Shown here in pieces: positions 1-64,000 of a stretch of DNA of 64,000 nucleotides. How positions within the stretch are numbered: position 1 is the first letter of the stretch; the number at the start of each line of letters is the position of its first letter. The position numbers and the translations under genes were made by a program. Source of the stretch: a virus; IMG/VR virus record IMGVR_UViG_3300005613_000002, positions 124,001 through 188,000 of that record; one strand, given 5' to 3'. The notes under the pieces were generated by a model, which searched no databases, was not told where the DNA came from, and worked only from the letters and a program-made list of their open reading frames with translations.

Positions 1-117
1 AGTCGCATATATAAATTATGTAATAATATTTTAAATTTCGAAGATTATAGATTTTCATATAATCAAGTAAAAGCTGAAACAAAAGTAAGTGATTGGATAA
101 TTGAAGAAATTAAATAA
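1..117 (+). CDS. C-terminal end of a gene cut by the window edge
   Basis: An open frame runs from base 1 to a TAA at 115-117 and encodes the last 38 residues (ending VSDWIIEEIK) of a protein that begins outside the window. The fragment is too short to name. Its position 5 nt before the next start codon suggests the same transcription unit. Confidence 0.6.
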   Translation, partial: SRIYKLCNNILNFEDYRFSYNQVKAETKVSDWIIEEIK

Positions 118-122
118 AAACA

Positions 123-521
123 ATGAAATATAATTTATTCTTAGATGATGTTAGAAACCCGATTGATTGTGTATACTACATGTATACACCAATATATACT
201 AGTGTTGACTGGGTGATAGTTAGAGATTATAATTCTTTTATTAAAATAATTAAAGAAAATGGTTTACCTGAAATAATCTCCTTCGATCATGATTTATCTG
301 ATGAACATTATGACCCAAAAATGTATCATGAATCATATGATGAATTATATGATTCATTTAAAGAAAAAACTGGTTACGAATGTGCTAAATGGTTGGTAGA
401 TTATTGTATTGATAATAATGAATTTCTACCAAAAAAAATATTAGTACATTCAATGAATCCTATTGGTAGACGAAATATTGAGTCTTATTTCGAATCATAT
501 AATAAATCATTAAAATTATAG
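123..521 (+). CDS. Receiver-like domain protein, probably cyclic-phosphate processing (RNA repair)
   Basis: 132 aa, single domain. An N-terminal LFLDDVRNP motif, a central SFDHDLSDEH motif and a C-terminal VHSMNPIGRRNI motif match the pattern of the stand-alone receiver-like family proposed to process cyclic phosphates at RNA ends (LDD-R, DHDL, HS-N-G--N). The Asp and His positions would form the active site. The RNA ligase at 11.8 kb would be a natural partner in tRNA or RNA repair. Family assignment is from motif memory; the reaction is inference. Confidence 0.65.
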   Translation: MKYNLFLDDVRNPIDCVYYMYTPIYTSVDWVIVRDYNSFIKIIKENGLPEIISFDHDLSDEHYDPKMYHESYDELYDSFKEKTGYECAKWLVDYCIDNNEFLPKKILVHSMNPIGRRNIESYFESYNKSLKL

Positions 522-590
522 TTTAATAATTATTTTATTAAGTTCTTAATTTTTATATTTTCTTTTGTATTTATTTAAAAACACAATATT

Positions 591-2012
591 ATGAAACATA
601 CAAGAGAAGCAATAGGAGTAACATATGATGAATTAACAACTTTAATTGGGTCTGCTAGTTTAACTGTAGGACAAACATATAAAATTACTGATTATCAAAC
701 TGTTCATTATTTAATTGATGGTGATGGTGGTGATGTGGTTTTAGAAGGTGGAACAGGTGATACTGTCGTTCATACAGGAAATACTGAGGCATTAGTTGTA
801 ACAGCACTTACTGGTGAAGAATTATCACCAATTGCATATAGTGAAGAATATCTATATGATATTATTCATTATGATTGGAATCCTAATAATTGGTTGTTTG
901 ACTTAGGTTTTAGTGCTTATGATGAAGCAGTAGTAACAGGATTTAAAGGTGTTATTTATTATAGAGAAGACACACAAAATAATAATATTTTCGGATATGA
1001 TTTCCGTAATGTAATGAATCGTAGATGGGTATTGGATTATGGAGAATGGACAGGTACAACAACATATAATTTTGCTGATAAGGTTCAAGTAGAAGGTGAT
1101 GGTCTTTATATGTCAACAAAAAATAATAACACAGACAATGCAGTTAGTGCTACAACATATTGGGATAAAATTGTTGATTATTCTAATTATTCATATTGGT
1201 GTTTAAATTCTGGTGATGCACAAGATATTGAAGATTATATTGATTCATTAACATTTAATGATAGTGAAGGTTCTTATGAGGATATTGTGAAAAATAATAT
1301 ATTCACTACAAATAAAGACAATACAGACATAGGAATGAGTCCAACTAATTCTATTTTGGATAATAATGTGTTTTATTTATTAGATGATGGAGCATTTAAT
1401 TTATCAGGTAATAAGTTTGGTGTTTATTTTCAATGTAACACTATTGATGGGAATTATTTCAATAATAACTCATTAGGTAATAATTGTAGTTCAAACACTA
1501 TAAGTCGTAATTTTGAGAATAATAAAATTGAAAATTCATTTAATGGTAATTTTATTGGTTATTCTTTTGATTCTAACATTATAGGAAATTATTTTCAAAC
1601 TAACACAATTGGAAGTGGTTTTGGTAAAAATTTAATTGGGAATTATTACCAAAATAATATAATTTCTGATGGTTTCATAAGTAATATAATTGGAAATTAC
1701 TTTTCAGGAAATGATGCAATTGGAAGTGATTTTGCTGAAAACTCAATTGGTAGTGATTTTCAAAGTGTTGAAGTTGGGACTGGATTTACTAATAACACAA
1801 TAGCAAATAGTTTTAAAAGTTCTTTTACTGTTGATGATTTCCATAATAATACAATAAAAGATGATGTTACTAGCATTAATTTTGCTTCAATGACACATGC
1901 TTATGAGGATTATAATTGTGAAGTGTTTTTAACTGCTAATGATGATTATAGATTATCATATTTTAATGCAAGTGATGTGCTTACTATTGTAGCTACAACA
2001 GGAATGAAATAA
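591..2012 (+). CDS. Beta-helix repeat protein, probable virion or host-recognition component
   Basis: 473 aa. Residues 1-60 hold a GQTYKITDYQT segment seen in Bacteroidetes phage structural proteins. From about residue 270 to 420 the sequence becomes an Asn/Ile/Gly/Phe ladder of about 10-12-residue repeats (N-x-IG--F--N), the usual signature of a right-handed parallel beta-helix as in tail spikes or adsorption proteins. No signal peptide. Function is inferred from fold only. Confidence 0.6.
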   Translation: MKHTREAIGVTYDELTTLIGSASLTVGQTYKITDYQTVHYLIDGDGGDVVLEGGTGDTVVHTGNTEALVVTALTGEELSPIAYSEEYLYDIIHYDWNPNNWLFDLGFSAYDEAVVTGFKGVIYYREDTQNNNIFGYDFRNVMNRRWVLDYGEWTGTTTYNFADKVQVEGDGLYMSTKNNNTDNAVSATTYWDKIVDYSNYSYWCLNSGDAQDIEDYIDSLTFNDSEGSYEDIVKNNIFTTNKDNTDIGMSPTNSILDNNVFYLLDDGAFNLSGNKFGVYFQCNTIDGNYFNNNSLGNNCSSNTISRNFENNKIENSFNGNFIGYSFDSNIIGNYFQTNTIGSGFGKNLIGNYYQNNIISDGFISNIIGNYFSGNDAIGSDFAENSIGSDFQSVEVGTGFTNNTIANSFKSSFTVDDFHNNTIKDDVTSINFASMTHAYEDYNCEVFLTANDDYRLSYFNASDVLTIVATTGMK

Positions 2013-2035
2013 TATTAATAGAAAAATAAAATTTT

Positions 2036-2536
2036 ATGAAATCAATAATTGACTTAGATAAAAGAAAAGTTCTTGTAATTGCAAGAGCAACTGCTAAACG
2101 TTCAAATATTGCATTACCAACAAAAGATAATATAGTTGAAGACGAGGGAGTTTATTATATTGATCTTAATATAAGTGATTCTGAACAACTAAATTTACCT
2201 ATTGGTTTAGAAAAAAATGTTTGTGATGCTGATAATAAAGATGATATTTTAGCTGAACTAAAAAAAGAATTAAAAGCTATAGAAAATTTTAATTTAAGTG
2301 AAAGTGAAAAAAATACTGTAACTAAAGTTAAATCGGTTAAAAAAAAAACTAAAAGGACTAGAAAGTTTGTAATTAAAACAGCATCAAATGATGAACCATA
2401 TTTTTCATTGGTTGCATCAAATGGTCAAGTCTTAATGACATCTGAAACGTACAGTACTAAACAACAAATGCAAAATACATTAAACACTTTAATAGGTAAA
2501 CAAATGCCAACAAAAGTTATTAATGAATTAGAATAA
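2036..2536 (+). CDS. YegP/DUF1508-like domain protein
   Basis: 166 aa, 23 nt after the preceding gene, so probably co-transcribed. Residues 1-70 are unassigned; a Lys-rich linker (about 95-110) precedes a C-terminal domain whose core (EPYFSLVASNGQVLMTSETY) matches the YegP/DUF1508 pattern of a beta-strand, NG turn and SE-Y signature. Biochemical role unknown. No start-codon ambiguity. Confidence 0.55.
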   Translation: MKSIIDLDKRKVLVIARATAKRSNIALPTKDNIVEDEGVYYIDLNISDSEQLNLPIGLEKNVCDADNKDDILAELKKELKAIENFNLSESEKNTVTKVKSVKKKTKRTRKFVIKTASNDEPYFSLVASNGQVLMTSETYSTKQQMQNTLNTLIGKQMPTKVINELE

Positions 2537-2577
2537 TGAAAATAATTTAAAAAAAGTTTGCATTTAATGTAACATTT

Positions 2578-2606
2578 TATACCTTTGTACCGTATTTAGA
2601 TTAAAG
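2578..2606 (+). promoter_or_regulatory. Promoter of tRNA block 1 leader (TGTAAC-N17-CGTATT)
   Basis: TGTAAC at 2578-2583 and CGTATT at 2601-2606, with an embedded host-like TACCTTTG. Almost the same promoter occurs at 22449 before tRNA block 3. Confidence 0.6.
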
Positions 2607-2649
2607 CACTATAAAAATGTGCAATTAAAAATTAATGATAAAAATAAAA

Positions 2650-2766
2650 ATGATGAAAAACTTGATGAACATATTAGCAATTGTAGTGATGTTGGATGCT
2701 GTCCTATTATGGGATGATGCGGAAGAATTATGTAATGTCGGGTTTAAATCTAAAACAGGTGTATAA
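2650..2766 (+). CDS. 38-aa leader-type peptide ahead of tRNA block 1
   Basis: ATG ATG start, TAA stop; one hydrophobic stretch (LMNILAIVVMLDAVLLW) then an acidic tail. It lies between a strong promoter (2578) and an intrinsic terminator (2787-2821), an arrangement repeated before the two other tRNA blocks. It may be a real micro-protein or simply the leader of the tRNA transcript. Confidence 0.45.
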   Translation: MMKNLMNILAIVVMLDAVLLWDDAEELCNVGFKSKTGV

Positions 2767-2786
2767 ATAATACCTATAAGATAAAT

Positions 2787-2821
2787 AAAAAACCCGATTT
2801 AGAAATGAATCGGGTTTTTTT
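2787..2821 (+). terminator. Intrinsic terminator before tRNA block 1
   Basis: Inverted repeat aacccgattt / aatcgggtt followed by seven T. Sits between the 38-aa ORF and tRNA-Asp, so the tRNA block needs read-through or its own start. Confidence 0.8.
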
Positions 2822-2859
2822 GTGTTTAAAATTGTTGTTCTTTGAAATGTTGGGAATTT

Positions 2860-2936
2860 AGTGCGTTAGTTCAGTTGGTTAGAATATCGGTCTGTCACAC
2901 CGAAGGTCGTGGGTTCGAGTCCCATACGCACTGCCA
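2860..2936 (+). tRNA. tRNA-Asp (GTC)
   Basis: Full cloverleaf: acceptor agtgcgt/acgcact, anticodon arm tcggt-ctgtcac-accga, T-arm gtggg/cccat. G discriminator and an encoded CCA, which most tRNAs here lack. Confidence 0.95.
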
Positions 2937-2937
2937 A

Positions 2938-3050
2938 AGGTTAGTAATATTGACGATTAACCATCTGATGTATGATGTTTCCTTAATGAAATTGAAAGGT
3001 GGACGCTCTTGTGGTGAGAAGTGGTCTCTATGATAAAGTAATTGAAAACA
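2938..3050 (+). repeat. 113-nt spacer repeat, copy A
   Basis: About 85 percent identical to 3436-3548 and exactly the same length. Both copies follow a tRNA 3' end and precede another tRNA. Contains ggtta/taacc pairing. No ORF; may be a duplicated precursor spacer or a small RNA. Confidence 0.75.
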
Positions 3051-3056
3051 AATTAT

Positions 3057-3128
3057 CGACTGCGTAGTATAATGGCTAGTATGTCGCACTGTCTATGCGA
3101 AGGAGGGGTTCGAATCCCACGTGGTCGG
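3057..3128 (+). tRNA. Divergent tRNA-Asp-like gene (GTC)
   Basis: Acceptor cgactgc/gtggtcg and anticodon arm tcgca-ctgtcta-tgcga read GTC, but position 37 is T and the T-stem keeps only about three pairs. Possibly a decaying second tRNA-Asp. Confidence 0.5.
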
Positions 3129-3144
3129 CTGGAGGTCGTTTTTT

Positions 3145-3353
3145 GTACCTTTTACTGTTATTGCAGTAAAAAGTACTATATAATGGTACAATACTGTGAT
3201 TTTGATAGTATTTTACTGTTATTGCAGTAAAAATAACAAGATATAGTGCATTATAATGTGATTTGTCTGGATATTCCAGAAGTAAACGCATTATTTTACA
3301 CAAATATTGATTAAAGGTGCAAGATAATGCACTTTACGTCTGGAGATTCCAGA
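3145..3353 (+). repeat. Four-hairpin intergenic cluster
   Basis: Two copies of the hairpin ttttactg-ttattg-cagtaaaa (about 3150-3171 and 3210-3232) and two of tctgga-N-tccaga (about 3265-3280 and 3339-3353), paired by type. No coding potential; could be RNA-processing or transcription signals between tRNAs. Confidence 0.6.
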
Positions 3354-3360
3354 TAATAAT

Positions 3361-3431
3361 GGCGCATTCGTCTAGTGGCAGGACATAAGACCTTCAATCT
3401 TATCGCAGGGGTTCGATTCCCCTATGCGCTA
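3361..3431 (+). tRNA. tRNA-Glu (TTC)
   Basis: Acceptor ggcgcat/atgcgct, anticodon arm taaga-ccttcaa-tctta giving TTC; T-arm canonical. Residue 33 is C instead of the near-universal T. A73, no CCA. Confidence 0.88.
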
Positions 3432-3435
3432 CTAG

Positions 3436-3548
3436 AGGTTAGCAGCAATGACGATTAACCATCTGATTTGTGAGGTTTCCTTGATGAAATTGAAAGGTGG
3501 ACGCTCTTGTGGTGAGAAGTGGTCTCCATGATTGAGTAATTGAAAACA
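3436..3548 (+). repeat. 113-nt spacer repeat, copy B
   Basis: Second copy of the 2938-3050 element; see that entry. Lies between tRNA-Glu and tRNA-Leu. Confidence 0.75.
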
Positions 3549-3553
3549 TAAAT

Positions 3554-3628
3554 GGCACGGTAGACCAATTGGCAGAGTCATCAGATTTAAATCCTGTAAT
3601 AGTGTGGGTTCGATTCCCATTCGTGCTA
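3554..3628 (+). tRNA. tRNA-Leu (TAA), weak anticodon stem
   Basis: Acceptor ggcacgg/tcgtgct, Leu-type D-arm and loop tttaaat (TAA). Only about three anticodon-stem pairs hold and the variable arm is short for class II. A better Leu(TAA) lies at 8545. Confidence 0.7.
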
Positions 3629-3639
3629 CGATTAAATTG

Positions 3640-3676
3640 CAATTAATTCTTAACAGGTTCGATTCCTGCTCGTCAT
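3640..3676 (+). pseudogene. tRNA 3' half remnant
   Basis: A T-arm-like aacagg-ttcgatt-cctg followed by ctcgtca stands alone, with no convincing D or anticodon arm upstream. Looks like debris of a lost tRNA. Confidence 0.35.
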
Positions 3677-3722
3677 GATTAATTACTTGATGGGATGGTG
3701 TAATGTGGTATAACACAAAATG

Positions 3723-3792
3723 TTCGGGTCTTCTAACGGCTAGGAAGCAGGGTTTTCATCCCTGTAATCGGGGTTCGATTCCCCGTCCGAAT
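3723..3792 (+). tRNA. tRNA-Glu (TTC), second copy
   Basis: Acceptor ttcgggt/gtccgaa, anticodon arm caggg-ttttcat-ccctg, T-arm cgggg/ccccg. T discriminator. Different body from the 3361 gene. Confidence 0.9.
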
Positions 3793-3811
3793 ACAAAGTA
3801 GATTAATAATC

Positions 3812-3853
3812 TGTCGTAGGTTCTACATGGGTGCGCACCCTACTACGACACCA
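3812..3853 (+). other. tRNA-acceptor-like hairpin ending in ACCA
   Basis: gtcgtag (3813-3819) pairs with ctacgac (3843-3849) around an inner gggtgcgcaccc palindrome, and the 3' end reads ACCA. Could be an acceptor mimic, processing signal or terminator; no poly-T follows. Confidence 0.45.
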
Positions 3854-3969
3854 TTTTACCAATTAATTTAGGTGATTAACCTAATAAAATAATACATTAA
3901 CTATTATTTAATATTTAAAATAGGTTTTATAACATGTTTTACCCTATTTATCATTTCAAATTAAATTAT

Positions 3970-4143
3970 ATGAAAAAAATGAAAAGAATTTTAATAGGAA
4001 TTTTACTTACATTAATTGTTATTATGTGTATGGGAATGTTTATAACTTCAATTAATAATTATGAAAATGATGATTCATTAATTGAGATAGAAAAACCTTT
4101 AATGGTTGAAGATTGGATGTTAGATGAAAACTACTTTAATTAA
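3970..4143 (+). CDS. Small single-pass membrane protein
   Basis: 57 aa. Residues 4-27 (from RILIGILLTLIVIMCMGMF) form one hydrophobic helix, followed by an acidic tail. The ATG at 3970 is preferred over an earlier in-frame codon because it puts the basic KKMKR directly before the helix. Function unknown. Confidence 0.6.
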   Translation: MKKMKRILIGILLTLIVIMCMGMFITSINNYENDDSLIEIEKPLMVEDWMLDENYFN

Positions 4144-4247
4144 ATTAGTAGTTTTGGGATTCAATTTCATACGAAGACAAAATGTGGATTATTTTCCACT
4201 TTGTTAAATATTTTCAACAAAGTTTGAGTATTTATAATAAAAAGAAA

Positions 4248-4775
4248 ATGAAAAAATGTTTAATTTATGGTTTATATTGTCCTTTTTTAGATGAACCACA
4301 TTATATTGGGAAAAGTAGTACATCAATGGTTAGACCATTATCACATTTAAATAAATCACATTCTAATGAAATAAATGAATGGGTGAGACAATTAAAATTT
4401 TTAGGTTATAAACCAATTATTAAAATTCTTGAAGAATGTAATATTAATAATGTTGATGAAAAAGAATTATTTTGGATTAAAAAAATATCTAATAATGGTT
4501 ATTATTTATTAAATAAATCACATAATAAAATTGATTTTATTTTAAATAAAAAGGAATATAAATTCAATGATGACGATATTTTAAATGTTGCGGATATGAT
4601 TAAACAAAAAAGAAAAGAATTAAATTACACTCAACTAGATGTCTCAAATTTATGTGGAATCAATAGAAGTACATATATTGAAATTGAAAAAGGCAGTAAA
4701 AAAACTACGTATGGTAATTTAAAAAAAGTTTTAAATGTTTTAGGTTATAAAATAAAAATTGAAAAAAATGAATAG
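4248..4775 (+). CDS. GIY-YIG nuclease domain fused to XRE-type helix-turn-helix
   Basis: 175 aa. Residues 1-95 carry a GIY-YIG-like fold (LIYGLYC ... HYIGKSSTSMVRPLSHL, then E72-area catalytic Glu region and a final NKSHN). Residues 105-170 form an XRE/Cro helix-turn-helix (IKQKRKELNYTQLDVSNLCG ... STYIEIEKG). Homing GIY-YIG proteins normally carry NUMOD domains, so an XRE fusion is unusual. It overlaps the next gene, another XRE protein, by 8 nt, suggesting a coupled pair. Start at 4248 chosen because it begins the nuclease motif; the upstream in-frame stretch has no conserved sequence. Confidence 0.65.
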   Translation: MKKCLIYGLYCPFLDEPHYIGKSSTSMVRPLSHLNKSHSNEINEWVRQLKFLGYKPIIKILEECNINNVDEKELFWIKKISNNGYYLLNKSHNKIDFILNKKEYKFNDDDILNVADMIKQKRKELNYTQLDVSNLCGINRSTYIEIEKGSKKTTYGNLKKVLNVLGYKIKIEKNE

Positions 4776-5073
4776 AATAATTTTATTACCTAAAATTATT
4801 TCTAAATTAGAAATAATGGGTGAAAATATTAAATTAGCAAGATTACGAAGAAAGTTATCTGTTGAACAAGTTTGTGAAAGAGCAAACATATTAAATGAAA
4901 CATTAGTTAATATAGAAAATGGTTCTCCAAATGTTTTATTTGGTCATTATGTTTCAGTGCTTATTACACTTAATCTTGTTAATGATATATATAATATTGC
5001 TAATGATGATATATTAGGTAGAAAATTACAAGATATTGAATTATTAAATAATTCCAAAAATTCACCAAATTAG
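4768..5073 (+). CDS. HipB-like XRE transcriptional regulator
   Basis: 101 aa. Helix-turn-helix KLARLRRKLSVEQVCERANI followed by ENGSPNVLFGHYVSVLITL and a C-terminal DDILGRKLQDIEL, the layout of Bacteroidetes HipB-type antitoxins. No HipA kinase lies next to it; the only partner is the overlapping GIY-YIG/XRE gene. The ATG overlaps the upstream stop region, implying translational coupling. It probably represses its own operon. Confidence 0.7.
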   Translation: MNRIILLPKIISKLEIMGENIKLARLRRKLSVEQVCERANILNETLVNIENGSPNVLFGHYVSVLITLNLVNDIYNIANDDILGRKLQDIELLNNSKNSPN

Positions 5074-5093
5074 GAGATTTCTGGCAAATTTTT

Positions 5094-5167
5094 GCTCCCT
5101 TAATTCAGTGGTTCAGAAATCCTGTTTTACAAGCAGGAAGTCGCTGGTTCGAATCCAGCAGGGAGCA
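5094..5167 (+). tRNA. tRNA-Val (TAC)
   Basis: Acceptor gctccct/agggagc; anticodon arm cctgt-tttacaa-gcagg; T-arm gctgg/ccagc. A73, no CCA. Confidence 0.95.
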
Positions 5168-5168
5168 C

Positions 5169-5222
5169 AATTATTGGTAAATAAACCGATAAAGTATATT
5201 TATTGGTAAATAAACCGATAAA
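5169..5222 (+). repeat. Tandem 23-nt hairpin repeat
   Basis: tattggtaaataaaccgata occurs twice, about 31 nt apart; each copy can fold (attggt/accgat). Lies between tRNA-Val and a small ORF. Confidence 0.7.
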
Positions 5223-5260
5223 CATCATCATTGATTCATAGGATTTAGTATATTTGTTAT

Positions 5261-5416
5261 ATGAATATAGGGATTCCATATGAATTAATTAAAATCTACA
5301 ATAATGATGGTATTGACTTGATGATATATCAACCAATAAGATTTATAGATTCATTTGATTATAGTTATCATCATGATTTTTATACTGTTGATAGATTTAT
5401 TTATCGAGCATTTTAA
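5261..5416 (+). CDS. 51-aa protein abutting tRNA-Leu
   Basis: ATG at 5261, TAA at 5414-5416, directly touching the first base of tRNA-Leu (5417). The product (MNIGIPYELIKIYNNDGIDL ...) is aromatic and acidic with normal codon use for the window. Function unknown. Confidence 0.5.
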   Translation: MNIGIPYELIKIYNNDGIDLMIYQPIRFIDSFDYSYHHDFYTVDRFIYRAF

Positions 5417-5497
5417 CCTCAAGTGGTGGAACAGGTAGACACGTATGCCTAAGAAGCATATGCCATTGGCGTGTGGGTTCGACTCCCACCTTGAGGA
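5417..5497 (+). tRNA. tRNA-Leu (AAG)
   Basis: Class II; acceptor cctcaag/cttgagg, anticodon arm tatgc-ctaagaa-gcata. A at position 34 is rare in bacteria outside Arg(ACG). Confidence 0.92.
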
Positions 5498-5503
5498 CAA
5501 TAT

Positions 5504-5584
5504 GCGGAAGTGACATTAAAGCGAATGGTAGAGTGACTAGCCTTAGAAGCTAGGGTTTTGTGGGTTCGACTCCCACCTTCCGTA
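5504..5584 (+). tRNA. tRNA-Leu (TAG)
   Basis: Class II; acceptor gcggaag/cttccgt, anticodon arm ctagc-cttagaa-gctag. A73. Confidence 0.92.
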
Positions 5585-5602
5585 CAAAAATTAATAAAAA
5601 AT

Positions 5603-5630
5603 TGTAACAATTTAAATATATTTACGTATA
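5603..5630 (+). promoter_or_regulatory. TGTAAC-N16-CGTATA promoter
   Basis: TGTAAC 5603-5608, CGTATA 5625-5630. Would drive the Ala/Ala/Trp-type tRNA segment. Confidence 0.6.
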
Positions 5631-5751
5631 TTTAAAAAAATTGTCGAAATGCGAGTGAATGTTATTTTTCTTATTTAGCTATATAGATAAATAAATAGTA
5701 CCAGCAGTAGCCATTGATGTACAGGTGGTGTGTAGTAAAGTAAACAATTAT

Positions 5752-5825
5752 GGGGCAGTAGCTTAGATGGATAAAGCATCTGATTTGCATTCAGAAGACC
5801 GTGGGTTCGAGTCCCATCTGCTCCA
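5752..5825 (+). tRNA. tRNA-Ala (TGC)
   Basis: Acceptor ggggcag/ctgctcc; anticodon arm tctga-tttgcat-tcaga; T-arm gtggg/cccat. A73. Confidence 0.94.
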
Positions 5826-5983
5826 CAAAAAGAGGATTACTAGGATAAGCTATGGCAGTGACCTTATTGTAATGAGTAAAAAACATAAGGTAGTTACCCT
5901 TAATATCCTTCCTCTTTTACCTAATTATCATCGGAAGGTGATATTCGCATCAGAATAAAGTTCGAACATAAAACTGATGTGTT

Positions 5984-6056
5984 TCCGACATAGCGCAGTT
6001 GGTTAGCGTACTCCCGTTAGAGGGAGGGGTCACTGGTTCGAGTCCAGTTGTCGGTA
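5984..6056 (+). tRNA. tRNA with aberrant anticodon loop
   Basis: Acceptor tccgaca/tgtcggt, D-arm gcgc/gcgt and T-arm actgg/ccagt are fine, but the anticodon arm pairs best as ctccc-gttaga-gggag with a six-base loop. Identity cannot be assigned: TAG or GTT could be presented. Confidence 0.7.
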
Positions 6057-6171
6057 CAGGAGGGGTAGTTTATAAGGATTCCTATTGATACGGATGAAAA
6101 CTCAACATGGTGACGTTAGTAGAATGAATGAAACCAGTAGTAAATCTACATACGCTATAAAACTAACAAAT

Positions 6172-6243
6172 GGGGCATTAGCTCAGTGGCTAGAGTACTA
6201 CGCTTGCACCGTAGAGACAAGAGTTCGATTCTCTTATGCTCCA
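6172..6243 (+). tRNA. tRNA-Ala (TGC), second copy
   Basis: Acceptor ggggcat/atgctcc; anticodon arm ctacg-cttgcac-cgtag. Body differs from the 5752 gene. Confidence 0.93.
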
Positions 6244-6358
6244 CTAATCCATGAAATAAGGCAGGTAATATGAAATCCTGTGATAATAGGGTAACGTGTC
6301 TGTCAATGTTGAGAGATAAAACAGGTATTCCCTGTCACGTCCTATTATCGATTACATA

Positions 6359-6367
6359 AGTATTTAT
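6359..6367 (+). promoter_or_regulatory. AGTATTTAT late-like motif
   Basis: 15 nt before the start codon at 6383; one of about a dozen copies placed just upstream of genes. Confidence 0.5.
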
Positions 6368-6382
6368 GTTAAATATAAATTT

Positions 6383-6865
6383 ATGGATTATTTACTTATT
6401 TTATTTATCATTTTAGTTACTATTTTTGTAACATATATTTCAACAATTATTTTAAAGTATGGTGTATTACCATCAGTTTCTGATAGTTATTATCATTTAC
6501 CCAAAAAATATAATTTTTTATTTACATTATTTTGTTGGAGTTTCGCTATACCTACATTAATTATTGGTGTTGAATTAACTGATAATTTTTTAATGTTTCT
6601 TGCTGGTGCTGGTATTTGTTTTGTAGGTGCTGCTGCACAATTTAAAGAAGAATTAACAAAACAAGTACATACATATAGTGCATGGGTTGGTGTAATAAGT
6701 AGTCAATTATCAATTATATTTGATTTTAAAATGTATTATGTATCAATACTTTTTTTATTACCATCATTATTATTAATGATATTAAAACCAAAAAATTATA
6801 CATTTTGGATTGAAATAATTGCATTTTCATTAATTTGTTATGTTTTAGGTGTTAATATATTATAA
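6383..6865 (+). CDS. Multi-pass membrane protein
   Basis: 160 aa with about five hydrophobic segments (roughly 4-26, 45-65, 70-88, 100-118, 122-138, 143-158) and short loops. A charged loop FKEELTKQVHTYSAW sits mid-protein. Resembles small integral membrane proteins of unknown function in Bacteroidetes phages. Lies between tRNA genes with its own late-like motif. Confidence 0.65.
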   Translation: MDYLLILFIILVTIFVTYISTIILKYGVLPSVSDSYYHLPKKYNFLFTLFCWSFAIPTLIIGVELTDNFLMFLAGAGICFVGAAAQFKEELTKQVHTYSAWVGVISSQLSIIFDFKMYYVSILFLLPSLLLMILKPKNYTFWIEIIAFSLICYVLGVNIL

Positions 6866-6866
6866 T

Positions 6867-6949
6867 ACGCAAGTTGCCGAGTGGTTAAAGGCGATGGTCT
6901 CCAAAACCATTCTCGAAAGAGTTCGTGGGTTCGAATCCTACCTTGCGTG
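6867..6949 (+). tRNA. Long-variable-arm tRNA with Trp anticodon (CCA)
   Basis: Acceptor acgcaag/cttgcgt, anticodon arm atggt-ctccaaa-accat (CCA, Trp codon UGG), T-arm gtggg/cctac, G73. The variable arm folds as ctc-gaaa-gag, a class II feature normally confined to Ser, Leu and Tyr. Either an unusual tRNA-Trp or a Ser-type body reading UGG. Confidence 0.8.
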
Positions 6950-6955
6950 CAAAAA

Positions 6956-7047
6956 TTACCTGATATTACCAGATAGAAATAACTAACTGTTTAATATCAG
7001 GTAGTTACCATTTATTCTATTGCCAGATATTGCCAGATAGTAGAATT
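6956..7047 (+). repeat. Inverted and direct repeats upstream of the 7.1-kb gene
   Basis: acctgatatt (about 6959) pairs with aatatcaggt (about 6994), and ccagatattgccagatag-type repeats follow at 7021-7040. Immediately precedes the promoter at 7051. Confidence 0.5.
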
Positions 7048-7050
7048 ATT

Positions 7051-7078
7051 TGTAACATTTATTTGTTTTATGCGTATA
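7051..7078 (+). promoter_or_regulatory. TGTAAC-N16-CGTATA promoter
   Basis: TGTAAC 7051-7056, CGTATA 7073-7078; 28 nt before the 7106 start. Confidence 0.7.
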
Positions 7079-7105
7079 TTATAGTAAATTTGAAAAAAAT
7101 TAAAC

Positions 7106-7834
7106 ATGTATATTATTTCGAAAAATAAAGACTATTATGATGGTGTTGCTGGCTCAACAGGAATTGATAAAACAATTGTTTATGAGAGATATCCTGTTGA
7201 AATTGATAATCAAATCAAAATGCCTAAAATATTTCATCATAAAAATACTTGGCAATATAGATATGATAATCAATTTTTAAATATTAGATATTCTGAACTT
7301 GATTCGAAGAAATCGAAAAAATATAATAATGTACATAGTTTTATTGTTGGATTTTGTGGAAAACTTTATTTAGGTTGGAAATTTCATTATACAGTAAAAG
7401 CTGATAGATTAGGTTTGGAGAAAATTAAAACTGATATTGTTTATGGTTATGATAATGCGAAAAAATATCTTAGAGAAAAACACTGGAAACATAATTTAGA
7501 AGATGATGTTAACTTCATTAAAAGTTATGACCCAATTAATATTTTTAGAGAAATTAATGCCCCTGTTTTCATTTATGATAATGAATCAAATTTAAATTTT
7601 AGTAATAATGGACAGTTACTTAATTATGGATTATTAATAATTAATCCATTATTAAAAGACTATGAATTTTATAAAGTAGTAGATACTTTTCAAGCATTTC
7701 AAGAAATTCAAATGTTTTTGGGCGGTGTGTTAGGTAGAGGTGAAAAAGAGATTATTCAAGTAGCTGATAAATATAAAATTGAACAACACGGTTTTGATAA
7801 ATGGAGTTTTAGAAAAGAACCAAAAAGCAAATAA
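7106..7834 (+). CDS. Conserved phage protein of unknown function
   Basis: 242 aa, soluble, rich in Tyr and Lys. N-terminal MYIISKNKDYYDGVAGSTGIDKT and C-terminal QHGFDKWSFRKEP segments look like a family repeatedly seen in Bacteroidetes phages, where no activity is known. Starts 28 nt after a TGTAAC/CGTATA promoter and is followed after 1 nt by a small gene. Confidence 0.7.
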   Translation: MYIISKNKDYYDGVAGSTGIDKTIVYERYPVEIDNQIKMPKIFHHKNTWQYRYDNQFLNIRYSELDSKKSKKYNNVHSFIVGFCGKLYLGWKFHYTVKADRLGLEKIKTDIVYGYDNAKKYLREKHWKHNLEDDVNFIKSYDPINIFREINAPVFIYDNESNLNFSNNGQLLNYGLLIINPLLKDYEFYKVVDTFQAFQEIQMFLGGVLGRGEKEIIQVADKYKIEQHGFDKWSFRKEPKSK

Positions 7835-7835
7835 A

Positions 7836-8003
7836 ATGGAAATATTAATCAAATTAGATGAAGTATTGGAAAAATGTAATGATTGGGAATCATTTTGTAA
7901 AAAAAGAGGTTATTCCGAATATTGTGTTAATGAAGGTGGTGGTGATATTGAAATATTTCTCTCAGAGAATGATGCAAAAGAATTTGGAATAATAAAAAAA
8001 TAA
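7836..8003 (+). CDS. Small acidic protein
   Basis: 55 aa (MEILIKLDEVLEKCNDWESF ...). The ATG at 7836 is favoured because it follows the upstream stop by 1 nt. Ends 3 nt before the tmRNA. Function unknown. Confidence 0.6.
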   Translation: MEILIKLDEVLEKCNDWESFCKKRGYSEYCVNEGGGDIEIFLSENDAKEFGIIKK

Positions 8004-8006
8004 ATT

Positions 8007-8366
8007 GGGGCAGCACGGTTTTGACAGCGTGTATGAGTGATAATGTAAGCAAGTAGTAGTTGAATTAATCTACTTTAAAAGGATTCAAAACTATAAATGT
8101 AGAAGACATTATGTCTATCCAAACTTCTGTAACAAGAGGTGAAAGCGTATTTGCAAGAAATACTGAACTTGCAATTGCAGCATAGGAAACAAGAAAACAG
8201 TAGAACCATCTGATGATGTTACGATTTGTGTGATTACGTTAACACCTTAGATGAAAAACTCCACAGCAATCATACTATTTTTGGAAGGTTAGAAAACTTT
8301 ATCCTAAACTTGTAGAAATCTTATTAATCACATGTTTGGACAGGGGTTCGATTCCCCTCTGCTCCA
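8007..8366 (+). ncRNA. ssrA: tmRNA (ribosome rescue)
   Basis: 360 nt. 5' ggggcag pairs with 3' ctgctcc; ttttgacag follows the 5' acceptor strand and gtttggacagggg-ttcgatt-cccct forms the T-arm, as in bacterial tmRNAs. An internal frame from GGT at 8138 to TAG at 8183-8185 encodes GESVFARNTELAIAA, starting GE like Bacteroidetes tags and ending in a hydrophobic AIAA degron-like tail. One-piece form, no CCA encoded. No smpB is visible in this window, so the host SmpB would be used. The exact resume codon is inferred. Confidence 0.93.
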
Positions 8367-8380
8367 CTAAAATAATTATT

Positions 8381-8539
8381 ATGAGTAATAAAAAAATTAA
8401 TAACATTAAAGAAAGTCTTGAATATCTTAAAAAGAATAAAACAGTTTCAACAAAACAACTATTTGATGATATTGAGACTGAAACAATTTATGATTTAAAA
8501 GCAATGGGATATATTGGTTTTGGTAAAAATAAACATTAA
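8381..8539 (+). CDS. Small protein after tmRNA
   Basis: 52 aa, Lys-rich, start MSNKKINNIKESLEYLKK; starts 14 nt after tmRNA and stops 5 nt before tRNA-Leu(TAA). Predicted mostly helical. Function unknown. Confidence 0.6.
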   Translation: MSNKKINNIKESLEYLKKNKTVSTKQLFDDIETETIYDLKAMGYIGFGKNKH

Positions 8540-8544
8540 GGTAT

Positions 8545-8629
8545 GCCGAAGTGGTGGAATTGGTAGACACGCCAGATTTAAGCTCTGGTGAGCATTATGC
8601 TCGTGTGGGTTCGAGTCCCATCTTCGGTA
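8545..8629 (+). tRNA. tRNA-Leu (TAA)
   Basis: Class II; acceptor gccgaag/cttcggt, anticodon arm ccaga-tttaagc-tctgg, variable arm gagcattatgctc. A73. Confidence 0.96.
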
Positions 8630-8644
8630 CAAAATTTAATAAAA

Positions 8645-8815
8645 ATGAAAGCATACGGATTAAATAAAAAATTTAGGTTTAATTATCCAGATAATCATCC
8701 ACCAAAAGGATGGGTTAATTGGTGGGAAACAGAAATGGGTAGTGTTAATAAAGGGAGAGCCAGACAAGAAGCTAAACGTAATTTAAGAAAGGAGATTAAT
8801 GGTGAAAACGACTAA
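8645..8815 (+). CDS. Small basic protein
   Basis: 56 aa, MKAYGLNKKFRFNYPDNHPP then WVNWWETEMG and a basic C-terminus (ARQEAKRNLRKE). Overlaps the next small gene by 17 nt. Function unknown. Confidence 0.6.
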   Translation: MKAYGLNKKFRFNYPDNHPPKGWVNWWETEMGSVNKGRARQEAKRNLRKEINGEND

Positions 8816-8915
8816 AAAAGATAATGATTGTGGTTGTGGTAAACCATTAAAAATTAATGACAAAAGAAAGAAGAAGTTTATTAAAAAGAAAAAGAGAAAA
8901 AATATGCTCAAGTGA
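8799..8915 (+). CDS. 38-aa Lys-rich protein overlapping tRNA-Leu(CAA)
   Basis: ATG GTG start at 8799, stop TGA at 8913-8915, which lies inside the acceptor/D region of tRNA-Leu (8906). CGCG turn at residues 12-15 and a C-terminal run of Lys/Arg suggest nucleic-acid binding. Confidence 0.5.
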   Translation: MVKTTKKDNDCGCGKPLKINDKRKKKFIKKKKRKNMLK

Positions 8916-8986
8916 TGTAACGGTAGCCATGCTTGTTTCAAAAGCAAGTGTCTAATGACGTGTGGGTTCGATTCCCACCTTGAGTA
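8906..8986 (+). tRNA. tRNA-Leu (CAA)
   Basis: Class II; acceptor gctcaag/cttgagt, anticodon arm cttgt-ttcaaaa-gcaag (CAA). An alternative register would read TTC, but the Leu-type D-arm and variable arm favour CAA. Confidence 0.88.
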
Positions 8987-9001
8987 CAAATAATTGAAAA
9001 G

Positions 9002-9253
9002 ATGAATAATGAAGAAATTGAACAATTAAAGAGAATGGTTGATAGTTATATTTATAATTTAACTAAAACACCAAATACAGCTAATCCTAAAGAAATTGAA
9101 CTTGCAAATTTAGTAAGAAATAAAATAAATCAGACTAATTTCAATAAAAAACCAGTTGAACAAAAACCTACTTGCACATATAGAAATCATTTTTCTGATA
9201 TTGAGGATTATGGTAGATGTAGAAAATGTAGGGCAGGATTTAGCTTTATATAA
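9002..9253 (+). CDS. Small protein with C-terminal zinc-ribbon-like motif
   Basis: 83 aa. N-terminal helical acidic half, then C-terminal CTYRNHFSDIEDYGRCRKCRAG, where Cys, His and CRKC could bind a metal. Function unknown. Confidence 0.6.
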   Translation: MNNEEIEQLKRMVDSYIYNLTKTPNTANPKEIELANLVRNKINQTNFNKKPVEQKPTCTYRNHFSDIEDYGRCRKCRAGFSFI

Positions 9254-9273
9254 TAATTAAAACTATTTATAAA

Positions 9274-9330
9274 TGATGAAAACAAATAAAGAAAGGGTAT
9301 CAGTTTTCTAAGTATAAAAACTTAGAAAAT
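9274..9330 (+). promoter_or_regulatory. Leader peptide and hairpin upstream of the 9.3-kb gene
   Basis: A 12-codon ORF (MMKTNKERVSVF) ends inside the hairpin ttttctaagt-ataaaa-acttagaaaa, which touches the next start codon. Geometry fits translational attenuation; inference only. Confidence 0.35.
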
Positions 9331-9624
9331 ATGAAAGCAAAAAGAATTATTGATGAAACCACAAATCGTGGTGATTTTAATCGTGCATATAAAAGTTATT
9401 TAGCACAGACAGGGAAAATTCGTTGTGGTTATTGTAAATATAATCGTAGTTGTAATAATCCTAGTCATTATGGTGGTTATGAGGATGATAAAAATGGTTT
9501 AAGATATCCTAGTTGGAAATTAGTTTCAAAAAATAGAAAACAATGGATGGAAAAACCGTTAAAGAAAACAACCAGAACAATTATGAGAAATAGTTCTGAT
9601 TATATCACTTTCAAATGGAAGTGA
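9331..9624 (+). CDS. Cys-rich small basic protein
   Basis: 97 aa. A CGYCKYNRSCNN motif at residues 32-43 and the tail SWKLVSKNRKQWMEKPLKK suggest a metal-binding, nucleic-acid-associated protein. Typical of uncharacterised phage accessory genes. Stops 5 nt before tRNA-Met. Confidence 0.6.
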   Translation: MKAKRIIDETTNRGDFNRAYKSYLAQTGKIRCGYCKYNRSCNNPSHYGGYEDDKNGLRYPSWKLVSKNRKQWMEKPLKKTTRTIMRNSSDYITFKWK

Positions 9625-9629
9625 TTTAT

Positions 9630-9702
9630 GGCGAGTTAGCTCAATCGGTAGAGCGTTGGCTTCATAAACCAAAGGCAGAGGGTTCAAATCCCTCACTCGC
9701 TA
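9630..9702 (+). tRNA. tRNA-Met-type (CAT)
   Basis: Acceptor ggcgagt/actcgct, anticodon arm ttggc-ttcataa-accaa, T-arm gaggg/ccctc, A73. Could be elongator Met or Ile2 (lysidine-modified). Confidence 0.92.
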
Positions 9703-9717
9703 CAATTAATCCCAACA

Positions 9718-10161
9718 TTAAAAACTTATAGTACAAGTATTGTCTTTAAAATCAAAATTTAAACTATTCACATATAAACCACCATTTAAACTTAATGTTG
9801 CTTCATTTACAACAAATTTCCATTCAATTTCAGATATATCTTTATCATTAGTTTGGTCAACAGCATCAGTTTGCTTGTTATTGTAATTTAATGTGTATGT
9901 TCCTTCAACAGTATCACCAACAACAATAAAATTCTCAACACCATAATCATTTAACCAAAAAACAATATGCCAATTAATTTTTACATTACTTTTTTCAATG
10001 TTTAGGTCATAATCGTTTGAAAACCCTTCGTAGTTTTGAAATGTTGAATTATTAAATTCTTGACTGAATTTGAAGTTTTCATGTGCCATTGAGATTGATT
10101 CATTTAAAAAATCTGATATTTCTTCATTTATTAAATTATCTATGTTTATTTTATTTTTCAT
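9718..10161 (-). CDS. Putative virion-packaged protein with capsid-targeting-like N-terminus
   Basis: 147 aa, minus strand. Residues 9-22 (NLINEEISDFLNES) match the I-x-E ... L-x-E pattern shared with four other late-motif genes here. The remainder is beta-rich with no recognised domain. The late-like motif (ATAAATACT on plus, 10179-10187) sits upstream. Only minus-strand gene in this part. Confidence 0.6.
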   Translation of the reverse strand: MKNKINIDNLINEEISDFLNESISMAHENFKFSQEFNNSTFQNYEGFSNDYDLNIEKSNVKINWHIVFWLNDYGVENFIVVGDTVEGTYTLNYNNKQTDAVDQTNDKDISEIEWKFVVNEATLSLNGGLYVNSLNFDFKDNTCTISF

Positions 10162-10178
10162 TATAATATGGATTTTTT

Positions 10179-10187
10179 ATAAATACT
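10179..10187 (-). promoter_or_regulatory. AGTATTTAT late-like motif (minus)
   Basis: Reads AGTATTTAT on the gene strand, 17 nt before the start at 10161. Confidence 0.5.
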
Positions 10188-10221
10188 TGTATTCTAGTAA
10201 AAAAATATCAATATTTGCATT

Positions 10222-10728
10222 ATGAAACAAGAATACACTTCGGCAAAATCATCAATAAAACAAATACCAGCAGGATTTAATATTGTAGATAAACATTTTG
10301 GTTGGCAACCAAACACATATAATTTAGATATTGGTGGTGGTAAATATGATTTGATGACTAAAAAATTAGCTGAGAAAAGTGTAACAAATTTAATCTATGA
10401 CCCGTATAATAGAAGTGTTGAAGAAAATGAGTTAGCTAAATATTTATGTGTTAACATGAAATTTAATACAGTAACTATTTTTAATGTGTTAAATGTTATC
10501 AAAGAATTAGAATGCCAATTAGAGGCTATTAGACTAGCATATGACTCACTTAAACCAAAAGGGTATGTATTTGTTAGGTCAACATATATGAACCCAAAAA
10601 AAGCATCAGGAGTAACTAAATCTGGTACATATCAACATTATTTAACACAACAAGATTACTTACAAATAGTAAAACAAATATTTACTAACGCCAAATTAAA
10701 ATATGGTATAATATATGCAAAAAAATGA
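10222..10728 (+). CDS. SAM-dependent methyltransferase-like protein
   Basis: 168 aa. Rossmann-type motif I LDIGGGKYDLM at about 36-46, an acidic motif II region (NLIYDPYNRS), then FNVLNVIKE and DSLKPKGYVFVRST, the usual order of class I methyltransferases. Substrate unknown. Overlaps the next methyltransferase gene by 4 nt (ATGA), so they are coupled. Confidence 0.7.
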   Translation: MKQEYTSAKSSIKQIPAGFNIVDKHFGWQPNTYNLDIGGGKYDLMTKKLAEKSVTNLIYDPYNRSVEENELAKYLCVNMKFNTVTIFNVLNVIKELECQLEAIRLAYDSLKPKGYVFVRSTYMNPKKASGVTKSGTYQHYLTQQDYLQIVKQIFTNAKLKYGIIYAKK

Positions 10729-11762
10729 TTAATAAAGAAGAAATTATTGTTAATGAAAAGCATTGGCGAAATATGACAGCTAACGAGTTGGAAATATTTA
10801 CTAATAAAATCTTTCAATATTATAGAGAAACTGGTTTTCCATATTATCCAACAGATAATGAATCAAGAGAAAAGGATTTCAATAAATTAATAAAATTTAC
10901 GGAGTTAGCAAAATCTGACCCAACAATATTAATTAATAATAATATTATTAAACAAACCATGCATGGTTTAGGTTTGGCGTGGTCGTATTTTCCACATGCT
11001 TTTAATGTTTCATCGAATAATAAAAAAACACCATATGAAGCATTTATGGATGATGAAATTTTTATGAAGGTAATTAAGAAACGACTTATAATGGGAACAT
11101 ATATAAGTGATTCTGGAATACGAAAAATGTTAAAAATATTTTCTGGGGTTCAAGGTGTTTCTAATTTTAGACCAACGGCAGCAGCAGCAATTTATAATAA
11201 ATTTGCAAAGAATGGTGTTGTTTGGGATATGTCTGGAGGTTGGGGTGGTAGACTACTTGGAGCTATTGCTAGTGGTGTTGATACGTATATTGCAACTGAA
11301 CCATCAATAAAGACATTTAATGGGTTGGTAGAGTTAGGTGATGATTTTTCTGGTGATACCGACTTTGAGATTCATCTAAATGGAAGTGAAAATTTTAAAC
11401 CATTTTACAATAGTTTAGATTTATGTTTCACATCTCCACCATATTTTGATTTAGAAAAATATGCTGATGAACCAACACAAAGTTATGTAAAGTATGACAA
11501 TAAAGAAGCATGGGTTGAAGGGTTTTTAAGACCAACATTTAAAAATTGTCACTATGGTTTAAAACCAGATGGTGTAATGTTGATTAATATTGCTGATATG
11601 AAAGGTAAACACAACATTAATTTAGAATCAGAAACAATTAAAATAGCTGAAGAAGTTGGATTTAGACATGTTGAAACATTTAAATTAGCATTATCAAATG
11701 TTAATTTGCGAGATAAAGAAAAAATGTTTAAATTTGAACCGATTTTTATGTTTATAAAATAA
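10725..11762 (+). CDS. DNA methyltransferase-like protein (SPPY motif)
   Basis: 345 aa. Motif I-like DMSGGWGGRLLGAIASG at about 166-182 and motif IV TSPPYFDLEKYADE at about 236-249 indicate an amino-methyltransferase (N6-A or N4-C type). The N-terminal 150 residues are unassigned. It has a paralog at 38561-39679 with the same layout. Role: genome modification or evasion of restriction, inferred. Confidence 0.75.
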   Translation: MINKEEIIVNEKHWRNMTANELEIFTNKIFQYYRETGFPYYPTDNESREKDFNKLIKFTELAKSDPTILINNNIIKQTMHGLGLAWSYFPHAFNVSSNNKKTPYEAFMDDEIFMKVIKKRLIMGTYISDSGIRKMLKIFSGVQGVSNFRPTAAAAIYNKFAKNGVVWDMSGGWGGRLLGAIASGVDTYIATEPSIKTFNGLVELGDDFSGDTDFEIHLNGSENFKPFYNSLDLCFTSPPYFDLEKYADEPTQSYVKYDNKEAWVEGFLRPTFKNCHYGLKPDGVMLINIADMKGKHNINLESETIKIAEEVGFRHVETFKLALSNVNLRDKEKMFKFEPIFMFIK

Positions 11763-11767
11763 CACTA

Positions 11768-12856
11768 ATGAAAATACTAGAAAAAATAGATTGGAGTGTC
11801 TTAGACACATATATTGAAAATAATTTAATTGTTTCAAACAAACATCCAGATTATGATATTTGGATATTAAATTATTCACCAAAAACACAATATAATCAAT
11901 TATGGGATGAATATACTTTATCTTGTCGTGGACTTATTATTGATGCAGAAGGTAATATATTAGGTAGACCATTTCAAAAATTTAAAAATTTCGAAGAATA
12001 TGACCCATCAGAAATTGATATGTCAAAAAAATATGAAATCTTTGAAAAAATGGATGGTTCGTTAATTATTTTATTTTATTACTCTGTGACTAATGAATGG
12101 ATTGTTGCAAGTAGAGGCTCATTCATATCTGAACAATCAGATGAAGCAAGAAAAATGCTTAATAAAATTGACAATATTTTTAGTAAATTAAGTAATAATT
12201 TCACATACATATTTGAAATATTATATGCTGAAAATAGAATAGTCGTTAACTATGGAAATAGATGGGAACTAGTAATGTTAAGTTGTATCGACACTGTTAC
12301 TGGTATTGAATTGAAACATAAAAATTTAGTTGGTGGATATTCTGATTATTTTTCAATTGTGAAAAAATATGATCTAAAAGTTAATGATTTATTTGAACTT
12401 AAAAAACTTGATGAAAATAATAGAGAAGGTTTTGTGATTAGGTTTGAGGATGGTTTTAGAATTAAAGTTAAATTTGAAGAATATGTGAGATTACACGGTA
12501 TTCTTACAAATGTGTCTAATGTTACAGTTTGGGAACACTTAATGAATAAATATGATTTTGAATTATTATCAGATAGAGTTCCAGATGAAATGTATACTTG
12601 GTTAAATAAAACTATAAGTAAATTACAAATAGAATATAATGAAATTGAAAGATTAGCACTAAAAGAATTTGTGAGAATTTATCATATAAATAATATTACA
12701 ACTCGTAAAGAATTTGCAATGGAAGCATTGAAAAGTAAATATCGTTCAATATTATTTAATGTGTTTGATAGAAAATCTTATGATATCATCATATGGAAAA
12801 TGATAAAACCAATTCGTAGCACACCATTTAGAGATGGTTATGAATATATTGCTTAA
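11768..12856 (+). CDS. rnlA: T4 Rnl1-type RNA ligase
   Basis: 362 aa, close to the 374 aa of T4 RnlA. Nucleotidyl-lysine motif EKMDGSL with K94, upstream CRGLIIDAEGNILGRPFQKF, downstream FEILY (motif III-like), EGFVIRF (motif IV) and RIKVKF (motif V). Seals 5'-phosphate/3'-OH RNA ends, classically to repair cleaved tRNA anticodons. With the receiver-like gene at 123-521 and the many tRNAs it supports an RNA-repair role. Confidence 0.9.
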   Translation: MKILEKIDWSVLDTYIENNLIVSNKHPDYDIWILNYSPKTQYNQLWDEYTLSCRGLIIDAEGNILGRPFQKFKNFEEYDPSEIDMSKKYEIFEKMDGSLIILFYYSVTNEWIVASRGSFISEQSDEARKMLNKIDNIFSKLSNNFTYIFEILYAENRIVVNYGNRWELVMLSCIDTVTGIELKHKNLVGGYSDYFSIVKKYDLKVNDLFELKKLDENNREGFVIRFEDGFRIKVKFEEYVRLHGILTNVSNVTVWEHLMNKYDFELLSDRVPDEMYTWLNKTISKLQIEYNEIERLALKEFVRIYHINNITTRKEFAMEALKSKYRSILFNVFDRKSYDIIIWKMIKPIRSTPFRDGYEYIA

Positions 12857-12930
12857 ATATAATTAACTGAAAAACAATAAGATATAAATTAATTTAATGG
12901 TTTTTAAAAAAAGATTAAAATTTTGTTGTT

Positions 12931-12960
12931 TGTTACGTATTTATGACATATATTTGTACC
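12931..12960 (+). promoter_or_regulatory. Promoter of tRNA block 2 leader
   Basis: TGTTAC at 12931 and TATATTTGTACC around 12950 combine the phage TGTWAC box with a host -7 box. Confidence 0.5.
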
Positions 12961-13003
12961 TCAATTTAGAGAATAGAAAACAACAATTATTAAATACAAA
13001 AAA

Positions 13004-13084
13004 ATGAAAACTAATAAAACATATTACGGTTATAAATCATATAAGAAAAATCTTATTGATATCGGGATTGTTTTGTTAAATTGA
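13004..13084 (+). CDS. 26-aa leader-type peptide ahead of tRNA block 2
   Basis: ATG at 13004, TGA at 13082-13084 (MKTNKTYYGYKSYKKNLIDI ...). Lies between promoter and terminator as in the two other tRNA leaders. Confidence 0.35.
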   Translation: MKTNKTYYGYKSYKKNLIDIGIVLLN

Positions 13085-13120
13085 TAACAAAGTATAAACA
13101 ATGATTTTATATAAACATTG

Positions 13121-13150
13121 AGACCCGATTCGAAAGATTCGGGTCTTTTT
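13121..13150 (+). terminator. Intrinsic terminator before tRNA block 2
   Basis: agacccga/tcgggtct stem plus T-run. Same core (ACCCGA/TCGGGT) as the terminators at 2787 and 22695. Confidence 0.8.
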
Positions 13151-13224
13151 GTTTTATAGTAAATTGTGAAAATATTGAAAGTTATTTGAAATTGTGATAG
13201 AAAATTTAAATGAAAAATTATTAA

Positions 13225-13341
13225 ATGAATTTGTGTAACATACGCAATCGTGAGATAAAAAAACAAGAACAGTGGAAGGTGCTGACAGGCATTGATTCGG
13301 GAAATAATTTAGTAGGTTGGGTAAGTATAAAACAAAAGTAA
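13225..13341 (+). CDS. Possible 38-aa ORF
   Basis: ATG 13225 to TAA 13341 (MNLCNIRNREIKKQEQWKVL ...). No ribosome-binding evidence or homology; may be leader RNA of tRNA block 2. Confidence 0.25.
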   Translation: MNLCNIRNREIKKQEQWKVLTGIDSGNNLVGWVSIKQK

Positions 13342-13365
13342 AATAATGAGTAGACATACTAATAG

Positions 13366-13450
13366 ACATTTGTAGCTCAGTTGGTAGAGCAAGGGAACAC
13401 GTTTGCGTATCTTTAATCCCTGTGCGTAGGTTCGAATCCTACTGAATGTA
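13366..13450 (+). tRNA. tRNA-Lys-like gene with 13-nt insertion in the anticodon loop
   Basis: Acceptor acatttg/tgaatgt, D-arm and T-arm (gtagg/cctac) are normal. Anticodon stem aggga/tccct encloses 20 nt instead of 7; the 3' part (ctttaa) matches a Lys loop, and the extra acacgtttgcgta can form a small acg/cgt hairpin. Needs splicing or is inactive. Confidence 0.7.
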
Positions 13451-13471
13451 AGAACCTATTAGTATGAAGTT

Positions 13472-13552
13472 GGATAGGTAGGTAAGTGGTTAAAACGGGT
13501 GGACTGTAAATCCATTGCTTCGGCTTCGGGGGTTCGAATCCCTCTCTATCCA
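13472..13552 (+). tRNA. tRNA-Tyr (GTA)
   Basis: Class II; acceptor ggatagg/tctatcc, anticodon arm gtgga-ctgtaaa-tccat, variable arm with gcttcggc. A73. Confidence 0.95.
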
Positions 13553-13586
13553 CAACAGGTTACTAAATAATAGTAACATTAATGAT

Positions 13587-13661
13587 ACACCTGTAGCTCA
13601 GATGGCAGGTAGCTACGCCCTTTTAAGGCGAAGGTCATGGGTTCGAGTCCCATCAGGTGTA
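13587..13661 (+). tRNA. tRNA-Lys (TTT)
   Basis: Acceptor acacctg/caggtgt; anticodon arm cgcc-cttttaa-ggcg; T-arm catgg region. A73. Confidence 0.93.
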
Positions 13662-13788
13662 CTTCGAGATATTTTGCAGTTTTTGACTCTTTCAATAAAA
13701 ACTGAGAATAGTGGACAAGGTACGAAAGGAATTTCCAAATGTCAGAGATAATTTCAATGACGTGAACTAACCAATAATGTTCACAAAC

Positions 13789-13872
13789 GGGTAGGTATGC
13801 AAATTGGTGAAGCAAGCGGTCTGTAAAACCGTGACGTAAGAGACAATGGCGGTTCGAGTCCGTCCCTGCCCA
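13789..13872 (+). tRNA. tRNA-Tyr (GTA), second copy
   Basis: Class II; acceptor gggtagg/cctgccc, anticodon arm gcggt-ctgtaaa-accgt. A73. Confidence 0.92.
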
Positions 13873-13901
13873 CATTACTAAAAAATAGTAATAATAGGCA
13901 T

Positions 13902-13976
13902 TCCCCTATAGCTCAGTTGGTTTAGAGCACCTCACTTTTAATGAGGGAGTCCTCGGTTCGAGTCCGAGTGGGGGAA
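13902..13976 (+). tRNA. tRNA-Lys (TTT), second copy
   Basis: Acceptor tccccta/tggggga; anticodon arm cctca-cttttaa-tgagg; T-arm ctcgg/ccgag. A73. Confidence 0.95.
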
Positions 13977-14058
13977 CTAAATATTTTAATTTTCCTTGCA
14001 ATTATAATTATTTTTTGTTATTTTTAATTAAAATAATTCTATATAAGTATTAATAAAT

Positions 14059-14760
14059 ATGACAAAGAAAATTAAAAAAACAAAAACTGTAGTTACAACA
14101 GTAATAGAAGAAAATGTAACAAATGAAAAAACACACATTATTTGTATTTTAGACCGTTCTGGGTCAATGACTAAAATCATGGATGATTCAATTGGTGGTT
14201 TTAATACATTCCTAAAAAAACAAAGAGAATTACCAGATGATGCAACTATAACTATTTCAATATTTGATGATAGATATGAAGTATTATTTGATAATGTTGA
14301 TATTAAATCAGTTAAAGATTTAACTAACAAGGAATGGTATCCAAGAGGTACTACTGGATTATATGATGCAATTGGAAAAACAATTAATAACACCAAAGCA
14401 GAATTTGAAAAACTTGGTGATGAAAAACCATCAAAAGTATTAGTTTGTATAGTAACTGATGGACAAGAAAATTCAAGTAGAGAATATCAACTTGATGATA
14501 TAAAAAAATTAATTGGTGATTGCGAAAATGATAATTGGAACTTTATGTATTTAGCAGCAAACCAAGATGCATTTGCAGTTGGAACATCATTTGGTGTGTC
14601 TGCTGGTAATACATTTACATATAAAGCAAATGGAACTGGTGTTCAAAGTATGAGTAATACTTTGAATAACGCAACAGTTAGTTATAGATCAATGTCATCT
14701 AATATGAGTAGTTTTGCTGATTCTTCAAAAAATTTAATTGATAATATTTCTAAAGAATAA
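14059..14760 (+). CDS. von Willebrand factor A domain protein
   Basis: 233 aa. MIDAS residues in ICILDRSGSMTKIMDD (about 31-46), the Thr in YPRGTTGLYDAIG (about 96-108) and the Asp in VCIVTDGQENSS (about 131-142) make a complete metal site, as in TerY-like proteins. A basic KKIKKTKT precedes it. Likely a protein-binding scaffold; partner unknown. A second vWA gene lies at 19761. Confidence 0.85.
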   Translation: MTKKIKKTKTVVTTVIEENVTNEKTHIICILDRSGSMTKIMDDSIGGFNTFLKKQRELPDDATITISIFDDRYEVLFDNVDIKSVKDLTNKEWYPRGTTGLYDAIGKTINNTKAEFEKLGDEKPSKVLVCIVTDGQENSSREYQLDDIKKLIGDCENDNWNFMYLAANQDAFAVGTSFGVSAGNTFTYKANGTGVQSMSNTLNNATVSYRSMSSNMSSFADSSKNLIDNISKE

Positions 14761-14791
14761 ATATTATATATTTTTTATAACTATAATAATT

Positions 14792-14816
14792 GGGATGGTT
14801 TTTACTATCCCTTTTT
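14792..14816 (+). terminator. Intrinsic terminator after vWA gene
   Basis: gggatggt/actatccc stem followed by TTTTT. Confidence 0.8.
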
Positions 14817-14930
14817 CATTAAATAATCATTAATATTATTCACAAAAAAAACGTAAAAGTCTATACCACAAATCCTTAAAAAATATCGAAAAATTAATTT
14901 AAAATAAACTCTAAAGTTTATCAAAACCCT

Positions 14931-14960
14931 TGTATTTATTGAAACAAATAAATATATTTG
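14931..14960 (+). promoter_or_regulatory. Host-type promoter of the ribonucleotide reductase gene
   Basis: TTG near 14931 and TATATTTG at 14953-14960 fit the Bacteroidetes -33/-7 (TTG ... TAnnTTTG) consensus. Confidence 0.6.
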
Positions 14961-14994
14961 CAATAATAATTTATAATAAAAATTTATAAAAAAT

Positions 14995-17547
14995 ATGGGA
15001 AAAAACGTTAAAACTTATCCTAGAAAAGAAGTTGAAAAAGCTACTTTAGAATATTTTAATGGTGATGAACTTGCTCGTGATTCATGGATAAAGAAATACT
15101 GTCTAAAACAAAATGACACACTATATGAGCTAACACCAGATGATATGCATCGAAGAATAGCTAAAGAATTAGCAAGAATAGAATCTAAATATCCTAATCC
15201 ATTAAGTGAAGAAGAAATTTTCCAAACAATTAAACAATTTAAGCGAATTATTCCACAAGGTTCACCAATGTCTGGTATTGGAAATGATTATCAAGTCGTA
15301 TCATTAGGAAATTGTTTTGTGATTGGAAATAATGCTGACTCATATGGTGGGATTATGAGAATCGATGAAGAACAGGCTCAATTAATGAAACGTAGAGGTG
15401 GTGTTGGTCATGATTTATCTAAAATTAGACCAGAATTAACACCTGTAAAAAATACAGCAATTAGTTCAACAGGAATTGTTCCATTTATGGAAAGATATTC
15501 TAATTCAACTAAAGAAACTGCACAATCTGGTAGAAGGGGTGCATTAATGTTGTCAGTATCAATCAAACATCCAGATTCAGAAGCGTTTATAGATGCGAAG
15601 ATGACTGAGGGTAAAATCACTGGTGCTAATGTTTCAGTTAAAATTCATGATGATTTTATGGAATCGATTATTGATAATAAAAAATATAAACAACAATTCC
15701 CTATTGATTCAAATAACCCAATTTTTGAAAAAACCGTTGATGCTGGAAAAATATGGAAAAAGATAGTTCATAATGCTTGGAAATCAGCAGAACCCGGGAT
15801 TCTATTTTGGGATAAAATTATAAATGAATCAATTCCATCATGTTACGGTAAAATATGGACTGAAACAAGTACAAATCCATGTGGTGAATTACCATTACCA
15901 CCTTATGATTCTTGTAGATTACTTTCTGTAAATTTATTTGATTATGTAGTTAATCCGTTTACCCCAGAAGCATATTTCAATTGGGAATTATTTAAAAGTG
16001 ATGTTGAAAAAGCATTAAAATATATGGATGATATTGTTGATTTGGAAATTGAGAAAATCAATAAAATTATCGAAAAAATAGATTCTGACCCAGAAGACGA
16101 AGAAATTAAATGGATTGAACGTAAGTTATGGAAAAAAATTCGAGAAATGACAAGTCTTGGACGTAGAACTGGACTTGGAATTACTGGAGAAGGTGATATG
16201 ATTGCTGGAATGAATTTACGTTATGGTACTGATAAAGCAACTGATTTTGCTGAAGAAGTTCATAAACAATTAAAATTAAGCGCATATCGTTCATCAGTTA
16301 AATTGGGTAAAGAACGTGGTGCTTTCCCAATATATGATAGTAATCTTGAAAAAAATAATCCATTTCTTTTAAGAATAAAAGATGAAGACCCTGAGTTATA
16401 TGATGATATGTTGAAATATGGTCGCAGAAATATTGCATTATTAACTATAGCTCCAACTGGAACAGCTTCATTAATGACTCAAACAACATCAGGTATTGAG
16501 CCAGTGTTTTTACCAGTATATAAACGAAGACGTAAAATTAACCCAAATGAAAAAAACGTCAAAATTGATTTTGTTGAGGAAGGTATTGCTTGGCAAGAAT
16601 ATATTGTTTTCCATCATAAATTTGAATTATGGTTAAAAATAAATGATTATGATGTCGATGTAGTTAAAACAATGAGCAAAGAACAATTAGATGAAATAGT
16701 TAAAAAATCACCATATTATAAAGCAACATCTAATGATATTGATTGGGTTAAAAAAGTTGAAATGCAAGGTCGAATTCAAAGACACATTGACCATTCAATT
16801 TCAGTAACTGTTAATTTACCGAAAAATGCTACAGAAGAAATTGTTGGGAAAGTTTATGAAACTGGTTGGCGTACAGGATGTAAAGGAATTACTGTTTATC
16901 GTGATGGTAGTAGAAGTGGTGTTTTGATTGGTGTTGATGAAGAAGATAATAAAACAATCAAAGATATTCATGCACCAAAAAGACCGAAAAGATTAAAAGG
17001 TGAAATTCATCATTTTCAAAATTCATTAGAAAAATGGATTGCTGTTGTTGGTATTAAAGATGGAAGACCATATGAAATATTTACAGGTAAATATGAAAAT
17101 GGTCTAAGTAAATTATCAACAACAATTACTGAATGTGAAATTGTAAAGAATATTGTTGATGTCGAAGAAATTATTGATGGAAAGTCGATTAATGTAAGAA
17201 CAAAACGATATGATATTGAATATCTTGATAGTAATGGTGAAAAACATGTACATACTGGACTTAATCATGCATTCAATCCAGAATTTTGGAACTATGCTAA
17301 ATTAATTTCAGGAATTTTAAGGCATGGTATGCCAATTAAATATATTCATGAATTAATTAATTCACTTAGTTTTAAAGAAGATTATATTAACACATGGAAA
17401 AATGGTGTTGGTCGTGTAATAAAAAGATATATTAAAGATGGTGAAAAAGCCAATGGTGTTTGTCTTGACTGTGGAAGTGGTGAGCATCTTGAATATAAAG
17501 AAGGTTGCTTAACTTGCATGGCATGTGGTTCATCTAAATGTGGATAA
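14995..17547 (+). CDS. nrdJ: Class II (B12-dependent) ribonucleotide reductase
   Basis: 850 aa. QGSPMSGIGN and LGNCFVI (Cys about 107) start the catalytic barrel; RRGGVGHDLSKIRP, STGIVPFMERYS, TNPCGELPLPPYDSC and LLTIAPTGTASLM are core ribonucleotide reductase motifs. The C-terminus ends in three CxxC-type pairs (CLDCGSG, CLTCMACGSSKCG) typical of coenzyme B12-dependent NrdJ, which regenerate the active site. Single-gene enzyme makes dNTPs for phage replication without a separate radical subunit. Own promoter and terminator. Confidence 0.9.
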   Translation: MGKNVKTYPRKEVEKATLEYFNGDELARDSWIKKYCLKQNDTLYELTPDDMHRRIAKELARIESKYPNPLSEEEIFQTIKQFKRIIPQGSPMSGIGNDYQVVSLGNCFVIGNNADSYGGIMRIDEEQAQLMKRRGGVGHDLSKIRPELTPVKNTAISSTGIVPFMERYSNSTKETAQSGRRGALMLSVSIKHPDSEAFIDAKMTEGKITGANVSVKIHDDFMESIIDNKKYKQQFPIDSNNPIFEKTVDAGKIWKKIVHNAWKSAEPGILFWDKIINESIPSCYGKIWTETSTNPCGELPLPPYDSCRLLSVNLFDYVVNPFTPEAYFNWELFKSDVEKALKYMDDIVDLEIEKINKIIEKIDSDPEDEEIKWIERKLWKKIREMTSLGRRTGLGITGEGDMIAGMNLRYGTDKATDFAEEVHKQLKLSAYRSSVKLGKERGAFPIYDSNLEKNNPFLLRIKDEDPELYDDMLKYGRRNIALLTIAPTGTASLMTQTTSGIEPVFLPVYKRRRKINPNEKNVKIDFVEEGIAWQEYIVFHHKFELWLKINDYDVDVVKTMSKEQLDEIVKKSPYYKATSNDIDWVKKVEMQGRIQRHIDHSISVTVNLPKNATEEIVGKVYETGWRTGCKGITVYRDGSRSGVLIGVDEEDNKTIKDIHAPKRPKRLKGEIHHFQNSLEKWIAVVGIKDGRPYEIFTGKYENGLSKLSTTITECEIVKNIVDVEEIIDGKSINVRTKRYDIEYLDSNGEKHVHTGLNHAFNPEFWNYAKLISGILRHGMPIKYIHELINSLSFKEDYINTWKNGVGRVIKRYIKDGEKANGVCLDCGSGEHLEYKEGCLTCMACGSSKCG

Positions 17548-17556
17548 TTATCAATT

Positions 17557-17598
17557 AATCAAGAAATTTGCTTTAAATTATTAGCAAATTTCTTGATT
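17557..17598 (+). terminator. Terminator after nrdJ
   Basis: Perfect 16-bp inverted repeat aatcaagaaatttgct / agcaaatttcttgatt around ttaaattatt. Confidence 0.75.
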
Positions 17599-17639
17599 AT
17601 ATAAAAATTTATTTTAATTTTGTTCTAAATTAAATTAAT

Positions 17640-17831
17640 ATGATTAATCTTGAAAACAGAATTTCCCAAAGTAATGATAATGAAATTCGTATTAATGGTT
17701 ATTTCTTAACTATTGATGATTTAACTGCATTATCCAGAGATTTTATGGTTGATTGTCGTGATGGTTATGTTAGTTATGATATTTCATATATTGAAGCATG
17801 GCTAAAGAAACATAAACAAATCGTAAAATAA
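17640..17831 (+). CDS. Small protein upstream of the CRISPR nuclease gene
   Basis: 63 aa, acidic (IDDLTALSRDFMVDCRDGYV ...). Ends 3 nt before the nuclease start codon, so almost certainly co-transcribed with it. No recognised domain; a possible accessory or regulator of the nuclease, by position only. Confidence 0.6.
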   Translation: MINLENRISQSNDNEIRINGYFLTIDDLTALSRDFMVDCRDGYVSYDISYIEAWLKKHKQIVK

Positions 17832-17834
17832 AAA

Positions 17835-19133
17835 ATGAATAGAGGATTCAATTTTAGGGTTTACCCAACTGAAAAACAACGTGAATATTTTAATGAATGT
17901 TTTAGAATTTCAAATTTCATTTATAATTATTCTTTAAGACAACAAATAGACATATCTGAAAGTTTAGATGATATGGGAATTAAAGACAAAGAAGAAAGAA
18001 ATAAATATATGACAGTTAATAAATTATATTTCAATAAATATAAAATGAGTAATTTATTAACTCAAATGTCTAAAACAGAAGAATATTCCTTTTTAAATAT
18101 CAATTCTTTATTAAGAGGTTATTCGTTAAGACAAATTGATAATGCTTTTAAAAATATGAGAAAAACTGGTGCTGGTTTTCCTAAATTTAAAAATAGATTA
18201 TCAAAAAAAACATATTCTAGTCAAATTCAAAAAAGAACTAAATTTCATTTAAATTTAAATAATGAAAAATTTGGATATTTATCGACACATAAAATTGATA
18301 AATTAAAAATATCATGTCATGATGAATATTTTAGAAAAAATTATAAAGATAATACAAAAATTAAATTAAATTCATTTACTATTACAAATAAAGGTAATCA
18401 ATATCATATATCAATTCAGGTAGATGTTATTGACCCAAATTTTAATTTAAAACATAAAGAAAGTGAAATTAATGAAAATTCATCAATAGGAATTGATTTA
18501 GGAGTTAAAAGACCAATTACTACATCAAATATTAATGATTTCGATGAAAAAATATTTTCAACTCAAATACAATTATTAAAAACGTATAGTGAAGAATTAA
18601 AAAAATTATCATCAATATTAAATAAAAAACGTGATTACCATAAAAAAAATAAAACAGATATTAAATATTGGGAAAGTGTTAATTATATTAGAATAAAAAA
18701 TAAAATTAGTTCACTACATATTAAAATTGGTAATATTAGAAGTAATATTCAACATAATATAACAAAAAAATTAATTAATTTAGATAATGTTGATTCATAT
18801 ATTCTTGAAGAATTAAAAACTAAAAATATGATGAAACGTAGTGGGAAAGGTTTATCTAATAATAAAAGTGGGTTAAATAGAGTACTTAGTGATGTTGGAT
18901 TATATGGAATAAGAGAAAAATTAACATATAAAGCTGAACGTATTGGTAAAAATGTTATTACAGTACCACCACAATATACTTCACAAAAATGTTCGAATTG
19001 TGGTCATATTAATAAGAAAAATAGAAAATCTCAAAGCAAATTTAATTGTGTTAAATGTGGTTTTAAAATTAATGCAGATTTAAATGCTGCGATAAATATA
19101 AAAGATAAATATTTTAAAAAAAATGTTGTTTAA
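17835..19133 (+). CDS. Miniature RuvC nuclease, TnpB/Cas12f-like, next to a CRISPR array
   Basis: 432 aa. N-terminal FNFRVYPTEKQREYF is the TnpB/Cas12f opening. RuvC-I SIGIDLGVKRPI (D221), RuvC-II SYILEELKTK (E325) and RuvC-III INADLNAAINI (D415) give a complete catalytic triad; C386, C389, C405 and C408 form the zinc ribbon between II and III. Size fits both TnpB (about 370-430) and the smallest Cas12f (about 420). The CRISPR array begins 177-243 nt after the stop on the same strand, with no cas1/cas2 and no TnpA, arguing for a minimal type V effector rather than a plain IS605 passenger. Whether it binds crRNA is inference. Confidence 0.85.
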   Translation: MNRGFNFRVYPTEKQREYFNECFRISNFIYNYSLRQQIDISESLDDMGIKDKEERNKYMTVNKLYFNKYKMSNLLTQMSKTEEYSFLNINSLLRGYSLRQIDNAFKNMRKTGAGFPKFKNRLSKKTYSSQIQKRTKFHLNLNNEKFGYLSTHKIDKLKISCHDEYFRKNYKDNTKIKLNSFTITNKGNQYHISIQVDVIDPNFNLKHKESEINENSSIGIDLGVKRPITTSNINDFDEKIFSTQIQLLKTYSEELKKLSSILNKKRDYHKKNKTDIKYWESVNYIRIKNKISSLHIKIGNIRSNIQHNITKKLINLDNVDSYILEELKTKNMMKRSGKGLSNNKSGLNRVLSDVGLYGIREKLTYKAERIGKNVITVPPQYTSQKCSNCGHINKKNRKSQSKFNCVKCGFKINADLNAAINIKDKYFKKNVV

Positions 19134-19309
19134 ATCGAATATTGTAATTATATTCGCATATTGAAATAAAGTTCTTTGAAAGATAAATATTAAAATCATG
19201 TGGGTGATGTGGCATCCGAGATTTAAAAAAATAAAGTTCTTAGTAAATAAAGCAATTTTATCTCCAATAGGATTTAAAAAATGAATTGAATTTATGATTA
19301 TAGAATTGA
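19134..19309 (+). other. Nuclease-array intergenic region, possible tracrRNA or leader
   Basis: Begins with hairpin cgaatat-tgtaatt-atattcg whose loop ttgtaatta complements 8 of 9 bases of taactacaa at the repeat 3' end. Also contains a 28-codon ORF (19198-19284, MWVMWHPRFKKIKFL ...) of doubtful coding status. Could hold a leader, a tracrRNA or an omega-RNA-like scaffold. Confidence 0.4.
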
Positions 19310-19666
19310 ATCTTACTACTTTTATAAATGTATTATAACTACAACGATGTCTTCGCATCATTCCATTGACATTCTGGTAGTGTTTACCTAAAAAAGTAAG
19401 GTAACTACAACCTACCCATAACATAAACGTTTTCAGATTTCGGTAGTGTTTACCTAAAAAAGTAAGGTAACTACAACCAGCAAATGTTTTATAGTTTTTA
19501 CCATCAAGGTAGTGTTTACCTAAAAAAGTAAGGTAACTACAACAAGTGAACTACAAGAAATATACAGCGAATTGGTAGTGTTTACCTAAAAAAGTAAGGT
19601 AACTACAACATTTCCAATCGTAAGATATTTTGGGTTGTGTTTACTAAAAAGTATGGAAACTACAAT
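19310..19666 (+). CRISPR. CRISPR array, 36-nt repeats and 30-nt spacers
   Basis: Four identical 36-nt repeats at 19376-19411, 19442-19477, 19508-19543 and 19574-19609, starting ggtagtgtttacct and ending aaggtaactacaac. Spacers of exactly 30 nt at 19346-19375, 19412-19441, 19478-19507 and 19544-19573, all different. A degenerate repeat ending taactacaac precedes (about 19310-19345); a 23-nt spacer and a degenerate repeat (19633-19666) close the array. GTAGT..TTACCT pairs with AGGTAACTAC, giving a hairpin just 5' of the spacer, as type V crRNA handles have. Same strand as the nuclease. Confidence 0.93.
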
Positions 19667-19760
19667 GATGATGGTGCAATGAATTGGGGTAGTTTGAAAA
19701 AGACAATTGTAATAAAATTGTAATAAAATTGAAATAAAAATTGAAATAAAAATTGAAAAA

Positions 19761-22025
19761 ATGAAAAATGTAAAACTCGATGAAAACTATTTCCTTGTAT
19801 CTCAAGATGTAAATAGTAATGCAACAATTGAAGTTGCAAAAAAAACAAATCACATCTTTGTAGTTGATGTATCTTATTCAATGTACCAAGACTTACCACT
19901 AATTAAAAAACAATTAAAAAACAAGTTATCCAATGTAATGAGGGATGGTGATACCATTTCTATTGTTTGGTTTTCTGGTAGTCGTGATTGTGGTGTACTT
20001 AAAGAAGAAGTTGAAGTTAAATCTTTAAAAACTTTAACAGACTTAAATGATGCAATTGATAGATGGTTATCACCTATTGGTTGTACAGCATTTCAAAGAC
20101 CATTGGAAGTGGTTTATGATATTATTGGTAGAATAAAAACTAATCGTCCAGATAGTATATTCTCAATGATTTTCCTTACTGATGGTTATAATAATGATTG
20201 TTCTTGGAATGGGGTTATTGAAGCACTTAAACCATTAGAAAATGAACTAGCATCATCAACATTTGTTGAATATGGTTATTATGCTGATACACGTAAAATT
20301 ACTGAAATGGCTGCTTTACTTGGTGGCGAAAAAGTAAGTACCTCTGATTTTGATGAATTTGAACCATTATTTGAAAATAAGATTTCTTCTGAACTTATGG
20401 GTGGGAAGAAATTAGTAGTTGAAGTACCTGATAATCATCTATATGATTTCGCATTTAGTGTTTCTAATGATGGTAGTGTATTATTATATAATATTAATGA
20501 TGGTGAAGTAATGGTGAACCCAAGCGTAAAAGAACTCCATTATTTTACACCTAAAGCACTTGGTGAAGAACATGCTCCTACTACAAGTCTTTATGCTGCT
20601 ATTTATATTCTTTCAGATAAACTTCTGAATGATGATGCTGAGAAGATTTTTTATGCTCTTGGTGATAATTATTATTATAAAATGTTGGTTAATGCTTTCG
20701 GAAAACAAAAATTGAATGCATTTAAATCAGCAATTAAAGAATGTGTTGTTGATTCATCAAAAAGATTTCCTTCTGGACAATCAGCAATTCAACCAGTTCC
20801 AGATAACGCATATTGTTTGATGAATCTAATCGATGATTTAGGTAATCTTGAAGATTGTCAATTTTATCCAAATCATCCTGATTTTAATTATAAAAGAATT
20901 GGTAGTAAAAAAGTTAGTGCTGCTACAGTTTTAACTGAAAGTGAAAAGAAAAGAATTGGTGAAGCAAAAAATATTGATGAAATTAATGAAATAACTAAAG
21001 AACTTTCTGAAAATAAAGTTGATGTTAAATTTATTAATAGCAATCCAGATAGAGGTTATCCACTTACTGATTTAGTTTGGAATTCAAGTCGAGCTAATTT
21101 AAGTGTTCGCACATATATTGAAGGTGAAGCAATATTACCAAAAAACGAATTTAAGATTGATAAAGTAACTTCTTTTAGGTATAAAACATATACTTTAGTA
21201 AAAGATGGTATTGTTAATGTTAAAGAATTACCTTTAAATTTTTCTGATGCATTACTTGTATTGCTTGAAAGGAATAATGTTGAATATAAAGTAGTACCAT
21301 ATTATACTGTAAGGAATAATCATACTGTAGCACCTGATATTGTATTAGTTGACTTAACTTCAATTCCTTTAATTAATAAAGGAATGGTAAATGCTATTTC
21401 AGCAAAAGAATTAGCTAAAAAAGAATGGGAACTAAAAAAATTACAAGGCGATAAAAAAGTTTATGATTTTTATAAAAAAGAACTATTCCCTAAAACTAGC
21501 AAATCATTTGTTGATTTATTAGGTAAGGATGTTGCTGATTGGCTTAAACTTGTTGGAATTACTGATTATAATGGTTTTGCACCAAAAGTAATATCAGCTA
21601 AATCGAGCGATTCATATTTATCAGTTAATCTTGATACAAAAATTAAAGGATTATCTAGTTTACCTAAAGTAGATGTAGTTAAAACTAAAATTTTAGCTGG
21701 TACTACATTAAAACTTAATGAATGGGTTATGTCTGATGCGCTAAAAAAATATATGTCACAAACAACATCAGATATGTTTATGTCACTTTCAGGAGAACAA
21801 CAAACTGAGGTATTGCGTACATATCTTACTACCAAGTCAGATTTATTAAATGTTCGCAGAAGAAAATTATTGCAAGAGATTGCAGAAATTAAATTTGCAC
21901 TTATTTTATCAAAAAAATGGTTTACTGAATTCAAATCATTTGATGAAAATGAATTAAAATTAGTTTTGGATAGTCAATCTTTAACTTTTAAATTTGATTT
22001 AAGTGATAAAGAAGTAGAAATTTGA
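19761..22025 (+). CDS. Large von Willebrand factor A domain protein
   Basis: 754 aa. vWA domain at about 30-210 with MIDAS FVVDVSYSMYQD, the Thr-containing PIGCTAFQRPLE and MIFLTDGYNND. The remaining 540 residues hold no domain I recognise; it ends in a helical segment (VRRRKLLQEIAEIKFALILS). Starts 95 nt after the CRISPR array. Possibly a scaffold or chaperone-associated protein; not evidently part of the CRISPR locus. Confidence 0.8.
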   Translation: MKNVKLDENYFLVSQDVNSNATIEVAKKTNHIFVVDVSYSMYQDLPLIKKQLKNKLSNVMRDGDTISIVWFSGSRDCGVLKEEVEVKSLKTLTDLNDAIDRWLSPIGCTAFQRPLEVVYDIIGRIKTNRPDSIFSMIFLTDGYNNDCSWNGVIEALKPLENELASSTFVEYGYYADTRKITEMAALLGGEKVSTSDFDEFEPLFENKISSELMGGKKLVVEVPDNHLYDFAFSVSNDGSVLLYNINDGEVMVNPSVKELHYFTPKALGEEHAPTTSLYAAIYILSDKLLNDDAEKIFYALGDNYYYKMLVNAFGKQKLNAFKSAIKECVVDSSKRFPSGQSAIQPVPDNAYCLMNLIDDLGNLEDCQFYPNHPDFNYKRIGSKKVSAATVLTESEKKRIGEAKNIDEINEITKELSENKVDVKFINSNPDRGYPLTDLVWNSSRANLSVRTYIEGEAILPKNEFKIDKVTSFRYKTYTLVKDGIVNVKELPLNFSDALLVLLERNNVEYKVVPYYTVRNNHTVAPDIVLVDLTSIPLINKGMVNAISAKELAKKEWELKKLQGDKKVYDFYKKELFPKTSKSFVDLLGKDVADWLKLVGITDYNGFAPKVISAKSSDSYLSVNLDTKIKGLSSLPKVDVVKTKILAGTTLKLNEWVMSDALKKYMSQTTSDMFMSLSGEQQTEVLRTYLTTKSDLLNVRRRKLLQEIAEIKFALILSKKWFTEFKSFDENELKLVLDSQSLTFKFDLSDKEVEI

Positions 22026-22059
22026 AAATCCACTAGTAGAAATATTAGTGGATTTTTTT
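22025..22059 (+). terminator. Terminator after the large vWA gene
   Basis: aaaatccacta/tagtggatttt stem and T-run. Confidence 0.85.
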
Positions 22060-22137
22060 ATTGTTTTCTTAATTATTAATTAATTGATGTGTAATGGTAA
22101 TTCATAATTTATCTTTATTTATTATAAATTGATAATT

Positions 22138-22407
22138 ATGATAAAATTTATATTACCGCTATTAATGATTCTAATGATAAAAAGTAATGAATCAAAATTA
22201 ATTGGATACGTTATTGATAAAAATACTAATGAAGAATTATGTGGAGTACGTGTTATTATTAATAATGATACGACATATACAGATTTCGATGGTTGTTTTT
22301 ATATGGAAAATGTACTAGATACTACCAATATTGAATTAAGTTTAATATCTTATGAAAAAAAGGATTTTATTATTGTTACTGATAATCAGCTTATTGTGGA
22401 AAAATAA
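22138..22407 (+). CDS. Carboxypeptidase-regulatory-like (CarbopepD) domain protein, exported
   Basis: 89 aa. MIKFILPLLMILMI is a signal-peptide-like start; KLIGYVIDKNTNEELCGVRV then TDFDGCFYMENV match the Bacteroidetes CarboxypepD_reg repeat common in surface proteins. The ATG at 22138 is preferred to an earlier TTG because it begins the hydrophobic segment. Confidence 0.65.
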   Translation: MIKFILPLLMILMIKSNESKLIGYVIDKNTNEELCGVRVIINNDTTYTDFDGCFYMENVLDTTNIELSLISYEKKDFIIVTDNQLIVEK

Positions 22408-22448
22408 TAAAAAACTTCATTTTTTTATATAAAAAAGTTTGGAGTTAA

Positions 22449-22477
22449 TGTAACATTTTATACCTTTGTAACGTATT
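22449..22477 (+). promoter_or_regulatory. Promoter of tRNA block 3 leader (TGTAAC-N17-CGTATT)
   Basis: TGTAAC 22449-22454, CGTATT 22472-22477, embedded TACCTTTG; near-identical to the 2578 promoter over about 35 nt. Confidence 0.65.
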
Positions 22478-22531
22478 TATGAACTCAAGGCAGTAAGCCA
22501 GTAAGATTTTAACAATAAAAAATAGATTATT

Positions 22532-22669
22532 ATGAGAAATTCAGTTATTAATATTAATATCACTTCGGGAACGACTATTAGTCGCAATGGGAATGGTATA
22601 TTCTGTTCAATTTTTGGCAGAAATATTACACATGACGAGTCTTTAATAATGGAAGAAGATAGAGGATAA
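22532..22669 (+). CDS. 45-aa leader-type peptide ahead of tRNA block 3
   Basis: ATG 22532, TAA 22667-22669 (MRNSVININITSGTTI ...). Third example of promoter, short ORF and ACCCGA-type terminator before a tRNA block. Confidence 0.4.
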   Translation: MRNSVININITSGTTISRNGNGIFCSIFGRNITHDESLIMEEDRG

Positions 22670-22694
22670 AAAACTCTAACTAAACGAAATTAAA

Positions 22695-22727
22695 AAAGAC
22701 TCGATATTAATCGGGTCTTTTTTTTTG
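22695..22727 (+). terminator. Intrinsic terminator before tRNA block 3
   Basis: gactcgat/atcgggtc stem with nine T. Confidence 0.8.
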
Positions 22728-22750
22728 TTCATTGACGTGTTGGTAAATTT

Positions 22751-22833
22751 GTCGGGATGCCTGAGTGGTTGAAAGGGGCGGTCTGCAAAACCGTTTGCGA
22801 AAGCACACGTGGGTTCGAATCCCACTCCCGACT
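22751..22833 (+). tRNA. Long-variable-arm tRNA-Cys (GCA)
   Basis: Acceptor gtcggga/tcccgac, anticodon arm gcggt-ctgcaaa-accgt, T73 (the Cys identity base), variable arm tgc-gaaa-gca. Class II body is atypical for Cys. Confidence 0.88.
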
Positions 22834-22896
22834 CATTGTAATAATTTGCAATAAACTACAAAATGTGGTATTTATCGCAAATTAATATTCAAATAT

Positions 22897-22970
22897 TGTC
22901 TTGTAGCTCAGTTGGTTAGAGCATCTCTCTGATACGGAGAAGGTCGTGGGTTCGAGTCTCACTAAGACAA
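22897..22970 (+). tRNA. tRNA-Ile (GAT)
   Basis: Acceptor tgtcttg/taagaca; anticodon arm tctct-ctgatac-ggaga. A73. Confidence 0.94.
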
Positions 22971-22979
22971 CAACAATAT

Positions 22980-23053
22980 TGTCTCGTAGTTCGGTCTGGT
23001 AGAGCGTCACCCTGATAAGGTGGGAGTCGTGGGTTCAAATCCCACCGAGACAA
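22980..23053 (+). tRNA. tRNA-Ile (GAT), second copy
   Basis: Acceptor tgtctcg/cgagaca; anticodon arm tcacc-ctgataa-ggtgg. A73. Nine nt after the first. Confidence 0.93.
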
Positions 23054-23108
23054 CAACTCTTGACGAAGATTTTGCATTGGTTTTTCAAACCAGCACGTAT
23101 TTATTAAT

Positions 23109-23447
23109 ATGAAAAAACGTGGTGGTCATAAAATTGGAATTGAAGGATTGTTAAAAGCAGCCGATAAAAAAAGAATGACGAATGAAGAATGTTTTATTGA
23201 AAATTCAACATATCCTCGTCATAGATTAAAAGAAAGAATAATTAAACAAAATTTAATTGAATATCGTTGTAAAATTTGTGATAATAATGGAATGTGGATG
23301 AATAAACCAATGCCATTAATATTAGACCATAAAAATGGTATTAATAATGATAATAGAATAGATAACCTTAGATTTGTTTGTAGTAATTGTGATTCTCAAT
23401 TACCAACATATAAAAATCGAAGGGGAAACATAAAAATGGAAGATTAG
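23109..23447 (+). CDS. HNH homing endonuclease overlapping tRNA-Ser
   Basis: 112 aa. RCKICDNNGMWMNKPMPLIL then DHKNGINNDNRIDNLRFVCSNCDSQ is a treble-clef HNH core with two CxxC pairs and catalytic DH/N. The stop codon falls inside tRNA-Ser (starts 23438), an arrangement also seen at 28468-29070. Likely a mobile nuclease that has settled in the tRNA array. An AGTATTTAT-related cgtatttat lies 8 nt before the start. Confidence 0.85.
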   Translation: MKKRGGHKIGIEGLLKAADKKRMTNEECFIENSTYPRHRLKERIIKQNLIEYRCKICDNNGMWMNKPMPLILDHKNGINNDNRIDNLRFVCSNCDSQLPTYKNRRGNIKMED

Positions 23448-23526
23448 CCTAATTGGTAAGGCAGCAGTCTTGAAAACTGCCGTGTCATGTAAAAGTGGCT
23501 TGTGGGTTCGAGTCCCACATCTTCCT
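23438..23526 (+). tRNA. tRNA-Ser (TGA)
   Basis: Class II; acceptor ggaagat/atcttcc, anticodon arm gcagt-cttgaaa-actgc. T73 instead of the usual Ser G73. Confidence 0.9.
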
Positions 23527-23531
23527 CATTT

Positions 23532-23604
23532 TGACCTTAATACGGGAACATGAAGATTCTGTGTCATGACACTTCTTCGGGAGGTTCGAAACCTTCAAGG
23601 TCAG
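23532..23604 (+). tRNA. Degenerate tRNA-like gene with palindromic anticodon arm
   Basis: Acceptor tgacctt/aaggtca and T-arm ggagg/ccttc pair, but there is no D-stem and stem gaaga/tcttc encloses 17 nt containing the palindrome gtgtcatgacac. Anticodon unreadable (GTG or CAT could be exposed). Confidence 0.5.
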
Positions 23605-23840
23605 CTAAGTTGAATGAAATGGATAAAATCATTTAACTTATACATCAAATGAAAGTCATGAAGTTATTTGATGTGAAAGTTCTGGGTGCATAAGACGCTG
23701 CTTTAACATTCAGTAGAATTATTTTGTGGACGTATTTGGCAGTACGGATATACACAACTTAAAACTCCGAGATGTTACGAATTAATGGTTGGAATACCAT
23801 CGGAGATCGTGAGTAGGAGGCTCACACCAGAACTATTTTT
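23605..23840 (+). other. Hairpin-rich non-coding segment between tRNAs
   Basis: No ORF. Pairings seen: aagttgaatga/tcatttaactt, acatcaaat/atttgatgt, ctccga/tcggag with inner atggt/accat, and gtgag/ctcac. Could be one or more structured RNAs or fossil tRNAs. Confidence 0.4.
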
Positions 23841-23845
23841 AATTT

Positions 23846-23931
23846 GGCTTGGTTGCTTTAGTGGTCGAAAAGTCTGGACTGTTAATCCAGTGAACTATGT
23901 TCCATCGTGGGTTCGAATCCCACCCTTGCCT
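23846..23931 (+). tRNA. Long-variable-arm tRNA with Asn anticodon (GTT)
   Basis: Anticodon arm ctgga-ctgttaa-tccag reads GTT, but the variable arm gaac-tat-gttc is class II and position 73 is T. Acceptor ggcttgg/ccttgcc has two T-T mismatches. A normal tRNA-Asn lies 12 nt downstream, so this may be a Ser-type body with a changed anticodon. Confidence 0.75.
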
Positions 23932-23942
23932 CAACACAAATT

Positions 23943-24014
23943 GCTCCGATAGCTCAGTGGTAGAGCAGAAAGCTGTTAACTTTAAGGTCGTAGGTTCAAT
24001 CCCTACTCGGAGCG
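23943..24014 (+). tRNA. tRNA-Asn (GTT)
   Basis: Acceptor gctccga/tcggagc, anticodon arm aaag-ctgttaa-cttt, T-arm gtagg/cctac, G73 as expected for Asn. Confidence 0.93.
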
Positions 24015-24064
24015 CAAGGGACGTAGAAAGGAGAATACGTCTTTAAATAAAGTCCTTTCATTAT

Positions 24065-24137
24065 GGAGTAATTACCAAGTTGGTCAAGGTGCTGGCGTGA
24101 AGTCCCAGAAATGTGGGTTCGATTCCCACTTACTCCA
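24065..24137 (+). tRNA. tRNA-Phe (GAA)
   Basis: Acceptor ggagtaa/ttactcc; anticodon arm ctggc-gtgaagt-cccag with a C-C mismatch next to the loop. A73. Confidence 0.85.
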
Positions 24138-24143
24138 CATAAT

Positions 24144-24271
24144 GGTGTTATAGCTCAGTTGGTCAGAGCGTTGAGTGATAACTCAAGTCAGAAATTAAAT
24201 ACGAATTGGTTAAGGTTAAAACGAAAATTCTACTGATTTAATTTGCATTGGTTCAAATCCAGTTAACACCA
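24144..24271 (+). tRNA. tRNA-Ile-like gene with about 55-nt insertion in the variable region
   Basis: Acceptor ggtgtta/taacacc, D-arm and T-arm (attgg/ccagt) pair well. Anticodon stem ttgag/ctcaa holds a six-base loop tgataa (GAT). Between anticodon and T arms is an insert whose ends aaattaaat/atttaattt form a 9-bp stem. 128 nt in total. Confidence 0.7.
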
Positions 24272-24440
24272 CTTGAGCGTGATAAACAATATTTTACAAA
24301 ATGACGATAATGCATCAATGTTGTTATTTTATGGGTGTGATTCCCATGCTTAAACGAAATTAAAATCTGGTCACACAGGTGTTTGTCCTAACCAGAAAAA
24401 CATGACCTCTTTAGCAGGTGGTATCTTAGTTTGGGCAACT
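24272..24440 (+). other. Non-coding segment with a tRNA-like core and hairpins
   Basis: ttgagc (24273) and gcttaa (about 24350) flank atggg-tgtgatt-cccat, resembling a degraded tRNA. Downstream hairpins tctggt/accaga and cttagt-ttgggca-actaag. No ORF. Confidence 0.35.
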
Positions 24441-24461
24441 AAGAGTGTGAAAATATTTATT

Positions 24462-24470
24462 AGTATTTAT
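24462..24470 (+). promoter_or_regulatory. AGTATTTAT late-like motif
   Basis: 16 nt before the kinase start at 24487. Confidence 0.5.
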
Positions 24471-24486
24471 AAGAAAATTACACATA

Positions 24487-24912
24487 ATGAAAATATTAAT
24501 AATGGGATTACCTACTTCAGGTAAAACATGGTTTGCTGAAAGATTACAAAATGAAATTGGTTGTGCATGGTATAATGCTGATGCTGTTAGAACAATGGCT
24601 AATGATTGGGATTTTAGTGTTGAAGGTCGTAACAGACAAGCACTGAGAATGAAAACATTTGCTGATTTTGAAAATAATAATGATAGAATTGTTGCTTGTG
24701 ATTTTGTCTGTCCTACACCAGAAACTAGATTATTATTTAAACCTGATTTAATTATTTGGATTAACACTATTGATAAATCAAAATATCAAGATACTAATAA
24801 AGTTTTTATTAAACCAAATGATTCAGAAGGTTTTAAATTAATTGAAATCACAAAAAAAGTTATACTTGAAGATATAATTGAATTAGCAAATAAACATATA
24901 ACAACAAGTTGA
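24487..24912 (+). CDS. P-loop kinase, adenylylsulfate-kinase-like
   Basis: 141 aa. Walker A GLPTSGKTWFAERL at 7-20, then WYNADAVRTMANDWDFSVEGR and ADFENNNDRIVACDFVCPT, the order seen in APS kinase-like phage proteins; the C-terminal VFIKPNDSEGF is also conserved in that group. Substrate (APS or another nucleotide/sugar) cannot be fixed from sequence. Sits inside the tRNA array. Confidence 0.75.
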   Translation: MKILIMGLPTSGKTWFAERLQNEIGCAWYNADAVRTMANDWDFSVEGRNRQALRMKTFADFENNNDRIVACDFVCPTPETRLLFKPDLIIWINTIDKSKYQDTNKVFIKPNDSEGFKLIEITKKVILEDIIELANKHITTS

Positions 24913-25063
24913 GAATGTAATGCAGCGATGTATTACCAACAAACATTAATTTTATAACCTCTGGGAACTGGCATGTTATAGATGTAAGAATGCTACACTG
25001 AAACAAGACGCTAAAAGCCAGTATATAGCCAAGTAGGGTAGTTTGGAGTGATAATGTCTCAAC
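24908..25063 (+). ncRNA. Unassigned structured RNA
   Basis: gttgaga (24908-24914) pairs with tctcaac (25057-25063), enclosing about 140 nt with internal tataac/gttata and taatgca-type hairpins and an aagacgctaaaagcc stretch. No ORF. Flanked by the kinase gene and tRNA-Ph. Could be a tRNA with large insertions or a new RNA. Confidence 0.4.
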
Positions 25064-25068
25064 AAAAT

Positions 25069-25142
25069 GGTGCGGTAGCTGAGTTGGTTCAAGCGTTGGA
25101 CTGAAAATCCAAAGTAGGTGGGTTCAATTCCCACACGTACCA
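25069..25142 (+). tRNA. tRNA-Phe (GAA), second copy
   Basis: Acceptor ggtgcgg/acgtacc (one mismatch), anticodon arm ttgga-ctgaaaa-tccaa, T-arm gtggg/cccac. A73. Confidence 0.93.
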
Positions 25143-25184
25143 CAATTTTATTTTCATTAAATGAAAATCTTTTGTCATTATCAT

Positions 25185-25193
25185 AGTATTTAT
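25185..25193 (+). promoter_or_regulatory. AGTATTTAT late-like motif
   Basis: 12 nt before the ATG at 25206. Confidence 0.5.
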
Positions 25194-25205
25194 GTGAAAA
25201 ATATT

Positions 25206-25682
25206 ATGGAAATACAAATAAAAAAATTATTAAATGAAGGTAAAAGTATGTCTGAAATTGGTATAATATTGGATAGGCATAGAACTACTATTAGTAAAAT
25301 AGTTAAAGCAAATGGATGGAAACGTGAAATAGTTAAAAATATTAATTGTGTTGTTTGTAATGAAAATTTAGGGATAAATAAAAAAAATAATACTAAATGT
25401 ATGACATGTGTTACTAAATTAAGACGTTTACGTTTAAAAATTAAATGTGTTGAATATTTAGGTGGTAAATGTGTTAATTGTGGATTTGATAAACATTTAG
25501 CAGCATTACAATTTCATCATAGAAATAGTAATAATAAGGATTTTCTAATTAGTTCAATAAATACTAAATCTTGGAAACTTATAATTGAAGAATTAAATAA
25601 ATGTGATTTACTATGTGCAAATTGTCATGCAGTTAAACATTCAACAAATTATGATGATGAAAATTTAAGAAAATTCTTATAA
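25206..25682 (+). CDS. HNH endonuclease with N-terminal helix-turn-helix
   Basis: 158 aa. Residues 1-40 are a resolvase-like HTH (KSMSEIGIILDRHRTTISKI). A zinc pair CVVCNENLG ... CMTC is followed by CVNCGF, LQFHHRNSNNKDF and LLCANCHAVKH, the HNH core. ATG 25206 chosen because it follows the late-like motif and starts the HTH. Homing-type nuclease in the tRNA array. Confidence 0.82.
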   Translation: MEIQIKKLLNEGKSMSEIGIILDRHRTTISKIVKANGWKREIVKNINCVVCNENLGINKKNNTKCMTCVTKLRRLRLKIKCVEYLGGKCVNCGFDKHLAALQFHHRNSNNKDFLISSINTKSWKLIIEELNKCDLLCANCHAVKHSTNYDDENLRKFL

Positions 25683-25766
25683 ATAATACATTTAATGGTC
25701 ACTCGAATGTTAGACCTCCTGTAATTACAGGTGAATCCAAGAGGTTCAGTAAAAAGTCGAGGCTTT

Positions 25767-25838
25767 GCAGGTGTAGCACAATGGCTAGTGCGTGACCCTT
25801 CCAAGGTCGGGATGACGGTTCGATTCCGTTCACCTGCT
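25767..25838 (+). tRNA. tRNA-Gly (TCC)
   Basis: Acceptor gcaggtg/cacctgc; anticodon arm tgacc-cttccaa-ggtcg; T-arm gacgg/ccgtt. T73. Confidence 0.94.
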
Positions 25839-25863
25839 CCTTTGGTCGTTTTTTGTACTTCTC

Positions 25864-25872
25864 AGTATTTAT
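25864..25872 (+). promoter_or_regulatory. AGTATTTAT late-like motif
   Basis: 15 nt before the GIY-YIG gene at 25888. Confidence 0.5.
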
Positions 25873-25887
25873 GAGAAAGTACAAATT

Positions 25888-26523
25888 ATGGCTAGAAAAG
25901 AAAAAAAATATCATTTCATATATAAAACAACTAATGTTGTTACTAATAGATATTATTATGGAATGCATAGTACCGATAATTTAGATGATAATTATTTAGG
26001 TAGTGGTAGGAGATTAAAATACTCAATTAATAAACATGGTAAAGAAAACCATGAAAGAGAAATTGTTGAATTTTGTCAAGACCGAAGTTCATTGAAAAAA
26101 CGTGAAAGTGAATTAGTTAATCTTAATGAGATTGCTAAAAAAGATTGTATGAATCTAATGGTTGGTGGGACTGGTGGTTTTGTTTCTAAAGAAGCAGCAA
26201 GAAAAGGTGCTAAAGCACTGAAGATTAAATATGGTGATGAATATAAAAATAAATTGATAGAATGGGGTGCTAAAGGTGGACAATCAACATCGGATAAACA
26301 TGGTTCACCATTTAATAATATTATGAATAGATGTAATTGGACTAATAAAAGTCATACCGAAAAAACTAAAAGAAAAATGAGTGAGTCAAGTAAAGGTATC
26401 GGTATTGGAAATAATAATTCACAATTCGGTACTTGTTGGATTACAAATGAAAAAGATAATAGAAAAATAAATAAAGAAGACTTAATCCCAGAAGGATGGA
26501 GATTAGGAAGAAAAATAATATAA
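25888..26523 (+). CDS. GIY-YIG homing endonuclease with NUMOD3-type repeats
   Basis: 211 aa. HFIYKTTNVVTNRYYYGMHS is the GIY-YIG opening (with a variant YYYG), catalytic region GSGRRLKYSINKHG and KKRESELVN with the conserved Glu. The C-terminal half contains NUMOD3 signature HTEKTKRKMSESSKGI and NNNSQFGTCWITN, DNA-binding modules of phage homing enzymes. Lies between tRNA-Gly and tRNA-Thr. Confidence 0.85.
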   Translation: MARKEKKYHFIYKTTNVVTNRYYYGMHSTDNLDDNYLGSGRRLKYSINKHGKENHEREIVEFCQDRSSLKKRESELVNLNEIAKKDCMNLMVGGTGGFVSKEAARKGAKALKIKYGDEYKNKLIEWGAKGGQSTSDKHGSPFNNIMNRCNWTNKSHTEKTKRKMSESSKGIGIGNNNSQFGTCWITNEKDNRKINKEDLIPEGWRLGRKII

Positions 26524-26570
26524 GGTCTGAGGGAGTCCTTTAAAGGTATAAATAACCTGTCCCTCTCCAC

Positions 26571-26643
26571 GCCACCCATAGCTTAATTGGCTAAAGCAGG
26601 GCACTTGTAATGCTCAGATGCGGTTCGAGTCCGATGGGTGGCT
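26571..26643 (+). tRNA. tRNA-Thr (TGT)
   Basis: Acceptor gccaccc/gggtggc; anticodon arm gggca-cttgtaa-tgctc; T-stem only three firm pairs. T73. Confidence 0.88.
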
Positions 26644-26793
26644 CAATTTTTTGGTTTATTGCACTGGATTTTTCATGTTTAAACGTATTCATTAACTAAA
26701 TATAACAAAGGCAATAATAAAGGTAACGGTAGAAATAGAAAATAATTTCATTAGATACATCAATTACTTAATATTTTTTCATATCTTTACAAT

Positions 26794-26988
26794 ATGAAAT
26801 ACATTCATATAAAAACAGGCAAAATCTATCATGTTCTTTCATTTGATGTCACTAATGCAACAAATGCACAAGATGGTCAACAAATGGTGCATTATTATGG
26901 TGAAAAAAAAGATGGTAGTGGAAATAGTTATTTTGTTAGAGAAATTAGTGAATTTGAATTAAAATTCACAAAATATCATAAATTATGA
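26794..26988 (+). CDS. Small conserved protein (KYIHIKTGKIY type)
   Basis: 64 aa. The opening MKYIHIKTGKIYHVLSFDV resembles short beta-rich DUF1653-like proteins; the rest (MVHYYGEKKDGSGNSYFVRE) fits a small beta barrel. Not firmly assigned. About 150 nt of AT-rich upstream sequence precedes it. Confidence 0.6.
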   Translation: MKYIHIKTGKIYHVLSFDVTNATNAQDGQQMVHYYGEKKDGSGNSYFVREISEFELKFTKYHKL

Positions 26989-27027
26989 AAAAAGGATACA
27001 ATTAATAATGTAAATTAACTATTATAA

Positions 27028-27102
27028 TGACCCGTAGCTCAGTTGGTTAGTAGCAGTTCCCTCATAAGGAAAAGGTCGGGGGTTCGAGTCCCTTCGGGTC
27101 AA
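27028..27102 (+). tRNA. tRNA-Met-type (CAT), second copy
   Basis: Acceptor tgacccg/cgggtca; anticodon arm gttcc-ctcataa-ggaaa; T-arm ggggg/ccctt. A73. Met or lysidine-Ile2. Confidence 0.92.
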
Positions 27103-27232
27103 CTTTTGGTCTTATAAACGACCACAAAAATAAAAGGGTTGGAAAAACGAAATTGATTACTGCAATATGATAGATTAGTTTTATGCCCACCACATAAGTT
27201 TGATTTTGCTGATGATAATGAAAAAGTGGTTA

Positions 27233-27303
27233 TACTTGTTAGTACAATGGATAGTGCACCCTTTCGAAAGAGGGTTATATTGGTTCGAATCCAATGCAGG
27301 TAC
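27233..27303 (+). tRNA. tRNA, probably Arg (TCG), eight-base anticodon loop
   Basis: Acceptor tacttgt/gcaggta, D-arm gtac/gtgc, T-arm attgg/ccaat. Anticodon stem accct/agggt encloses ttcgaaag, so TCG (Arg) or CGA (Ser) is possible; class I body favours Arg. C73 is unusual. Confidence 0.7.
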
Positions 27304-27575
27304 AATATTTTAATTATTCTCAAGGACAATATCTAGGACATAATGTACTTGAGAATAATTAAAAATTATAAGATACATGTTAAGGAACAATTGGGTTCTT
27401 TAGTGTTATGAAAATTAATATTTGTTAACCTAATTTATTAGGTGGTGATAGACAAGCCATACGGATTTACTGCTTGAAATATAGCATATCGCAAATAAGT
27501 GTTCAACTGAAGGTGGGTCATGCGCATAACAATTTGACCGTAGATTACTCAGTAGCTGACAAATATAATTTTTAT
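27304..27575 (+). other. Non-coding segment with strong hairpins
   Basis: Contains a perfect 14-bp inverted repeat taattattctcaag / cttgagaataatta (about 27309-27362) and acctaat-tt-attaggt. No ORF and no recognised RNA family. Confidence 0.4.
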
Positions 27576-27649
27576 GCCAACATAGCTTTAATTGGTAGAG
27601 CACAACACTTGTAATGTTGGGGTTGGGGGTTCGAATCCCTCTGCTGGCT
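27576..27649 (+). tRNA. tRNA-Thr (TGT), second copy
   Basis: Acceptor gccaaca/tgctggc (one mismatch); anticodon arm caaca-cttgtaa-tgttg. T73. Confidence 0.92.
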
Positions 27650-27675
27650 CAGAATAATTAATAAAAATTGAAAAA

Positions 27676-28074
27676 ATGGTATTGCAAGAAAAAATTAAAA
27701 AAGAAATGCTTTCTGCTATGAAAGCAAAGGAAACTGAAAAATTAAGTTTTTTGAGAGTTCTTAGTGGTGAATTAAGTACAAATAATAAAAGAACTGGAAA
27801 AGAAAAATTAGATGAATTACAAATTATTCGTAAAATGTCTAATAACGCTAAAGAATTAGGTAACTTAGTTGAAGTAGAAATGCTTAGTGAATATCTACCA
27901 AAGATGCTTGAACCAAAAGAAATTAAAGTTATTGTTAAGAATATCATTGATGTAAATGGTTATTCAACAATGAAAGAAATGGGTCAGATAATGGGGAAAA
28001 TTAAGCAATGTAAAGAAAGTACAAAAATTGATATGAAATCAGCTAATATTTTTATTAGAGAATTATTAACATAA
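27676..28074 (+). CDS. YqeY-like (GatB/YqeY domain) protein
   Basis: 132 aa, near the usual 148. MKAKETEKLSFLRVLSGEL, then IIRKMSNNAKE, LVEVEMLSEYLPKMLEPKEI and TMKEMGQIMGKIKQ match the YqeY family, a two-domain relative of the tRNA-binding tail of GatB. Family members are thought to help tRNA amidation or charging; location among tRNA genes agrees. Confidence 0.85.
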   Translation: MVLQEKIKKEMLSAMKAKETEKLSFLRVLSGELSTNNKRTGKEKLDELQIIRKMSNNAKELGNLVEVEMLSEYLPKMLEPKEIKVIVKNIIDVNGYSTMKEMGQIMGKIKQCKESTKIDMKSANIFIRELLT

Positions 28075-28082
28075 TAAACAAA

Positions 28083-28256
28083 ATGAATTATACAATAACC
28101 TTAATGAAAAATAAATTAACATTTGAAAACGAGAAAAGAAAATAGGTTTCATTGAATGGTTATGCCTTTATTGATGATTGGGGTCATTGTATGATTATTG
28201 TTTATGGTGAAAATAATAGAGATAAATATATTGAACATTTAAATATGCACCCGTAG
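28083..28256 (+). CDS. Small gene interrupted by an in-frame TAG (candidate read-through)
   Basis: ATG 28083; codon 21 is TAG (28143-28145); the frame then continues for 36 coding-like residues (VSLNGYAFIDDWGHCMIIVY ...) to a TAG inside tRNA-Arg (28254-28256). With a CTA suppressor tRNA at 35.5 kb, read-through is possible; otherwise a decayed gene. Confidence 0.45.
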
Positions 28257-28320
28257 CTCAAATGGATAGAGCATCAGATTTCTAATCTGTGGGTCGGGGG
28301 TTCGAATCCCTTCGGGTGTA
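28247..28320 (+). tRNA. tRNA-Arg (TCT)
   Basis: Acceptor gcacccg/cgggtgt; anticodon arm tcaga-tttctaa-tctgt; T-arm ggggg/ccctt. A73. Confidence 0.92.
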
Positions 28321-28328
28321 CTAAAAAT

Positions 28329-28405
28329 ATCTGTGTAGCTCAATTGGATAGAGCATTTCCCTGCGAAGGAAAAGGTTGTGTGTTCGAATCACATCACAGA
28401 TACCA
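28329..28405 (+). tRNA. tRNA-Arg (GCG)
   Basis: Acceptor atctgtg/cacagat; anticodon arm tttcc-ctgcgaa-ggaaa. A73 followed by encoded CCA. GCG is uncommon: bacteria normally use ACG. Confidence 0.92.
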
Positions 28406-28467
28406 ATATTTATAGTTCAAATGTCGAATATTTATTATTTTTTTCGTAAATTGAACTATTTAATAAT

Positions 28468-29070
28468 ATGGAAAAAAATAAATTGAGAAAATATTGTAAT
28501 GATGGATTATCATCACGAAAGATTGCTGAAATTGAAAATGTTTCACAAACAACGATCAGATATTGGTTAAAAATATATAGTTTAAAAACAATTAGAAAAG
28601 CAAAATATAATATTAATGAATTACGTAAAATTATTGCCGAATCTAAATCACGAAATGAGGTCTTTACTAAATTAAATAGAAATAATTCAAGTGGTGCATA
28701 TAAATCATTAAATAAAATTATTACAGAATATAAAATTGATATTTCACATTTTATGAGTGTTGGTGATAATTTAAAACAATCACATCAACAAAAAGAAATC
28801 ACTAATGACGAAATGTTTTGTGAAAATGGTAAAAATGGTAGAGCAACAATAAAAAGAAGAATATTACGAGATAATTTATTAAAATACAAATGTTTTAATT
28901 GTGGACAAGGGAATAAATGGTTAAATAAAAATTTGGTATTAATATTAGACCATAAAAATGGTATAAATAACGACAATAGATTAAAGAATTTAAGATTTGT
29001 GTGTCCTAATTGTAATTCGCAATTACCAACACATTGTAATAAAAAACGCACTTGTAGCTCAATTGGATAG
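28468..29070 (+). CDS. HNH homing endonuclease with HTH domain, overlapping tRNA-Arg
   Basis: 200 aa. N-terminal HTH (LSSRKIAEIENVSQTTIRYW), linker, then KCFNCGQGNKWLNKNLVLIL, DHKNGINNDNRLKNLRFVCPNCNSQ, nearly the same HNH core as the 23109 gene. The last 7 codons are the first 23 nt of tRNA-Arg(TCG), so the nuclease gene ends inside the tRNA. Confidence 0.87.
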   Translation: MEKNKLRKYCNDGLSSRKIAEIENVSQTTIRYWLKIYSLKTIRKAKYNINELRKIIAESKSRNEVFTKLNRNNSSGAYKSLNKIITEYKIDISHFMSVGDNLKQSHQQKEITNDEMFCENGKNGRATIKRRILRDNLLKYKCFNCGQGNKWLNKNLVLILDHKNGINNDNRLKNLRFVCPNCNSQLPTHCNKKRTCSSIG

Positions 29071-29121
29071 AGTAGTGGTTTTCGAAACCAAAGGTTGTGA
29101 GTTCGAGCCTCACCGAGTGTT
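29048..29121 (+). tRNA. tRNA-Arg (TCG)
   Basis: Acceptor gcacttg/cgagtgt; anticodon arm tggt-tttcgaa-acca; T-arm gtgag/ctcac. T73. Confidence 0.9.
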
Positions 29122-29136
29122 CAAATATTATTTATT

Positions 29137-29346
29137 ATGGTAAAAGAAAACATTAATGCAATTTATGCAAACACTTGGGAAGGGTTAACAGTGAAGATGT
29201 TAGGTTATTATCATGACCATTGTTATCATTTATATACTGGTAGTTGTGAAGATTTACCTGAAAAATATAAGCGATTTAAAAAAAATAATGTTAAATTTGT
29301 TTTTCTATATGAAGAAGATGAACCAAATGTAAAAAAAAATGGATGA
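29137..29346 (+). CDS. Small acidic protein
   Basis: 69 aa, His/Tyr-rich middle (YYHDHCYHLYTGS) and acidic C-terminus. Overlaps the next gene by 8 nt. Function unknown. Confidence 0.6.
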   Translation: MVKENINAIYANTWEGLTVKMLGYYHDHCYHLYTGSCEDLPEKYKRFKKNNVKFVFLYEEDEPNVKKNG

Positions 29347-29725
29347 TAAAAAAGAATTTAATATTGATGAAACCAGAAATCTTGATGAATGTGTGGATTG
29401 GGTAAAATGTTATATGTGTTCAGGCGAAAATGGTGATGATGAATTAAAAGAATGGTTAAAATTAGATGAAGATGATGCTATGATGATTCATCATGGTTTT
29501 GGTACTATTATTAGAAACATACTAAAACTTTGGGATGGCGGTCCTGCCGTTCAATGGTTTAACAAACAAGGAATTTATCATGCTGATGATATGTCTGCAA
29601 TTATATTTGCTTCATTACATAGAAAAGAAAATGGTGTTGAAATTGAATTAAATAAACAAATTAAAGTTTATAGGGATTATTGGGATAATGAAGACCCAAA
29701 TATAAATAAAGGAATAATTAACTAA
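29339..29725 (+). CDS. DUF6794-like protein
   Basis: 128 aa. RNLDECVDWVKCYM, HHGFGTIIRNILKLWDGGPA, DDMSAIIFASLHR and NKQIKVYRDYW follow the DUF6794 layout found in many bacteria and phages. Helical, soluble; role unknown. Ends 6 nt before tRNA-Gly. Confidence 0.7.
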   Translation: MDDKKEFNIDETRNLDECVDWVKCYMCSGENGDDELKEWLKLDEDDAMMIHHGFGTIIRNILKLWDGGPAVQWFNKQGIYHADDMSAIIFASLHRKENGVEIELNKQIKVYRDYWDNEDPNINKGIIN

Positions 29726-29731
29726 TTAAAT

Positions 29732-29804
29732 GCGAGATTAGCTCAATTGGTAGAGTACGACCTTGCCAAGGTCGGGGTTGTGGGTTCGAACCCCATATCT
29801 CGCT
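29732..29804 (+). tRNA. tRNA-Gly (GCC)
   Basis: Acceptor gcgagat/atctcgc; anticodon arm cgacc-ttgccaa-ggtcg; T-arm gtggg/cccat. T73. Confidence 0.95.
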
Positions 29805-29835
29805 CCATAAATAATTTTAATTAAAAATAATTAAT

Positions 29836-30351
29836 ATGAAAGACGGAAACAAGTCAGGCAAAAATGCTCCTGAACAATCTAAAGAAAAAGAAGGTGTTAT
29901 TTCACCAGATGGTATTTTAACTAACGAAGATTATAATCTTGATCTAAAAGAAAGGTTGGAATCTAAAAGGAATTCTGAAATAATTAAGTTTAATGAATTA
30001 ATGAAATTAGCACCAGAATTTGCTAAATGGTTAAAAAATTTAGTAAGATATGGTAATGTTGATTCACAAGCCATGATTTATAAAACTCAATTAGATAATA
30101 AAAAAGAGAACAATTTCAGTGTAATTATTTACACTAATGACCATTCTTATTCATTTTATGGTTTTGCACCAACAGATGAAAAACCAAAAGGATATTTAGG
30201 TGGTGGTGGTAATACTAGAAAACCAAGAGTTGGTGAAGATTGGAATCGAGGAAATGATTTACCTGATGGTTCATATTCTAAAAAAACATTTGATGCAATA
30301 GTGTATCGAATTGTTGCATATGAATTAAAAAATTTACAACTTTGGAGATAA
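29836..30351 (+). CDS. Protein of unknown function, Gly-rich C-terminal half
   Basis: 171 aa. Charged, disordered N-terminus (1-40); middle FSVIIYTNDHSYSFYGFAPT; then GYLGGGGNTRKPRVGEDWNR, possibly a nucleotide- or ligand-binding loop. No family recognised. Confidence 0.6.
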   Translation: MKDGNKSGKNAPEQSKEKEGVISPDGILTNEDYNLDLKERLESKRNSEIIKFNELMKLAPEFAKWLKNLVRYGNVDSQAMIYKTQLDNKKENNFSVIIYTNDHSYSFYGFAPTDEKPKGYLGGGGNTRKPRVGEDWNRGNDLPDGSYSKKTFDAIVYRIVAYELKNLQLWR

Positions 30352-30353
30352 TT

Positions 30354-30381
30354 TGTAACATTTTTAAATAAATTACGTATA
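30354..30381 (+). promoter_or_regulatory. TGTAAC-N16-CGTATA promoter
   Basis: TGTAAC 30354-30359, CGTATA 30376-30381. Drives a 49-codon gene and probably RNase P RNA. Confidence 0.7.
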
Positions 30382-30401
30382 GGTTATTATATATTTATTA
30401 A

Positions 30402-30551
30402 ATGAATTCAAAAGCAGAGATCAAAAGAATAAGACACTTAGCTGAAACACGTAATAATGGTGTTTATAGAGAAGTGGGAATTAAAAATAAATTTAGTTTA
30501 TCTTATTTATGTAATTATATTTGGCATAAACCTACCCCAATTACAGAATAA
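30402..30551 (+). CDS. 49-aa protein upstream of RNase P RNA
   Basis: ATG 30402, TAA 30549-30551 (MNSKAEIKRIRHLAETRNNG ...). Basic, looks like a short HTH-containing fragment of a DNA-binding protein. Directly follows a TGTAAC/CGTATA promoter. Confidence 0.5.
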   Translation: MNSKAEIKRIRHLAETRNNGVYREVGIKNKFSLSYLCNYIWHKPTPITE

Positions 30552-30618
30552 GATAAAATAATTAATGGCAACCGAGTAAACGTTAGCTTTACAGAAGAAC
30601 GGAGATTAATTATTAATG

Positions 30619-30993
30619 AAAAAAATAATACAGAGGATTTATCGCTACATGGACACTATCATGGACATAATGTCCATGACTATGTAGAGGAACTTCAGGA
30701 CACCATTGCTAGACGCAGGAGATAGTAAGTTAAAGCTGTTAGGTTAATCACCTTCGGGAGTTTATATTTTAAAAAAGGTTAGTAGTGAATATAAACGTAT
30801 GAATTAAACAAACCAGTAACCTTGAAAGACCCGATAACTATCGTTCGTACTGCGGAGGGTGCAAGCTAAACAGACTTAGAGGGAAAGCAACTTAATTATA
30901 GTCGGGTTAGTGCACTCCGAAAGGAGCATATCATAAGATATGAGATAAATGATAAAATAAAACAAAATTCTGGGTACGCTCATATTATTTTTT
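30619..30993 (+). ncRNA. rnpB: RNase P RNA (type A-like)
   Basis: 375 nt, matching the usual size. P1: aaaaaataata (from 30620) pairs with tattatttttt (30983-30993). P2: atttatc (30637-30643) with gataaat (30944-30950). P3: ctacat/atgtag enclosing catggacat/atgtccatg. P4: a92-c93-(bulged U94)-t95-c96-a97-g98-g99-a100 (30692-30700) with ttctgggt (30968-30975), keeping the invariant bulged U with compensatory changes. Conserved boxes: agaggaacttcagga (CR I), ccagtaaccttgaaag (CR II/III), ggagggtgcaagc (CR IV), acaaaattctgg (CR V). Would mature the tRNAs of this array with host RnpA protein. Confidence 0.9.
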
Positions 30994-31075
30994 ATAGTAA
31001 AATTTTTAAAAATACGTATAATAATTACAATTAATTTATTACTTTTGTGTTTATAAATCATTAAACAAGAACAAA

Positions 31076-31303
31076 ATGATAAAAAGAAATGTATTAATTG
31101 AAAAATTAAATTCTTGGAAAGCAAGAGAAAACGGAGTAAGTATTCATTTGTTAAAGTTAATCAGTCTTGTTGCTGATGGTGATAATGAAGAATATTCTCC
31201 ATTAGATGAAATAAAGCTAGTGTGTGATAATAGAAACAATACACCTGAAATAGTTGGTTTCACTATGGAATTTATTGATGATGTTTTAAAAAATAATAAA
31301 TAA
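31076..31303 (+). CDS. Small acidic protein
   Basis: 75 aa, helical, MIKRNVLIEKLNSWKAREN ... ; no domain recognised. Starts 83 nt after RNase P RNA; a cgtata box lies at about 31013. Confidence 0.6.
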   Translation: MIKRNVLIEKLNSWKARENGVSIHLLKLISLVADGDNEEYSPLDEIKLVCDNRNNTPEIVGFTMEFIDDVLKNNK

Positions 31304-31310
31304 AATAAAA

Positions 31311-31484
31311 ATGGTTAAAAAATATGGATTCATTATTATGATAATTATTGGATTAATTTTAATTTACAGTAATATGTTCTATACTGAATCTAATTTTAAT
31401 TTAATTTTATGGGGAATTGGAATACTAATTACTTTTATTGGTGTTTTATTTTTTTCATTTTCAAAAATAATAAAAATATTATGA
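31311..31484 (+). CDS. Small two-pass membrane protein
   Basis: 57 aa with hydrophobic segments at 5-22 (GFIIMIIIGLILIYSN) and 32-50 (LILWGIGILITFIGVLFF). Stop TGA overlaps the next start (ATGA). Function unknown. Confidence 0.6.
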   Translation: MVKKYGFIIMIIIGLILIYSNMFYTESNFNLILWGIGILITFIGVLFFSFSKIIKIL

Positions 31485-32341
31485 TATCAAACAGAGCAAA
31501 ACGAATAGGTTTAAAAGAATTAGAAATTTTTGATAATTTTTTTATTGATAAAACATTACCTAAATTTAAGATGGAATCCACTAATAATAAGGCAGATATG
31601 GGTGGGGTTTCATGGTCAACACCATCTGAAGGTGGTGTTACTGATAGTGGGAATTGGGAAAATGATTCTGGTGGGTTTTCGTTTAGAAGAAAGTTAATTT
31701 CGTTGTTATCTCCAAAAGATAAAAAACCGAAACAACCGAAAAGAACATTAACTACTCTTGAATTATTTACTGCATTATCAAAATCATATAAAGAATTATC
31801 AAAAATTGGTGAGGTTGCTGAACATTACGAAAAAGCACTTATTCAAGCAAAAACATTAGGTCAAACAGCATTGTTTGATAAATTAAAAGATTTAGTTGAT
31901 GTAGTTAAAGGTGAAGCAATATTAATTGCAATGGGTTTAACCAAATATGTGACTGAAAAACAAATTGTTGATTTTTATGGGTTAGTTGGTGAGGATAAAA
32001 ATTTAAAGTTGACATGGATTAAAAACTTCAATAGAATAATTCCTGAAGATATTTACGAAGTTAAAAAAGATGTTGATGGACGTAAAATATTTGATAATTA
32101 CGTTATTCTTCATTATGACCCAGAAAATAATGGCGAAGAATTAACAAAACAAGAATTAGAAGATAAAAAAGACCCAATATTATTCGGTTTGATTAAAGAT
32201 AGTAAAAAACTTTATTATGTTGCTGATTGGAAAGATGATTATTGTGATTTAACTCTTGAAGAAATGTTTAATGAATTAGGTGAGAAAACATTAAAAATTA
32301 ATAACAGAAACGTAAAAACATTCATTGATAAAATTAAATAA
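31481..32341 (+). CDS. Phage protein of unknown function
   Basis: 286 aa. The ATG at 31481 (MISNRAKRIGLKELEIF) overlaps the upstream stop and is preferred to an earlier in-frame start. Low-complexity Gly/Ser/Trp stretch at 40-70 (MGGVSWSTPSEGG), Lys-rich linker, then helical domain. Possibly structural; not assigned. Confidence 0.6.
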   Translation: MISNRAKRIGLKELEIFDNFFIDKTLPKFKMESTNNKADMGGVSWSTPSEGGVTDSGNWENDSGGFSFRRKLISLLSPKDKKPKQPKRTLTTLELFTALSKSYKELSKIGEVAEHYEKALIQAKTLGQTALFDKLKDLVDVVKGEAILIAMGLTKYVTEKQIVDFYGLVGEDKNLKLTWIKNFNRIIPEDIYEVKKDVDGRKIFDNYVILHYDPENNGEELTKQELEDKKDPILFGLIKDSKKLYYVADWKDDYCDLTLEEMFNELGEKTLKINNRNVKTFIDKIK

Positions 32342-32709
32342 TGAAAGAAAACATTAATAATATTGCAGAAAAAATGTCAAGACTAAACGCTGTTGAACTT
32401 AGTGAGTTATCAAGTGTTTTATTATCTAAATATAATATGAGTGCAACAATTTATCATTTTGGTGTTGTACCAACAATAGAGAATCCTAATAATAATAATA
32501 AATGTGATTTAGTATTATTAGAATGTGGTCAAAGAAAATTAATGATTGTTAAATCAATTAAAGAAATTTTCGGATTAGGTCTTAAAGAAGCAAAAGATAT
32601 TATAGACACAGTACCAACCTATCTTAGTAAATCAATATCAATTGTAAAAGCAGAAAAAATTAAATTAGTGTTAGAGGAAATTGGTGCTAAAGTTGAAATT
32701 AATTATTAA
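32341..32709 (+). CDS. Protein with ribosomal L7/L12 C-terminal-like domain
   Basis: 122 aa. Residues 50-122 (CDLVLLECGQRKLMIVKSIK, then IFGLGLKEAKDIIDTVPTYL and AEKIKLVLEEIGAKVEI) follow the bL12 C-terminal fold that recruits translation factors. The N-terminal 45 residues differ from the bL12 dimerisation domain. Overlaps neighbours by 1 nt each side. May compete with host bL12 or tune factor recruitment on ribosomes. Confidence 0.8.
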   Translation: MKENINNIAEKMSRLNAVELSELSSVLLSKYNMSATIYHFGVVPTIENPNNNNKCDLVLLECGQRKLMIVKSIKEIFGLGLKEAKDIIDTVPTYLSKSISIVKAEKIKLVLEEIGAKVEINY

Positions 32710-32936
32710 TGGAAAATAACATTGATGTTTGTACTGCTTGTGGGAAATGTTGCAATAAACATTGGCTAGTTAAATTAACTAGTCAGCACGAAATTGATAT
32801 GTTTGGTGATGATGTTGTTGATGGTGGTTTTATTTGGACAGATACTTGTAAGTTTCATATTGATAATAAATGTTCAATCCATGATGATAAACCATATAAA
32901 TGTAAACAATATTTTTGTGAAGGTAATTTAAAATAA
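32709..32936 (+). CDS. YkgJ-type CxxCxxCC protein
   Basis: 75 aa. CTACGKCCNKHW at 8-19, then CKFHIDNKCSIHDDKPYKCK, the signature of the YkgJ/UPF0153 zinc- or iron-binding family. Activity unknown; some relatives bind Fe-S. Confidence 0.82.
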   Translation: MENNIDVCTACGKCCNKHWLVKLTSQHEIDMFGDDVVDGGFIWTDTCKFHIDNKCSIHDDKPYKCKQYFCEGNLK

Positions 32937-32941
32937 TTTTT

Positions 32942-33163
32942 ATGTCTATAATTAGTGAAGGAATTGCTGAACAAACAGCAAATAAATTAGAGAGAATAAT
33001 TCTAACTGCTATAAATAATAGAAAGTATGGCGACCATAGGAGTTCTGTTAGAGATTTTGTTAATAATGAACTTGTTGAATGGTACTATTCAGAATGTGAT
33101 GAAACATTTGGAATGAGTAAACCAAATCCTGAAATATTGAAAATGTTTCCACGAAAAAAATAA
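32942..33163 (+). CDS. Small protein of unknown function
   Basis: 73 aa, acidic with a basic C-terminal FPRKK. Follows the YkgJ-like gene by 5 nt and precedes tRNA-Ser. No domain recognised. Confidence 0.6.
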   Translation: MSIISEGIAEQTANKLERIILTAINNRKYGDHRSSVRDFVNNELVEWYYSECDETFGMSKPNPEILKMFPRKK

Positions 33164-33191
33164 ATATCGGAAGGTTGGTAGTGTGAATATT

Positions 33192-33276
33192 GGTGAGATA
33201 CTCAAATGGTAAAGAGGATAGTTTGCTAAACTATTAGGCTGTAACAGGTGCGTGGGTTCGAATCCCACTCTCACCG
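33192..33276 (+). tRNA. tRNA-Ser (GCT)
   Basis: Class II; acceptor ggtgaga/tctcacc, anticodon arm atagt-ttgctaa-actat. G73 as expected for Ser. Confidence 0.95.
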
Positions 33277-33935
33277 CATTTTATGTTTATTATTTTTTGA
33301 ATAATATTTAAAAATTTAATTGATGTTTGTTCTTTAAAATATTTTTGCATTGATGTATCAATTATACACAATTCTATATCTTGCTCAATACACGCTTGAA
33401 ACTTACGATTATCATTATTTTGAATTTGGTTTAATTTATCAGAACCAAAGATTGGTTCATAATGAAATATACCATTAAGTTCAAACGCAAGTTTCAATGA
33501 TGGAATATAAATATCGAGTTCAGAATTAATAGCATCTTTATGATTGAAATTAAACTCAATGGTTGGATATAATATAGTTAGTTTAGATTCTAACCATTTT
33601 TCTAATTTAGATACACGAGTCCCATGTTTTTTATGGGTATTATTGTATGTTGCTGCACAAGATTTAGAACAGAAGTTATTTTTTGTTCTTAATATTTGTG
33701 ATGGAATTTTAGTAAATTTATTACCACAATTAATACAATGCACTTCAATTTTTGTTTGCATTGATGTATTACATTTTTGAGAACAAAACATACATTTGTC
33801 TTTTCCACCATTTAAGTGAGAAATAATCTGTCTTTTTTCAACGAAAAAAATTGATTGACAAGTATAACATTCACATGATAATTTATCACCAATCTTAGCA
33901 GTATTCAATTCATCGTCAGTAAATAATGGTTTCAT
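33234..33935 (-). CDS. Homing endonuclease of the EDxHD/Vsr type, antisense to tRNA-Ser
   Basis: 233 aa, minus strand. Three CxxC-type zinc motifs in the first half (CECYTCQ, CMFCSQKC, CINCGN ... FCSKSC) and a Vsr-like core YPTIEFNFNHKDAINSELDI, LAFELNGIFHYE. Its last 14 codons run through the complement of tRNA-Ser. Another mobile nuclease placed at a tRNA 3' end. Confidence 0.8.
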   Translation of the reverse strand: MKPLFTDDELNTAKIGDKLSCECYTCQSIFFVEKRQIISHLNGGKDKCMFCSQKCNTSMQTKIEVHCINCGNKFTKIPSQILRTKNNFCSKSCAATYNNTHKKHGTRVSKLEKWLESKLTILYPTIEFNFNHKDAINSELDIYIPSLKLAFELNGIFHYEPIFGSDKLNQIQNNDNRKFQACIEQDIELCIIDTSMQKYFKEQTSIKFLNIIQKIINIKCGESGIRTHAPVTA

Positions 33936-33949
33936 ATTATAATTTTAAG

Positions 33950-33958
33950 ATAAATACT
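33950..33958 (-). promoter_or_regulatory. AGTATTTAT late-like motif (minus)
   Basis: 12-15 nt before the start of the minus-strand endonuclease at 33935. Confidence 0.5.
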
Positions 33959-34018
33959 TCGAAAAACTTTTTTCGAATCCCTTACCTTCCTCATTAAATT
34001 TACCAACATTATTTGTTA

Positions 34019-34056
34019 AGGGTTATAAAATATGATTGTTTTATAACCCTTTTTTC
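34019..34056 (+). terminator. Intrinsic terminator
   Basis: aagggttataaaa/ttttataaccctt stem and T-run; works in either direction between the convergent units. Confidence 0.85.
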
Positions 34057-34071
34057 TTTATATTTGTATAT

Positions 34072-34284
34072 ATGAAAGAAAGAAAAGCAATAACACTTCT
34101 TGATGAAGATACTGCAACCACATTTTTAAGACCATATTCAGATGAACATAGAAATTGTTTAATTGTTGTCACTGAAGATGCATATGGTGAATTTACTGGA
34201 GTTTTAACACCAATAAAAAAGATTAAGGGTAATTTAAACATTACTGATGAAGAAATTGATGAAATGATATTTAAATTGCGTTAA
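34072..34284 (+). CDS. Small acidic protein
   Basis: 70 aa starting MKERKAITLLDEDTATTFLR; 2 nt before the next gene. Unknown. Confidence 0.6.
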   Translation: MKERKAITLLDEDTATTFLRPYSDEHRNCLIVVTEDAYGEFTGVLTPIKKIKGNLNITDEEIDEMIFKLR

Positions 34285-34285
34285 A

Positions 34286-34699
34286 ATGGAGCAGATAAGA
34301 GAAAGAGTATTAGGAATTATTGAGAAATATAATTTAAAACCGATTGAACTTCCAAAGGAACATAAAGATGTTTACTCATTCATTAATGAGAATCAAGAAA
34401 GAGAAAAAGATTTCAAACCTGAAATTTCAGATAATGAATTAGGTGTAAAATATGCGAGACATATCCCAAGGGGTTGGTATGGTTTTGATATTGGTATTCC
34501 AATTGTTCCAGATTGGATGAAAATTATTAGTGAAATCACTGAATTATGTGTTAGCATTGACCCAAAATTTGAAATTCGTCAAGTTAAATTAAAATATGGT
34601 AGAATATGTTATTATGCAAGTAGTTTTATAATTGAAGATGCTGATGAACTTGATGATATTTTAAATGATAAACTATATGATAAAGCATTAGTTTATTAG
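34286..34699 (+). CDS. Phage protein of unknown function
   Basis: 137 aa; central ARHIPRGWYGFDIGIPIVPDW is distinctive, rest acidic/helical. Part of a cluster of short genes 34.1-35.2 kb. Ends with two consecutive TAG codons. Confidence 0.65.
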   Translation: MEQIRERVLGIIEKYNLKPIELPKEHKDVYSFINENQEREKDFKPEISDNELGVKYARHIPRGWYGFDIGIPIVPDWMKIISEITELCVSIDPKFEIRQVKLKYGRICYYASSFIIEDADELDDILNDKLYDKALVY

Positions 34700-34712
34700 T
34701 AGATCATATGAA

Positions 34713-34970
34713 ATGAATAATTTTGAATTATTAAAACGCACATATCCAATTTCACAATATGAAAGACTTTGTGATGGTTATGAGTATATTTTAAAATATA
34801 CGACACAGAAAGAGAGAAAAGCATTTGGTGAATTACAAAGAACAATTAAAGAAGGTGAGAAATATATTTATCAAGTAGCTAAAGAAGGTAAGGAATTTAA
34901 AACAATGTGTATGTGTTTTACAAATTACAGTATAATAAGAAAACAAATATTTAAATTAGAAGACGATTAA
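34713..34970 (+). CDS. Small helical protein
   Basis: 85 aa, charged, Tyr-rich (ERLCDGYEYILKYTTQKERK). Unknown. Confidence 0.6.
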   Translation: MNNFELLKRTYPISQYERLCDGYEYILKYTTQKERKAFGELQRTIKEGEKYIYQVAKEGKEFKTMCMCFTNYSIIRKQIFKLEDD

Positions 34971-34980
34971 ATAATAATTT

Positions 34981-35178
34981 ATGGATAAAAAAATAGTTTA
35001 CGTTATTGGATTTTTTTTAGGTTTCGAATATTCTACACATCATATACCAGTTAAAATAATAAAAAGAAAGAAAAATAATCACATTAACAATCATTATAAT
35101 GGGTCTAATAAAAACAATAATAAAACAAAAACTAAAATAAGGAGTTTTAATAGAAATTCAAAAGTTAATTTTATTTAA
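34981..35178 (+). CDS. Small protein with N-terminal hydrophobic segment and basic tail
   Basis: 65 aa. VYVIGFFLGFEYST then a Lys/Asn-rich tail (KRKKNNHINNHYNGSNKNNN). Unknown. Confidence 0.5.
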   Translation: MDKKIVYVIGFFLGFEYSTHHIPVKIIKRKKNNHINNHYNGSNKNNNKTKTKIRSFNRNSKVNFI

Positions 35179-35185
35179 TCATTTT

Positions 35186-35213
35186 TGTAACAATTTTTTC
35201 GAATATTCGTATA
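35186..35213 (+). promoter_or_regulatory. TGTAAC-N16-CGTATA promoter
   Basis: TGTAAC 35186-35191, CGTATA 35208-35213; 19 nt before the 35232 start. Confidence 0.7.
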
Positions 35214-35231
35214 ATTAAAAAACAATATATT

Positions 35232-35534
35232 ATGAATAATGATATTACAATAAATATTGAAGATATTCGAAAATTACCTAATGGTTCTATTACAAATATT
35301 GAAACAATTAGACAAATAGCATTAACAAACGACATTTCATTATTCGATAAGATAGATGATAGATTTATGTTCGCAGGTACTTACCCTGTACTAATGAAAA
35401 TTCATAATATTTTACCAAATAAATCATTTGATATAGTGGGAGAAAAATGTAATTGTGAAACTAAAGGTAGAACTGTTTGGAGTGTATCATCAGATGGAAA
35501 GTGTTTAAGATGTGGAAAACAATATGTTAAATAA
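35232..35534 (+). CDS. Small protein with C-terminal zinc ribbon
   Basis: 100 aa; C-terminal CNCETKGRTVWSVSSDGKCL then RCGKQY gives four Cys in a ribbon arrangement. Ends 9 nt before the suppressor tRNA. Unknown. Confidence 0.6.
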   Translation: MNNDITINIEDIRKLPNGSITNIETIRQIALTNDISLFDKIDDRFMFAGTYPVLMKIHNILPNKSFDIVGEKCNCETKGRTVWSVSSDGKCLRCGKQYVK

Positions 35535-35543
35535 TAAAATAGT

Positions 35544-35616
35544 GCTCCTGTGGCTGAATGGTTAAAGCAATGGACTCTAAATCCATTTTTTGCAGGTTCG
35601 AATCCTGTCAGGAGCG
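35544..35616 (+). tRNA. Amber suppressor tRNA (anticodon CTA)
   Basis: Acceptor gctcctg/caggagc, anticodon arm atgga-ctctaaa-tccat (five perfect pairs), so positions 34-36 are CTA and read UAG. T-arm gcagg/cctgt, G73, class I. A casual reading of TCT (Arg) would need a broken stem. Charging amino acid not determinable by eye; Sup-CTA tRNAs occur in phages that recode TAG. Confidence 0.88.
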
Positions 35617-35631
35617 CAAAAAATAAATATA

Positions 35632-35913
35632 ATGAATAAAATTATTGCCGAAGAATTACACAAAACTGAACCAGATAAATTTAAAATTTTCAGAGAATGG
35701 GGAAGTGTTAATAATAAAATTAAAGATTTTGAAAATAAAGCAAACCTAAAAACATTTAAATATCTTTTTGGTGAAGATGGGCAAAGATTATGTGAACATT
35801 TTAAATATGATTGTGAAACTAATGTTAATAAATTAAAAACATATTTAAAATATGAACAATATAACGATTTGCTTGTAAACATATATTATAATGATAATTT
35901 GTTTATTATTTAA
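35632..35913 (+). CDS. Helical protein, possibly the 5' part of a frameshifted gene
   Basis: 93 aa, starts 16 nt after the suppressor tRNA. Charged helices. Immediately followed in the -1 frame by an 80-codon stretch without a start codon (35898-36140). Confidence 0.55.
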   Translation: MNKIIAEELHKTEPDKFKIFREWGSVNNKIKDFENKANLKTFKYLFGEDGQRLCEHFKYDCETNVNKLKTYLKYEQYNDLLVNIYYNDNLFII

Positions 35914-36140
35914 AACAGATCAATAGATTTCATGATAAATTAGATGAAGTCAGTAGTAGACTTAAAGTAATTATTGATGATGAAACAAAAAAAGATGAAT
36001 GTAATGTTTTATCATTAAAATATTTCTTTTTAACTAATTTAGGGATAAAAATTGATGAATCTGTTGAATTTACTGTAAAACATTATCTTGATATGATAGA
36101 TAATGAGAATCCAATAACATTAATAAATGAACTTAAATAA
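35898..36140 (+). pseudogene. Open frame without start codon, likely frameshifted continuation
   Basis: Encodes LKQINRFHDKLDEVSSRLKV ... to a TAA at 36138, coding-like throughout, but has no ATG/GTG/TTG near its 5' end. Lies -1 relative to 35632-35913. Either one gene with a recent indel or a frameshift product. Confidence 0.45.
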
Positions 36141-36145
36141 ATAAG

Positions 36146-36400
36146 ATGGAAGTAAGTTATAATTATAATGAATTAGAATTCACTGCATATTATGATGAAG
36201 ATGGATATTTAAAATTTGTTAAAGATAATATCCATAATAAAGCATTAATGATTGAGAGTATTCAGGAAGGTAAAGGGTTTAATATTTCTAAATCTTCTTT
36301 TATGATGGATGGTTTTACTTGTCACGGAATGTATGTTCGAGTTATGGATATTAATTTATTCATACCAAAATTTATTTTCATAAAAAACAAAACTGATTAA
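36146..36400 (+). CDS. Small protein of unknown function
   Basis: 84 aa, beta-rich opening MEVSYNYNELEFTAYYDEDG. Starts 5 nt after the previous frame ends and 2 nt before the next gene. Confidence 0.6.
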   Translation: MEVSYNYNELEFTAYYDEDGYLKFVKDNIHNKALMIESIQEGKGFNISKSSFMMDGFTCHGMYVRVMDINLFIPKFIFIKNKTD

Positions 36401-36402
36401 TT

Positions 36403-36564
36403 ATGGGAATGGATGTAGATGCTATTGTTGCAAGACAAGCAATTGAGAAAATTGGGAAAGTTTTATTAAGTGTAGAACATGGTGAACGTGAGGAAATTAC
36501 TGATGAAATTATAGAATTTTCAAAAAAACTTGAAAAAAAGTTTGGAAATAATGTAACAAAATAG
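36403..36564 (+). CDS. 53-aa helical protein
   Basis: ATG 36403, TAG 36562-36564 (MGMDVDAIVARQAIEKIGKV ...). Its 3' end contains the TGTAAC box of the next promoter. Its TAG stop shows TAG is not always read through. Confidence 0.55.
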   Translation: MGMDVDAIVARQAIEKIGKVLLSVEHGEREEITDEIIEFSKKLEKKFGNNVTK

Positions 36565-36579
36565 TAAGTTTGACGTATA
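36552..36579 (+). promoter_or_regulatory. TGTAAC-N16-CGTATA promoter
   Basis: TGTAAC 36552-36557, CGTATA 36574-36579, upstream of the Pth2-like gene. Confidence 0.7.
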
Positions 36580-36632
36580 TATAATTAAAGAAAAGAATTG
36601 AAATAATTCATTAACAATTAAATTTAAAAATT

Positions 36633-36959
36633 ATGAAGTAGGTAAAATTAGTTACTATCACAAGAAAAGATATCGATGCAGGATATCAATTAGTTCAATC
36701 AGCACATTCTTTAGCTGAATTCGCACACCAATTTCCAAATCATTTTAATGAATGGATGGAAAATTCAAAGTATTTAGTCTCATTATCAACTGATAATGAA
36801 GATAAACTTCAAAGATTATTTTATAAATTACAAGACCGTGGTGCTAATGTTGTAGCATTTACTGAGCCTGACATTGACGACCAGTTAACATCTATTTGTT
36901 ATTTTGGTACGCCAGAGATGATTAAGATTACTAATAATTTAAATCTGGCATTATCATGA
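36633..36959 (+). CDS. Peptidyl-tRNA hydrolase 2-like protein with in-frame TAG at codon 3
   Basis: 108 codons plus stop if TAG (36639-36641) is read through. ATG AAG TAG then VKLVTITRKDIDAGYQLVQS and AHSLAEFAHQFP, followed by KYLVSLSTDNEDKLQRL and DRGANVVAFTEPDIDDQLTS. The GYQLVQSAHSLAEF part matches the Pth2/PTRHD1 signature (G-Q-AQ-AHA) that would be lost if translation began at the first internal ATG (36756). Pth2 releases tRNA from stalled peptidyl-tRNA. No other start codon lies between the TAG and the motif, so suppression or a decayed start is needed. Confidence 0.7.
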
Positions 36960-37117
36960 GAAAAAATTTATTTAAAACAAGAGTTATGGAATATATATAG
37001 ATAAGTATTAGACCACCATAATGATGTAATTAATACAAGATTCGCAATTCGCAAATCGCAAATTAAATTAACACATCACAAAAAATTAAATAATAACAAA
37101 AACAAATAATAAATATT

Positions 37118-37456
37118 ATGGAAACAATAGTAAAAACAAATATCGCTAAAATGAAAGCAGATATTAAAGAAATGGTTAAGTCACAAAAATTTTACAAAGC
37201 TCAAAGAAAAACAGAAAACTTAGTAGGTGAAAGAAAAATGTCACCAAGTGATGCAACTTATAAACATTTAAGTAATCGAGAAGATTTACGCATAATGTAT
37301 GCAGCATATGGTGTTGCAAGGGGTAAAAGTTTTTCACAAATTGAAAATAAATATCCTGAAGAAAATCATCCATTGAAAAATCGTCAAGGAAGTATTGATA
37401 GAATACTTAAAAGATATGAAATGAAAGTGGAAGTAGAGGCTGAAGTTATGGTTTAA
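37118..37456 (+). CDS. Conserved small phage protein
   Basis: 112 aa, basic and helical (KSQKFYKAQRKTENLVGERK), then YAAYGVARGKSFSQIE and a Lys-rich end. Appears to be a frequent Bacteroidetes phage protein; function unknown. Followed by a terminator. Confidence 0.65.
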   Translation: METIVKTNIAKMKADIKEMVKSQKFYKAQRKTENLVGERKMSPSDATYKHLSNREDLRIMYAAYGVARGKSFSQIENKYPEENHPLKNRQGSIDRILKRYEMKVEVEAEVMV

Positions 37457-37483
37457 GAAAATTAAATAATGTATTTAATTGAT

Positions 37484-37510
37484 AAAAGGGGGAATTAGTT
37501 CTCCCTTTTT
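37484..37510 (+). terminator. Intrinsic terminator
   Basis: aaaaggggga/tctccctttt stem with T-run. Confidence 0.8.
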
Positions 37511-37573
37511 CTTGTTTATTATAATTTCTTTGTGTAGATTTACAATAAATAATTTTAAACAAAACACGATAAG

Positions 37574-37894
37574 ATGTCAGAAGATAAGAAAAATGTTGTT
37601 GAAGAAGAAATTGTACCAAATCCAGTAAATGGTGTTGTACCAAATTTAGTAAATAATGCAGTTCCTGAATTAGCCTCAGATGAAGAACCAGTTGAAGTTG
37701 AGTTAACTGATGATGAAAAAAAAGAAAAGGAACGTGAAGAATATGTTAAATTATTAAAAGAATCTAAAATTAAATTTAAACCAGTAAAACATGATGGTAA
37801 AGTAACTACCAATCAATTTGGTGCAACTTATAAAGAAAAACGTAAACGTAAGAATAAAGCAACAAAAAAATCACGTAAAGCAAATCGTAAATAA
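37574..37894 (+). CDS. Acidic protein with strongly basic tail
   Basis: 106 aa; acidic first two thirds (EEPVEVELTDDEKKEKEREE) and tail KEKRKRKNKATKKSRKANRK, suggesting a nucleic-acid or scaffold role. Unknown. Confidence 0.6.
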   Translation: MSEDKKNVVEEEIVPNPVNGVVPNLVNNAVPELASDEEPVEVELTDDEKKEKEREEYVKLLKESKIKFKPVKHDGKVTTNQFGATYKEKRKRKNKATKKSRKANRK

Positions 37895-38197
37895 ATGAAA
37901 AAAGATATAGTATATAACCGTGTTGATGGTGAATTAAAGTATCAGGAAATTAGGTGGACTCCAAAACCAATTGGATATATACCTGATGAAAAAAAATGTG
38001 TTGCTGAATGGATTAATTATATGGAATATCATTTAAATAAAGCAAAAAATTCTGTTTATCATCTTCGTGAAGCAGAAGCACTTGCTGAAATTAGAAAAGT
38101 AACAGCATTAGGTGTAAGAACTATGATGGTTCATGGTTGTCCAGAAAGAAAAACTCCAACTGATAATATTGATGAACATGGTACTAAAATAAATTAA
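37895..38197 (+). CDS. Small protein of unknown function
   Basis: 100 aa; starts directly after the previous stop. IRWTPKPIGYIPDEKKCVAE ... helical middle. Unknown. Confidence 0.6.
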   Translation: MKKDIVYNRVDGELKYQEIRWTPKPIGYIPDEKKCVAEWINYMEYHLNKAKNSVYHLREAEALAEIRKVTALGVRTMMVHGCPERKTPTDNIDEHGTKIN

Positions 38198-38201
38198 AAA
38201 C

Positions 38202-38561
38202 ATGGAAAATATAAACCTAGATAACACCTATTGGGATAGAGTAACTGGATTTGTTACTGAATTACGTGTTGATTCTCGTTGGATTCTACGAAATAATGAC
38301 GATGATAAATCATATGGTTCATTACGTATAGCTTCACATCCTGATTTACCACCCGGGTATTTACGAGCGATTTTCACTTACGTTCTATCTATTCAGAAAA
38401 AAAATAATGCACAAAAATTAAAAACAGTTGAAGATTTTCAAATAGATATTACAGAACTTGAAGTATATTCAATCAATGATGATATTAAAACTGACACTAA
38501 AACATATGAAGCACCATTTAAGGAGCTTCAAGAAATGTTTGGTGTAAAAATCTTTGAATAA
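38202..38561 (+). CDS. Protein of unknown function
   Basis: 119 aa, mixed alpha/beta; overlaps the methyltransferase start by 1 nt (TAATG), so translationally coupled to it. Confidence 0.6.
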   Translation: MENINLDNTYWDRVTGFVTELRVDSRWILRNNDDDKSYGSLRIASHPDLPPGYLRAIFTYVLSIQKKNNAQKLKTVEDFQIDITELEVYSINDDIKTDTKTYEAPFKELQEMFGVKIFE

Positions 38562-39679
38562 TGAATATATTTAAAGATTTTGTTTTAAATAATGAATTAT
38601 ATGTTAATACGTATAATTGGGAGGTCCTAAAAACTAATTATACGCAAGAGCATATAATTCAACAAATTTCAGATGCTATTGTTGAGTTTGATATTAAACT
38701 ACCTTATCGTGAAATTACTTTAGATGATGTTAAGGCTGATTATGAGGCATTAAAGAAATTAGATACCAAAAAATTATATGGTATTGGAAAATGGGGAAGT
38801 AAGTTCAATTACCAATATCATTTCGATAATGAGTTTATTATAAATAAAAATGTTGGAAATAAAGCCAGCGATTATTTTCATCAAGTTGAACGTTGGAAAT
38901 GTGATGCAACTGGATACCCAAGTCCTCAAAAAACATGGGAAAATGAAAGGTTTCGTTTAACGCTTTTTAAAGCACTTTTTAGCCTTAAAGTTAAAGAGAT
39001 AACACCAACAGTCCTAAGAAGTATGATATCACTTAGAAAGTATATTGCTGCGCAATTCAGACCAAGTGCTGCTAAATATATTTATGATTATTTTGAAGCA
39101 GAAACTGTTTTAGATTTTAGTATGGGTTGGGGTGATAGATTGCTTGGTGCTCATGCCTCAGAATATGTGAAAAAATATGTTGGGTTTGACCCTAATGTTA
39201 ATTTACTTAATGGTTATATTGAGCAAATTACTGAATATCGAAAGATTGATAATCCAATGAAAGTTAAATTACTTCCTTGGTGTGCTGAAAATCCACAAAT
39301 TGAATTACAAGATAGTTTTGATTTAGTATTTACTTCCCCACCATATTTTGATAAAGAAAAATATGACCAAAGTGAACAACAATCATATATTAAATATAAA
39401 AAGTTTGATTCATGGATGAATGAATTTTTATTTAAAACAATTGAACTTAGAACACAAAACCTTAAATCTGGTGGACATCTTGTTATTAATGTTAGCGATA
39501 TTTACACTAGAAAGAAACTATATCAAATTTGTGATGGTATGAATGATTATATTAAGAGCACTGGTCAATTTGAATATAAAGGTGCTATTGGTTTACAAAT
39601 GCCTAAACGACCAATGAGTAAATCATCTGGAACAGTTGGAATTTACGGAGAACCAATATGGGTATGGAAAAAGAAATAG
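38561..39679 (+). CDS. DNA methyltransferase-like protein (SPPY motif), paralog of 10725-11762
   Basis: 372 aa. FSMGWGDRLLGAHASE (motif I-like, about 187-202) and TSPPYFDKEKYDQSEQQSYI (motif IV, about 256) mirror the gene at 10.7 kb; N-terminal 150 residues differ. Catalytic SPPY implies amino-group methylation of A or C. Two paralogs in one phage may have different targets. Confidence 0.75.
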   Translation: MNIFKDFVLNNELYVNTYNWEVLKTNYTQEHIIQQISDAIVEFDIKLPYREITLDDVKADYEALKKLDTKKLYGIGKWGSKFNYQYHFDNEFIINKNVGNKASDYFHQVERWKCDATGYPSPQKTWENERFRLTLFKALFSLKVKEITPTVLRSMISLRKYIAAQFRPSAAKYIYDYFEAETVLDFSMGWGDRLLGAHASEYVKKYVGFDPNVNLLNGYIEQITEYRKIDNPMKVKLLPWCAENPQIELQDSFDLVFTSPPYFDKEKYDQSEQQSYIKYKKFDSWMNEFLFKTIELRTQNLKSGGHLVINVSDIYTRKKLYQICDGMNDYIKSTGQFEYKGAIGLQMPKRPMSKSSGTVGIYGEPIWVWKKK

Positions 39680-39741
39680 TTCTATTTGAGTGAGTATTTA
39701 TATAGAAATTGGGTGTTTTAATTTTTATTAATAATTCTCAA

Positions 39742-39750
39742 AGTATTTAT
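39742..39750 (+). promoter_or_regulatory. AGTATTTAT late-like motif
   Basis: 15 nt before ATG 39766; another copy lies at 39693-39701. Confidence 0.5.
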
Positions 39751-39765
39751 ATGAATAGAAACAAA

Positions 39766-40575
39766 ATGAAATTAATTAATTATTATAATAACGCAAATAA
39801 AATTGGTGTATATTGTATTAGAAATCAAGTTAATAATAAAATATATATTGGTAGTACTAAAAAATCCTTTAGTTCGAGAAAAAATAGACATCAACGTGAG
39901 TTAAGAAAAAATATTCATTATAATGAACATTTACAAAATGCATGGAATTATTATAAGGAAGAAAACTTTAGTTTTGAAATATTATTTATTTGTTCATCAG
40001 AAGAATCCGAAAAATTTGAAGGTGAATTTATAAAATTATATTCATCAAATAAAAGAGAATGTGGATATAATATAGCTAGTGTTTCCTCATATAGGTTTGG
40101 TTATAACATGTCAGATAATCATAATAATGAAAAAAGTTTAAGAAAAAAAGAAAGAGCAGTAAATTTAAATGGTTTAACGACAAATGAGAGAGGTATATCA
40201 AAATCATTTAAAGTTTATGATATTAATGGAAATTTTATTGAAGAATATAATAGTGAAAAAGAATTTATTGAAAAAAATGGTGGTTCTAAATCACATATAT
40301 CAATTATACTAAATAAAAGAGAATTATTTTATAAAAATAATATTATATTGTTTTCTGATGATTATTTATCGAATAGTGATGTTAATTATGCAAAAAATAA
40401 AGCAATAAAAAAAATCGAGTTATTTGATTTAAATGATGAATATATCACTACATTTGATTCGGCAAATCAATGTGCTGAATTTCTAAAATGTAAAGTTTCT
40501 GAAATAAGAATGTGCTGTTTAAATAAAAGAAGTAGAATAAAAAAATATGTAACTAAATATAAAATTTATGAATAA
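39766..40575 (+). CDS. GIY-YIG homing endonuclease with NUMOD1-type tail
   Basis: 269 aa. KIGVYCIRNQVNNKIYIGST, then SSRKNRHQRELRKN and FEGEFIKLY give the nuclease core (Tyr, Arg, Glu). The C-terminal KSFKVYDINGNFIEEYNS and KIELFDLNDEYITTFDSANQ are NUMOD1 DNA-binding repeats. ATG 39766 fits the motif spacing. Overlaps the next gene by 8 nt. Confidence 0.85.
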   Translation: MKLINYYNNANKIGVYCIRNQVNNKIYIGSTKKSFSSRKNRHQRELRKNIHYNEHLQNAWNYYKEENFSFEILFICSSEESEKFEGEFIKLYSSNKRECGYNIASVSSYRFGYNMSDNHNNEKSLRKKERAVNLNGLTTNERGISKSFKVYDINGNFIEEYNSEKEFIEKNGGSKSHISIILNKRELFYKNNIILFSDDYLSNSDVNYAKNKAIKKIELFDLNDEYITTFDSANQCAEFLKCKVSEIRMCCLNKRSRIKKYVTKYKIYE

Positions 40576-41428
40576 TTATAATAAAGACTCTGAAGAATTT
40601 CAAACAGGGAGAGGAAAGGGATTAAGATTCAATCAGGGAAAACTAAGATATGACTTAGTAGAACCACGTGCTCATTCTGATATGGTTGAAGTACTTACCG
40701 ATGGAGCAAATAAATATCAGTCAAGAAATTGGGAAAACGGATTGAGTTGGACATCAGTATTAGCTAGTTTAAAACGACATATTGCAGCGGTAGAATCTGG
40801 TGAAGATTATGACCCTGAAAGTGGTAGATTACATATTGCACATGCTGCATGTAATGTACATTTTTTAAATGCATTTTACTATACTTTTCCACAAGGTGAT
40901 GATAGACCTAAAAGGTTTTTAAAATTACCAAAAATTGGTTTAGATATTGATGGTGTTATTGCTGATTTTTCTGGTGCATGGAATAATTTATACCCTGAAA
41001 TCCCAGTTGAACCAAATTCATGGCATCTTGATAGGAAAATTGGTGAAAGATTTGAAAAAATGAAAACAGATGGAACTCTTAATGATTTTTATTTGAAAAT
41101 TAAACCATTAATAAAACCAGAAGACTTACCATTTGAACCACATTGTTATATAACATCAAGACCAATAATTAAAGAAATTACTGAACAATGGTTAGATATA
41201 CATCAATTTCCAGCTAAAACTGTTTATAGTATTGATATTCGTGAAAGTAAAGTAGATGCTGCTAAAGACGCAGGAGTTGAAATTTTTATTGATGATTCTT
41301 TTGATAATTTTATTGATTTAAATAATAATGGAATATTTACATATTTATTCACTGCCAGTTATAATAAAAAACACGATGTTGGTCATATGAGAATTAATAC
41401 TTTAAATGAACTTCCAATATTAAAATAA
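40568..41428 (+). CDS. Fusion of dNTP diphosphohydrolase-like (DUF5664) and HAD 5'-nucleotidase domains
   Basis: 286 aa. Residues 1-115 (GLRFNQGKLRYDLVEPRAHS, HIAAVESGEDYDPESGRLHI, AHAACNVHFL) match the DUF5664 dATP/dGTP pyrophosphohydrolase family; residues 118-286 (GLDIDGVIADFSGAW, CYITSRPI, IFIDDSFDNF) are a HAD 5'(3')-deoxynucleotidase. The pair would convert a dNTP to dNMP and then to nucleoside, shaping dNTP pools. Domains are usually separate genes. Confidence 0.8.
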   Translation: MNNYNKDSEEFQTGRGKGLRFNQGKLRYDLVEPRAHSDMVEVLTDGANKYQSRNWENGLSWTSVLASLKRHIAAVESGEDYDPESGRLHIAHAACNVHFLNAFYYTFPQGDDRPKRFLKLPKIGLDIDGVIADFSGAWNNLYPEIPVEPNSWHLDRKIGERFEKMKTDGTLNDFYLKIKPLIKPEDLPFEPHCYITSRPIIKEITEQWLDIHQFPAKTVYSIDIRESKVDAAKDAGVEIFIDDSFDNFIDLNNNGIFTYLFTASYNKKHDVGHMRINTLNELPILK

Positions 41429-41468
41429 ATTATCAACTTTTTTAAATGGTATTAATGTATTTATCCAT

Positions 41469-41786
41469 ATGAGTAAGATAATAAACGATATTGTTGATGA
41501 TTTAATGGATGATATTGATATCAAACCAAAAAGATCAAAATTGATTGTGAAATGGACAATTAGAATTTCTGTTTTAGCAATAGTTTGCGCTTTTTTAATT
41601 GGTCAACGTGGAGTGAGATTTTTTAATTCTATTAGTATTATTAAATCTGATATTGTTGTTATTAAAGAAGATATTTCAGATTTAAAAAAAACAGATGAAA
41701 AATTGGAGAGTTCAATAAAAGAAAACGAAAACGATATTGATGAAAATCATGATGACTTTATAAATTATAAATTAAAAAAACAATGA
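41469..41786 (+). CDS. Membrane-anchored coiled-coil protein
   Basis: 105 aa. One transmembrane helix (about 28-45, TIRISVLAIVCAFLIGQ) then an acidic coiled coil (KSDIVVIKEDISDLKKTDEK). Resembles spanin-like or anchor proteins, not assigned. Overlaps the phosphoesterase gene by 4 nt. Confidence 0.6.
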   Translation: MSKIINDIVDDLMDDIDIKPKRSKLIVKWTIRISVLAIVCAFLIGQRGVRFFNSISIIKSDIVVIKEDISDLKKTDEKLESSIKENENDIDENHDDFINYKLKKQ

Positions 41787-42448
41787 AAATAGTTTTTATT
41801 TCTGATAGTCATAATAAACATAAACAATTAAAAAATTTACCAGAAGCAGATGTGATTGTACATTCTGGCGATTTTTCTTCAATGGGTTATGAACATGAGA
41901 TTCGTAATTTCTTAAAATGGTATTCCAAGTTATCACAATATAAGCACAAGATATTTATTGCTGGAAATCATGATAAATTGTTTGAAGATAATACTACTTT
42001 AGCTAAAACACTAATACCTGAAAATATTATTTATTTAGAAGACACAGGTATTGAGATAGATGGTATTACTTTTTATGGTAGTCCAGTTAGTTTACCTTTT
42101 CTTAATTGGTCATTTATGCGACCAGAATATAAATTAAAACAACATTGGGAAATAATTCCAAATGATACTGATGTTTTGATAACACATACTCCACCATTTG
42201 GAATTAAAGATTATGCTAGATTTGGTACTGGAAATCATTGTGGAAGTGAATCATTATATCATGAGGTAACTAATAGAATTAAACCAAAAATTCATTGTTT
42301 TGGTCATATTCATTCTGAGTATGGTGTGAGCAAAATTGGTGATACAACATTTATGAATGTATCAGTGTTGAACGATGATTACCAAATGCAAAATAAACCA
42401 ATACTTGTTGAATTAATTGATAATAAGGTAAATATTTTAGAAATATAA
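41783..42448 (+). CDS. Calcineurin-like metallophosphoesterase
   Basis: 221 aa. Metal ligands in MKIVFISDSHNKH, VHSGDFSSMGYEHE, FIAGNHDKLF, LITHTPPFGI and CFGHIHSEYG, the complete MPPED-type set. Likely hydrolyses a phosphodiester (cyclic nucleotide or RNA-derived); substrate unknown. Confidence 0.85.
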   Translation: MKIVFISDSHNKHKQLKNLPEADVIVHSGDFSSMGYEHEIRNFLKWYSKLSQYKHKIFIAGNHDKLFEDNTTLAKTLIPENIIYLEDTGIEIDGITFYGSPVSLPFLNWSFMRPEYKLKQHWEIIPNDTDVLITHTPPFGIKDYARFGTGNHCGSESLYHEVTNRIKPKIHCFGHIHSEYGVSKIGDTTFMNVSVLNDDYQMQNKPILVELIDNKVNILEI

Positions 42449-42454
42449 ATAAGT

Positions 42455-42658
42455 ATGGGATTTAATATAAATGAAAAAATAAAAACTGAATTACATTATA
42501 AGGATATTGCATTAATTGCTGTTGCATTAGGTGATTATCAAAAAAGATATAAAGATTCAGCTAAACCAGAAATATTAAAACGAGCTAAAGATTTAGTAAA
42601 TAGATTAGGAATTGAAATGTATGATTGTCCAGAAGATAATGAATTACTAATTTTCTAA
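42455..42658 (+). CDS. Small protein of unknown function
   Basis: 67 aa, helical (IKTELHYKDIALIAVALGDY). Follows the phosphoesterase by 6 nt. Confidence 0.6.
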   Translation: MGFNINEKIKTELHYKDIALIAVALGDYQKRYKDSAKPEILKRAKDLVNRLGIEMYDCPEDNELLIF

Positions 42659-42665
42659 TAATTTT

Positions 42666-42674
42666 AGTATTTAT
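42666..42674 (+). promoter_or_regulatory. AGTATTTAT late-like motif
   Basis: 17 nt before the 42692 start. Confidence 0.55.
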
Positions 42675-42691
42675 ATTCAAAAGAATTTCTA

Positions 42692-43579
42692 ATGAATATT
42701 TACAAGATAATTAATGAAGAATATGCTAGATTTTTAAAAGAAGAATACGATGAAAATGTGTATGAAACTTTTTTTGAAAAAGAACAAACTATAAAGAATA
42801 ACATATTTGGTGATTTTTTATATAAAAATAATTCTGACTTTACAAAACATGTATATTGGAAACTTATACCTTATTTAAGATTAAAAAAGATTTGGGAAGA
42901 TTATATATCTAAAGGATTTATAAGAGATGAAAAAGGTTTAAACATGATAAAAGGCATTATGATTGCCAATACTATTAAAGTTGGTATATTTACCATGTTA
43001 GCTGGTCATACTCAAGAAAGTCCAGATGATGATTTTGAAGAAAATATTGGTTATTTTATTGATGACCAATTAAATTGTTTATTTAAACCAGATAAGAATG
43101 ATAAAAATCAATTAGAAAATCCTGAGAATCCTAATAAAGAAAAACCTGAACCACATCAAGAACCATGTAGAACTACAGTAGTGCCGTATATTCAAAGATT
43201 ATTTAATGAAAATAATGAATTAGGTCGTAATGAATTAAAAGAATTAATTAATGACGATTTAATTGGAAAATTTTATGATTATTATGCTGGAGATAAAGAT
43301 AATAAATTAGGTGGTTTTGTTAGTGATTATGGATTAAAACCATTACAAAAATTATTATTTCAATTAATGAAAACTCAAGAATCAAAAGAAGAATTGGTTT
43401 TAATTGATAGAATGTTAAATGTATTACATCAACGTTCAGATATTGCAAGTTGGTTTGTTGAGGGTGGAAGTAACGCATTAAGTCAACTAAGTGGATATGA
43501 AACACCTGATGAAGAAAGTGGTGGTTATGACACTAAAAGCGTTATTTCTGGCAGATATAATATGTCTGATTACAATTAA
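42692..43579 (+). CDS. Putative virion-packaged protein with capsid-targeting-like N-terminus
   Basis: 295 aa. Opens MNIYKIINEEYARFLKEE, the shared I-x-E ... L-x-E signal. The rest is mostly helical with a Pro/Asn/Glu-rich linker at about 145-165. No domain recognised. Late-like motif upstream fits late expression. Confidence 0.6.
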   Translation: MNIYKIINEEYARFLKEEYDENVYETFFEKEQTIKNNIFGDFLYKNNSDFTKHVYWKLIPYLRLKKIWEDYISKGFIRDEKGLNMIKGIMIANTIKVGIFTMLAGHTQESPDDDFEENIGYFIDDQLNCLFKPDKNDKNQLENPENPNKEKPEPHQEPCRTTVVPYIQRLFNENNELGRNELKELINDDLIGKFYDYYAGDKDNKLGGFVSDYGLKPLQKLLFQLMKTQESKEELVLIDRMLNVLHQRSDIASWFVEGGSNALSQLSGYETPDEESGGYDTKSVISGRYNMSDYN

Positions 43580-43649
43580 TTTCTAAAATTTTTGACTTTA
43601 TGATATTTTTATTCTATTTATGTGAAAATTATAATAAAAATAAAACATA

Positions 43650-43979
43650 ATGAGCATGAATACCAATGAATTATTTGAAAATATACAAGAAGATTTTATT
43701 ACTGACGAATCAGATGGTGAATTAACATTACAAAGGAATTCTATTGTTTGGTCATATACACTTGAAGATGATTGTGAGGATATTGATTTATCGGATTGTG
43801 ACGATGAAGATATATATAACCAATTTGAATCAACAACTGCTGATGAAATATTAGATGAAGTTAGTAATAATTATATTGAAAAACTTAAATTGTTTTTAGA
43901 TAACCTAAATGAATTAGAAAACTGGACATTTTCAGAACCAGATATTATTGAGGATACAATAAGTTTCAAACTATTTTAA
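43650..43979 (+). CDS. Acidic protein of unknown function
   Basis: 109 aa, very acidic (DDCEDIDLSDCDDEDIYNQF), so possibly a DNA mimic or inhibitor by charge alone. Start at 43650 or 43656. Confidence 0.6.
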   Translation: MSMNTNELFENIQEDFITDESDGELTLQRNSIVWSYTLEDDCEDIDLSDCDDEDIYNQFESTTADEILDEVSNNYIEKLKLFLDNLNELENWTFSEPDIIEDTISFKLF

Positions 43980-43985
43980 TTTTAA

Positions 43986-44013
43986 TGTAACATTCTTTAT
44001 TTATTTGCGTATA
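43986..44013 (+). promoter_or_regulatory. TGTAAC-N16-CGTATA promoter
   Basis: TGTAAC 43986-43991, CGTATA 44008-44013; 20 nt before the 44033 start. Confidence 0.7.
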
Positions 44014-44032
44014 TTTACAAAAAATAAATATT

Positions 44033-45046
44033 ATGGGTGGTAAAGCATTAAATAATTATGGTGTGTTCACAGAAAGAAAGAATACCGATGAATTTTTGAG
44101 AATTGGTCGAGAAATTAAAAGTACAGTTGAATTTGATTTAGATATCATTTGCAGTGTTGTCACTTGTTATCATACCAAACCAGACCACGGAGATTTGGAT
44201 TTACTAATTAGGATGACTGATAATTTACAAATTGATTGGAAGAATTATATTCAATCTAAATTTAAACCAAGAGCAATTCATAATAATGGTGGTGTGTATT
44301 CTTTTGATTATCAAAATTTTCAAATTGATTTTATCCCTGTTAAGTCAAAAAAATGGGAAACTGCATTAGTTTACTATTCATATGACCCACTTGGTAATAT
44401 TATGGGAAAAACATTTCATAAATTTGGTTTATCTTATGGTTGGGATGGTTTATTCTATAAGTTCAGAAATTTCTCAGGCGCAAATTCGAAGAATCTCTTA
44501 ATTTCAAATGATGCTAGAAAAATATTTGAATTTGGTGGATATGATTATGATAGATATCTACAAGGTTTTGAAACGATTGAAGATATTTTTAAATTTGCTA
44601 TTGCTGGAAAATATTTTGATTCTGAAATATTCCAAATGGAAAATTTGAAAAGTATTGACAAGAAAAGAAACCGTAAACGTGGTTCTTATCATACATATTT
44701 GAATTATATTAAAGAGAATGATATTAATGTTAGATATCAATTTAGATTAAATAAACAAGATTATTTACCAATGATTGAAGAAACATTTCCTGAAGCAAAA
44801 CTTTTGGAACAATTGAATGGATTGAAAAATAACGATAGGTTAATGAAAATAATTTCAATGAAATTTAATGGTGATATTGTTATGTCATGGCTACCAAATC
44901 TAAAAGGGAAACAATTGGGTGGTGCTATTAGAAATTTCAGAGATCATCTTGGTGACGATTATAATTCTTTTATTCTTAATAATAATTATGATACAATTCG
45001 TGAGTATTTCATGAAAACATACACAAAAAGTAATAACATTGAATAA
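44033..45046 (+). CDS. Nucleotidyltransferase-fold protein
   Basis: 337 aa. N-terminal HTKPDHGDLDLLIRMTDN carries the hDxD-like metal motif, with a third acidic position in FQIDFIPVKSK. C-terminal 150 residues are basic and unassigned. Could be a tRNA or nucleotide modifying transferase; not determinable here. Confidence 0.6.
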   Translation: MGGKALNNYGVFTERKNTDEFLRIGREIKSTVEFDLDIICSVVTCYHTKPDHGDLDLLIRMTDNLQIDWKNYIQSKFKPRAIHNNGGVYSFDYQNFQIDFIPVKSKKWETALVYYSYDPLGNIMGKTFHKFGLSYGWDGLFYKFRNFSGANSKNLLISNDARKIFEFGGYDYDRYLQGFETIEDIFKFAIAGKYFDSEIFQMENLKSIDKKRNRKRGSYHTYLNYIKENDINVRYQFRLNKQDYLPMIEETFPEAKLLEQLNGLKNNDRLMKIISMKFNGDIVMSWLPNLKGKQLGGAIRNFRDHLGDDYNSFILNNNYDTIREYFMKTYTKSNNIE

Positions 45047-45917
45047 TAATCGGGCAATAAACAACACATTAAAAACTGGAAGTAATAATCTGAACAATGA
45101 AAATTGGGCAGTTCATCACCCAAATGGTAAGCATATGTTTACTTGTGGTGAGAAAAAAGCTAAATGGTATTTAGATAGAGATTTAGCTTTTATTAATGAT
45201 GATAATAAAATCACATTAACATTTATTCCGAAGGGTGATGGTTTTGATGATAATGAAATATTTGGGAAAAGCATAAGGGAAACAATTTGTGTTGTTAGTG
45301 GAAAGCCTGATGGATTACAACGGCATCACATTGTTCCCTATTGTTATAGGACTTATTTTCCTGATGAATTTAAATCCAAAAATCATCACGATGTTGTGTT
45401 AATAAATCATAAATTACATTCAGATTATGAACAGATTGCATCACAATATAAAGATGAAATAGCTGATATATATGGGATTGGTAAAATTAGTGATTTAAAC
45501 ACTAAATATACTAAAATGTTACGGGATAGTTCATGTACATATTCAATTCCAATGAATTTATTGAATTCATTATTTAATTCATATGGTCTAATTAGTGAAA
45601 CAGCAAAGTATGATAAATTAATACAAATATCAAAACATACTAATATTCCATTTAAAACAATATGTAGTTATTCATATATCCAACTATATAAAATATATTT
45701 ATATTTAAAAGAAAAACATAAAATAGAAAAAGAAAATGTCAAAATAAAAAATCGTAAAATATATGACCACGGATATCAATTATCATTAAAACTTGATACT
45801 GATAAAAAGATTGAAAATTTTGTAAAATTATGGAGAAAACATTTTATTGATACTATGCAACCTAAATTCATGCCAATTGGTTGGTCAATCGATTTTAAAT
45901 TTAAAACAAAATTATAA
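45039..45917 (+). CDS. EXD2-type HNH domain protein
   Basis: 292 aa from a TTG start overlapping the previous gene by 8 nt. VHHPNGKHMFTCGEKKAKWYLDRDLAF then CVVSGKPDGLQRHHIVPYCY and HHDVVLINHKLHSDYEQIA reproduce the C-terminal HNH region of EXD2 without the exonuclease domain. Basic C-terminus. Likely DNA/RNA nuclease. Start uncertain. Confidence 0.7.
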   Translation: MNNNRAINNTLKTGSNNLNNENWAVHHPNGKHMFTCGEKKAKWYLDRDLAFINDDNKITLTFIPKGDGFDDNEIFGKSIRETICVVSGKPDGLQRHHIVPYCYRTYFPDEFKSKNHHDVVLINHKLHSDYEQIASQYKDEIADIYGIGKISDLNTKYTKMLRDSSCTYSIPMNLLNSLFNSYGLISETAKYDKLIQISKHTNIPFKTICSYSYIQLYKIYLYLKEKHKIEKENVKIKNRKIYDHGYQLSLKLDTDKKIENFVKLWRKHFIDTMQPKFMPIGWSIDFKFKTKL

Positions 45918-45971
45918 AACGCTTGTAAAAATAAAATATAATAACTAATATTGTAAATAAAAATATACGAA

Positions 45972-46481
45972 ATGAAATTACAAAAAGCATTAAAACTAAG
46001 AAAAAGTTTGATTGGTGATATCACTAAACTAAAACAACAAATTAATGATAAAAATTCTTATATAATTACTAGGGATAATTCTGGTGAAATTCTTTCTACT
46101 GTAAAAATAAATGTTTCTGATTTATATGAAAAATTATTGGATAAAATCAATCAACTTATAGGATTGAAATATGCAATAAATGAAGCTAATATTGAAATTC
46201 AATCAAAAATTTATTCACTATCAGAACAAAAAGCACTTATTGTATTTTGGAATGAAGTGAGTGTATTGGAAGGTGCGCAAGCAATTGGTTATTCTGAAAA
46301 TATAAAAGAATATGGAGTACAGTTTGATGAAATTCAACGTAATAAAATTGTTGATGAACTTCAAAAAAAGGTGGATGCGATTCAAGAAGAAATCGACACA
46401 TACAATTATACCACTGAAATTCCTTGGGATGAACCTGAACCTCAAAAAGAAAAACCAATAATCGAATCTAAGAAAAAATAA
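45972..46481 (+). CDS. Coiled-coil protein
   Basis: 169 aa with heptads at about 5-45 and 100-150 (QRNKIVDELQKKVDAIQEEI); Pro/Glu-rich tail. Unknown role. Confidence 0.6.
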   Translation: MKLQKALKLRKSLIGDITKLKQQINDKNSYIITRDNSGEILSTVKINVSDLYEKLLDKINQLIGLKYAINEANIEIQSKIYSLSEQKALIVFWNEVSVLEGAQAIGYSENIKEYGVQFDEIQRNKIVDELQKKVDAIQEEIDTYNYTTEIPWDEPEPQKEKPIIESKKK

Positions 46482-46662
46482 AGACATTAAAGTGTGTTAT
46501 ATTACTATTGAAATATTTAATTAAACAAACTATAGAAAATGATATTGATTTGAATGTTTAAAAATCACATATTCATGGACTTAAAAATTAAGCATTAAAA
46601 CTTAAAACTCATTTATATTAATTATTTTAATTCTAATATACACACTTTTTTAATTATAAACG

Positions 46663-47031
46663 ATGATAGACATTAGCGATAAAACTAGAGAAGAATTAAA
46701 TAATATTATTCGAAAATATGAACAACCATTACTAACATTAAAAGAAACTGAATTATATCCACAATATGCTGTGGTTATTGATATTGCTGAACCAATATTA
46801 ATAAAAAAAGATGAAGTATTTAATGCACATTGGAAAGCAATAATTTTATTATTTATCGTAAAATCTATTGATAATTTTGAGTTTCAAGCTGATATTGAAA
46901 ATTTCATTCTTGATTTCGAGAAATATTTTAAAATCAATTATCAAGATTTTTTAGAGAATTCAGTAATTGATGATGAATTTGATAGAGATTTTATATTTGT
47001 GAAATTATACATTAATAATAAAACAACATGA
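46663..47031 (+). CDS. Protein of unknown function
   Basis: 122 aa, helical/acidic; overlaps the next gene by 4 nt. 180 nt of non-coding AT-rich sequence precede it. Confidence 0.6.
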   Translation: MIDISDKTREELNNIIRKYEQPLLTLKETELYPQYAVVIDIAEPILIKKDEVFNAHWKAIILLFIVKSIDNFEFQADIENFILDFEKYFKINYQDFLENSVIDDEFDRDFIFVKLYINNKTT

Positions 47032-47213
47032 AAAAATTTATCAAATATAAAAGAATCGTTAAAGAAGTTAATTCTAATTCAATAAATGATTTATTTAAAG
47101 AAATAATTAGTGGTGGTCTTGAAATTATATATTATAATGAGAAATTATTGAAAGATAGTAAGAATTTTACTGTTACAATTGTAGCTGGTAAAACTCAAAG
47201 CAATATTCTATGA
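47028..47213 (+). CDS. Small basic protein
   Basis: 61 aa (MKKFIKYKRIVKEVNSNSIN ...). Coupled by ATGA overlaps to both neighbours. Unknown. Confidence 0.55.
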   Translation: MKKFIKYKRIVKEVNSNSINDLFKEIISGGLEIIYYNEKLLKDSKNFTVTIVAGKTQSNIL

Positions 47214-47383
47214 GCAAAAATTCTGGATACCTAGTTGAAACAAAAAACGGTCAAAAGGGTAGAACATATCATTGTGAAAACTTAATCAATAAGAAAACTA
47301 TTGTCCATATTGATAAAGAAAATAAGTCAATGAAAATATTATGTGAACCAGACACATTAAAAATCCTTGGTTTTGTTGATTAA
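47210..47383 (+). CDS. 57-aa protein of unknown function
   Basis: ATG overlaps the upstream TGA; MSKNSGYLVETKNGQKGRTY ... beta-rich, typical of small ribosome- or DNA-associated phage proteins. Unknown. Confidence 0.55.
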   Translation: MSKNSGYLVETKNGQKGRTYHCENLINKKTIVHIDKENKSMKILCEPDTLKILGFVD

Positions 47384-47396
47384 TAATATCTTATTT

Positions 47397-47405
47397 AGTA
47401 TTTAT
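47397..47405 (+). promoter_or_regulatory. AGTATTTAT late-like motif
   Basis: 14 nt before the 47420 start. Confidence 0.55.
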
Positions 47406-47419
47406 GCAAAAAGGATATT

Positions 47420-47983
47420 ATGAATTCAAAAGATAATATAATAGGGATAATTAATGAGGAAATAGATAGATGGTTTGATGATGATGAATCAAGTTTATTG
47501 GATAAATATTATGAAAAAAAATTCGGAATTGTGAAAGAACCACCACAAAAAGAAATTGATGTTAATCCTAATGATATATCAAAAGGAGAATTAATAGGAT
47601 TTCTTGATAAGTCGTGGGAAACTAAATTGGATAATCCAATTCCTGTATATAAGAATCCAATATCTTTAGATAGTTTTGACCATAGTGCTAGAGGGGTTTT
47701 ACTTGAAAATGGTGATTTCTTTCTTGGGAAAAGTTCAGAAGCAATGCATTTGAATATTTTACAACTACTTGTTAAATTAGGGTATCTTGGAAGTAATGTA
47801 CCTTTAACTGGTTATGAACAAAAAAAACCAAAAGAATATGTTGCTGTTGGTAGAATTGGTCGTTCTGATATTTTTAAAGAATCGGGAGTGTTTGACGAAT
47901 TCCCTGAATATTATCAAGTAATGTTTGATAATGCCAATAAAAAACATAAATATAAGTTTAGAAATTTCTCAGTGAAAAAATGA
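47420..47983 (+). CDS. Putative virion-packaged protein with capsid-targeting-like N-terminus
   Basis: 187 aa. NIIGIINEEIDRWFDDDE at the N-terminus matches the shared signal. A C-terminal domain (GVLLENGDFFLGKSSEAMHL, LLVKLGYLG) recalls phage-encoded effector-like domains of unknown activity. Late-like motif upstream. Confidence 0.6.
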   Translation: MNSKDNIIGIINEEIDRWFDDDESSLLDKYYEKKFGIVKEPPQKEIDVNPNDISKGELIGFLDKSWETKLDNPIPVYKNPISLDSFDHSARGVLLENGDFFLGKSSEAMHLNILQLLVKLGYLGSNVPLTGYEQKKPKEYVAVGRIGRSDIFKESGVFDEFPEYYQVMFDNANKKHKYKFRNFSVKK

Positions 47984-47996
47984 TATTGAAATTAAT

Positions 47997-48905
47997 ATGA
48001 TAAATAAAGAATTTTTACAGGTATTAATTAAAAAAAATGGTAAAGTATTTTATAATGTATTTGCCACATCACACTCTGATTTAATTAATAAATATGTTAC
48101 TTTTGATGATAATATTAATGATTTTTTCAGGGCAACATATAGTCCAAATAATGGGAATAGATTTGATGATGTAGATAATTATCATTTATTTATAAATGAA
48201 CAATATATTCCTGATTGGTTTACCAATGGGAAAAAAGAAGCAATCGAAAAGAAATTAAAATTAATTATCCAATCATTAATTATTAAAGGTCGAAAAAAAT
48301 TATTACTAAATGAGGGTGGTATTTTAGTTAAAAATTCATGTATTGAAGAAGTTAAAAATTCAATTATTTTTGCTGCCTATGATAATTCACACATTAAAAA
48401 TCTCACAAATAATTCTATTGTACATAATTTAAATGATAATTCAGTTGTTGATGATATGTATGATAATACTTGTGTTTATAGTTGTGAAGGATTTTCTATG
48501 ATAAAAAAAATGCATGGATATTCTAGGGTGATTAAAATGAATGAACATTCTAAAGTTTGTGAAATGTTTGAACATTCACGTATTTCCACACTTAGAGGTG
48601 ACGCTAATGTTGAAGAAATGTTTGAAAAATCTAAAGCTAATAGACTCAAACATATGGCTAAAGTTGATGAAATGCATGGTCGTTCAGTTATTGAAGAAAT
48701 GTGGGATTATTCAATTGTTTTAAAAATGTTTGATGAAGCAAGAATTAATACAATGAACCAAGAATCAAAAGTAATTGAAATGTATGGGAATTCTGTAGTT
48801 GAACGAATGTGTGATAACACAACGATTGAAAAGCTGTATGAAAATTCGTTAGTGAAAAAAATTGAAAATATGGCGAAAATTTTAGAAAAACTATTAGATA
48901 AATAA
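47997..48905 (+). CDS. Repeat protein, probable beta-solenoid
   Basis: 302 aa. From about residue 120 it is made of roughly 11-residue repeats of the form S-V--M-- (IKKMHGYSRVIKMNEHSKVC, EMFEHSRISTL), as in pentapeptide-like or beta-solenoid folds. No catalytic motif. May be a surface or host-interaction protein. Starts 13 nt after the preceding gene. Confidence 0.6.
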   Translation: MINKEFLQVLIKKNGKVFYNVFATSHSDLINKYVTFDDNINDFFRATYSPNNGNRFDDVDNYHLFINEQYIPDWFTNGKKEAIEKKLKLIIQSLIIKGRKKLLLNEGGILVKNSCIEEVKNSIIFAAYDNSHIKNLTNNSIVHNLNDNSVVDDMYDNTCVYSCEGFSMIKKMHGYSRVIKMNEHSKVCEMFEHSRISTLRGDANVEEMFEKSKANRLKHMAKVDEMHGRSVIEEMWDYSIVLKMFDEARINTMNQESKVIEMYGNSVVERMCDNTTIEKLYENSLVKKIENMAKILEKLLDK

Positions 48906-48906
48906 A

Positions 48907-50184
48907 ATGGAAAATGTTAAAATTTGTGTTATTGGTTTAGGTTATGTGGGTTTACCATTAGCAACATTATTCGCTGAAAAATATCCAGTTGTTGGGTATG
49001 ATATTAATTCTAAAAGAATTAACCAATTAAAGAAAAAATATGATACCACACTAGAAGTTGATACAAATAAACTTGATTTTGTTTTGGTTGATGAAATACC
49101 AGAACAAAAAGGTTTATATTGTACTTATGATTATTTTGATATTAAATCATCTAATTTCTACATTATTACAGTTCCAACACCAGTTGATGAATTTAATAGA
49201 CCAGATTTAAAACCATTATTAAACGCATCGAAATTAGTTGGTAGCGTTATTAAGAGTGGTGATGTTATTGTTTTTGAATCAACAGTATTTCCATCAGCAA
49301 CAGAAGATTATTGTGTTCCTAAAATTGAAAAAGAATCAGGTCTAAGATATAATATTGATTTTTTTGTTGGTTATAGTCCAGAAAGAGTAAATCCAAGTGA
49401 TAAAGTACATACTATTGATAAAATAATGAAAGTAACATCAGGTTCAACACCAGAAATTGCTGATTATGTTGATAATGTTTATAAATCAATTATAACTGCT
49501 GGTACACATAAAGCTAGTTCGATAAAAGTAGCTGAAGCATCAAAAATAATTGAAAATGCTCAACGTGATGTTAATATTGCATTTATGAATGAAGTTGCTA
49601 AAATATTTAATAGATTAGATATTAATACAAATGATGTATTAAAAGCATCTGGAACAAAATGGAACTTTTTACCATTTAAACAAGGACTTGTTGGTGGACA
49701 TTGCATTGGTGTTGACCCTTATTATCTTACCCAAAAAGCACTAGAACTTGAATACACACCTGAATTAATTCAGGCAAGTAGAAAGATTAACGATAGTATG
49801 GGTAAATATGTTGCTGATGAAGTTATTAGAATGATGATTATTAATGACTTAAAAATAAAAAATTCAAATACTCTAATCCTTGGATTTACATTTAAAGAAA
49901 ATTGCACTGATTTTAGAAATACCAAAGTTGTTGATATTTATAATCAGTTAAAATATTTTGGAATTGATGTCGATATTTATGACCCTTGGGCAAGCCCAAG
50001 TAAAGTATTATCCGAATATAATATTAGATTACTTGATGAAATAACATACACTTATGATGCTATCATTTTAGCTGTAGCACATGATGAATTTAAAAAAATA
50101 AATTTAAATGAACATAGATTAAAAAATACTGTCGTATATGATGTGAAAGGATTTTTTAATGAAGATTATGTACAATATTTATAA
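48907..50184 (+). CDS. UDP-sugar 6-dehydrogenase (WbpA/TviB type)
   Basis: 425 aa, full length. NAD-binding GLGYVGLPLATLFAEKYPVV, middle VFESTVFPSATEDY and GYSPERVNPSD, catalytic GGHCIGVDPYYL with Cys about 264, and C-terminal LGFTFKENCTDFRNTKVVDI. Oxidises a UDP-hexose or UDP-HexNAc to the uronate, a precursor for glycan or DNA/virion glycosylation. Lone sugar gene here, so donor and use are unknown. Confidence 0.88.
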   Translation: MENVKICVIGLGYVGLPLATLFAEKYPVVGYDINSKRINQLKKKYDTTLEVDTNKLDFVLVDEIPEQKGLYCTYDYFDIKSSNFYIITVPTPVDEFNRPDLKPLLNASKLVGSVIKSGDVIVFESTVFPSATEDYCVPKIEKESGLRYNIDFFVGYSPERVNPSDKVHTIDKIMKVTSGSTPEIADYVDNVYKSIITAGTHKASSIKVAEASKIIENAQRDVNIAFMNEVAKIFNRLDINTNDVLKASGTKWNFLPFKQGLVGGHCIGVDPYYLTQKALELEYTPELIQASRKINDSMGKYVADEVIRMMIINDLKIKNSNTLILGFTFKENCTDFRNTKVVDIYNQLKYFGIDVDIYDPWASPSKVLSEYNIRLLDEITYTYDAIILAVAHDEFKKINLNEHRLKNTVVYDVKGFFNEDYVQYL

Positions 50185-50193
50185 ATTAGAATT

Positions 50194-50454
50194 ATGGGAA
50201 AACAATGTTTTACATGCGCCAATAAATTAAGTAAAGAGTTATCTGCTGAAGAAAAGAAAGATATTGAAATTATTAATCTTGCAAATAACAACCCTTATAA
50301 AAGAATTCCAGAAATGATATTTAATTGTAAAGTCAGTGGTGAAAGGATAAATCAAACTGACCCTGCTTGTAATGATTATGAATCAGATAAATTTATGGAA
50401 GATATAAGAGTGGAAATTTCCAAAACTGCTAGAAAATTAAGAAAAGAATTATAG
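50194..50454 (+). CDS. Small Cys-containing protein
   Basis: 86 aa; CFTCANKL start and later NCKVSGERINQTDPACNDYE suggest a four-Cys metal site. Follows the dehydrogenase by 9 nt. Unknown. Confidence 0.6.
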   Translation: MGKQCFTCANKLSKELSAEEKKDIEIINLANNNPYKRIPEMIFNCKVSGERINQTDPACNDYESDKFMEDIRVEISKTARKLRKEL

Positions 50455-50755
50455 TCAATTATCATAGGATTATTATATAGTATATATACTATATAATAAT
50501 CTGTTTCAAAAAGAACTAGAATCTTGTCGCAAATTCATACTATATTTACGACAAGATTTGTCACGATTATACCATAAATTTGTGACAAAAATAATCATTT
50601 TTCTCTTATTCATTACTAAAATAAATATTTTTCATGTAAAGTAAGTTTTTTTCATGAAATATAGGTGCAATCAATTATTTTTTATAAATTATAAGGGTAA
50701 TTAGTTTGATATTAATTTTTTTTAAATTATATTTGTTGTTGATAATATACATAAT
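50455..50755 (+). other. Intergenic region with three consecutive hairpins
   Basis: 50468-50501 is a perfect 34-nt palindrome of A/T with gattatt/aataatc ends; 50521-50557 pairs atcttgtcg/cgacaagat; 50558-50588 pairs ttgtcac/gtgacaa. No ORF. Could be terminator plus regulatory or replication element. Confidence 0.6.
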
Positions 50756-50992
50756 ATGAAAATAATTAACGAAAGTGGATTAGAATTTAATGATATTAGT
50801 TCTGAGGAATATAGAATATATGAATGGGGCGATGGTGAAACTATTAAAATACAAAAACCCACACATTTAAATGTAAGTAAGAGTGGTGGTCATAGAATTT
50901 TTGATGATAATGGGATTTCACATTATATTCCATCTGGTTGGAAACATTTAAGTTGGAAAGCATTTCAAGGAAAACCTAATTTCGTAAAATGA
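50756..50992 (+). CDS. Small protein of unknown function
   Basis: 78 aa, WGDGETIKIQKPTHLNVSKS ... ; overlaps the next gene by 4 nt (ATGA). Unknown. Confidence 0.6.
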   Translation: MKIINESGLEFNDISSEEYRIYEWGDGETIKIQKPTHLNVSKSGGHRIFDDNGISHYIPSGWKHLSWKAFQGKPNFVK

Positions 50993-51537
50993 AAGATTTA
51001 AAAATTATTAAGCTTGGTTATAAAGTGGATTTAAACAAAATCCATGATAGTTATTTCATTACTGAAATAGCAACAATTGCTGAAAATAAAACTGAAGCAA
51101 GATCAATTTTGTTAAATAAAATTAATGAATTAAACCAAGATTTAATATATTACACTGGTGAATCAATTACTCTAAAAAACATTCCACTAATAAGAGCCGA
51201 AGAATATGATAAAGTATTATTTGAGGATTCTGAAATTGTTAGATGGAAAATTCCAATACTAATAGCATCAAGAGAACGTAATAATAAACACGATGAAATA
51301 TTGAATAATTATGATATTGAATTTTGTTATATTATTAAAGATGGATTATATTATAGACCAAAATATGCTGGCTATTGTGATAATATAAAGGATGCTGGTG
51401 TTTATTCTAAGGAAGCTGCTGTGGATTCAGCGAAAAAATGTGAAGACTTAATAATCATTCCTATCGATATTAATGAACATAATAAAATTATTCAAAAAGA
51501 AATAGATAAATTAAAATCTAAAATAATAATAGCTTAA
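50989..51537 (+). CDS. Protein of unknown function
   Basis: 182 aa, alternating helix and beta segments, no motif recognised. Middle gene of a tightly spaced run of short genes (50.8-52.9 kb). Confidence 0.6.
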   Translation: MKDLKIIKLGYKVDLNKIHDSYFITEIATIAENKTEARSILLNKINELNQDLIYYTGESITLKNIPLIRAEEYDKVLFEDSEIVRWKIPILIASRERNNKHDEILNNYDIEFCYIIKDGLYYRPKYAGYCDNIKDAGVYSKEAAVDSAKKCEDLIIIPIDINEHNKIIQKEIDKLKSKIIIA

Positions 51538-51549
51538 TAAATTAACAAA

Positions 51550-51792
51550 ATGAGTAAAATACCAAGTAAAGAAGAAAATCCAAATGGATTACACAAACGA
51601 TATGTTATTGCAAAAACTAATGGTGAACCAGTTGATGAAAATGCTGAATATTTTATCATGAGGCTTGATTTAAATGGTGATGATAAAAAACATATTGCTG
51701 CATGTAGAGATGCTGTCTTAGTATATGCTGATAAAATTAAAGATCATCTACCACAATTATCCAAGGACTTAATTAATAGATATGGGGAATAA
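51550..51792 (+). CDS. Small protein of unknown function
   Basis: 80 aa; SKIPSKEENPNGLHKRYVIA then AEYFIMRLDLNGDDKKHIAA. Similar small proteins appear next to nucleotide metabolism genes in phages; unassigned. Overlaps next gene by 11 nt. Confidence 0.6.
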   Translation: MSKIPSKEENPNGLHKRYVIAKTNGEPVDENAEYFIMRLDLNGDDKKHIAACRDAVLVYADKIKDHLPQLSKDLINRYGE

Positions 51793-52009
51793 TGAAAAAT
51801 TAATTAAGCCACCATTTGGTCTGTTACCTAAATATTATCATGAAAGAAATGTTAAAATAAAAAGATTTTCTGAAATTTGTGATGCTATATCTGATTATTA
51901 TAATAAGGGTTTAAAAATTAATATCAGTTGGGTTGAAGAATATAATGAATTAGTTGGTGAAACGAAACAATATTATGACGAAGAAAGACTTCAAAAAAAA
52001 GATAAATGA
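51782..52009 (+). CDS. Small protein of unknown function
   Basis: 75 aa, helical; its 3' end overlaps the following gene by 35 nt, an unusually long overlap. Confidence 0.55.
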   Translation: MGNNEKLIKPPFGLLPKYYHERNVKIKRFSEICDAISDYYNKGLKINISWVEEYNELVGETKQYYDEERLQKKDK

Positions 52010-52157
52010 TATAATCTTAGCTGAAACACCTGAGATTAAATCTGATTTGATTGATGAATTATATAAAAGAACTGTTACTAATAATGTTAAAACTATTAGT
52101 AGACTTTCACATATGATAACTGAAATAAATCGATTAGCTGGTAAATTTGATGATTAA
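51975..52157 (+). CDS. Small helical protein
   Basis: 60 aa from ATG 51975 (MTKKDFKKKINDIILAETPE). Overlaps both neighbours; unknown. Confidence 0.5.
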   Translation: MTKKDFKKKINDIILAETPEIKSDLIDELYKRTVTNNVKTISRLSHMITEINRLAGKFDD

Positions 52158-52293
52158 ATTAAATGATGATATTAAAATTAAACCACTTGATTGTGAATTA
52201 AGTGATGATATAAAAAACTATTTAAAAATGTTGGAATGGAGCAAAAATGCACTCGCAGCATACACATATTCGTTATTTATGATACCTAAATAA
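52150..52293 (+). CDS. 47-aa protein
   Basis: ATG 52150, TAA 52291-52293 (MIKLNDDIKIKPLDCELSDD ...). Overlaps the previous gene by 8 nt and precedes the next by 2 nt. Unknown. Confidence 0.5.
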   Translation: MIKLNDDIKIKPLDCELSDDIKNYLKMLEWSKNALAAYTYSLFMIPK

Positions 52294-52295
52294 TT

Positions 52296-52535
52296 ATGGG
52301 ACAAAAAAAAACAGTGTTACATAAAATAATTTCAGACTTTAAAGAAATTCATAATAGAGGAATTGTTTTAACCAATAAAGGACTTCTTATGGCATTAGAA
52401 AATTCATTAGAGAATGAACGTCAACAAATAGCTGACGCTTTTGAAGAAGGACAGAAATACGAGAAAAGTGATTCACCATCATTTGATTATCGAACAACTA
52501 AATATATAAACTGGACATATGAAACATACATCTAA
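52296..52535 (+). CDS. Small helical protein
   Basis: 79 aa; ENERQQIADAFEEGQKYEKS resembles the ISTAYEEGQ tail repeated in T4-like small proteins. Unknown. Confidence 0.6.
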   Translation: MGQKKTVLHKIISDFKEIHNRGIVLTNKGLLMALENSLENERQQIADAFEEGQKYEKSDSPSFDYRTTKYINWTYETYI

Positions 52536-52536
52536 G

Positions 52537-52872
52537 ATGAAAAATAATATAAAAGATAGTTTTAGTAAACAATTAAAAGGTAACGAAATTGTTACCGAAG
52601 AAATATTTAAGAAAATAAAAACTAAAGAATATCATAGTGGTAGAAAAGTTAAAATTGGTGATAGAATGTTATTTGCTTTTTTAAATGATGATGTTAATAT
52701 TGAACCAGTTGAATATCTTGATGAACCATTATCAAAAGATATCGAAACTCCTGAAATTAAAATAACATTAATCATTATTCATGAAGATGAAATTGATAAT
52801 TATGTCTTAAATGAAAATAGAAAAATTAGTGGGATTCCAGAGGATGTACCAATTGTATCAATAAAAAAATAA
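52537..52872 (+). CDS. Protein of unknown function
   Basis: 111 aa. ATG 52537 preferred because it lies 1 nt after the previous stop; an in-frame ATG at 52519 is also possible. Charged, no motif. Confidence 0.55.
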   Translation: MKNNIKDSFSKQLKGNEIVTEEIFKKIKTKEYHSGRKVKIGDRMLFAFLNDDVNIEPVEYLDEPLSKDIETPEIKITLIIIHEDEIDNYVLNENRKISGIPEDVPIVSIKK

Positions 52873-52893
52873 TTCAAATTAATAATAAATAAT

Positions 52894-53118
52894 ATGGAAA
52901 AAATAAAAACCTATATCAAACCATTAACAAATGATGAAAGAGATCAAGCAAGAAAAGAACATGGTGGTAATTGCTTTCTTTCAATGAGTAGTAGATTTCA
53001 CTTGATTGATAGTCTAAAAGATTTAAAATTTGGTAAACCAGTAAAGTATCAATCATTAGTTGATGAATTAATAGAACTTGTGAAAACTAGAGAAGAAGAA
53101 GGTGTTCCATTTACTTAA
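52894..53118 (+). CDS. Small protein of unknown function
   Basis: 74 aa (KTYIKPLTNDERDQARKEHG ...). Unknown. Confidence 0.6.
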   Translation: MEKIKTYIKPLTNDERDQARKEHGGNCFLSMSSRFHLIDSLKDLKFGKPVKYQSLVDELIELVKTREEEGVPFT

Positions 53119-53140
53119 AAATAATACCATTTTATATTAA

Positions 53141-53515
53141 ATGAATATGAATAAAAATAAAGTAATATCAATACTTGAGGAACTTGCAGATTGTTCTGAT
53201 TCACAAGATGTTAATGAAAGTGCTAGTTATTATTGTGGTATTCAAGCAGCAATAACTGTGATTAAAAATCATGAAAATATTAAAGAATTACTAACATACG
53301 AAGATTTACCAGAATATGGTAAATTTGTGTTAGTTTCAGGTATCGATCAAAAAACATACGGAATTAGAAGATGGCATGTGTGTGAAATGAATGATCTTGA
53401 AGATGGAATGTGTTTTAAAGAAAAAGGACTATTTCATTGGCTTACCGAAGATGGGACTGAAATAACTGAGGTAACGCATTGGTGTGACACACCTGAACTA
53501 CCAAATAAAAAATAA
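53141..53515 (+). CDS. DUF551-like protein
   Basis: 124 aa. C-terminal half YGKFVLVSGIDQKTYGIRRW, then FHWLTEDGTEITEVTHWCDT has the DUF551 layout (VLV--- ... THW--LPE). The N-terminal half is helical. Function of DUF551 unknown. Start at 53141 or 53147. Confidence 0.65.
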   Translation: MNMNKNKVISILEELADCSDSQDVNESASYYCGIQAAITVIKNHENIKELLTYEDLPEYGKFVLVSGIDQKTYGIRRWHVCEMNDLEDGMCFKEKGLFHWLTEDGTEITEVTHWCDTPELPNKK

Positions 53516-53521
53516 CAACAG

Positions 53522-53833
53522 ATGAAAACAAATAATTATAAAACACCACATATAGCATATCAGAATGTTATATCATTTACTTGTTCTGATGGGTCAATTA
53601 ATTCGTTAATTGAATTTTTAAATAAACTTAGAAGTCTAGGACAAATGGGTAGTAGTAGAGATGTTACTATTGATTGGGATGGTGATGGACGTGATAGAGT
53701 TGAAAATATATCAGTAAATGGTATGTCATTAGATGCATGGGATAAAGAACAAAAAAGATTGAAAAATAATATAATTGATGTGAAAAATGATGATATTATT
53801 GATGAATCTAATGAAACTACCCAAGAAAAATAA
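53522..53833 (+). CDS. Protein of unknown function
   Basis: 103 aa; SLGQMGSSRDVTIDWDGDGR contains a DxDxDG-like calcium loop. Acidic tail. Unknown. Confidence 0.6.
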   Translation: MKTNNYKTPHIAYQNVISFTCSDGSINSLIEFLNKLRSLGQMGSSRDVTIDWDGDGRDRVENISVNGMSLDAWDKEQKRLKNNIIDVKNDDIIDESNETTQEK

Positions 53834-53835
53834 TT

Positions 53836-54063
53836 ATGAAAAAACTATTACTTGATAATGTTGAAATTATTAGAGAGTCAGAACTTAAAGGTGATGAAAT
53901 AATAATTGTAATGAAATTAGGAAAAGCAGTTGGTGTAATTTCTAAAGATAATGATGGTTACTATGGAATGATTGAAAATATGCATTCATATAAAAAGAAA
54001 AGTTTTTCTGAAATAATAATGGATGAAAAATTTAAAAATTGTGAATTTGTTATAAGTGAATAA
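53836..54063 (+). CDS. Small protein of unknown function
   Basis: 75 aa, beta-rich, 2 nt after the previous stop. Unknown. Confidence 0.6.
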   Translation: MKKLLLDNVEIIRESELKGDEIIIVMKLGKAVGVISKDNDGYYGMIENMHSYKKKSFSEIIMDEKFKNCEFVISE

Positions 54064-54071
54064 TATCACAG

Positions 54072-54506
54072 ATGGAAGATAAGAAAATTGAAATATTAAA
54101 AAAAGCTGAAGCATTTATTTGGGGTAAAAGGAAAAATAATGCCGATAATGACCTTCTTGAAGATTTACAGGATTTGAGAGAAGAATTGGAAACTAATACT
54201 GACCCAATAGAATTTACTTTACCTGACATCGAAAAAATTAAAGAATATGCTATTGGTAATTTAGATAAATATCATGATAATTGTCTTTATGGATTAGATT
54301 CAGGGGTAAATAGTTGTTATGAATATATATGTGAACATATTGAAATAAAAAATAAGTTCTTGGCTTGGCTTGATACTGAAATAGAACGAGACACCAAAGA
54401 ATTTGAATATTGTAAAATTGTTGGGAATGCTAGTAAGGGAATTCCATTAGAAAATAAAGTGGAAATATATAAAAAAATTAGAAAACAGTTTTTATTAAAA
54501 AAATAA
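54072..54506 (+). CDS. Helical protein of unknown function
   Basis: 144 aa, mostly charged helices (KILKKAEAFIWGKRKNNADN). Unknown. Confidence 0.6.
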   Translation: MEDKKIEILKKAEAFIWGKRKNNADNDLLEDLQDLREELETNTDPIEFTLPDIEKIKEYAIGNLDKYHDNCLYGLDSGVNSCYEYICEHIEIKNKFLAWLDTEIERDTKEFEYCKIVGNASKGIPLENKVEIYKKIRKQFLLKK

Positions 54507-54509
54507 ATT

Positions 54510-54704
54510 ATGAGTACAAAAAATATTGAATTAAAAGATGTAACTATAATGCCAAAAAATGGTGATATTGGTATGTCATTAGAAGCAGAAGTTTTATTAC
54601 ATAGGCATGATGTGGATGGTAGTCAAATTATAGTATTAAAAACACCAAGAAGGGAAAGTATTGATAAGTTTATTTCTGATGAAATGACTGGGAAAATTAA
54701 ATAA
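54510..54704 (+). CDS. Small protein of unknown function
   Basis: 64 aa; LKDVTIMPKNGDIGMSLEAE is beta-like. Unknown. Confidence 0.6.
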   Translation: MSTKNIELKDVTIMPKNGDIGMSLEAEVLLHRHDVDGSQIIVLKTPRRESIDKFISDEMTGKIK

Positions 54705-54727
54705 GTAAGTCTGTTCATTTATTTTTA

Positions 54728-55057
54728 ATGTTCATGTATAATGAACAGACAATATTTGTGAACATTAAAACAATAATTATGGTAAATGTTGAAGGTATTG
54801 TTAAAGTTTTTATTATTGATACGTTAGTGTGTTCAGTTCAATTATTACAATTGAAGAAATACCAAATGGAAAAACATAATTGGAAACTAGAACAATGGGA
54901 AGAATATTTTCAAATATATAAAAACAATTTAAATAATATTGGATTAATTAAAAAGAAAATAGAATGTAAAAACAGTCCGACAGGTAAACATGTTTTTATT
55001 CCTGCTCCAGATAGTTTTGATGAACCATATTGTAAATATTGTCATAAAACAAGTTAA
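54728..55057 (+). CDS. Protein with C-terminal zinc-binding motif
   Basis: 109 aa; C-terminal ECKNSPTGKHVFIPAPDSFD then EPYCKYCHKTS gives C-H-CxxC. Unknown role. Confidence 0.55.
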   Translation: MFMYNEQTIFVNIKTIIMVNVEGIVKVFIIDTLVCSVQLLQLKKYQMEKHNWKLEQWEEYFQIYKNNLNNIGLIKKKIECKNSPTGKHVFIPAPDSFDEPYCKYCHKTS

Positions 55058-55058
55058 A

Positions 55059-55400
55059 ATGAAAAAGTTATTATTATTAATCTTATTACTGATTTCAATA
55101 TCAACATATTCACAAAAAAATGTTGGTTATCTTGTCTCAATAAATATTGATTCAATTTCACATACTAATGTATATAAAATTGATTCTATTGATATAGTTA
55201 ATGAACTTTTTAATCATTATGCTGGAATTGATTTAGATTTATCAAATGTGTTTATTAACGATATTCTCTTTTTTGAATTTAGACATAATCATATTAATTT
55301 TTATTGTGAAAAGAAAAGAATTATATATAAAAAAAATGGAAAAGTTGTATATAGAAAAATCAAAATAAATAAAAAGCAATGGAAAGGCATAAAGAAATAG
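55059..55400 (+). CDS. Exported protein of unknown function
   Basis: 113 aa. MKKLLLLILLLISISTYSQ is a clear signal peptide ending S-Q as common in Flavobacteria. ATG 55059 chosen because it begins this segment, 1 nt after the previous stop. Basic C-terminus overlaps next gene by 22 nt. Confidence 0.65.
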   Translation: MKKLLLLILLLISISTYSQKNVGYLVSINIDSISHTNVYKIDSIDIVNELFNHYAGIDLDLSNVFINDILFFEFRHNHINFYCEKKRIIYKKNGKVVYRKIKINKKQWKGIKK

Positions 55401-55714
55401 GGTACGATTTATGTGATATATATTGGCATAATATTGATGGTTTTAAAAATTTATGGAATAATACAGATATTAAAACTAAAGATAAATGTGTTAATGGTAT
55501 TGGTAAACTTGCTTTAAAACTCTGTAAAAAAGAATATGAGGAAAACGATTATAAAGAAACGTTAAATCTATTGAAAAAACGTGAAGACGAATATAATGAA
55601 ATGGTTATTCATAATATTAGATTGAGGAAACATAGAAATTATTATAGGGTTGCCTCAATAATTCTTTTAATTATTTGTATTATATTAATGATTGGTAATT
55701 CTTGTCAAATGTAA
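55379..55714 (+). CDS. Protein with C-terminal transmembrane anchor
   Basis: 111 aa; helical charged body and a C-terminal helix VASIILLIICIILMIGNSC. Unknown. Confidence 0.6.
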   Translation: MERHKEIGYDLCDIYWHNIDGFKNLWNNTDIKTKDKCVNGIGKLALKLCKKEYEENDYKETLNLLKKREDEYNEMVIHNIRLRKHRNYYRVASIILLIICIILMIGNSCQM

Positions 55715-55726
55715 AAACTATGTATC

Positions 55727-56257
55727 ATGAAAAAAAGTTATAATGAAGTTAATTATTGTGTATACTTAAAAAATGGTGATGATAATTTTACATTACTGAA
55801 AAAATCAATTATATATCAAGAGAAAACCAACACCCCAACTCATGAACCAATTAATGATGTGGAAGTCTTTAATATCTTCACAAAACTATTTCCAATACTT
55901 AATAAAATACCAAAAAACATAATTACCATTCATAAAGCATGGGAAACTTCACATCCATTAAGTCCTGATGAAGAAATACCAACTAATGAATATGATGATA
56001 ATGGTCATAAAATAATAACTAGAAGGTATAATGAATGGCTTAATAAACCAGAAAATAAAAATATTTTAAAAGTGGAAGATCATAAATCATTAATAACAGA
56101 TAAACCATTTCTATTTTATTATACACCTTGGAAATTAGAACCTCATAGATATATATTAATTTATGGGAAAAATGAAGAAGAAGCAAGAATTAAAGGTGTG
56201 AAGATTTTAAATAATACAATTAAACCATCAGATTTAATTTCATGTACACATTTTTGA
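55727..56257 (+). CDS. Protein of unknown function
   Basis: 176 aa; HKAWETSHPLSPDEEIPTNE and PFLFYYTPWKLEPHRYILIY stand out; soluble. Unknown. Confidence 0.6.
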   Translation: MKKSYNEVNYCVYLKNGDDNFTLLKKSIIYQEKTNTPTHEPINDVEVFNIFTKLFPILNKIPKNIITIHKAWETSHPLSPDEEIPTNEYDDNGHKIITRRYNEWLNKPENKNILKVEDHKSLITDKPFLFYYTPWKLEPHRYILIYGKNEEEARIKGVKILNNTIKPSDLISCTHF

Positions 56258-56266
56258 ATGATATAA

Positions 56267-56275
56267 AGTATTTAT
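56267..56275 (+). promoter_or_regulatory. AGTATTTAT late-like motif
   Basis: 25 nt before the 56300 micro-gene. Confidence 0.45.
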
Positions 56276-56299
56276 AAATAATGATAATATAAATTAATC

Positions 56300-56389
56300 A
56301 TGAAAAAGAAAATAAATAATGAAACAACAATATTGATAATATTAATTGTTTCATTATTTATTTTTTGTGTAATATTATTAATGCCTTAA
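56300..56389 (+). CDS. 29-aa single-pass membrane peptide
   Basis: ATG 56300, TAA 56387-56389: MKKKINNETTILIILIVSLF then a hydrophobic end. Positive-inside orientation. Has its own late-like motif; possible lysis-associated or membrane micro-protein. Confidence 0.45.
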   Translation: MKKKINNETTILIILIVSLFIFCVILLMP

Positions 56390-56400
56390 ATCATTCTTAT

Positions 56401-56409
56401 AGTATTTAT
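56401..56409 (+). promoter_or_regulatory. AGTATTTAT late-like motif
   Basis: 11 nt before the 56420 start. Confidence 0.55.
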
Positions 56410-56419
56410 TATTGTGAAA

Positions 56420-56920
56420 ATGAAAAATATAATAAATAACGTCATTACCGAATTCATCAATGAAACCAGACAAGATTATTTGAGATGGAAACGTAAAAAT
56501 GTAACTCTTAGAGGTATTAAAGAACTAGGAAAACATAATGAAGTTTATGGTTCTTTTGGAAAAGGTCTATATACTGTTCCTCTTAGTAATAAAGCAATGG
56601 CTAAAACATATGGGGATGTTTACTTCTTAGTAAATGCAATCCCAAAAAAACCATATGTCGTTCAAGGTATTAATGCTGCTGAAATGTTGAGACAAGGATT
56701 AGTTGATAAATTTTGTAAGAAAAATGGAAAAGACTATGACCCAAGATACTTTGATGCAAACACTACAATGGAAAAAGAAATGCAAGATAATGGTTATGAT
56801 GGTTTAATCATTAAAGGTCGTGAAATGGTTAACTATAACCCACCTGAAGACGTATTATATTTCGAAAATGAAAGACAATTAGAAAACTATTATAATAGTC
56901 GTGTTGGTTCATTAAATTAA
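56420..56920 (+). CDS. ADP-ribosyltransferase-like protein with capsid-targeting-like N-terminus
   Basis: 166 aa. N-terminal NNVITEFINETRQDYLRW carries the shared I-x-E/I-x-E signal. YGSFGKGLYTVPLSNKAMAK, YGDVYFLVNAIPKKPYVV, NGYDGLIIKGREM and EDVLYFENERQL follow the ART-like fold (strand-turn, YDG-II strand, terminal E). The ATG at 56420 is used; a GTG lies 6 nt upstream. T4 Alt is a packaged ART, giving a functional precedent. Catalytic residues not certain. Confidence 0.6.
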   Translation: MKNIINNVITEFINETRQDYLRWKRKNVTLRGIKELGKHNEVYGSFGKGLYTVPLSNKAMAKTYGDVYFLVNAIPKKPYVVQGINAAEMLRQGLVDKFCKKNGKDYDPRYFDANTTMEKEMQDNGYDGLIIKGREMVNYNPPEDVLYFENERQLENYYNSRVGSLN

Positions 56921-56929
56921 AATTATAAC

Positions 56930-57100
56930 ATGGAACTAAAAATTAGATTTCCAATTTTGGAAACAAAAGAATCCGAAAACTATGCATTAATTCTAAAAGA
57001 TAGTAATAGTAAATATCATTATTTTAATTTTGATGGTACATATGACGGATATTCTCATGAACCAAATATCGATGGAGTAACTGGAACTTGCCTAAACTAA
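56930..57100 (+). CDS. 56-aa protein of unknown function
   Basis: ATG 56930, TAA 57098-57100 (MELKIRFPILETKESENYAL ...). Aromatic, beta-rich. Unknown. Confidence 0.55.
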   Translation: MELKIRFPILETKESENYALILKDSNSKYHYFNFDGTYDGYSHEPNIDGVTGTCLN

Positions 57101-57137
57101 AAATATTATGGAAAATAATAAAATTAATATCTAACTA

Positions 57138-57791
57138 ATGAAAAAAAAGAAATTTATAGCAGAACAACAAAGAAATAGAATGCTTGAAACATCAGGTATT
57201 AATGCAACTGCTGGAGCAAACCTATTCTCAATAGATATACAACCTGAATATGAAAACTCAATTACATTCATCGATACATATATTCAATACCTTAATGAAA
57301 ACTATAATACATTAAATTCATTAACATTCTTCTTTAATGGTGAAAATACATTGGGAATGATTAGTGAAAATGATTATAGATATTGGCTTATGAGAAATGG
57401 TCTAAGCGAAGAAGTATTAGAATATGCAAGTTTCTATGATAAAGGTTATGCATTCTTTAGATACTGTATGGACGAAGGTATAGATGATGAAGATATCGTT
57501 GCATTAGTAAAATTTATGATGAATAACAATATAAACGATAGTAGAGATATAACCAAAGAACTATGGAATCAATTCGTAATTGAAAATGAAATTGAACAAT
57601 CAGAAGCTCGTGACTTATTAGAAGCATCTGATGACATGATTAATGTTCCTGACCTTATGGATTACCTAAAAAACTATTATGGTAAAATAACACTATGCGG
57701 TGGTGGTATAGATGAATGTATGAAAGAAGTTGAAATAGCTTTAATGACATTAGATAAACCCTATAACGTTTTAACACAATTCTCATACTAA
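57138..57791 (+). CDS. Acidic protein of unknown function
   Basis: 217 aa; first 15 residues basic, remainder acidic and helical (EEVLEYASFYDKGYAFFRYC). Codon use (taaactat, caatacc) looks somewhat less AT-extreme than neighbours. Unknown. Confidence 0.6.
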   Translation: MKKKKFIAEQQRNRMLETSGINATAGANLFSIDIQPEYENSITFIDTYIQYLNENYNTLNSLTFFFNGENTLGMISENDYRYWLMRNGLSEEVLEYASFYDKGYAFFRYCMDEGIDDEDIVALVKFMMNNNINDSRDITKELWNQFVIENEIEQSEARDLLEASDDMINVPDLMDYLKNYYGKITLCGGGIDECMKEVEIALMTLDKPYNVLTQFSY

Positions 57792-57824
57792 AAACGAAAA
57801 ATTTTTTTATAATAAATTATAATA

Positions 57825-58121
57825 ATGGAATACAATAAAATGACATATCTCGATCTTTTAGATGAAAGATTGAAAATTAATAACGCAATTAATGAATATG
57901 ATGAAAGATTAAAACAAGAGGTATATACTGTTAAAGCTAATGGAGAATCAGAACACTATGAATCACCACTAGAAGCAGCTAATATGGCAATAGAAACCAT
58001 TCAAAGAGAATTAAATGATGAAGAAGACCTAATCTCATTATTTGAAATGGGTGTTGAACTAAAAACAACTAAATTTAATCAAGCAGAAATAAAAGAATTT
58101 GTTATTATGTCAAATCCCTAA
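57825..58121 (+). CDS. Coiled-coil protein of unknown function
   Basis: 98 aa, helical heptads from residue 10 (ERLKINNAINEYDERLKQEV). Last plus-strand gene before a minus-strand block. Confidence 0.6.
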   Translation: MEYNKMTYLDLLDERLKINNAINEYDERLKQEVYTVKANGESEHYESPLEAANMAIETIQRELNDEEDLISLFEMGVELKTTKFNQAEIKEFVIMSNP

Positions 58122-58122
58122 G

Positions 58123-58257
58123 TTAATCCCTATTCCTTTTTACTTCTTCATAGTCATAAGCAATTATCGCAAGAAATAATATAATAGTTAAATTTAAACT
58201 TGTATCAACCAAACTATTTCCTAAATTACCAATACCAATAATAATATCATAAATCAT
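58123..58257 (-). CDS. 44-aa membrane protein
   Basis: Minus strand; MIYDIIIGIGNLGNSLVDTS then LTIILFLAIIAYDYE, one membrane helix. Unknown. Confidence 0.5.
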   Translation of the reverse strand: MIYDIIIGIGNLGNSLVDTSLNLTIILFLAIIAYDYEEVKRNRD

Positions 58258-58264
58258 ATCTATT

Positions 58265-58459
58265 TTATTTAATTAATTTCCCACAATTAGGACAATATTT
58301 TTCTTTTAAAACCTTATCACAATCATATGACTTTCCACATGTGGTAACATACTCATAATCGTGAAATCCAAACATTCCAAAGTCAGAACGTTTCCATATA
58401 CAATATGTGTTTTCTTTTGTATTCATGTAATGTTTTATATAATCAGTATGCTTACTCAT
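58265..58459 (-). CDS. Small zinc-ribbon protein
   Basis: 64 aa from ATG at 58459 (MSKHTDYIKHYMNTKENTYC). Cys pairs at TTCGKSYDCDK and KYCPNCGKL. Start overlaps the upstream stop (ATGAGTAA). Unknown. Confidence 0.6.
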   Translation of the reverse strand: MSKHTDYIKHYMNTKENTYCIWKRSDFGMFGFHDYEYVTTCGKSYDCDKVLKEKYCPNCGKLIK

Positions 58460-58592
58460 ATAACTCAGGGTATTTTGCCTTATCAATAGTTAACCATGAT
58501 TCATATGCTGGATTATCTCCACAATTTTTTAATATCGACCATATAAATCCTAATCCTAATGGTATTCCAATTATATATTCCATACTTCCCAT
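58452..58592 (-). CDS. 46-aa protein with N-terminal hydrophobic segment
   Basis: MGSMEYIIGIPLGLGFIWSI then polar tail. Overlaps both neighbouring minus-strand genes. Unknown. Confidence 0.45.
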   Translation of the reverse strand: MGSMEYIIGIPLGLGFIWSILKNCGDNPAYESWLTIDKAKYPELYE

Positions 58593-58693
58593 TTTATTTT
58601 TCGCTTCCTAAATCCACCTATACAATAATGTGGTGTTTTTCTAGTAAACTTATCCCTACCACAAAGTAAACATCTATATTTAATTGTTTTCAT
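58571..58693 (-). CDS. 40-aa basic zinc-finger-like protein
   Basis: MKTIKYRCLLCGRDKFTRKT then HYCIGGF: CxxC plus HxC and a basic tail. Unknown. Confidence 0.45.
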   Translation of the reverse strand: MKTIKYRCLLCGRDKFTRKTPHYCIGGFRKRKIKWEVWNI

Positions 58694-58700
58694 ACTATAA

Positions 58701-58850
58701 CTATTTAAAATTAAAAAATAACTTTAATTTAATTATTACTCTAACTATCCACCTATTTTGATTACAATGCTTACAATAAATATAATCATATAATTTAAGA
58801 TCATCACTACAAATTTTACATTTTTCAATATCACCCTCAAGTATAATCAT
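58701..58850 (-). CDS. 49-aa zinc-ribbon protein
   Basis: CKICSDD ... YCKHCNQ gives two CxxC pairs 12 residues apart; hydrophobic basic C-terminus. Unknown. Confidence 0.5.
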   Translation of the reverse strand: MIILEGDIEKCKICSDDLKLYDYIYCKHCNQNRWIVRVIIKLKLFFNFK

Positions 58851-58860
58851 GAATTATATT

Positions 58861-59244
58861 TTAAATCCTTACAATTTCACCACTTGGAGGTTTCGCACTA
58901 ATTCCATTCCTGTTAAACATAACAAAATTAATAACATTACCACTATCTGGTAAAATAATTCCATCATAACCCATATTATCAATCTCACCTAAAGAATATT
59001 TCTCATATTCTTCCCATCCAGCAGGATTATTAATTGTTATATACCTTTTCATTATGTGTTTTGAACCTAAACCACCATGCTCCTGATTCTTTATGCTTTC
59101 AATACTATTAGTAAACCATACCACCCCTTGTGTGGCTCTAGCAAAACTAAAGTTAGAAAACTTTTCATTAGTCCCATGATATACTTCATATGTAGTCTCG
59201 TTTAACAATTCTAATTCTTCTTTTATTATTTTCTTAAAATCCAT
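58861..59244 (-). CDS. ADP-ribosyltransferase-like protein with capsid-targeting-like N-terminus
   Basis: 127 aa, minus strand. MDFKKIIKEELELLNE is the shared signal, followed at once by TYEVYHGTNEKFSNFSF, VVWFTNS, NMGYDGIILPDSG and NFVMFN, the order of ART-like toxins (VYHGT, FT, YDG-I, F). A tatttat late-like element lies upstream on the minus strand (about 59259-59266). Best candidate for an injected host-modifying enzyme; activity inferred. Confidence 0.68.
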   Translation of the reverse strand: MDFKKIIKEELELLNETTYEVYHGTNEKFSNFSFARATQGVVWFTNSIESIKNQEHGGLGSKHIMKRYITINNPAGWEEYEKYSLGEIDNMGYDGIILPDSGNVINFVMFNRNGISAKPPSGEIVRI

Positions 59245-59266
59245 ACTTAAATTTTATTATAAATAC

Positions 59267-59410
59267 ATGATGAAACATATATGGATGCTATCAATATTAC
59301 TCTCACCGATAGGTGCTCCGAACATGTTTTACTTTCCTTTATCTAAAACATTAAGGCTATCGTACTATTTAAATGAATGGCTGCTTCCAAGCCAACATAC
59401 CTTAATGTGA
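59267..59410 (+). CDS. Possible 47-aa ORF on the opposite strand
   Basis: ATG ATG start at 59267, TGA 59408-59410; hydrophobic (MMKHIWMLSILLSPIGAPNM). Lies in the gap of the minus-strand block; doubtful. Confidence 0.25.
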   Translation: MMKHIWMLSILLSPIGAPNMFYFPLSKTLRLSYYLNEWLLPSQHTLM

Positions 59411-59416
59411 ATGATA

Positions 59417-59695
59417 TTAACACCATATTATCTTATTACCTGTTATAAAATAATGTGCATGATATTTAGGTGCTTCACTTTTAGTATTCCCAATTGATGG
59501 TCTTAATGTAATGAGACCATCATTATCAATTAATTTCCAGTTTTCAGGTGATAATGGTGTTACTGTTTCTAACCCACATCCACAAGCACATAAATGTATT
59601 GCAATATGATTTTTCACAATATATAAAATACCCTCAGTAAGGAATTCTTTCTCTGGTATTGAATTACAATATTTAGGTATTAATTTATTTATCAT
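59417..59695 (-). CDS. Small Cys-containing protein
   Basis: 92 aa; HLCACGCGLETVTPLSPENW has a CxCGC cluster as in recurring phage proteins. Directly follows the lipoprotein gene. Unknown. Confidence 0.6.
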   Translation of the reverse strand: MINKLIPKYCNSIPEKEFLTEGILYIVKNHIAIHLCACGCGLETVTPLSPENWKLIDNDGLITLRPSIGNTKSEAPKYHAHYFITGNKIIWC

Positions 59696-59944
59696 TTAAA
59701 TAGTGTCACCAATATTAAATAAATTTGCATATTCAGGTCTAATATTTATATCTTTATAGTTTCCTAACGTGTCAAGAATATAAAAATCATAAGCATCAAT
59801 CGTCCCTACACTATCATGTACAATATTTAAAATAACCGAACCCTTATGGTCGTTTACTTCATCAAACGTAGTCATAGATAGCTGACACGAAATTAAGAAA
59901 AATACCAACAATACTAATACTAATAATAACCATATTTTTTTCAT
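59696..59944 (-). CDS. Small lipoprotein
   Basis: 82 aa. MKKIWLLLVLVLLVFFLISC is a type II signal peptide with lipobox LISC (Cys 20). The mature part is short and beta-rich. Phage lipoproteins can act in lysis (spanin) or superinfection exclusion; here unknown. Confidence 0.65.
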   Translation of the reverse strand: MKKIWLLLVLVLLVFFLISCQLSMTTFDEVNDHKGSVILNIVHDSVGTIDAYDFYILDTLGNYKDINIRPEYANLFNIGDTI

Positions 59945-60030
59945 AATCTTAATTTAAGTTTATTTGACAAATATATGGAAAATAAATTAAAAACAATTGT
60001 TAATCTAAATAAATTTTAATATTTTTAATA

Positions 60031-60225
60031 ATGATTTATAATGAAAATGATATTAAACAAGCAAAACTAAATCTAAAACATCGTGCACCCATCGTTAAAG
60101 AATATAATGGCTATATCGTGTTAGCTCATACAATCGATGATTTTAATATTAAATGTAATCATATTTTAATGGGTAGAAAAGATGGATTTTTTACAATAGA
60201 ACGTGCATTAAACTATAATCCCTAA
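60031..60225 (+). CDS. Small protein of unknown function
   Basis: 64 aa; NDIKQAKLNLKHRAPIVKEY, then GYIVLAHTID. Unknown. Confidence 0.55.
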   Translation: MIYNENDIKQAKLNLKHRAPIVKEYNGYIVLAHTIDDFNIKCNHILMGRKDGFFTIERALNYNP

Positions 60226-60636
60226 ACCATTATTTTTTTTTCTAAAATTTTTTTAACTTCGAATAATCAAGTAAATGTTTAGTTTTCAGGGTTTTAGATT
60301 TTTATTTTAGGAAATTTTTTATGATTGAAAAAGTTATTCATGTAGCACCCCCACCTGTCAGAAGGGGTGTATATGGGGGGTCAGGGGTGGGGGGATACGG
60401 GGGTTGTGGTGGTGTTAGCTTAGAGGTGCATTAGCTTAGTTATATTAAACGTTCATGTATATAGATGGTAAAACGTACCAGTTTAACCTTAGTGAGCTAA
60501 AAACGTCTTAAATATAGCTCAGAAATGATTTTGACATATCCAAATTTATATATCTATTTATAATTAATATAGATAAACGAATTAGTTAATAAAAAAGGTG
60601 CAGAAGTTTGCACCTTTAATAAATTTTACAGTTGGA
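60226..60636. other. Intergenic region with a G-rich tract
   Basis: No ORF. Contains runs of 4-6 G at 60376-60412 (about ggggggtcaggggtgggggg then ggggg), the only GC-rich spot in the window, preceded by cccccacc at about 60350. A G-quadruplex could form on the plus strand. Followed by AT-rich sequence and a terminator. Confidence 0.6.
60592..60618 (-). terminator. Terminator for the minus-strand gene
   Basis: aaaggtgca/tgcaccttt stem; on the minus strand a T-run follows. Confidence 0.7.
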
Positions 60637-61221
60637 TTATTTAAGTTTATACTGTTCACCTGAAATATTTACACCTGTTAACTGTTCATCATTAACGAGG
60701 AAATTTCTAAATTTGGCAGTGGTGAAATTAAAATGTTTTTTAACTGCATTTTGGCACTTGGTTAATTCACGGCTATTAACTGTTTTGTATTCACCTTTTA
60801 CAATAACATCTTTTGAAACAGATAAGGCATAAATTGAAATTTTACCAGTTTCAAGATGTAAACGAATTGAGTTCGTAATTTTCACATAAGAATCTGATTG
60901 TGCTTTGCTTTGGTTGCTTGCAGTTTCTTTGCTTTGGTTTTTAATAAAACTTTGAGTAAGTTTTGCAATGGCAGTATTAACCAATTCAATACTAAAACCT
61001 TTTTCACTAATTGCTTTAATATCTTTTTCAGTTGCACCTTGTAACTTTTTCAAGTCTTTTTCAACTGCATTGCCATAACTAAAATTAGCATTAACAACAT
61101 GGTTTGATACTTCGCCAGTTGATTTGCTTGTATAGCCTTTAATTCCCACAAAACTAGCACCATTTAAATTCTCAAAAGTTCCAATAATTCCTTTAATTGT
61201 TTGTTTTGTTTTAGTGTTCAT
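60637..61221 (-). CDS. Phage protein of unknown function
   Basis: 194 aa, minus strand. Opens MNTKTKQTIKGIIGTFENLN; Lys/Ser-rich, with KGYTSKSTGEVSNHVVNANF. Resembles single-domain proteins of Bacteroidetes phages whose role is unknown. Divergent from the sigma factor gene. Confidence 0.6.
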   Translation of the reverse strand: MNTKTKQTIKGIIGTFENLNGASFVGIKGYTSKSTGEVSNHVVNANFSYGNAVEKDLKKLQGATEKDIKAISEKGFSIELVNTAIAKLTQSFIKNQSKETASNQSKAQSDSYVKITNSIRLHLETGKISIYALSVSKDVIVKGEYKTVNSRELTKCQNAVKKHFNFTTAKFRNFLVNDEQLTGVNISGEQYKLK

Positions 61222-61698
61222 AACAGTAAGTGTTTATAAATTAATAATTTTATTGTCATTATTGACATTACAAAGAAAGGCATAAATATTTGAACCACCA
61301 ACTTTTTAATTAAAAACTTTATATGTTGGTTAACATGTATCAAAAATTAAAATATCTATACATAGTATAGATAATATGTTATCTTTAATTAGTTATCTAT
61401 ACATATATTGGTTAACATGTTATCTTTAATTAGTTATTATGATACTATCAAATGATACAATAAGACACGATATAATACTATATTGATACTATTTAATAAT
61501 CAGCCAAAAGTCCTAATTATTTGCTATTTTGGCTGGTTATTAAATAATATTATTGTTTTATAGTTGTGATTATCAGTATAATTAACTTTTGTTACATTTT
61601 TAATTAAAAAAGTTTAATATTTATTTGGTGGTCTGAATATTTATTCGTTAATTTGTTAAGTCATTTAATTAATAATACAAATTTAAACACTTACAATT
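61222..61698. other. Divergent intergenic region with repeats
   Basis: Two copies of ttggttaacatgt (61326 and 61408) and two of gttatctttaattagttat (61378 and 61419), plus a 19-bp inverted repeat (61491-61509 with 61527-61545, cagccaaaa/ttttggctg). TGTTAC at 61590 with GTTTAA at 61612 is a variant of the phage promoter. Likely regulatory and possibly a replication origin. Confidence 0.55.
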
Positions 61699-62265
61699 AT
61701 GAATTTAACAGACAAACAAAAAGCGATTGAAAACAAAGATTTTACAGGTATTTACAATAGTTTTCATTCAGAAATTTTAAGTTATGTAACTTACAAAATG
61801 AATAATAGTATGGTTGCGGAGGATATAACAAGTGAAGTTTTTGTAAAGGTTTACAAAAATTTAGATTCTTATGATAGTTCAAAAGCTCAATTTAATACTT
61901 GGTTATATTTCATAGCAAATAATTCAATTATTGATTATTGGAGAAAAAACAAAAATACATCAAATGTATCAATTGGTGATTTTGTGGATAGTGAAGGAAA
62001 AGAAACTTTTCAAATTGAATCAGATAGTGAGTCAAACGGTGAAATTGAGAGTAAAGAATTAATGAATAATATTGTTAAGGCATTTGAAGGATTAAAACCA
62101 AAATATCAAAAGGTTGCAAGACTGTTATTTTTGGAACAAAAGAAATATGATGAAATTGCAGAAATTTGTGAAATGCCAATGAATAATGTTAAGGTAACAA
62201 TTAACAGGTGCAGAAAAATGTTACAAGCTCAACTACAAAACCAAAAAGTTGAATATTCACTATAA
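61699..62265 (+). CDS. ECF-type RNA polymerase sigma factor
   Basis: 188 aa. Region 2 MVAEDITSEVFVKVYKNLDS then FNTWLYFIANNSIIDYWRKN; acidic linker; region 4 LKPKYQKVARLLFLEQKKYD, EIAEICEMPMNNVKVTINRC. Redirects host core polymerase. It is the obvious candidate reader of the TGTAAC-N16-CGTATA promoters that surround it, which is inference. Confidence 0.88.
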   Translation: MNLTDKQKAIENKDFTGIYNSFHSEILSYVTYKMNNSMVAEDITSEVFVKVYKNLDSYDSSKAQFNTWLYFIANNSIIDYWRKNKNTSNVSIGDFVDSEGKETFQIESDSESNGEIESKELMNNIVKAFEGLKPKYQKVARLLFLEQKKYDEIAEICEMPMNNVKVTINRCRKMLQAQLQNQKVEYSL

Positions 62266-62277
62266 TACACAAACCTT

Positions 62278-62314
62278 AAAAAAGAATGTGGGCAATGTCC
62301 ATATTCTTTTTTTT
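62278..62314 (+). terminator. Terminator after the sigma factor gene
   Basis: aaagaat-tgg/cca-attcttt stem and eight T. Confidence 0.85.
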
Positions 62315-62328
62315 TAAAACCTAAAATT

Positions 62329-62640
62329 ATGTTATCAATTCAAGAACATTTACAAAGGGATATTAATAATAATAAAAGTATTGCTTGGTGGGCAAAAGGT
62401 TTTTATATTTCAAAAGGTGGTGAACATGGTTTTGATTTAAAGATACCTTTTTTTGCTTTTAATAATAACATTGACGAATTAAAACCAAATGATACAACTA
62501 AAGTATTAGTTGATTATTTGGGTTCAATGGTTTGGGTCAATGTACTAGTACATTGGTTGCATTATGGTTATGGTGTTGAAAATTCACCAAGTAAAGAGGG
62601 AAAACTTATCAGATACCAATTAGAAAATTTAAAGAATTAA
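62329..62640 (+). CDS. Protein of unknown function
   Basis: 103 aa; IAWWAKGFYISKGGEHGFDL and WVNVLVHWLHYGYGV are aromatic and distinctive. Starts right after the sigma-gene terminator. Confidence 0.6.
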   Translation: MLSIQEHLQRDINNNKSIAWWAKGFYISKGGEHGFDLKIPFFAFNNNIDELKPNDTTKVLVDYLGSMVWVNVLVHWLHYGYGVENSPSKEGKLIRYQLENLKN

Positions 62641-62641
62641 A

Positions 62642-62669
62642 TGTAACAATGTTCATTAAAAAACGTATA
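62642..62669 (+). promoter_or_regulatory. TGTAAC-N16-CGTATA promoter
   Basis: TGTAAC 62642-62647, CGTATA 62664-62669; 31 nt before the 62699 start. Confidence 0.75.
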
Positions 62670-62698
62670 ATAAGTATAACAATTTAAAACTTACAATA

Positions 62699-62959
62699 AT
62701 GGCAAAAGTAACAACAAAAAAAGAAGTTAGACCTTTATATGAGATTGCAAATGACATTGAAAAGGATTGGAAAAATATGTATTTTGGTGCAGTTCCTTAT
62801 TTTCAAGCCATGCAAACATTAAATAGTATTGAAGATGACTATATACATGATTCAGCTAAAAGCATTGTACTTTATTTCTTATCCAATGCTGGAACTTGGA
62901 AGGGTGAAAAAGCTAGGGAAATCAAAAAGGAATTAAAAAAATTAGCTGGTGTTAAGTAA
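62699..62959 (+). CDS. Small protein of unknown function
   Basis: 86 aa; helical (VRPLYEIANDIEKDWKNMYF, GAVPYFQAMQTL). Monocistronic: own promoter and terminator. Unknown early-type protein. Confidence 0.65.
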   Translation: MAKVTTKKEVRPLYEIANDIEKDWKNMYFGAVPYFQAMQTLNSIEDDYIHDSAKSIVLYFLSNAGTWKGEKAREIKKELKKLAGVK

Positions 62960-62990
62960 GTGTTTCACTAGTTGATTGGAGGGAAACCTT

Positions 62991-63024
62991 AAAAGGGGGA
63001 AGTATTAATTTACTTTCCCCTTTT
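62991..63024 (+). terminator. Intrinsic terminator
   Basis: aaaagggg-aagta/tactt-cccctttt stem. Confidence 0.8.
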
Positions 63025-63071
63025 GCTTTTAAAATAGTGATAGCACAACAATAAAAATAGTAAGTGAACAA

Positions 63072-63099
63072 TGTAACAATAGTGGTCAATGTCCGTATA
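63072..63099 (+). promoter_or_regulatory. TGTAAC-N16-CGTATA promoter
   Basis: TGTAAC 63072-63077, CGTATA 63094-63099; followed by only an 8-codon ORF and a terminator. Confidence 0.7.
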
Positions 63100-63103
63100 A
63101 TAA

Positions 63104-63210
63104 GTATGAAATATAAAGTAATGTACAAATAAGATATTAAACTTTTGTTTACTTTTATTGTAAGTGTGTTTAAAGGGTGAATCATTTAACCAGAATGACA
63201 CCCTTTTTTT
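63104..63210 (+). ncRNA. Candidate small RNA between promoter and terminator
   Basis: About 105 nt from just after CGTATA to terminator aaagggtg/caccctttt (63172-63210). Only an 8-codon ORF (63106, MKYKVMYK) is present. Could be a small RNA or a leader peptide. Confidence 0.45.
63172..63210 (+). terminator. Intrinsic terminator
   Basis: aaagggtg/cacccttt stem plus T-run directly abutting the next TGTAAC box. Confidence 0.8.
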
Positions 63211-63238
63211 TGTAACCTTTTTTAATTAAAAACGTATA
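63211..63238 (+). promoter_or_regulatory. TGTAAC-N16-CGTATA promoter
   Basis: TGTAAC 63211-63216, CGTATA 63233-63238; 28 nt before 63267. Confidence 0.75.
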
Positions 63239-63266
63239 ATAAGTATAACAATTAAAACATACGACA

Positions 63267-63602
63267 ATGAAAATTTTAACAAAAGAAATCGAAAAAGCAT
63301 TTAAAAAACAGGGTGATACTTCACAATGTTCAATGTCCGAGATTAAGATAGTAATGAAACTTTTTGGTGGTGGTTCATTTACTTGGTATCTATATGAACA
63401 TCTTGAAGGTGATATTTACATGGCATTTGTTAATCTTGGTGATAGTGAAATGGCTGAATGTGGTACTGTATCATTGTCTGAGATACAAGCGATTAAATTC
63501 CCTCCATTTGGTTTAGGTGTTGAAAGAGATATGCACTTCAAACCATTGTCCAGAACATTAAAAGATGTTTATGATACTGTTAAATCTGGTGGTCATGTGT
63601 AA
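63267..63602 (+). CDS. Protein of unknown function
   Basis: 111 aa; MKLFGGGSFTWYLYEHLEGD, then IYMAFVNLGDSEMAECGTVS resembles DUF2958-like small proteins common on mobile elements and phages, not firm. Overlaps next gene by 8 nt. Confidence 0.6.
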   Translation: MKILTKEIEKAFKKQGDTSQCSMSEIKIVMKLFGGGSFTWYLYEHLEGDIYMAFVNLGDSEMAECGTVSLSEIQAIKFPPFGLGVERDMHFKPLSRTLKDVYDTVKSGGHV

Positions 63603-63816
63603 TACAATATATCTTAAAATAGGTAAAAAATATAAAACTAGAAATGGTTTAATTACTGAACCATTAATTAAATCCAATAATGGAACTAGTTATATTTTTG
63701 AATCAAAACTTAATGAGCCAGAATTTAAAAGTCCTTCAGTTAGGGAGTGGTTAAAGAATGGAAAGTTTCTAATTGCTGGACATAATCACAGATTAGATTT
63801 AGTTGAGGAAATATAA
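63595..63816 (+). CDS. Small protein of unknown function
   Basis: 73 aa from ATG 63595 (MCNTIYLKIGKKYKTRNGLI), which overlaps the upstream stop; an earlier in-frame ATG at 63571-region gives a hydrophobic extension unlikely to be real. Confidence 0.55.
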   Translation: MCNTIYLKIGKKYKTRNGLITEPLIKSNNGTSYIFESKLNEPEFKSPSVREWLKNGKFLIAGHNHRLDLVEEI

Positions 63817-63841
63817 AGTATTCAATATACAATAATATTAT

Positions 63842-63872
63842 AAAAGGGTTGCACGAAAGTGTAACCTTTTTT
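63842..63872 (+). terminator. Terminator overlapping the next promoter
   Basis: aaaagg-ttgcac-gaaa-gtgtaa-cctttt: the 3' arm contains TGTAAC (63860-63865), the -33-type box of the following promoter. Confidence 0.75.
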
Positions 63873-63887
63873 AATTAAAAACGTATA
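63860..63887 (+). promoter_or_regulatory. TGTAAC-N16-CGTATA promoter
   Basis: TGTAAC 63860-63865, CGTATA 63882-63887; start codon only 6 nt downstream at 63894, so the message would be near leaderless. Confidence 0.7.
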
Positions 63888-63893
63888 ATAAGT

Positions 63894-64000
63894 ATGGTAA
63901 CAAAAGAAATAAATAGACCAACGACATTAAAGGAATACAATCAATCATTATTAACTGATGATAAATTGTTGAGTGGTAAAGAATTTCGTAGATTGAAACG
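63894..64000 (+). CDS. N-terminal end of a gene cut by the window edge
   Basis: 35 codons open to the window end (MVTKEINRPTTLKEYNQSLL ...). Basic, unassigned. Confidence 0.5.
   Translation, partial: MVTKEINRPTTLKEYNQSLLTDDKLLSGKEFRRLK

What the first reader, a model, noticed from the sequence alone, without database searches (positions are those of the whole stretch)
17835..19666. Phage-encoded miniature type V CRISPR locus: 432-aa RuvC nuclease plus array
A complete TnpB/Cas12f-like nuclease (D221, E325, D415, four-Cys zinc ribbon) is followed on the same strand by four identical 36-nt repeats with exactly 30-nt unique spacers and degenerate end repeats. There is no cas1, cas2 or transposase. 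Repeat 3' ends form a hairpin next to the spacer, as in type V crRNAs. This looks like a minimal, adaptation-less CRISPR effector carried by a phage, possibly against rival phages or host elements.
Basis: partly seen in the sequence, partly recalled or inferred. Interest (0 to 1): 0.93.

Follow-up and report, generated by a model that had tools for sequence, protein, structure and literature searches.

The report
Phage TnpB-like nuclease with CRISPR array
A giant phage carries a tiny DNA-cutting enzyme of the TnpB/Cas12 kind directly in front of a short, frozen CRISPR array: a new and isolated example of transposon nucleases being turned into CRISPR weapons, which matters because its guide RNA looks like an intermediate between the two.

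Summary
The locus is real. A 432-aa RuvC nuclease (17835-19133) with intact D221/E325/D415 and a four-cysteine zinc ribbon is followed, 176 nt downstream on the same strand, by four identical 36-nt repeats with 30-nt spacers and a degenerate repeat at each end. The record is a 321-kb virus with terminase, portal and tail sheath; no Cas1, Y1 transposase or serine recombinase was found in it. By profile and by fold the nuclease is closest to TnpB, not Cas12f. In trees it is a lone long branch whose place is unresolved. None of its 160 nearest sequence relatives has an array downstream. Neither repeat nor tested spacers matched anything. No tracrRNA anti-repeat is detectable, although the same test finds one at the AsCas12f1 locus. 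However, the only strong hairpin in the gap sits right after the stop codon, and its loop can pair with the last bases of the repeat, as in the pseudoknot of ISDra2 omega-RNA and apparently AsCas12f. Best reading: an adaptation-less, phage-borne, TnpB-derived type V (V-U) effector with array-supplied guides. This kind is known (about 50 inferred TnpB-CRISPR associations; huge phages with V-U/V-F systems); this is a new, isolated variant. Targets and activity are unknown.

The parts
17835..19133 (+). 432-aa TnpB-like RNA-guided nuclease (RuvC triad D221/E325/D415; zinc ribbon C386, C389, C405, C408)
   Evidence: ORF; guided_TnpB 4.6e-65; catalytic residues invariant; AlphaFold2 pLDDT 87.6, best PDB fold ISFba1 TnpB; only such gene in the record
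19134..19309 (+). 176-nt non-coding gap where a tracrRNA/omega-RNA-like scaffold would lie (inferred)
   Evidence: position matches the 294-nt tracrRNA-bearing gap of the AsCas12f1 locus; not unusually stable overall (z about 0)
19136..19156 (+). 7-bp hairpin CGAATAT-TGTAATT-ATATTCG just after the stop; TTGTA in/next to the loop can pair with TACAA at -6 to -2 of every repeat (candidate stem 1 plus pseudoknot)
   Evidence: only Watson-Crick hairpin of 6 bp or more in the gap; same feature in 37/3000 shuffled gaps and 55/4972 genome windows; the AsCas12f1 gap shows the equivalent feature
19164..19176 (+). 13-mer AAATAAAGTTCTT, copy 1 (role unknown)
   Evidence: occurs only twice in the 321-kb genome, both in this gap
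19229..19241 (+). 13-mer AAATAAAGTTCTT, copy 2 (65 nt from copy 1)
19310..19345 (+). 5' degenerate repeat (3' end TAACTACAAC identical to the repeat)
19346..19375 (+). spacer S1, 30 nt
   Evidence: no match in IMG/VR for its first 24 nt
19376..19411 (+). repeat 1 GGTAGTGTTTACCTAAAAAAGTAAGGTAACTACAAC
19412..19441 (+). spacer S2, 30 nt
   Evidence: no match in IMG/VR for its first 22 nt
19442..19477 (+). repeat 2 (identical)
19478..19507 (+). spacer S3, 30 nt
19508..19543 (+). repeat 3 (identical)
19544..19573 (+). spacer S4, 30 nt
19574..19609 (+). repeat 4 (identical)
19610..19632 (+). spacer S5, 23 nt (shorter than the others)
   Evidence: sequence
19633..19666 (+). 3' degenerate repeat, 34 nt
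   Evidence: sequence

Best explanation
This is a phage-encoded, adaptation-less type V-U CRISPR locus: a TnpB-derived nuclease that has left its transposon and takes its guides from a short static array. Proposed working: the nuclease binds array-derived crRNAs (repeat hairpin plus spacer) together with a scaffold RNA from the 176-nt gap. The first hairpin of that scaffold makes a 5-bp pseudoknot with the last bases of the repeat. The complex then cuts double-stranded DNA matching the spacers next to a TAM/PAM, through its intact RuvC site. Shown: gene, catalytic residues, array, absence of Cas1/TnpA/serine recombinase, TnpB fold, and the hairpin with a complementary loop. Inferred: RNA processing, use of the array by this protein, cleavage, and targets (probably competing mobile elements or host genes).
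For: Intact triad and zinc ribbon, invariant in 50 relatives. Profile and fold place it in the TnpB/Cas12f superfamily. The array is directly downstream on the same strand, the order seen at the AsCas12f1 locus. It is the only CRISPR-like array and the only such nuclease found in the record. No Cas1, Y1 TnpA or serine recombinase. The pseudoknot-capable hairpin matches the ISDra2 rule (-6 to -2 pairing with the loop region of stem 1; PMC10097598), is uncommon by chance (about 1%) and has its counterpart at the AsCas12f1 locus. Phage context: tail sheath, terminase, portal.
Against: No spacer target found, so guide use is unproven. No close relative with an array, so the nuclease-array link cannot be tested by conservation. 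The gap is not unusually stable as a whole (z near 0), and the pseudoknot test was framed after looking at the sequence. Both ends of the array are degenerate, which also fits decay.
Confidence: 0.7

Rival explanations
1. A solo (IS605-like) TnpB and an unrelated CRISPR mini-array happen to be neighbours; the array works with host Cas proteins, or is inert, and the TnpB uses its own omega-RNA.
For: By profile the protein is TnpB; phages often carry solo TnpBs (574 phage records match); viral mini-arrays that rely on host Cas are known (PMC11656645); none of the 160 nearest relatives has an array downstream.
Against: The array begins 176 nt after the nuclease stop on the same strand, at the place of tracrRNA plus array in AsCas12f1. 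The loop of the first post-stop hairpin is complementary to the repeat end. The repeat is absent from IMG/VR, and no repeat match was found in 396 genomes sampled from the phylum of the Bacteroides record G004, though the host phylum is not established.
Confidence: 0.17
2. A divergent member of type V-F (Cas12f) acquired from a bacterium, with an ordinary tracrRNA that was missed.
For: Best single-sequence PDB hit is AsCas12f1 (3e-18) with the shared PQYTSQ-CS-CG / NR-Q-F-C-CG / NAD-NAA signature; grouping with the AsCas12f1 clade is not rejected (AU p = 0.655); same gene order.
Against: guided_TnpB scores far higher than any Cas12f model; enterobacterial TnpBs share the same signature; top folds are TnpBs; no anti-repeat, while the AsCas12f control gives 1 of 150.
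Confidence: 0.1
3. A decaying relic: a once active locus now non-functional, the degenerate end repeats being signs of decay.
For: Degenerate repeats at both ends, a shortened last spacer, no adaptation genes, and the nuclease gene is very GC-poor (20.2%) with the lowest GC3 of the phage's long ORFs.
Against: Open reading frame with all catalytic residues intact and four perfectly identical repeats; degenerate terminal repeats are common in working arrays.
Confidence: 0.08

Closest known systems
Type V-U loci (TnpB-like nucleases next to CRISPR arrays; about 50 independent associations inferred, PMC12669027)
   Same: TnpB-size nuclease, array, no adaptation genes
   Different: Phage-borne lone lineage; no detectable anti-repeat; no CRISPR-linked relative found in the collections searched
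Virus-encoded TnpBs (401 and 433 aa) beside CRISPR arrays in landfill viruses (PMC12607003)
   Same: Same kind and almost the same size; in viruses; no adaptation machinery
Type V-F1 AsCas12f1 (locus L195)
   Same: Gene - non-coding gap - array order; first gap hairpin with loop complementary to repeat end; zinc-ribbon signature
   Different: AsCas12f1 has a clear anti-repeat; the window protein is nearer TnpB by profile and fold
IS200/IS605 TnpB (ISDra2, ISFba1)
   Same: Best profile and best fold; pseudoknot geometry of omega-RNA
   Different: No TnpA in the genome; guide array of repeats instead of a single transposon end
LaTranC (TranC, PDB 9jfo/9jfq), recalled as a TnpB-to-Cas12 intermediate
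   Same: Profile similarity (2e-54 with A1) and fold match (TMq 0.64)
   Different: Not the closest; what is known of its guide RNA rests on memory here, not on a test
Huge-phage V-U and V-F systems (Al-Shayeb 2020, PMC7162821)
   Same: Huge phage, compact array (their median is six repeats), no Cas1/Cas2/Cas4 reported there
   Different: Sequences not compared individually; this phage is only distantly related to known huge-phage records (RNR 54-59% to two of them)

Membership tests
Type V-U CRISPR (candidate TnpB-like effectors with arrays) | TnpB-like RuvC nuclease with intact or recognisable active site | tested here: met
Type V-U CRISPR (candidate TnpB-like effectors with arrays) | CRISPR array adjacent | tested here: met
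Type V-U CRISPR (candidate TnpB-like effectors with arrays) | Array linkage conserved in relatives | tested here: inconclusive
   no close relative found; none of 160 distant relatives has a downstream array
Type V-U CRISPR (candidate TnpB-like effectors with arrays) | crRNA-guided cleavage or interference | not testable with these tools
   needs small-RNA sequencing and an interference assay
Type V-F (Cas12f) | Effector scores above Cas12f family cutoffs or groups with Cas12f | tested here: not met
   Cas12f2 83 bits against cutoff 450; in the tree outside the AsCas12f1 clade, though grouping is not rejected
Type V-F (Cas12f) | tracrRNA with anti-repeat between gene and array | tested here: not met
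   52 of 150 shuffles as good; AsCas12f control 1 of 150
IS200/IS605 or IS607 transposon TnpB | TnpB profile above cutoff | tested here: met
   NF040570 220 bits, cutoff 100
IS200/IS605 or IS607 transposon TnpB | TnpA (Y1 or serine recombinase) with the element | tested here: not met
   none in the 321-kb record; solo TnpBs without TnpA are common, so this is not decisive
IS200/IS605 or IS607 transposon TnpB | Transposon ends and an empty site in a relative | not tested
   no closely related phage available
TldR (nuclease-dead TnpB-derived phage regulators) | Loss of RuvC catalytic residues | tested here: not met
   D221, E325, D415 all present
CRISPR array | Identical repeats with unique, equal-length spacers | tested here: met
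   4 identical 36-mers, 66-nt period; the last spacer is 23 nt
CRISPR array | Spacers matching foreign elements | tested here: inconclusive
   no match in phages, plasmids, 396 bacterial genomes, or (S1, S2 only) IMG/VR

The most novel reading that the evidence does not exclude
A phage-borne intermediate between TnpB and Cas12 in which the omega-RNA was split upstream of its guide-proximal stem: each crRNA repeat carries that stem itself (TTACCT/AGGTAA) and meets the trans scaffold only through the 5-bp pseudoknot. No repeat:anti-repeat duplex would be needed, and the scaffold could still run on in cis into the first degenerate repeat and guide S1 as an omega-RNA while the array supplies further guides.
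Probability: 0.22. Interest if true: 0.78.

Novelty: new variant of a known kind. Interest (0 to 1): 0.52.

Why it matters
Type V CRISPR effectors are thought to have arisen many times when TnpB met a CRISPR array, and how one omega-RNA became tracrRNA plus crRNA is an open question. A nuclease that is still TnpB by profile and fold, with an array but no anti-repeat, is a directly testable candidate intermediate. It is also a compact (432 aa) effector maintained by a phage without detectable adaptation genes.

Tried and rejected
Close relatives by sequence in IMG/VR and GTDB genomes: none. Repeat and repeat-variant scans of IMG/VR: exact 0; a gapped pattern gave 7 stretches, each a single match with no array and no nuclease. 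Zinc-ribbon motif scans: 0 and 1, the latter an ordinary TnpB. Spacer targets: none in own genome (9 or more mismatches everywhere), phages, plasmids, 396 genomes, S1/S2 in IMG/VR; the single E = 4e-4 genome hit is expected by chance. Rfam: nothing at the locus. tracrRNA anti-repeat in the gap: not significant; including the 3' end of the gene a -15.4 kcal/mol duplex at about 19054-19094 is reached by 10 of 150 shuffles, so not claimed. A second array-like hit at the start of the genome is a low-complexity tandem repeat. Empty site: no syntenic relative; the three records with the nearest RNR share only that gene. A search of 247 genomes for a close homologue was empty at E 1e-30 and uninformative.

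Full report
WHAT IS THERE. The window is positions 124001-188000 of a 321,624-bp virus record. At 17835-19133 (+) lies an intact 432-aa ORF. After 176 non-coding bases comes an array on the same strand: a degenerate repeat (19310-19345), a 30-nt spacer, four identical 36-nt repeats (19376, 19442, 19508, 19574) separated by 30-nt spacers, a 23-nt last stretch and a 34-nt degenerate repeat ending at 19666. Four perfect 36-mers at exact 66-nt spacing cannot be chance.

CONTEXT. The record is a tailed phage: tail sheath, large terminase, portal and DnaB-like helicase. The locus sits between a ribonucleotide reductase gene and a vWA-domain gene, inside a stretch holding about 37 tRNA genes and a tmRNA. 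The RNR is 59% identical to that of a 634-kb uncultured phage record and 54% to a 462-kb one, but these share no other gene around it, and no near-identical phage DNA was found in the phage collection. No Cas1, Y1 transposase or serine recombinase is found in the record (the controls rang). Cas2 and Cas4 were not tested. The nuclease gene has the lowest GC3 (0.072) of 74 long ORFs in the phage, which fits a foreign origin but also simple AT drift.

THE PROTEIN. Pfam: Cas12f1-like TNB, HTH_OrfB and a sub-threshold OrfB match. NCBIfam: guided_TnpB at 4.6e-65, twice its cutoff; all Cas12 models are far below theirs. PADLOC ranks Cas12u4 and Cas12f models highest, but the table gives no cutoffs and these models overlap TnpB. 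PHROGs calls it transposase. RuvC D221, E325, D415 and the four zinc cysteines are invariant across 50 relatives. AlphaFold2 (pLDDT 87.6) matches ISFba1 TnpB best (TM 0.70 by query, 0.78 by target), then ISDra2 TnpB, AsCas12f and others, including LaTranC. So it works as a TnpB/Cas12-type nuclease; it is not shown to be a Cas12f.

RELATIVES. No close relative exists in IMG/VR or in the GTDB genome collection by peptide seeds; those tools may leave out records very near the window's own. Profile-guided searches gave 80 viral and 80 genomic relatives at about 24-46% identity. A detector that rings on the AsCas12f1 locus (L195) found no array just downstream of any of them; L122 and L132 have array-like repeats upstream and L080 a three-copy repeat about 2 kb away, probably unrelated. 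In maximum-likelihood trees the window protein is a lone long branch outside the AsCas12f1 clade. Uniting it with one TnpB set (L020, L027, L035, L110) is rejected (AU p = 0.028); uniting it with Cas12f1 is not (p = 0.655). Its long branch and skewed composition make the exact place unsure. An independent TnpB-to-array association is therefore likely but not proven.

THE GUIDE RNA. In AsCas12f1 my anti-repeat test gives a clear signal (1 of 150 shuffles as good); in the window gap it does not (52 of 150). But the gap holds one Watson-Crick hairpin of six or more pairs: CGAATAT-TGTAATT-ATATTCG at 19136-19156, starting three bases after the stop codon. The bases TTGTA in and next to its loop are complementary to TACAA, positions -6 to -2 before each spacer. 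This is the geometry reported for ISDra2 omega-RNA, where -6 to -2 pair with -102 to -106 in the loop region of stem 1 (PMC10097598). The AsCas12f1 gap has the equivalent: a 6-bp hairpin with loop GTTCAG and a repeat ending TGAAC. Chance frequency is about 1.2% in shuffled gaps and 1.1% in windows of the phage genome. The test was framed after inspection, so I treat it as a good lead. The repeat carries its own stem, TTACCT/AGGTAA, directly before the pseudoknot bases, in the place of stem 4 of omega-RNA. A split of the omega-RNA upstream of that stem would explain the missing anti-repeat.

MECHANISM. Most likely, crRNAs from the array plus a scaffold from the gap load the nuclease, which cuts DNA matching the spacers. 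Shown: parts and their conservation. Inferred: processing, loading, cleavage, targets. Spacers match nothing in the phage's own genome, in phages or plasmids, or in 396 genomes sampled from one phylum; the first bases of S1 and S2 match nothing in IMG/VR. S3-S5 could not be scanned in IMG/VR (cap reached). The target is open; rival phages, plasmids or host genes are all possible.

KNOWN OR NEW. TnpB joining CRISPR arrays is recognised as frequent (about 50 inferred events, with candidates gathered as V-U; PMC12669027). Huge phages with V-U and V-F systems lacking adaptation genes and with short arrays were reported in 2020 (PMC7162821). Two virus-encoded TnpBs of 401 and 433 aa beside arrays were reported from landfills in 2025 (PMC12607003); I could not compare sequences. 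The kind is known; this instance is an isolated lineage with an unusual guide-RNA layout: a new variant of a known kind.

Noticed in passing
window 2860-35617: About 37 tRNA genes and a tmRNA (8007-8367) in a 321-kb phage, all on the + strand, surrounding the locus.
   Followed up: partly
window 35544-35617: tRNA called Pyl with anticodon CUA, a possible amber suppressor; TAG ends only 6 of the 133 large ORFs with an assigned stop, and long ORFs show almost no in-frame TAG, so no wholesale recoding is seen.
   Followed up: partly
window 19164-19176 and 19229-19241: 13-mer AAATAAAGTTCTT occurs exactly twice in the whole 321-kb genome, both in the nuclease-array gap and 65 nt apart; role unknown.
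   Followed up: partly
window 17835-19133: Nuclease gene has the lowest GC3 (0.072) of 74 ORFs of 300 aa or more in the phage; its GC is 20.2%.
   Followed up: yes
L223 15001-19133: Ribonucleotide reductase of the 462-kb phage record LR756500 is split by about 1.6 kb between residues matching 489 and 485 of the window protein: possible intein or intron.
   Followed up: no
L122 1467-2986: Photorhabdus thracensis: a TnpB-like gene lies about 1 kb downstream of a 26-repeat array that looks like a host type I array.
   Followed up: no
window 17555-17597: AT-rich palindrome (AAGAAATTTGCT/AGCAAATTTCTT) after the ribonucleotide reductase gene, probably its terminator.
   Followed up: no
L020: Klebsiella phage KP13-16 also carries a TnpB-like gene inside a tRNA gene cluster, like the window.
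   Followed up: no
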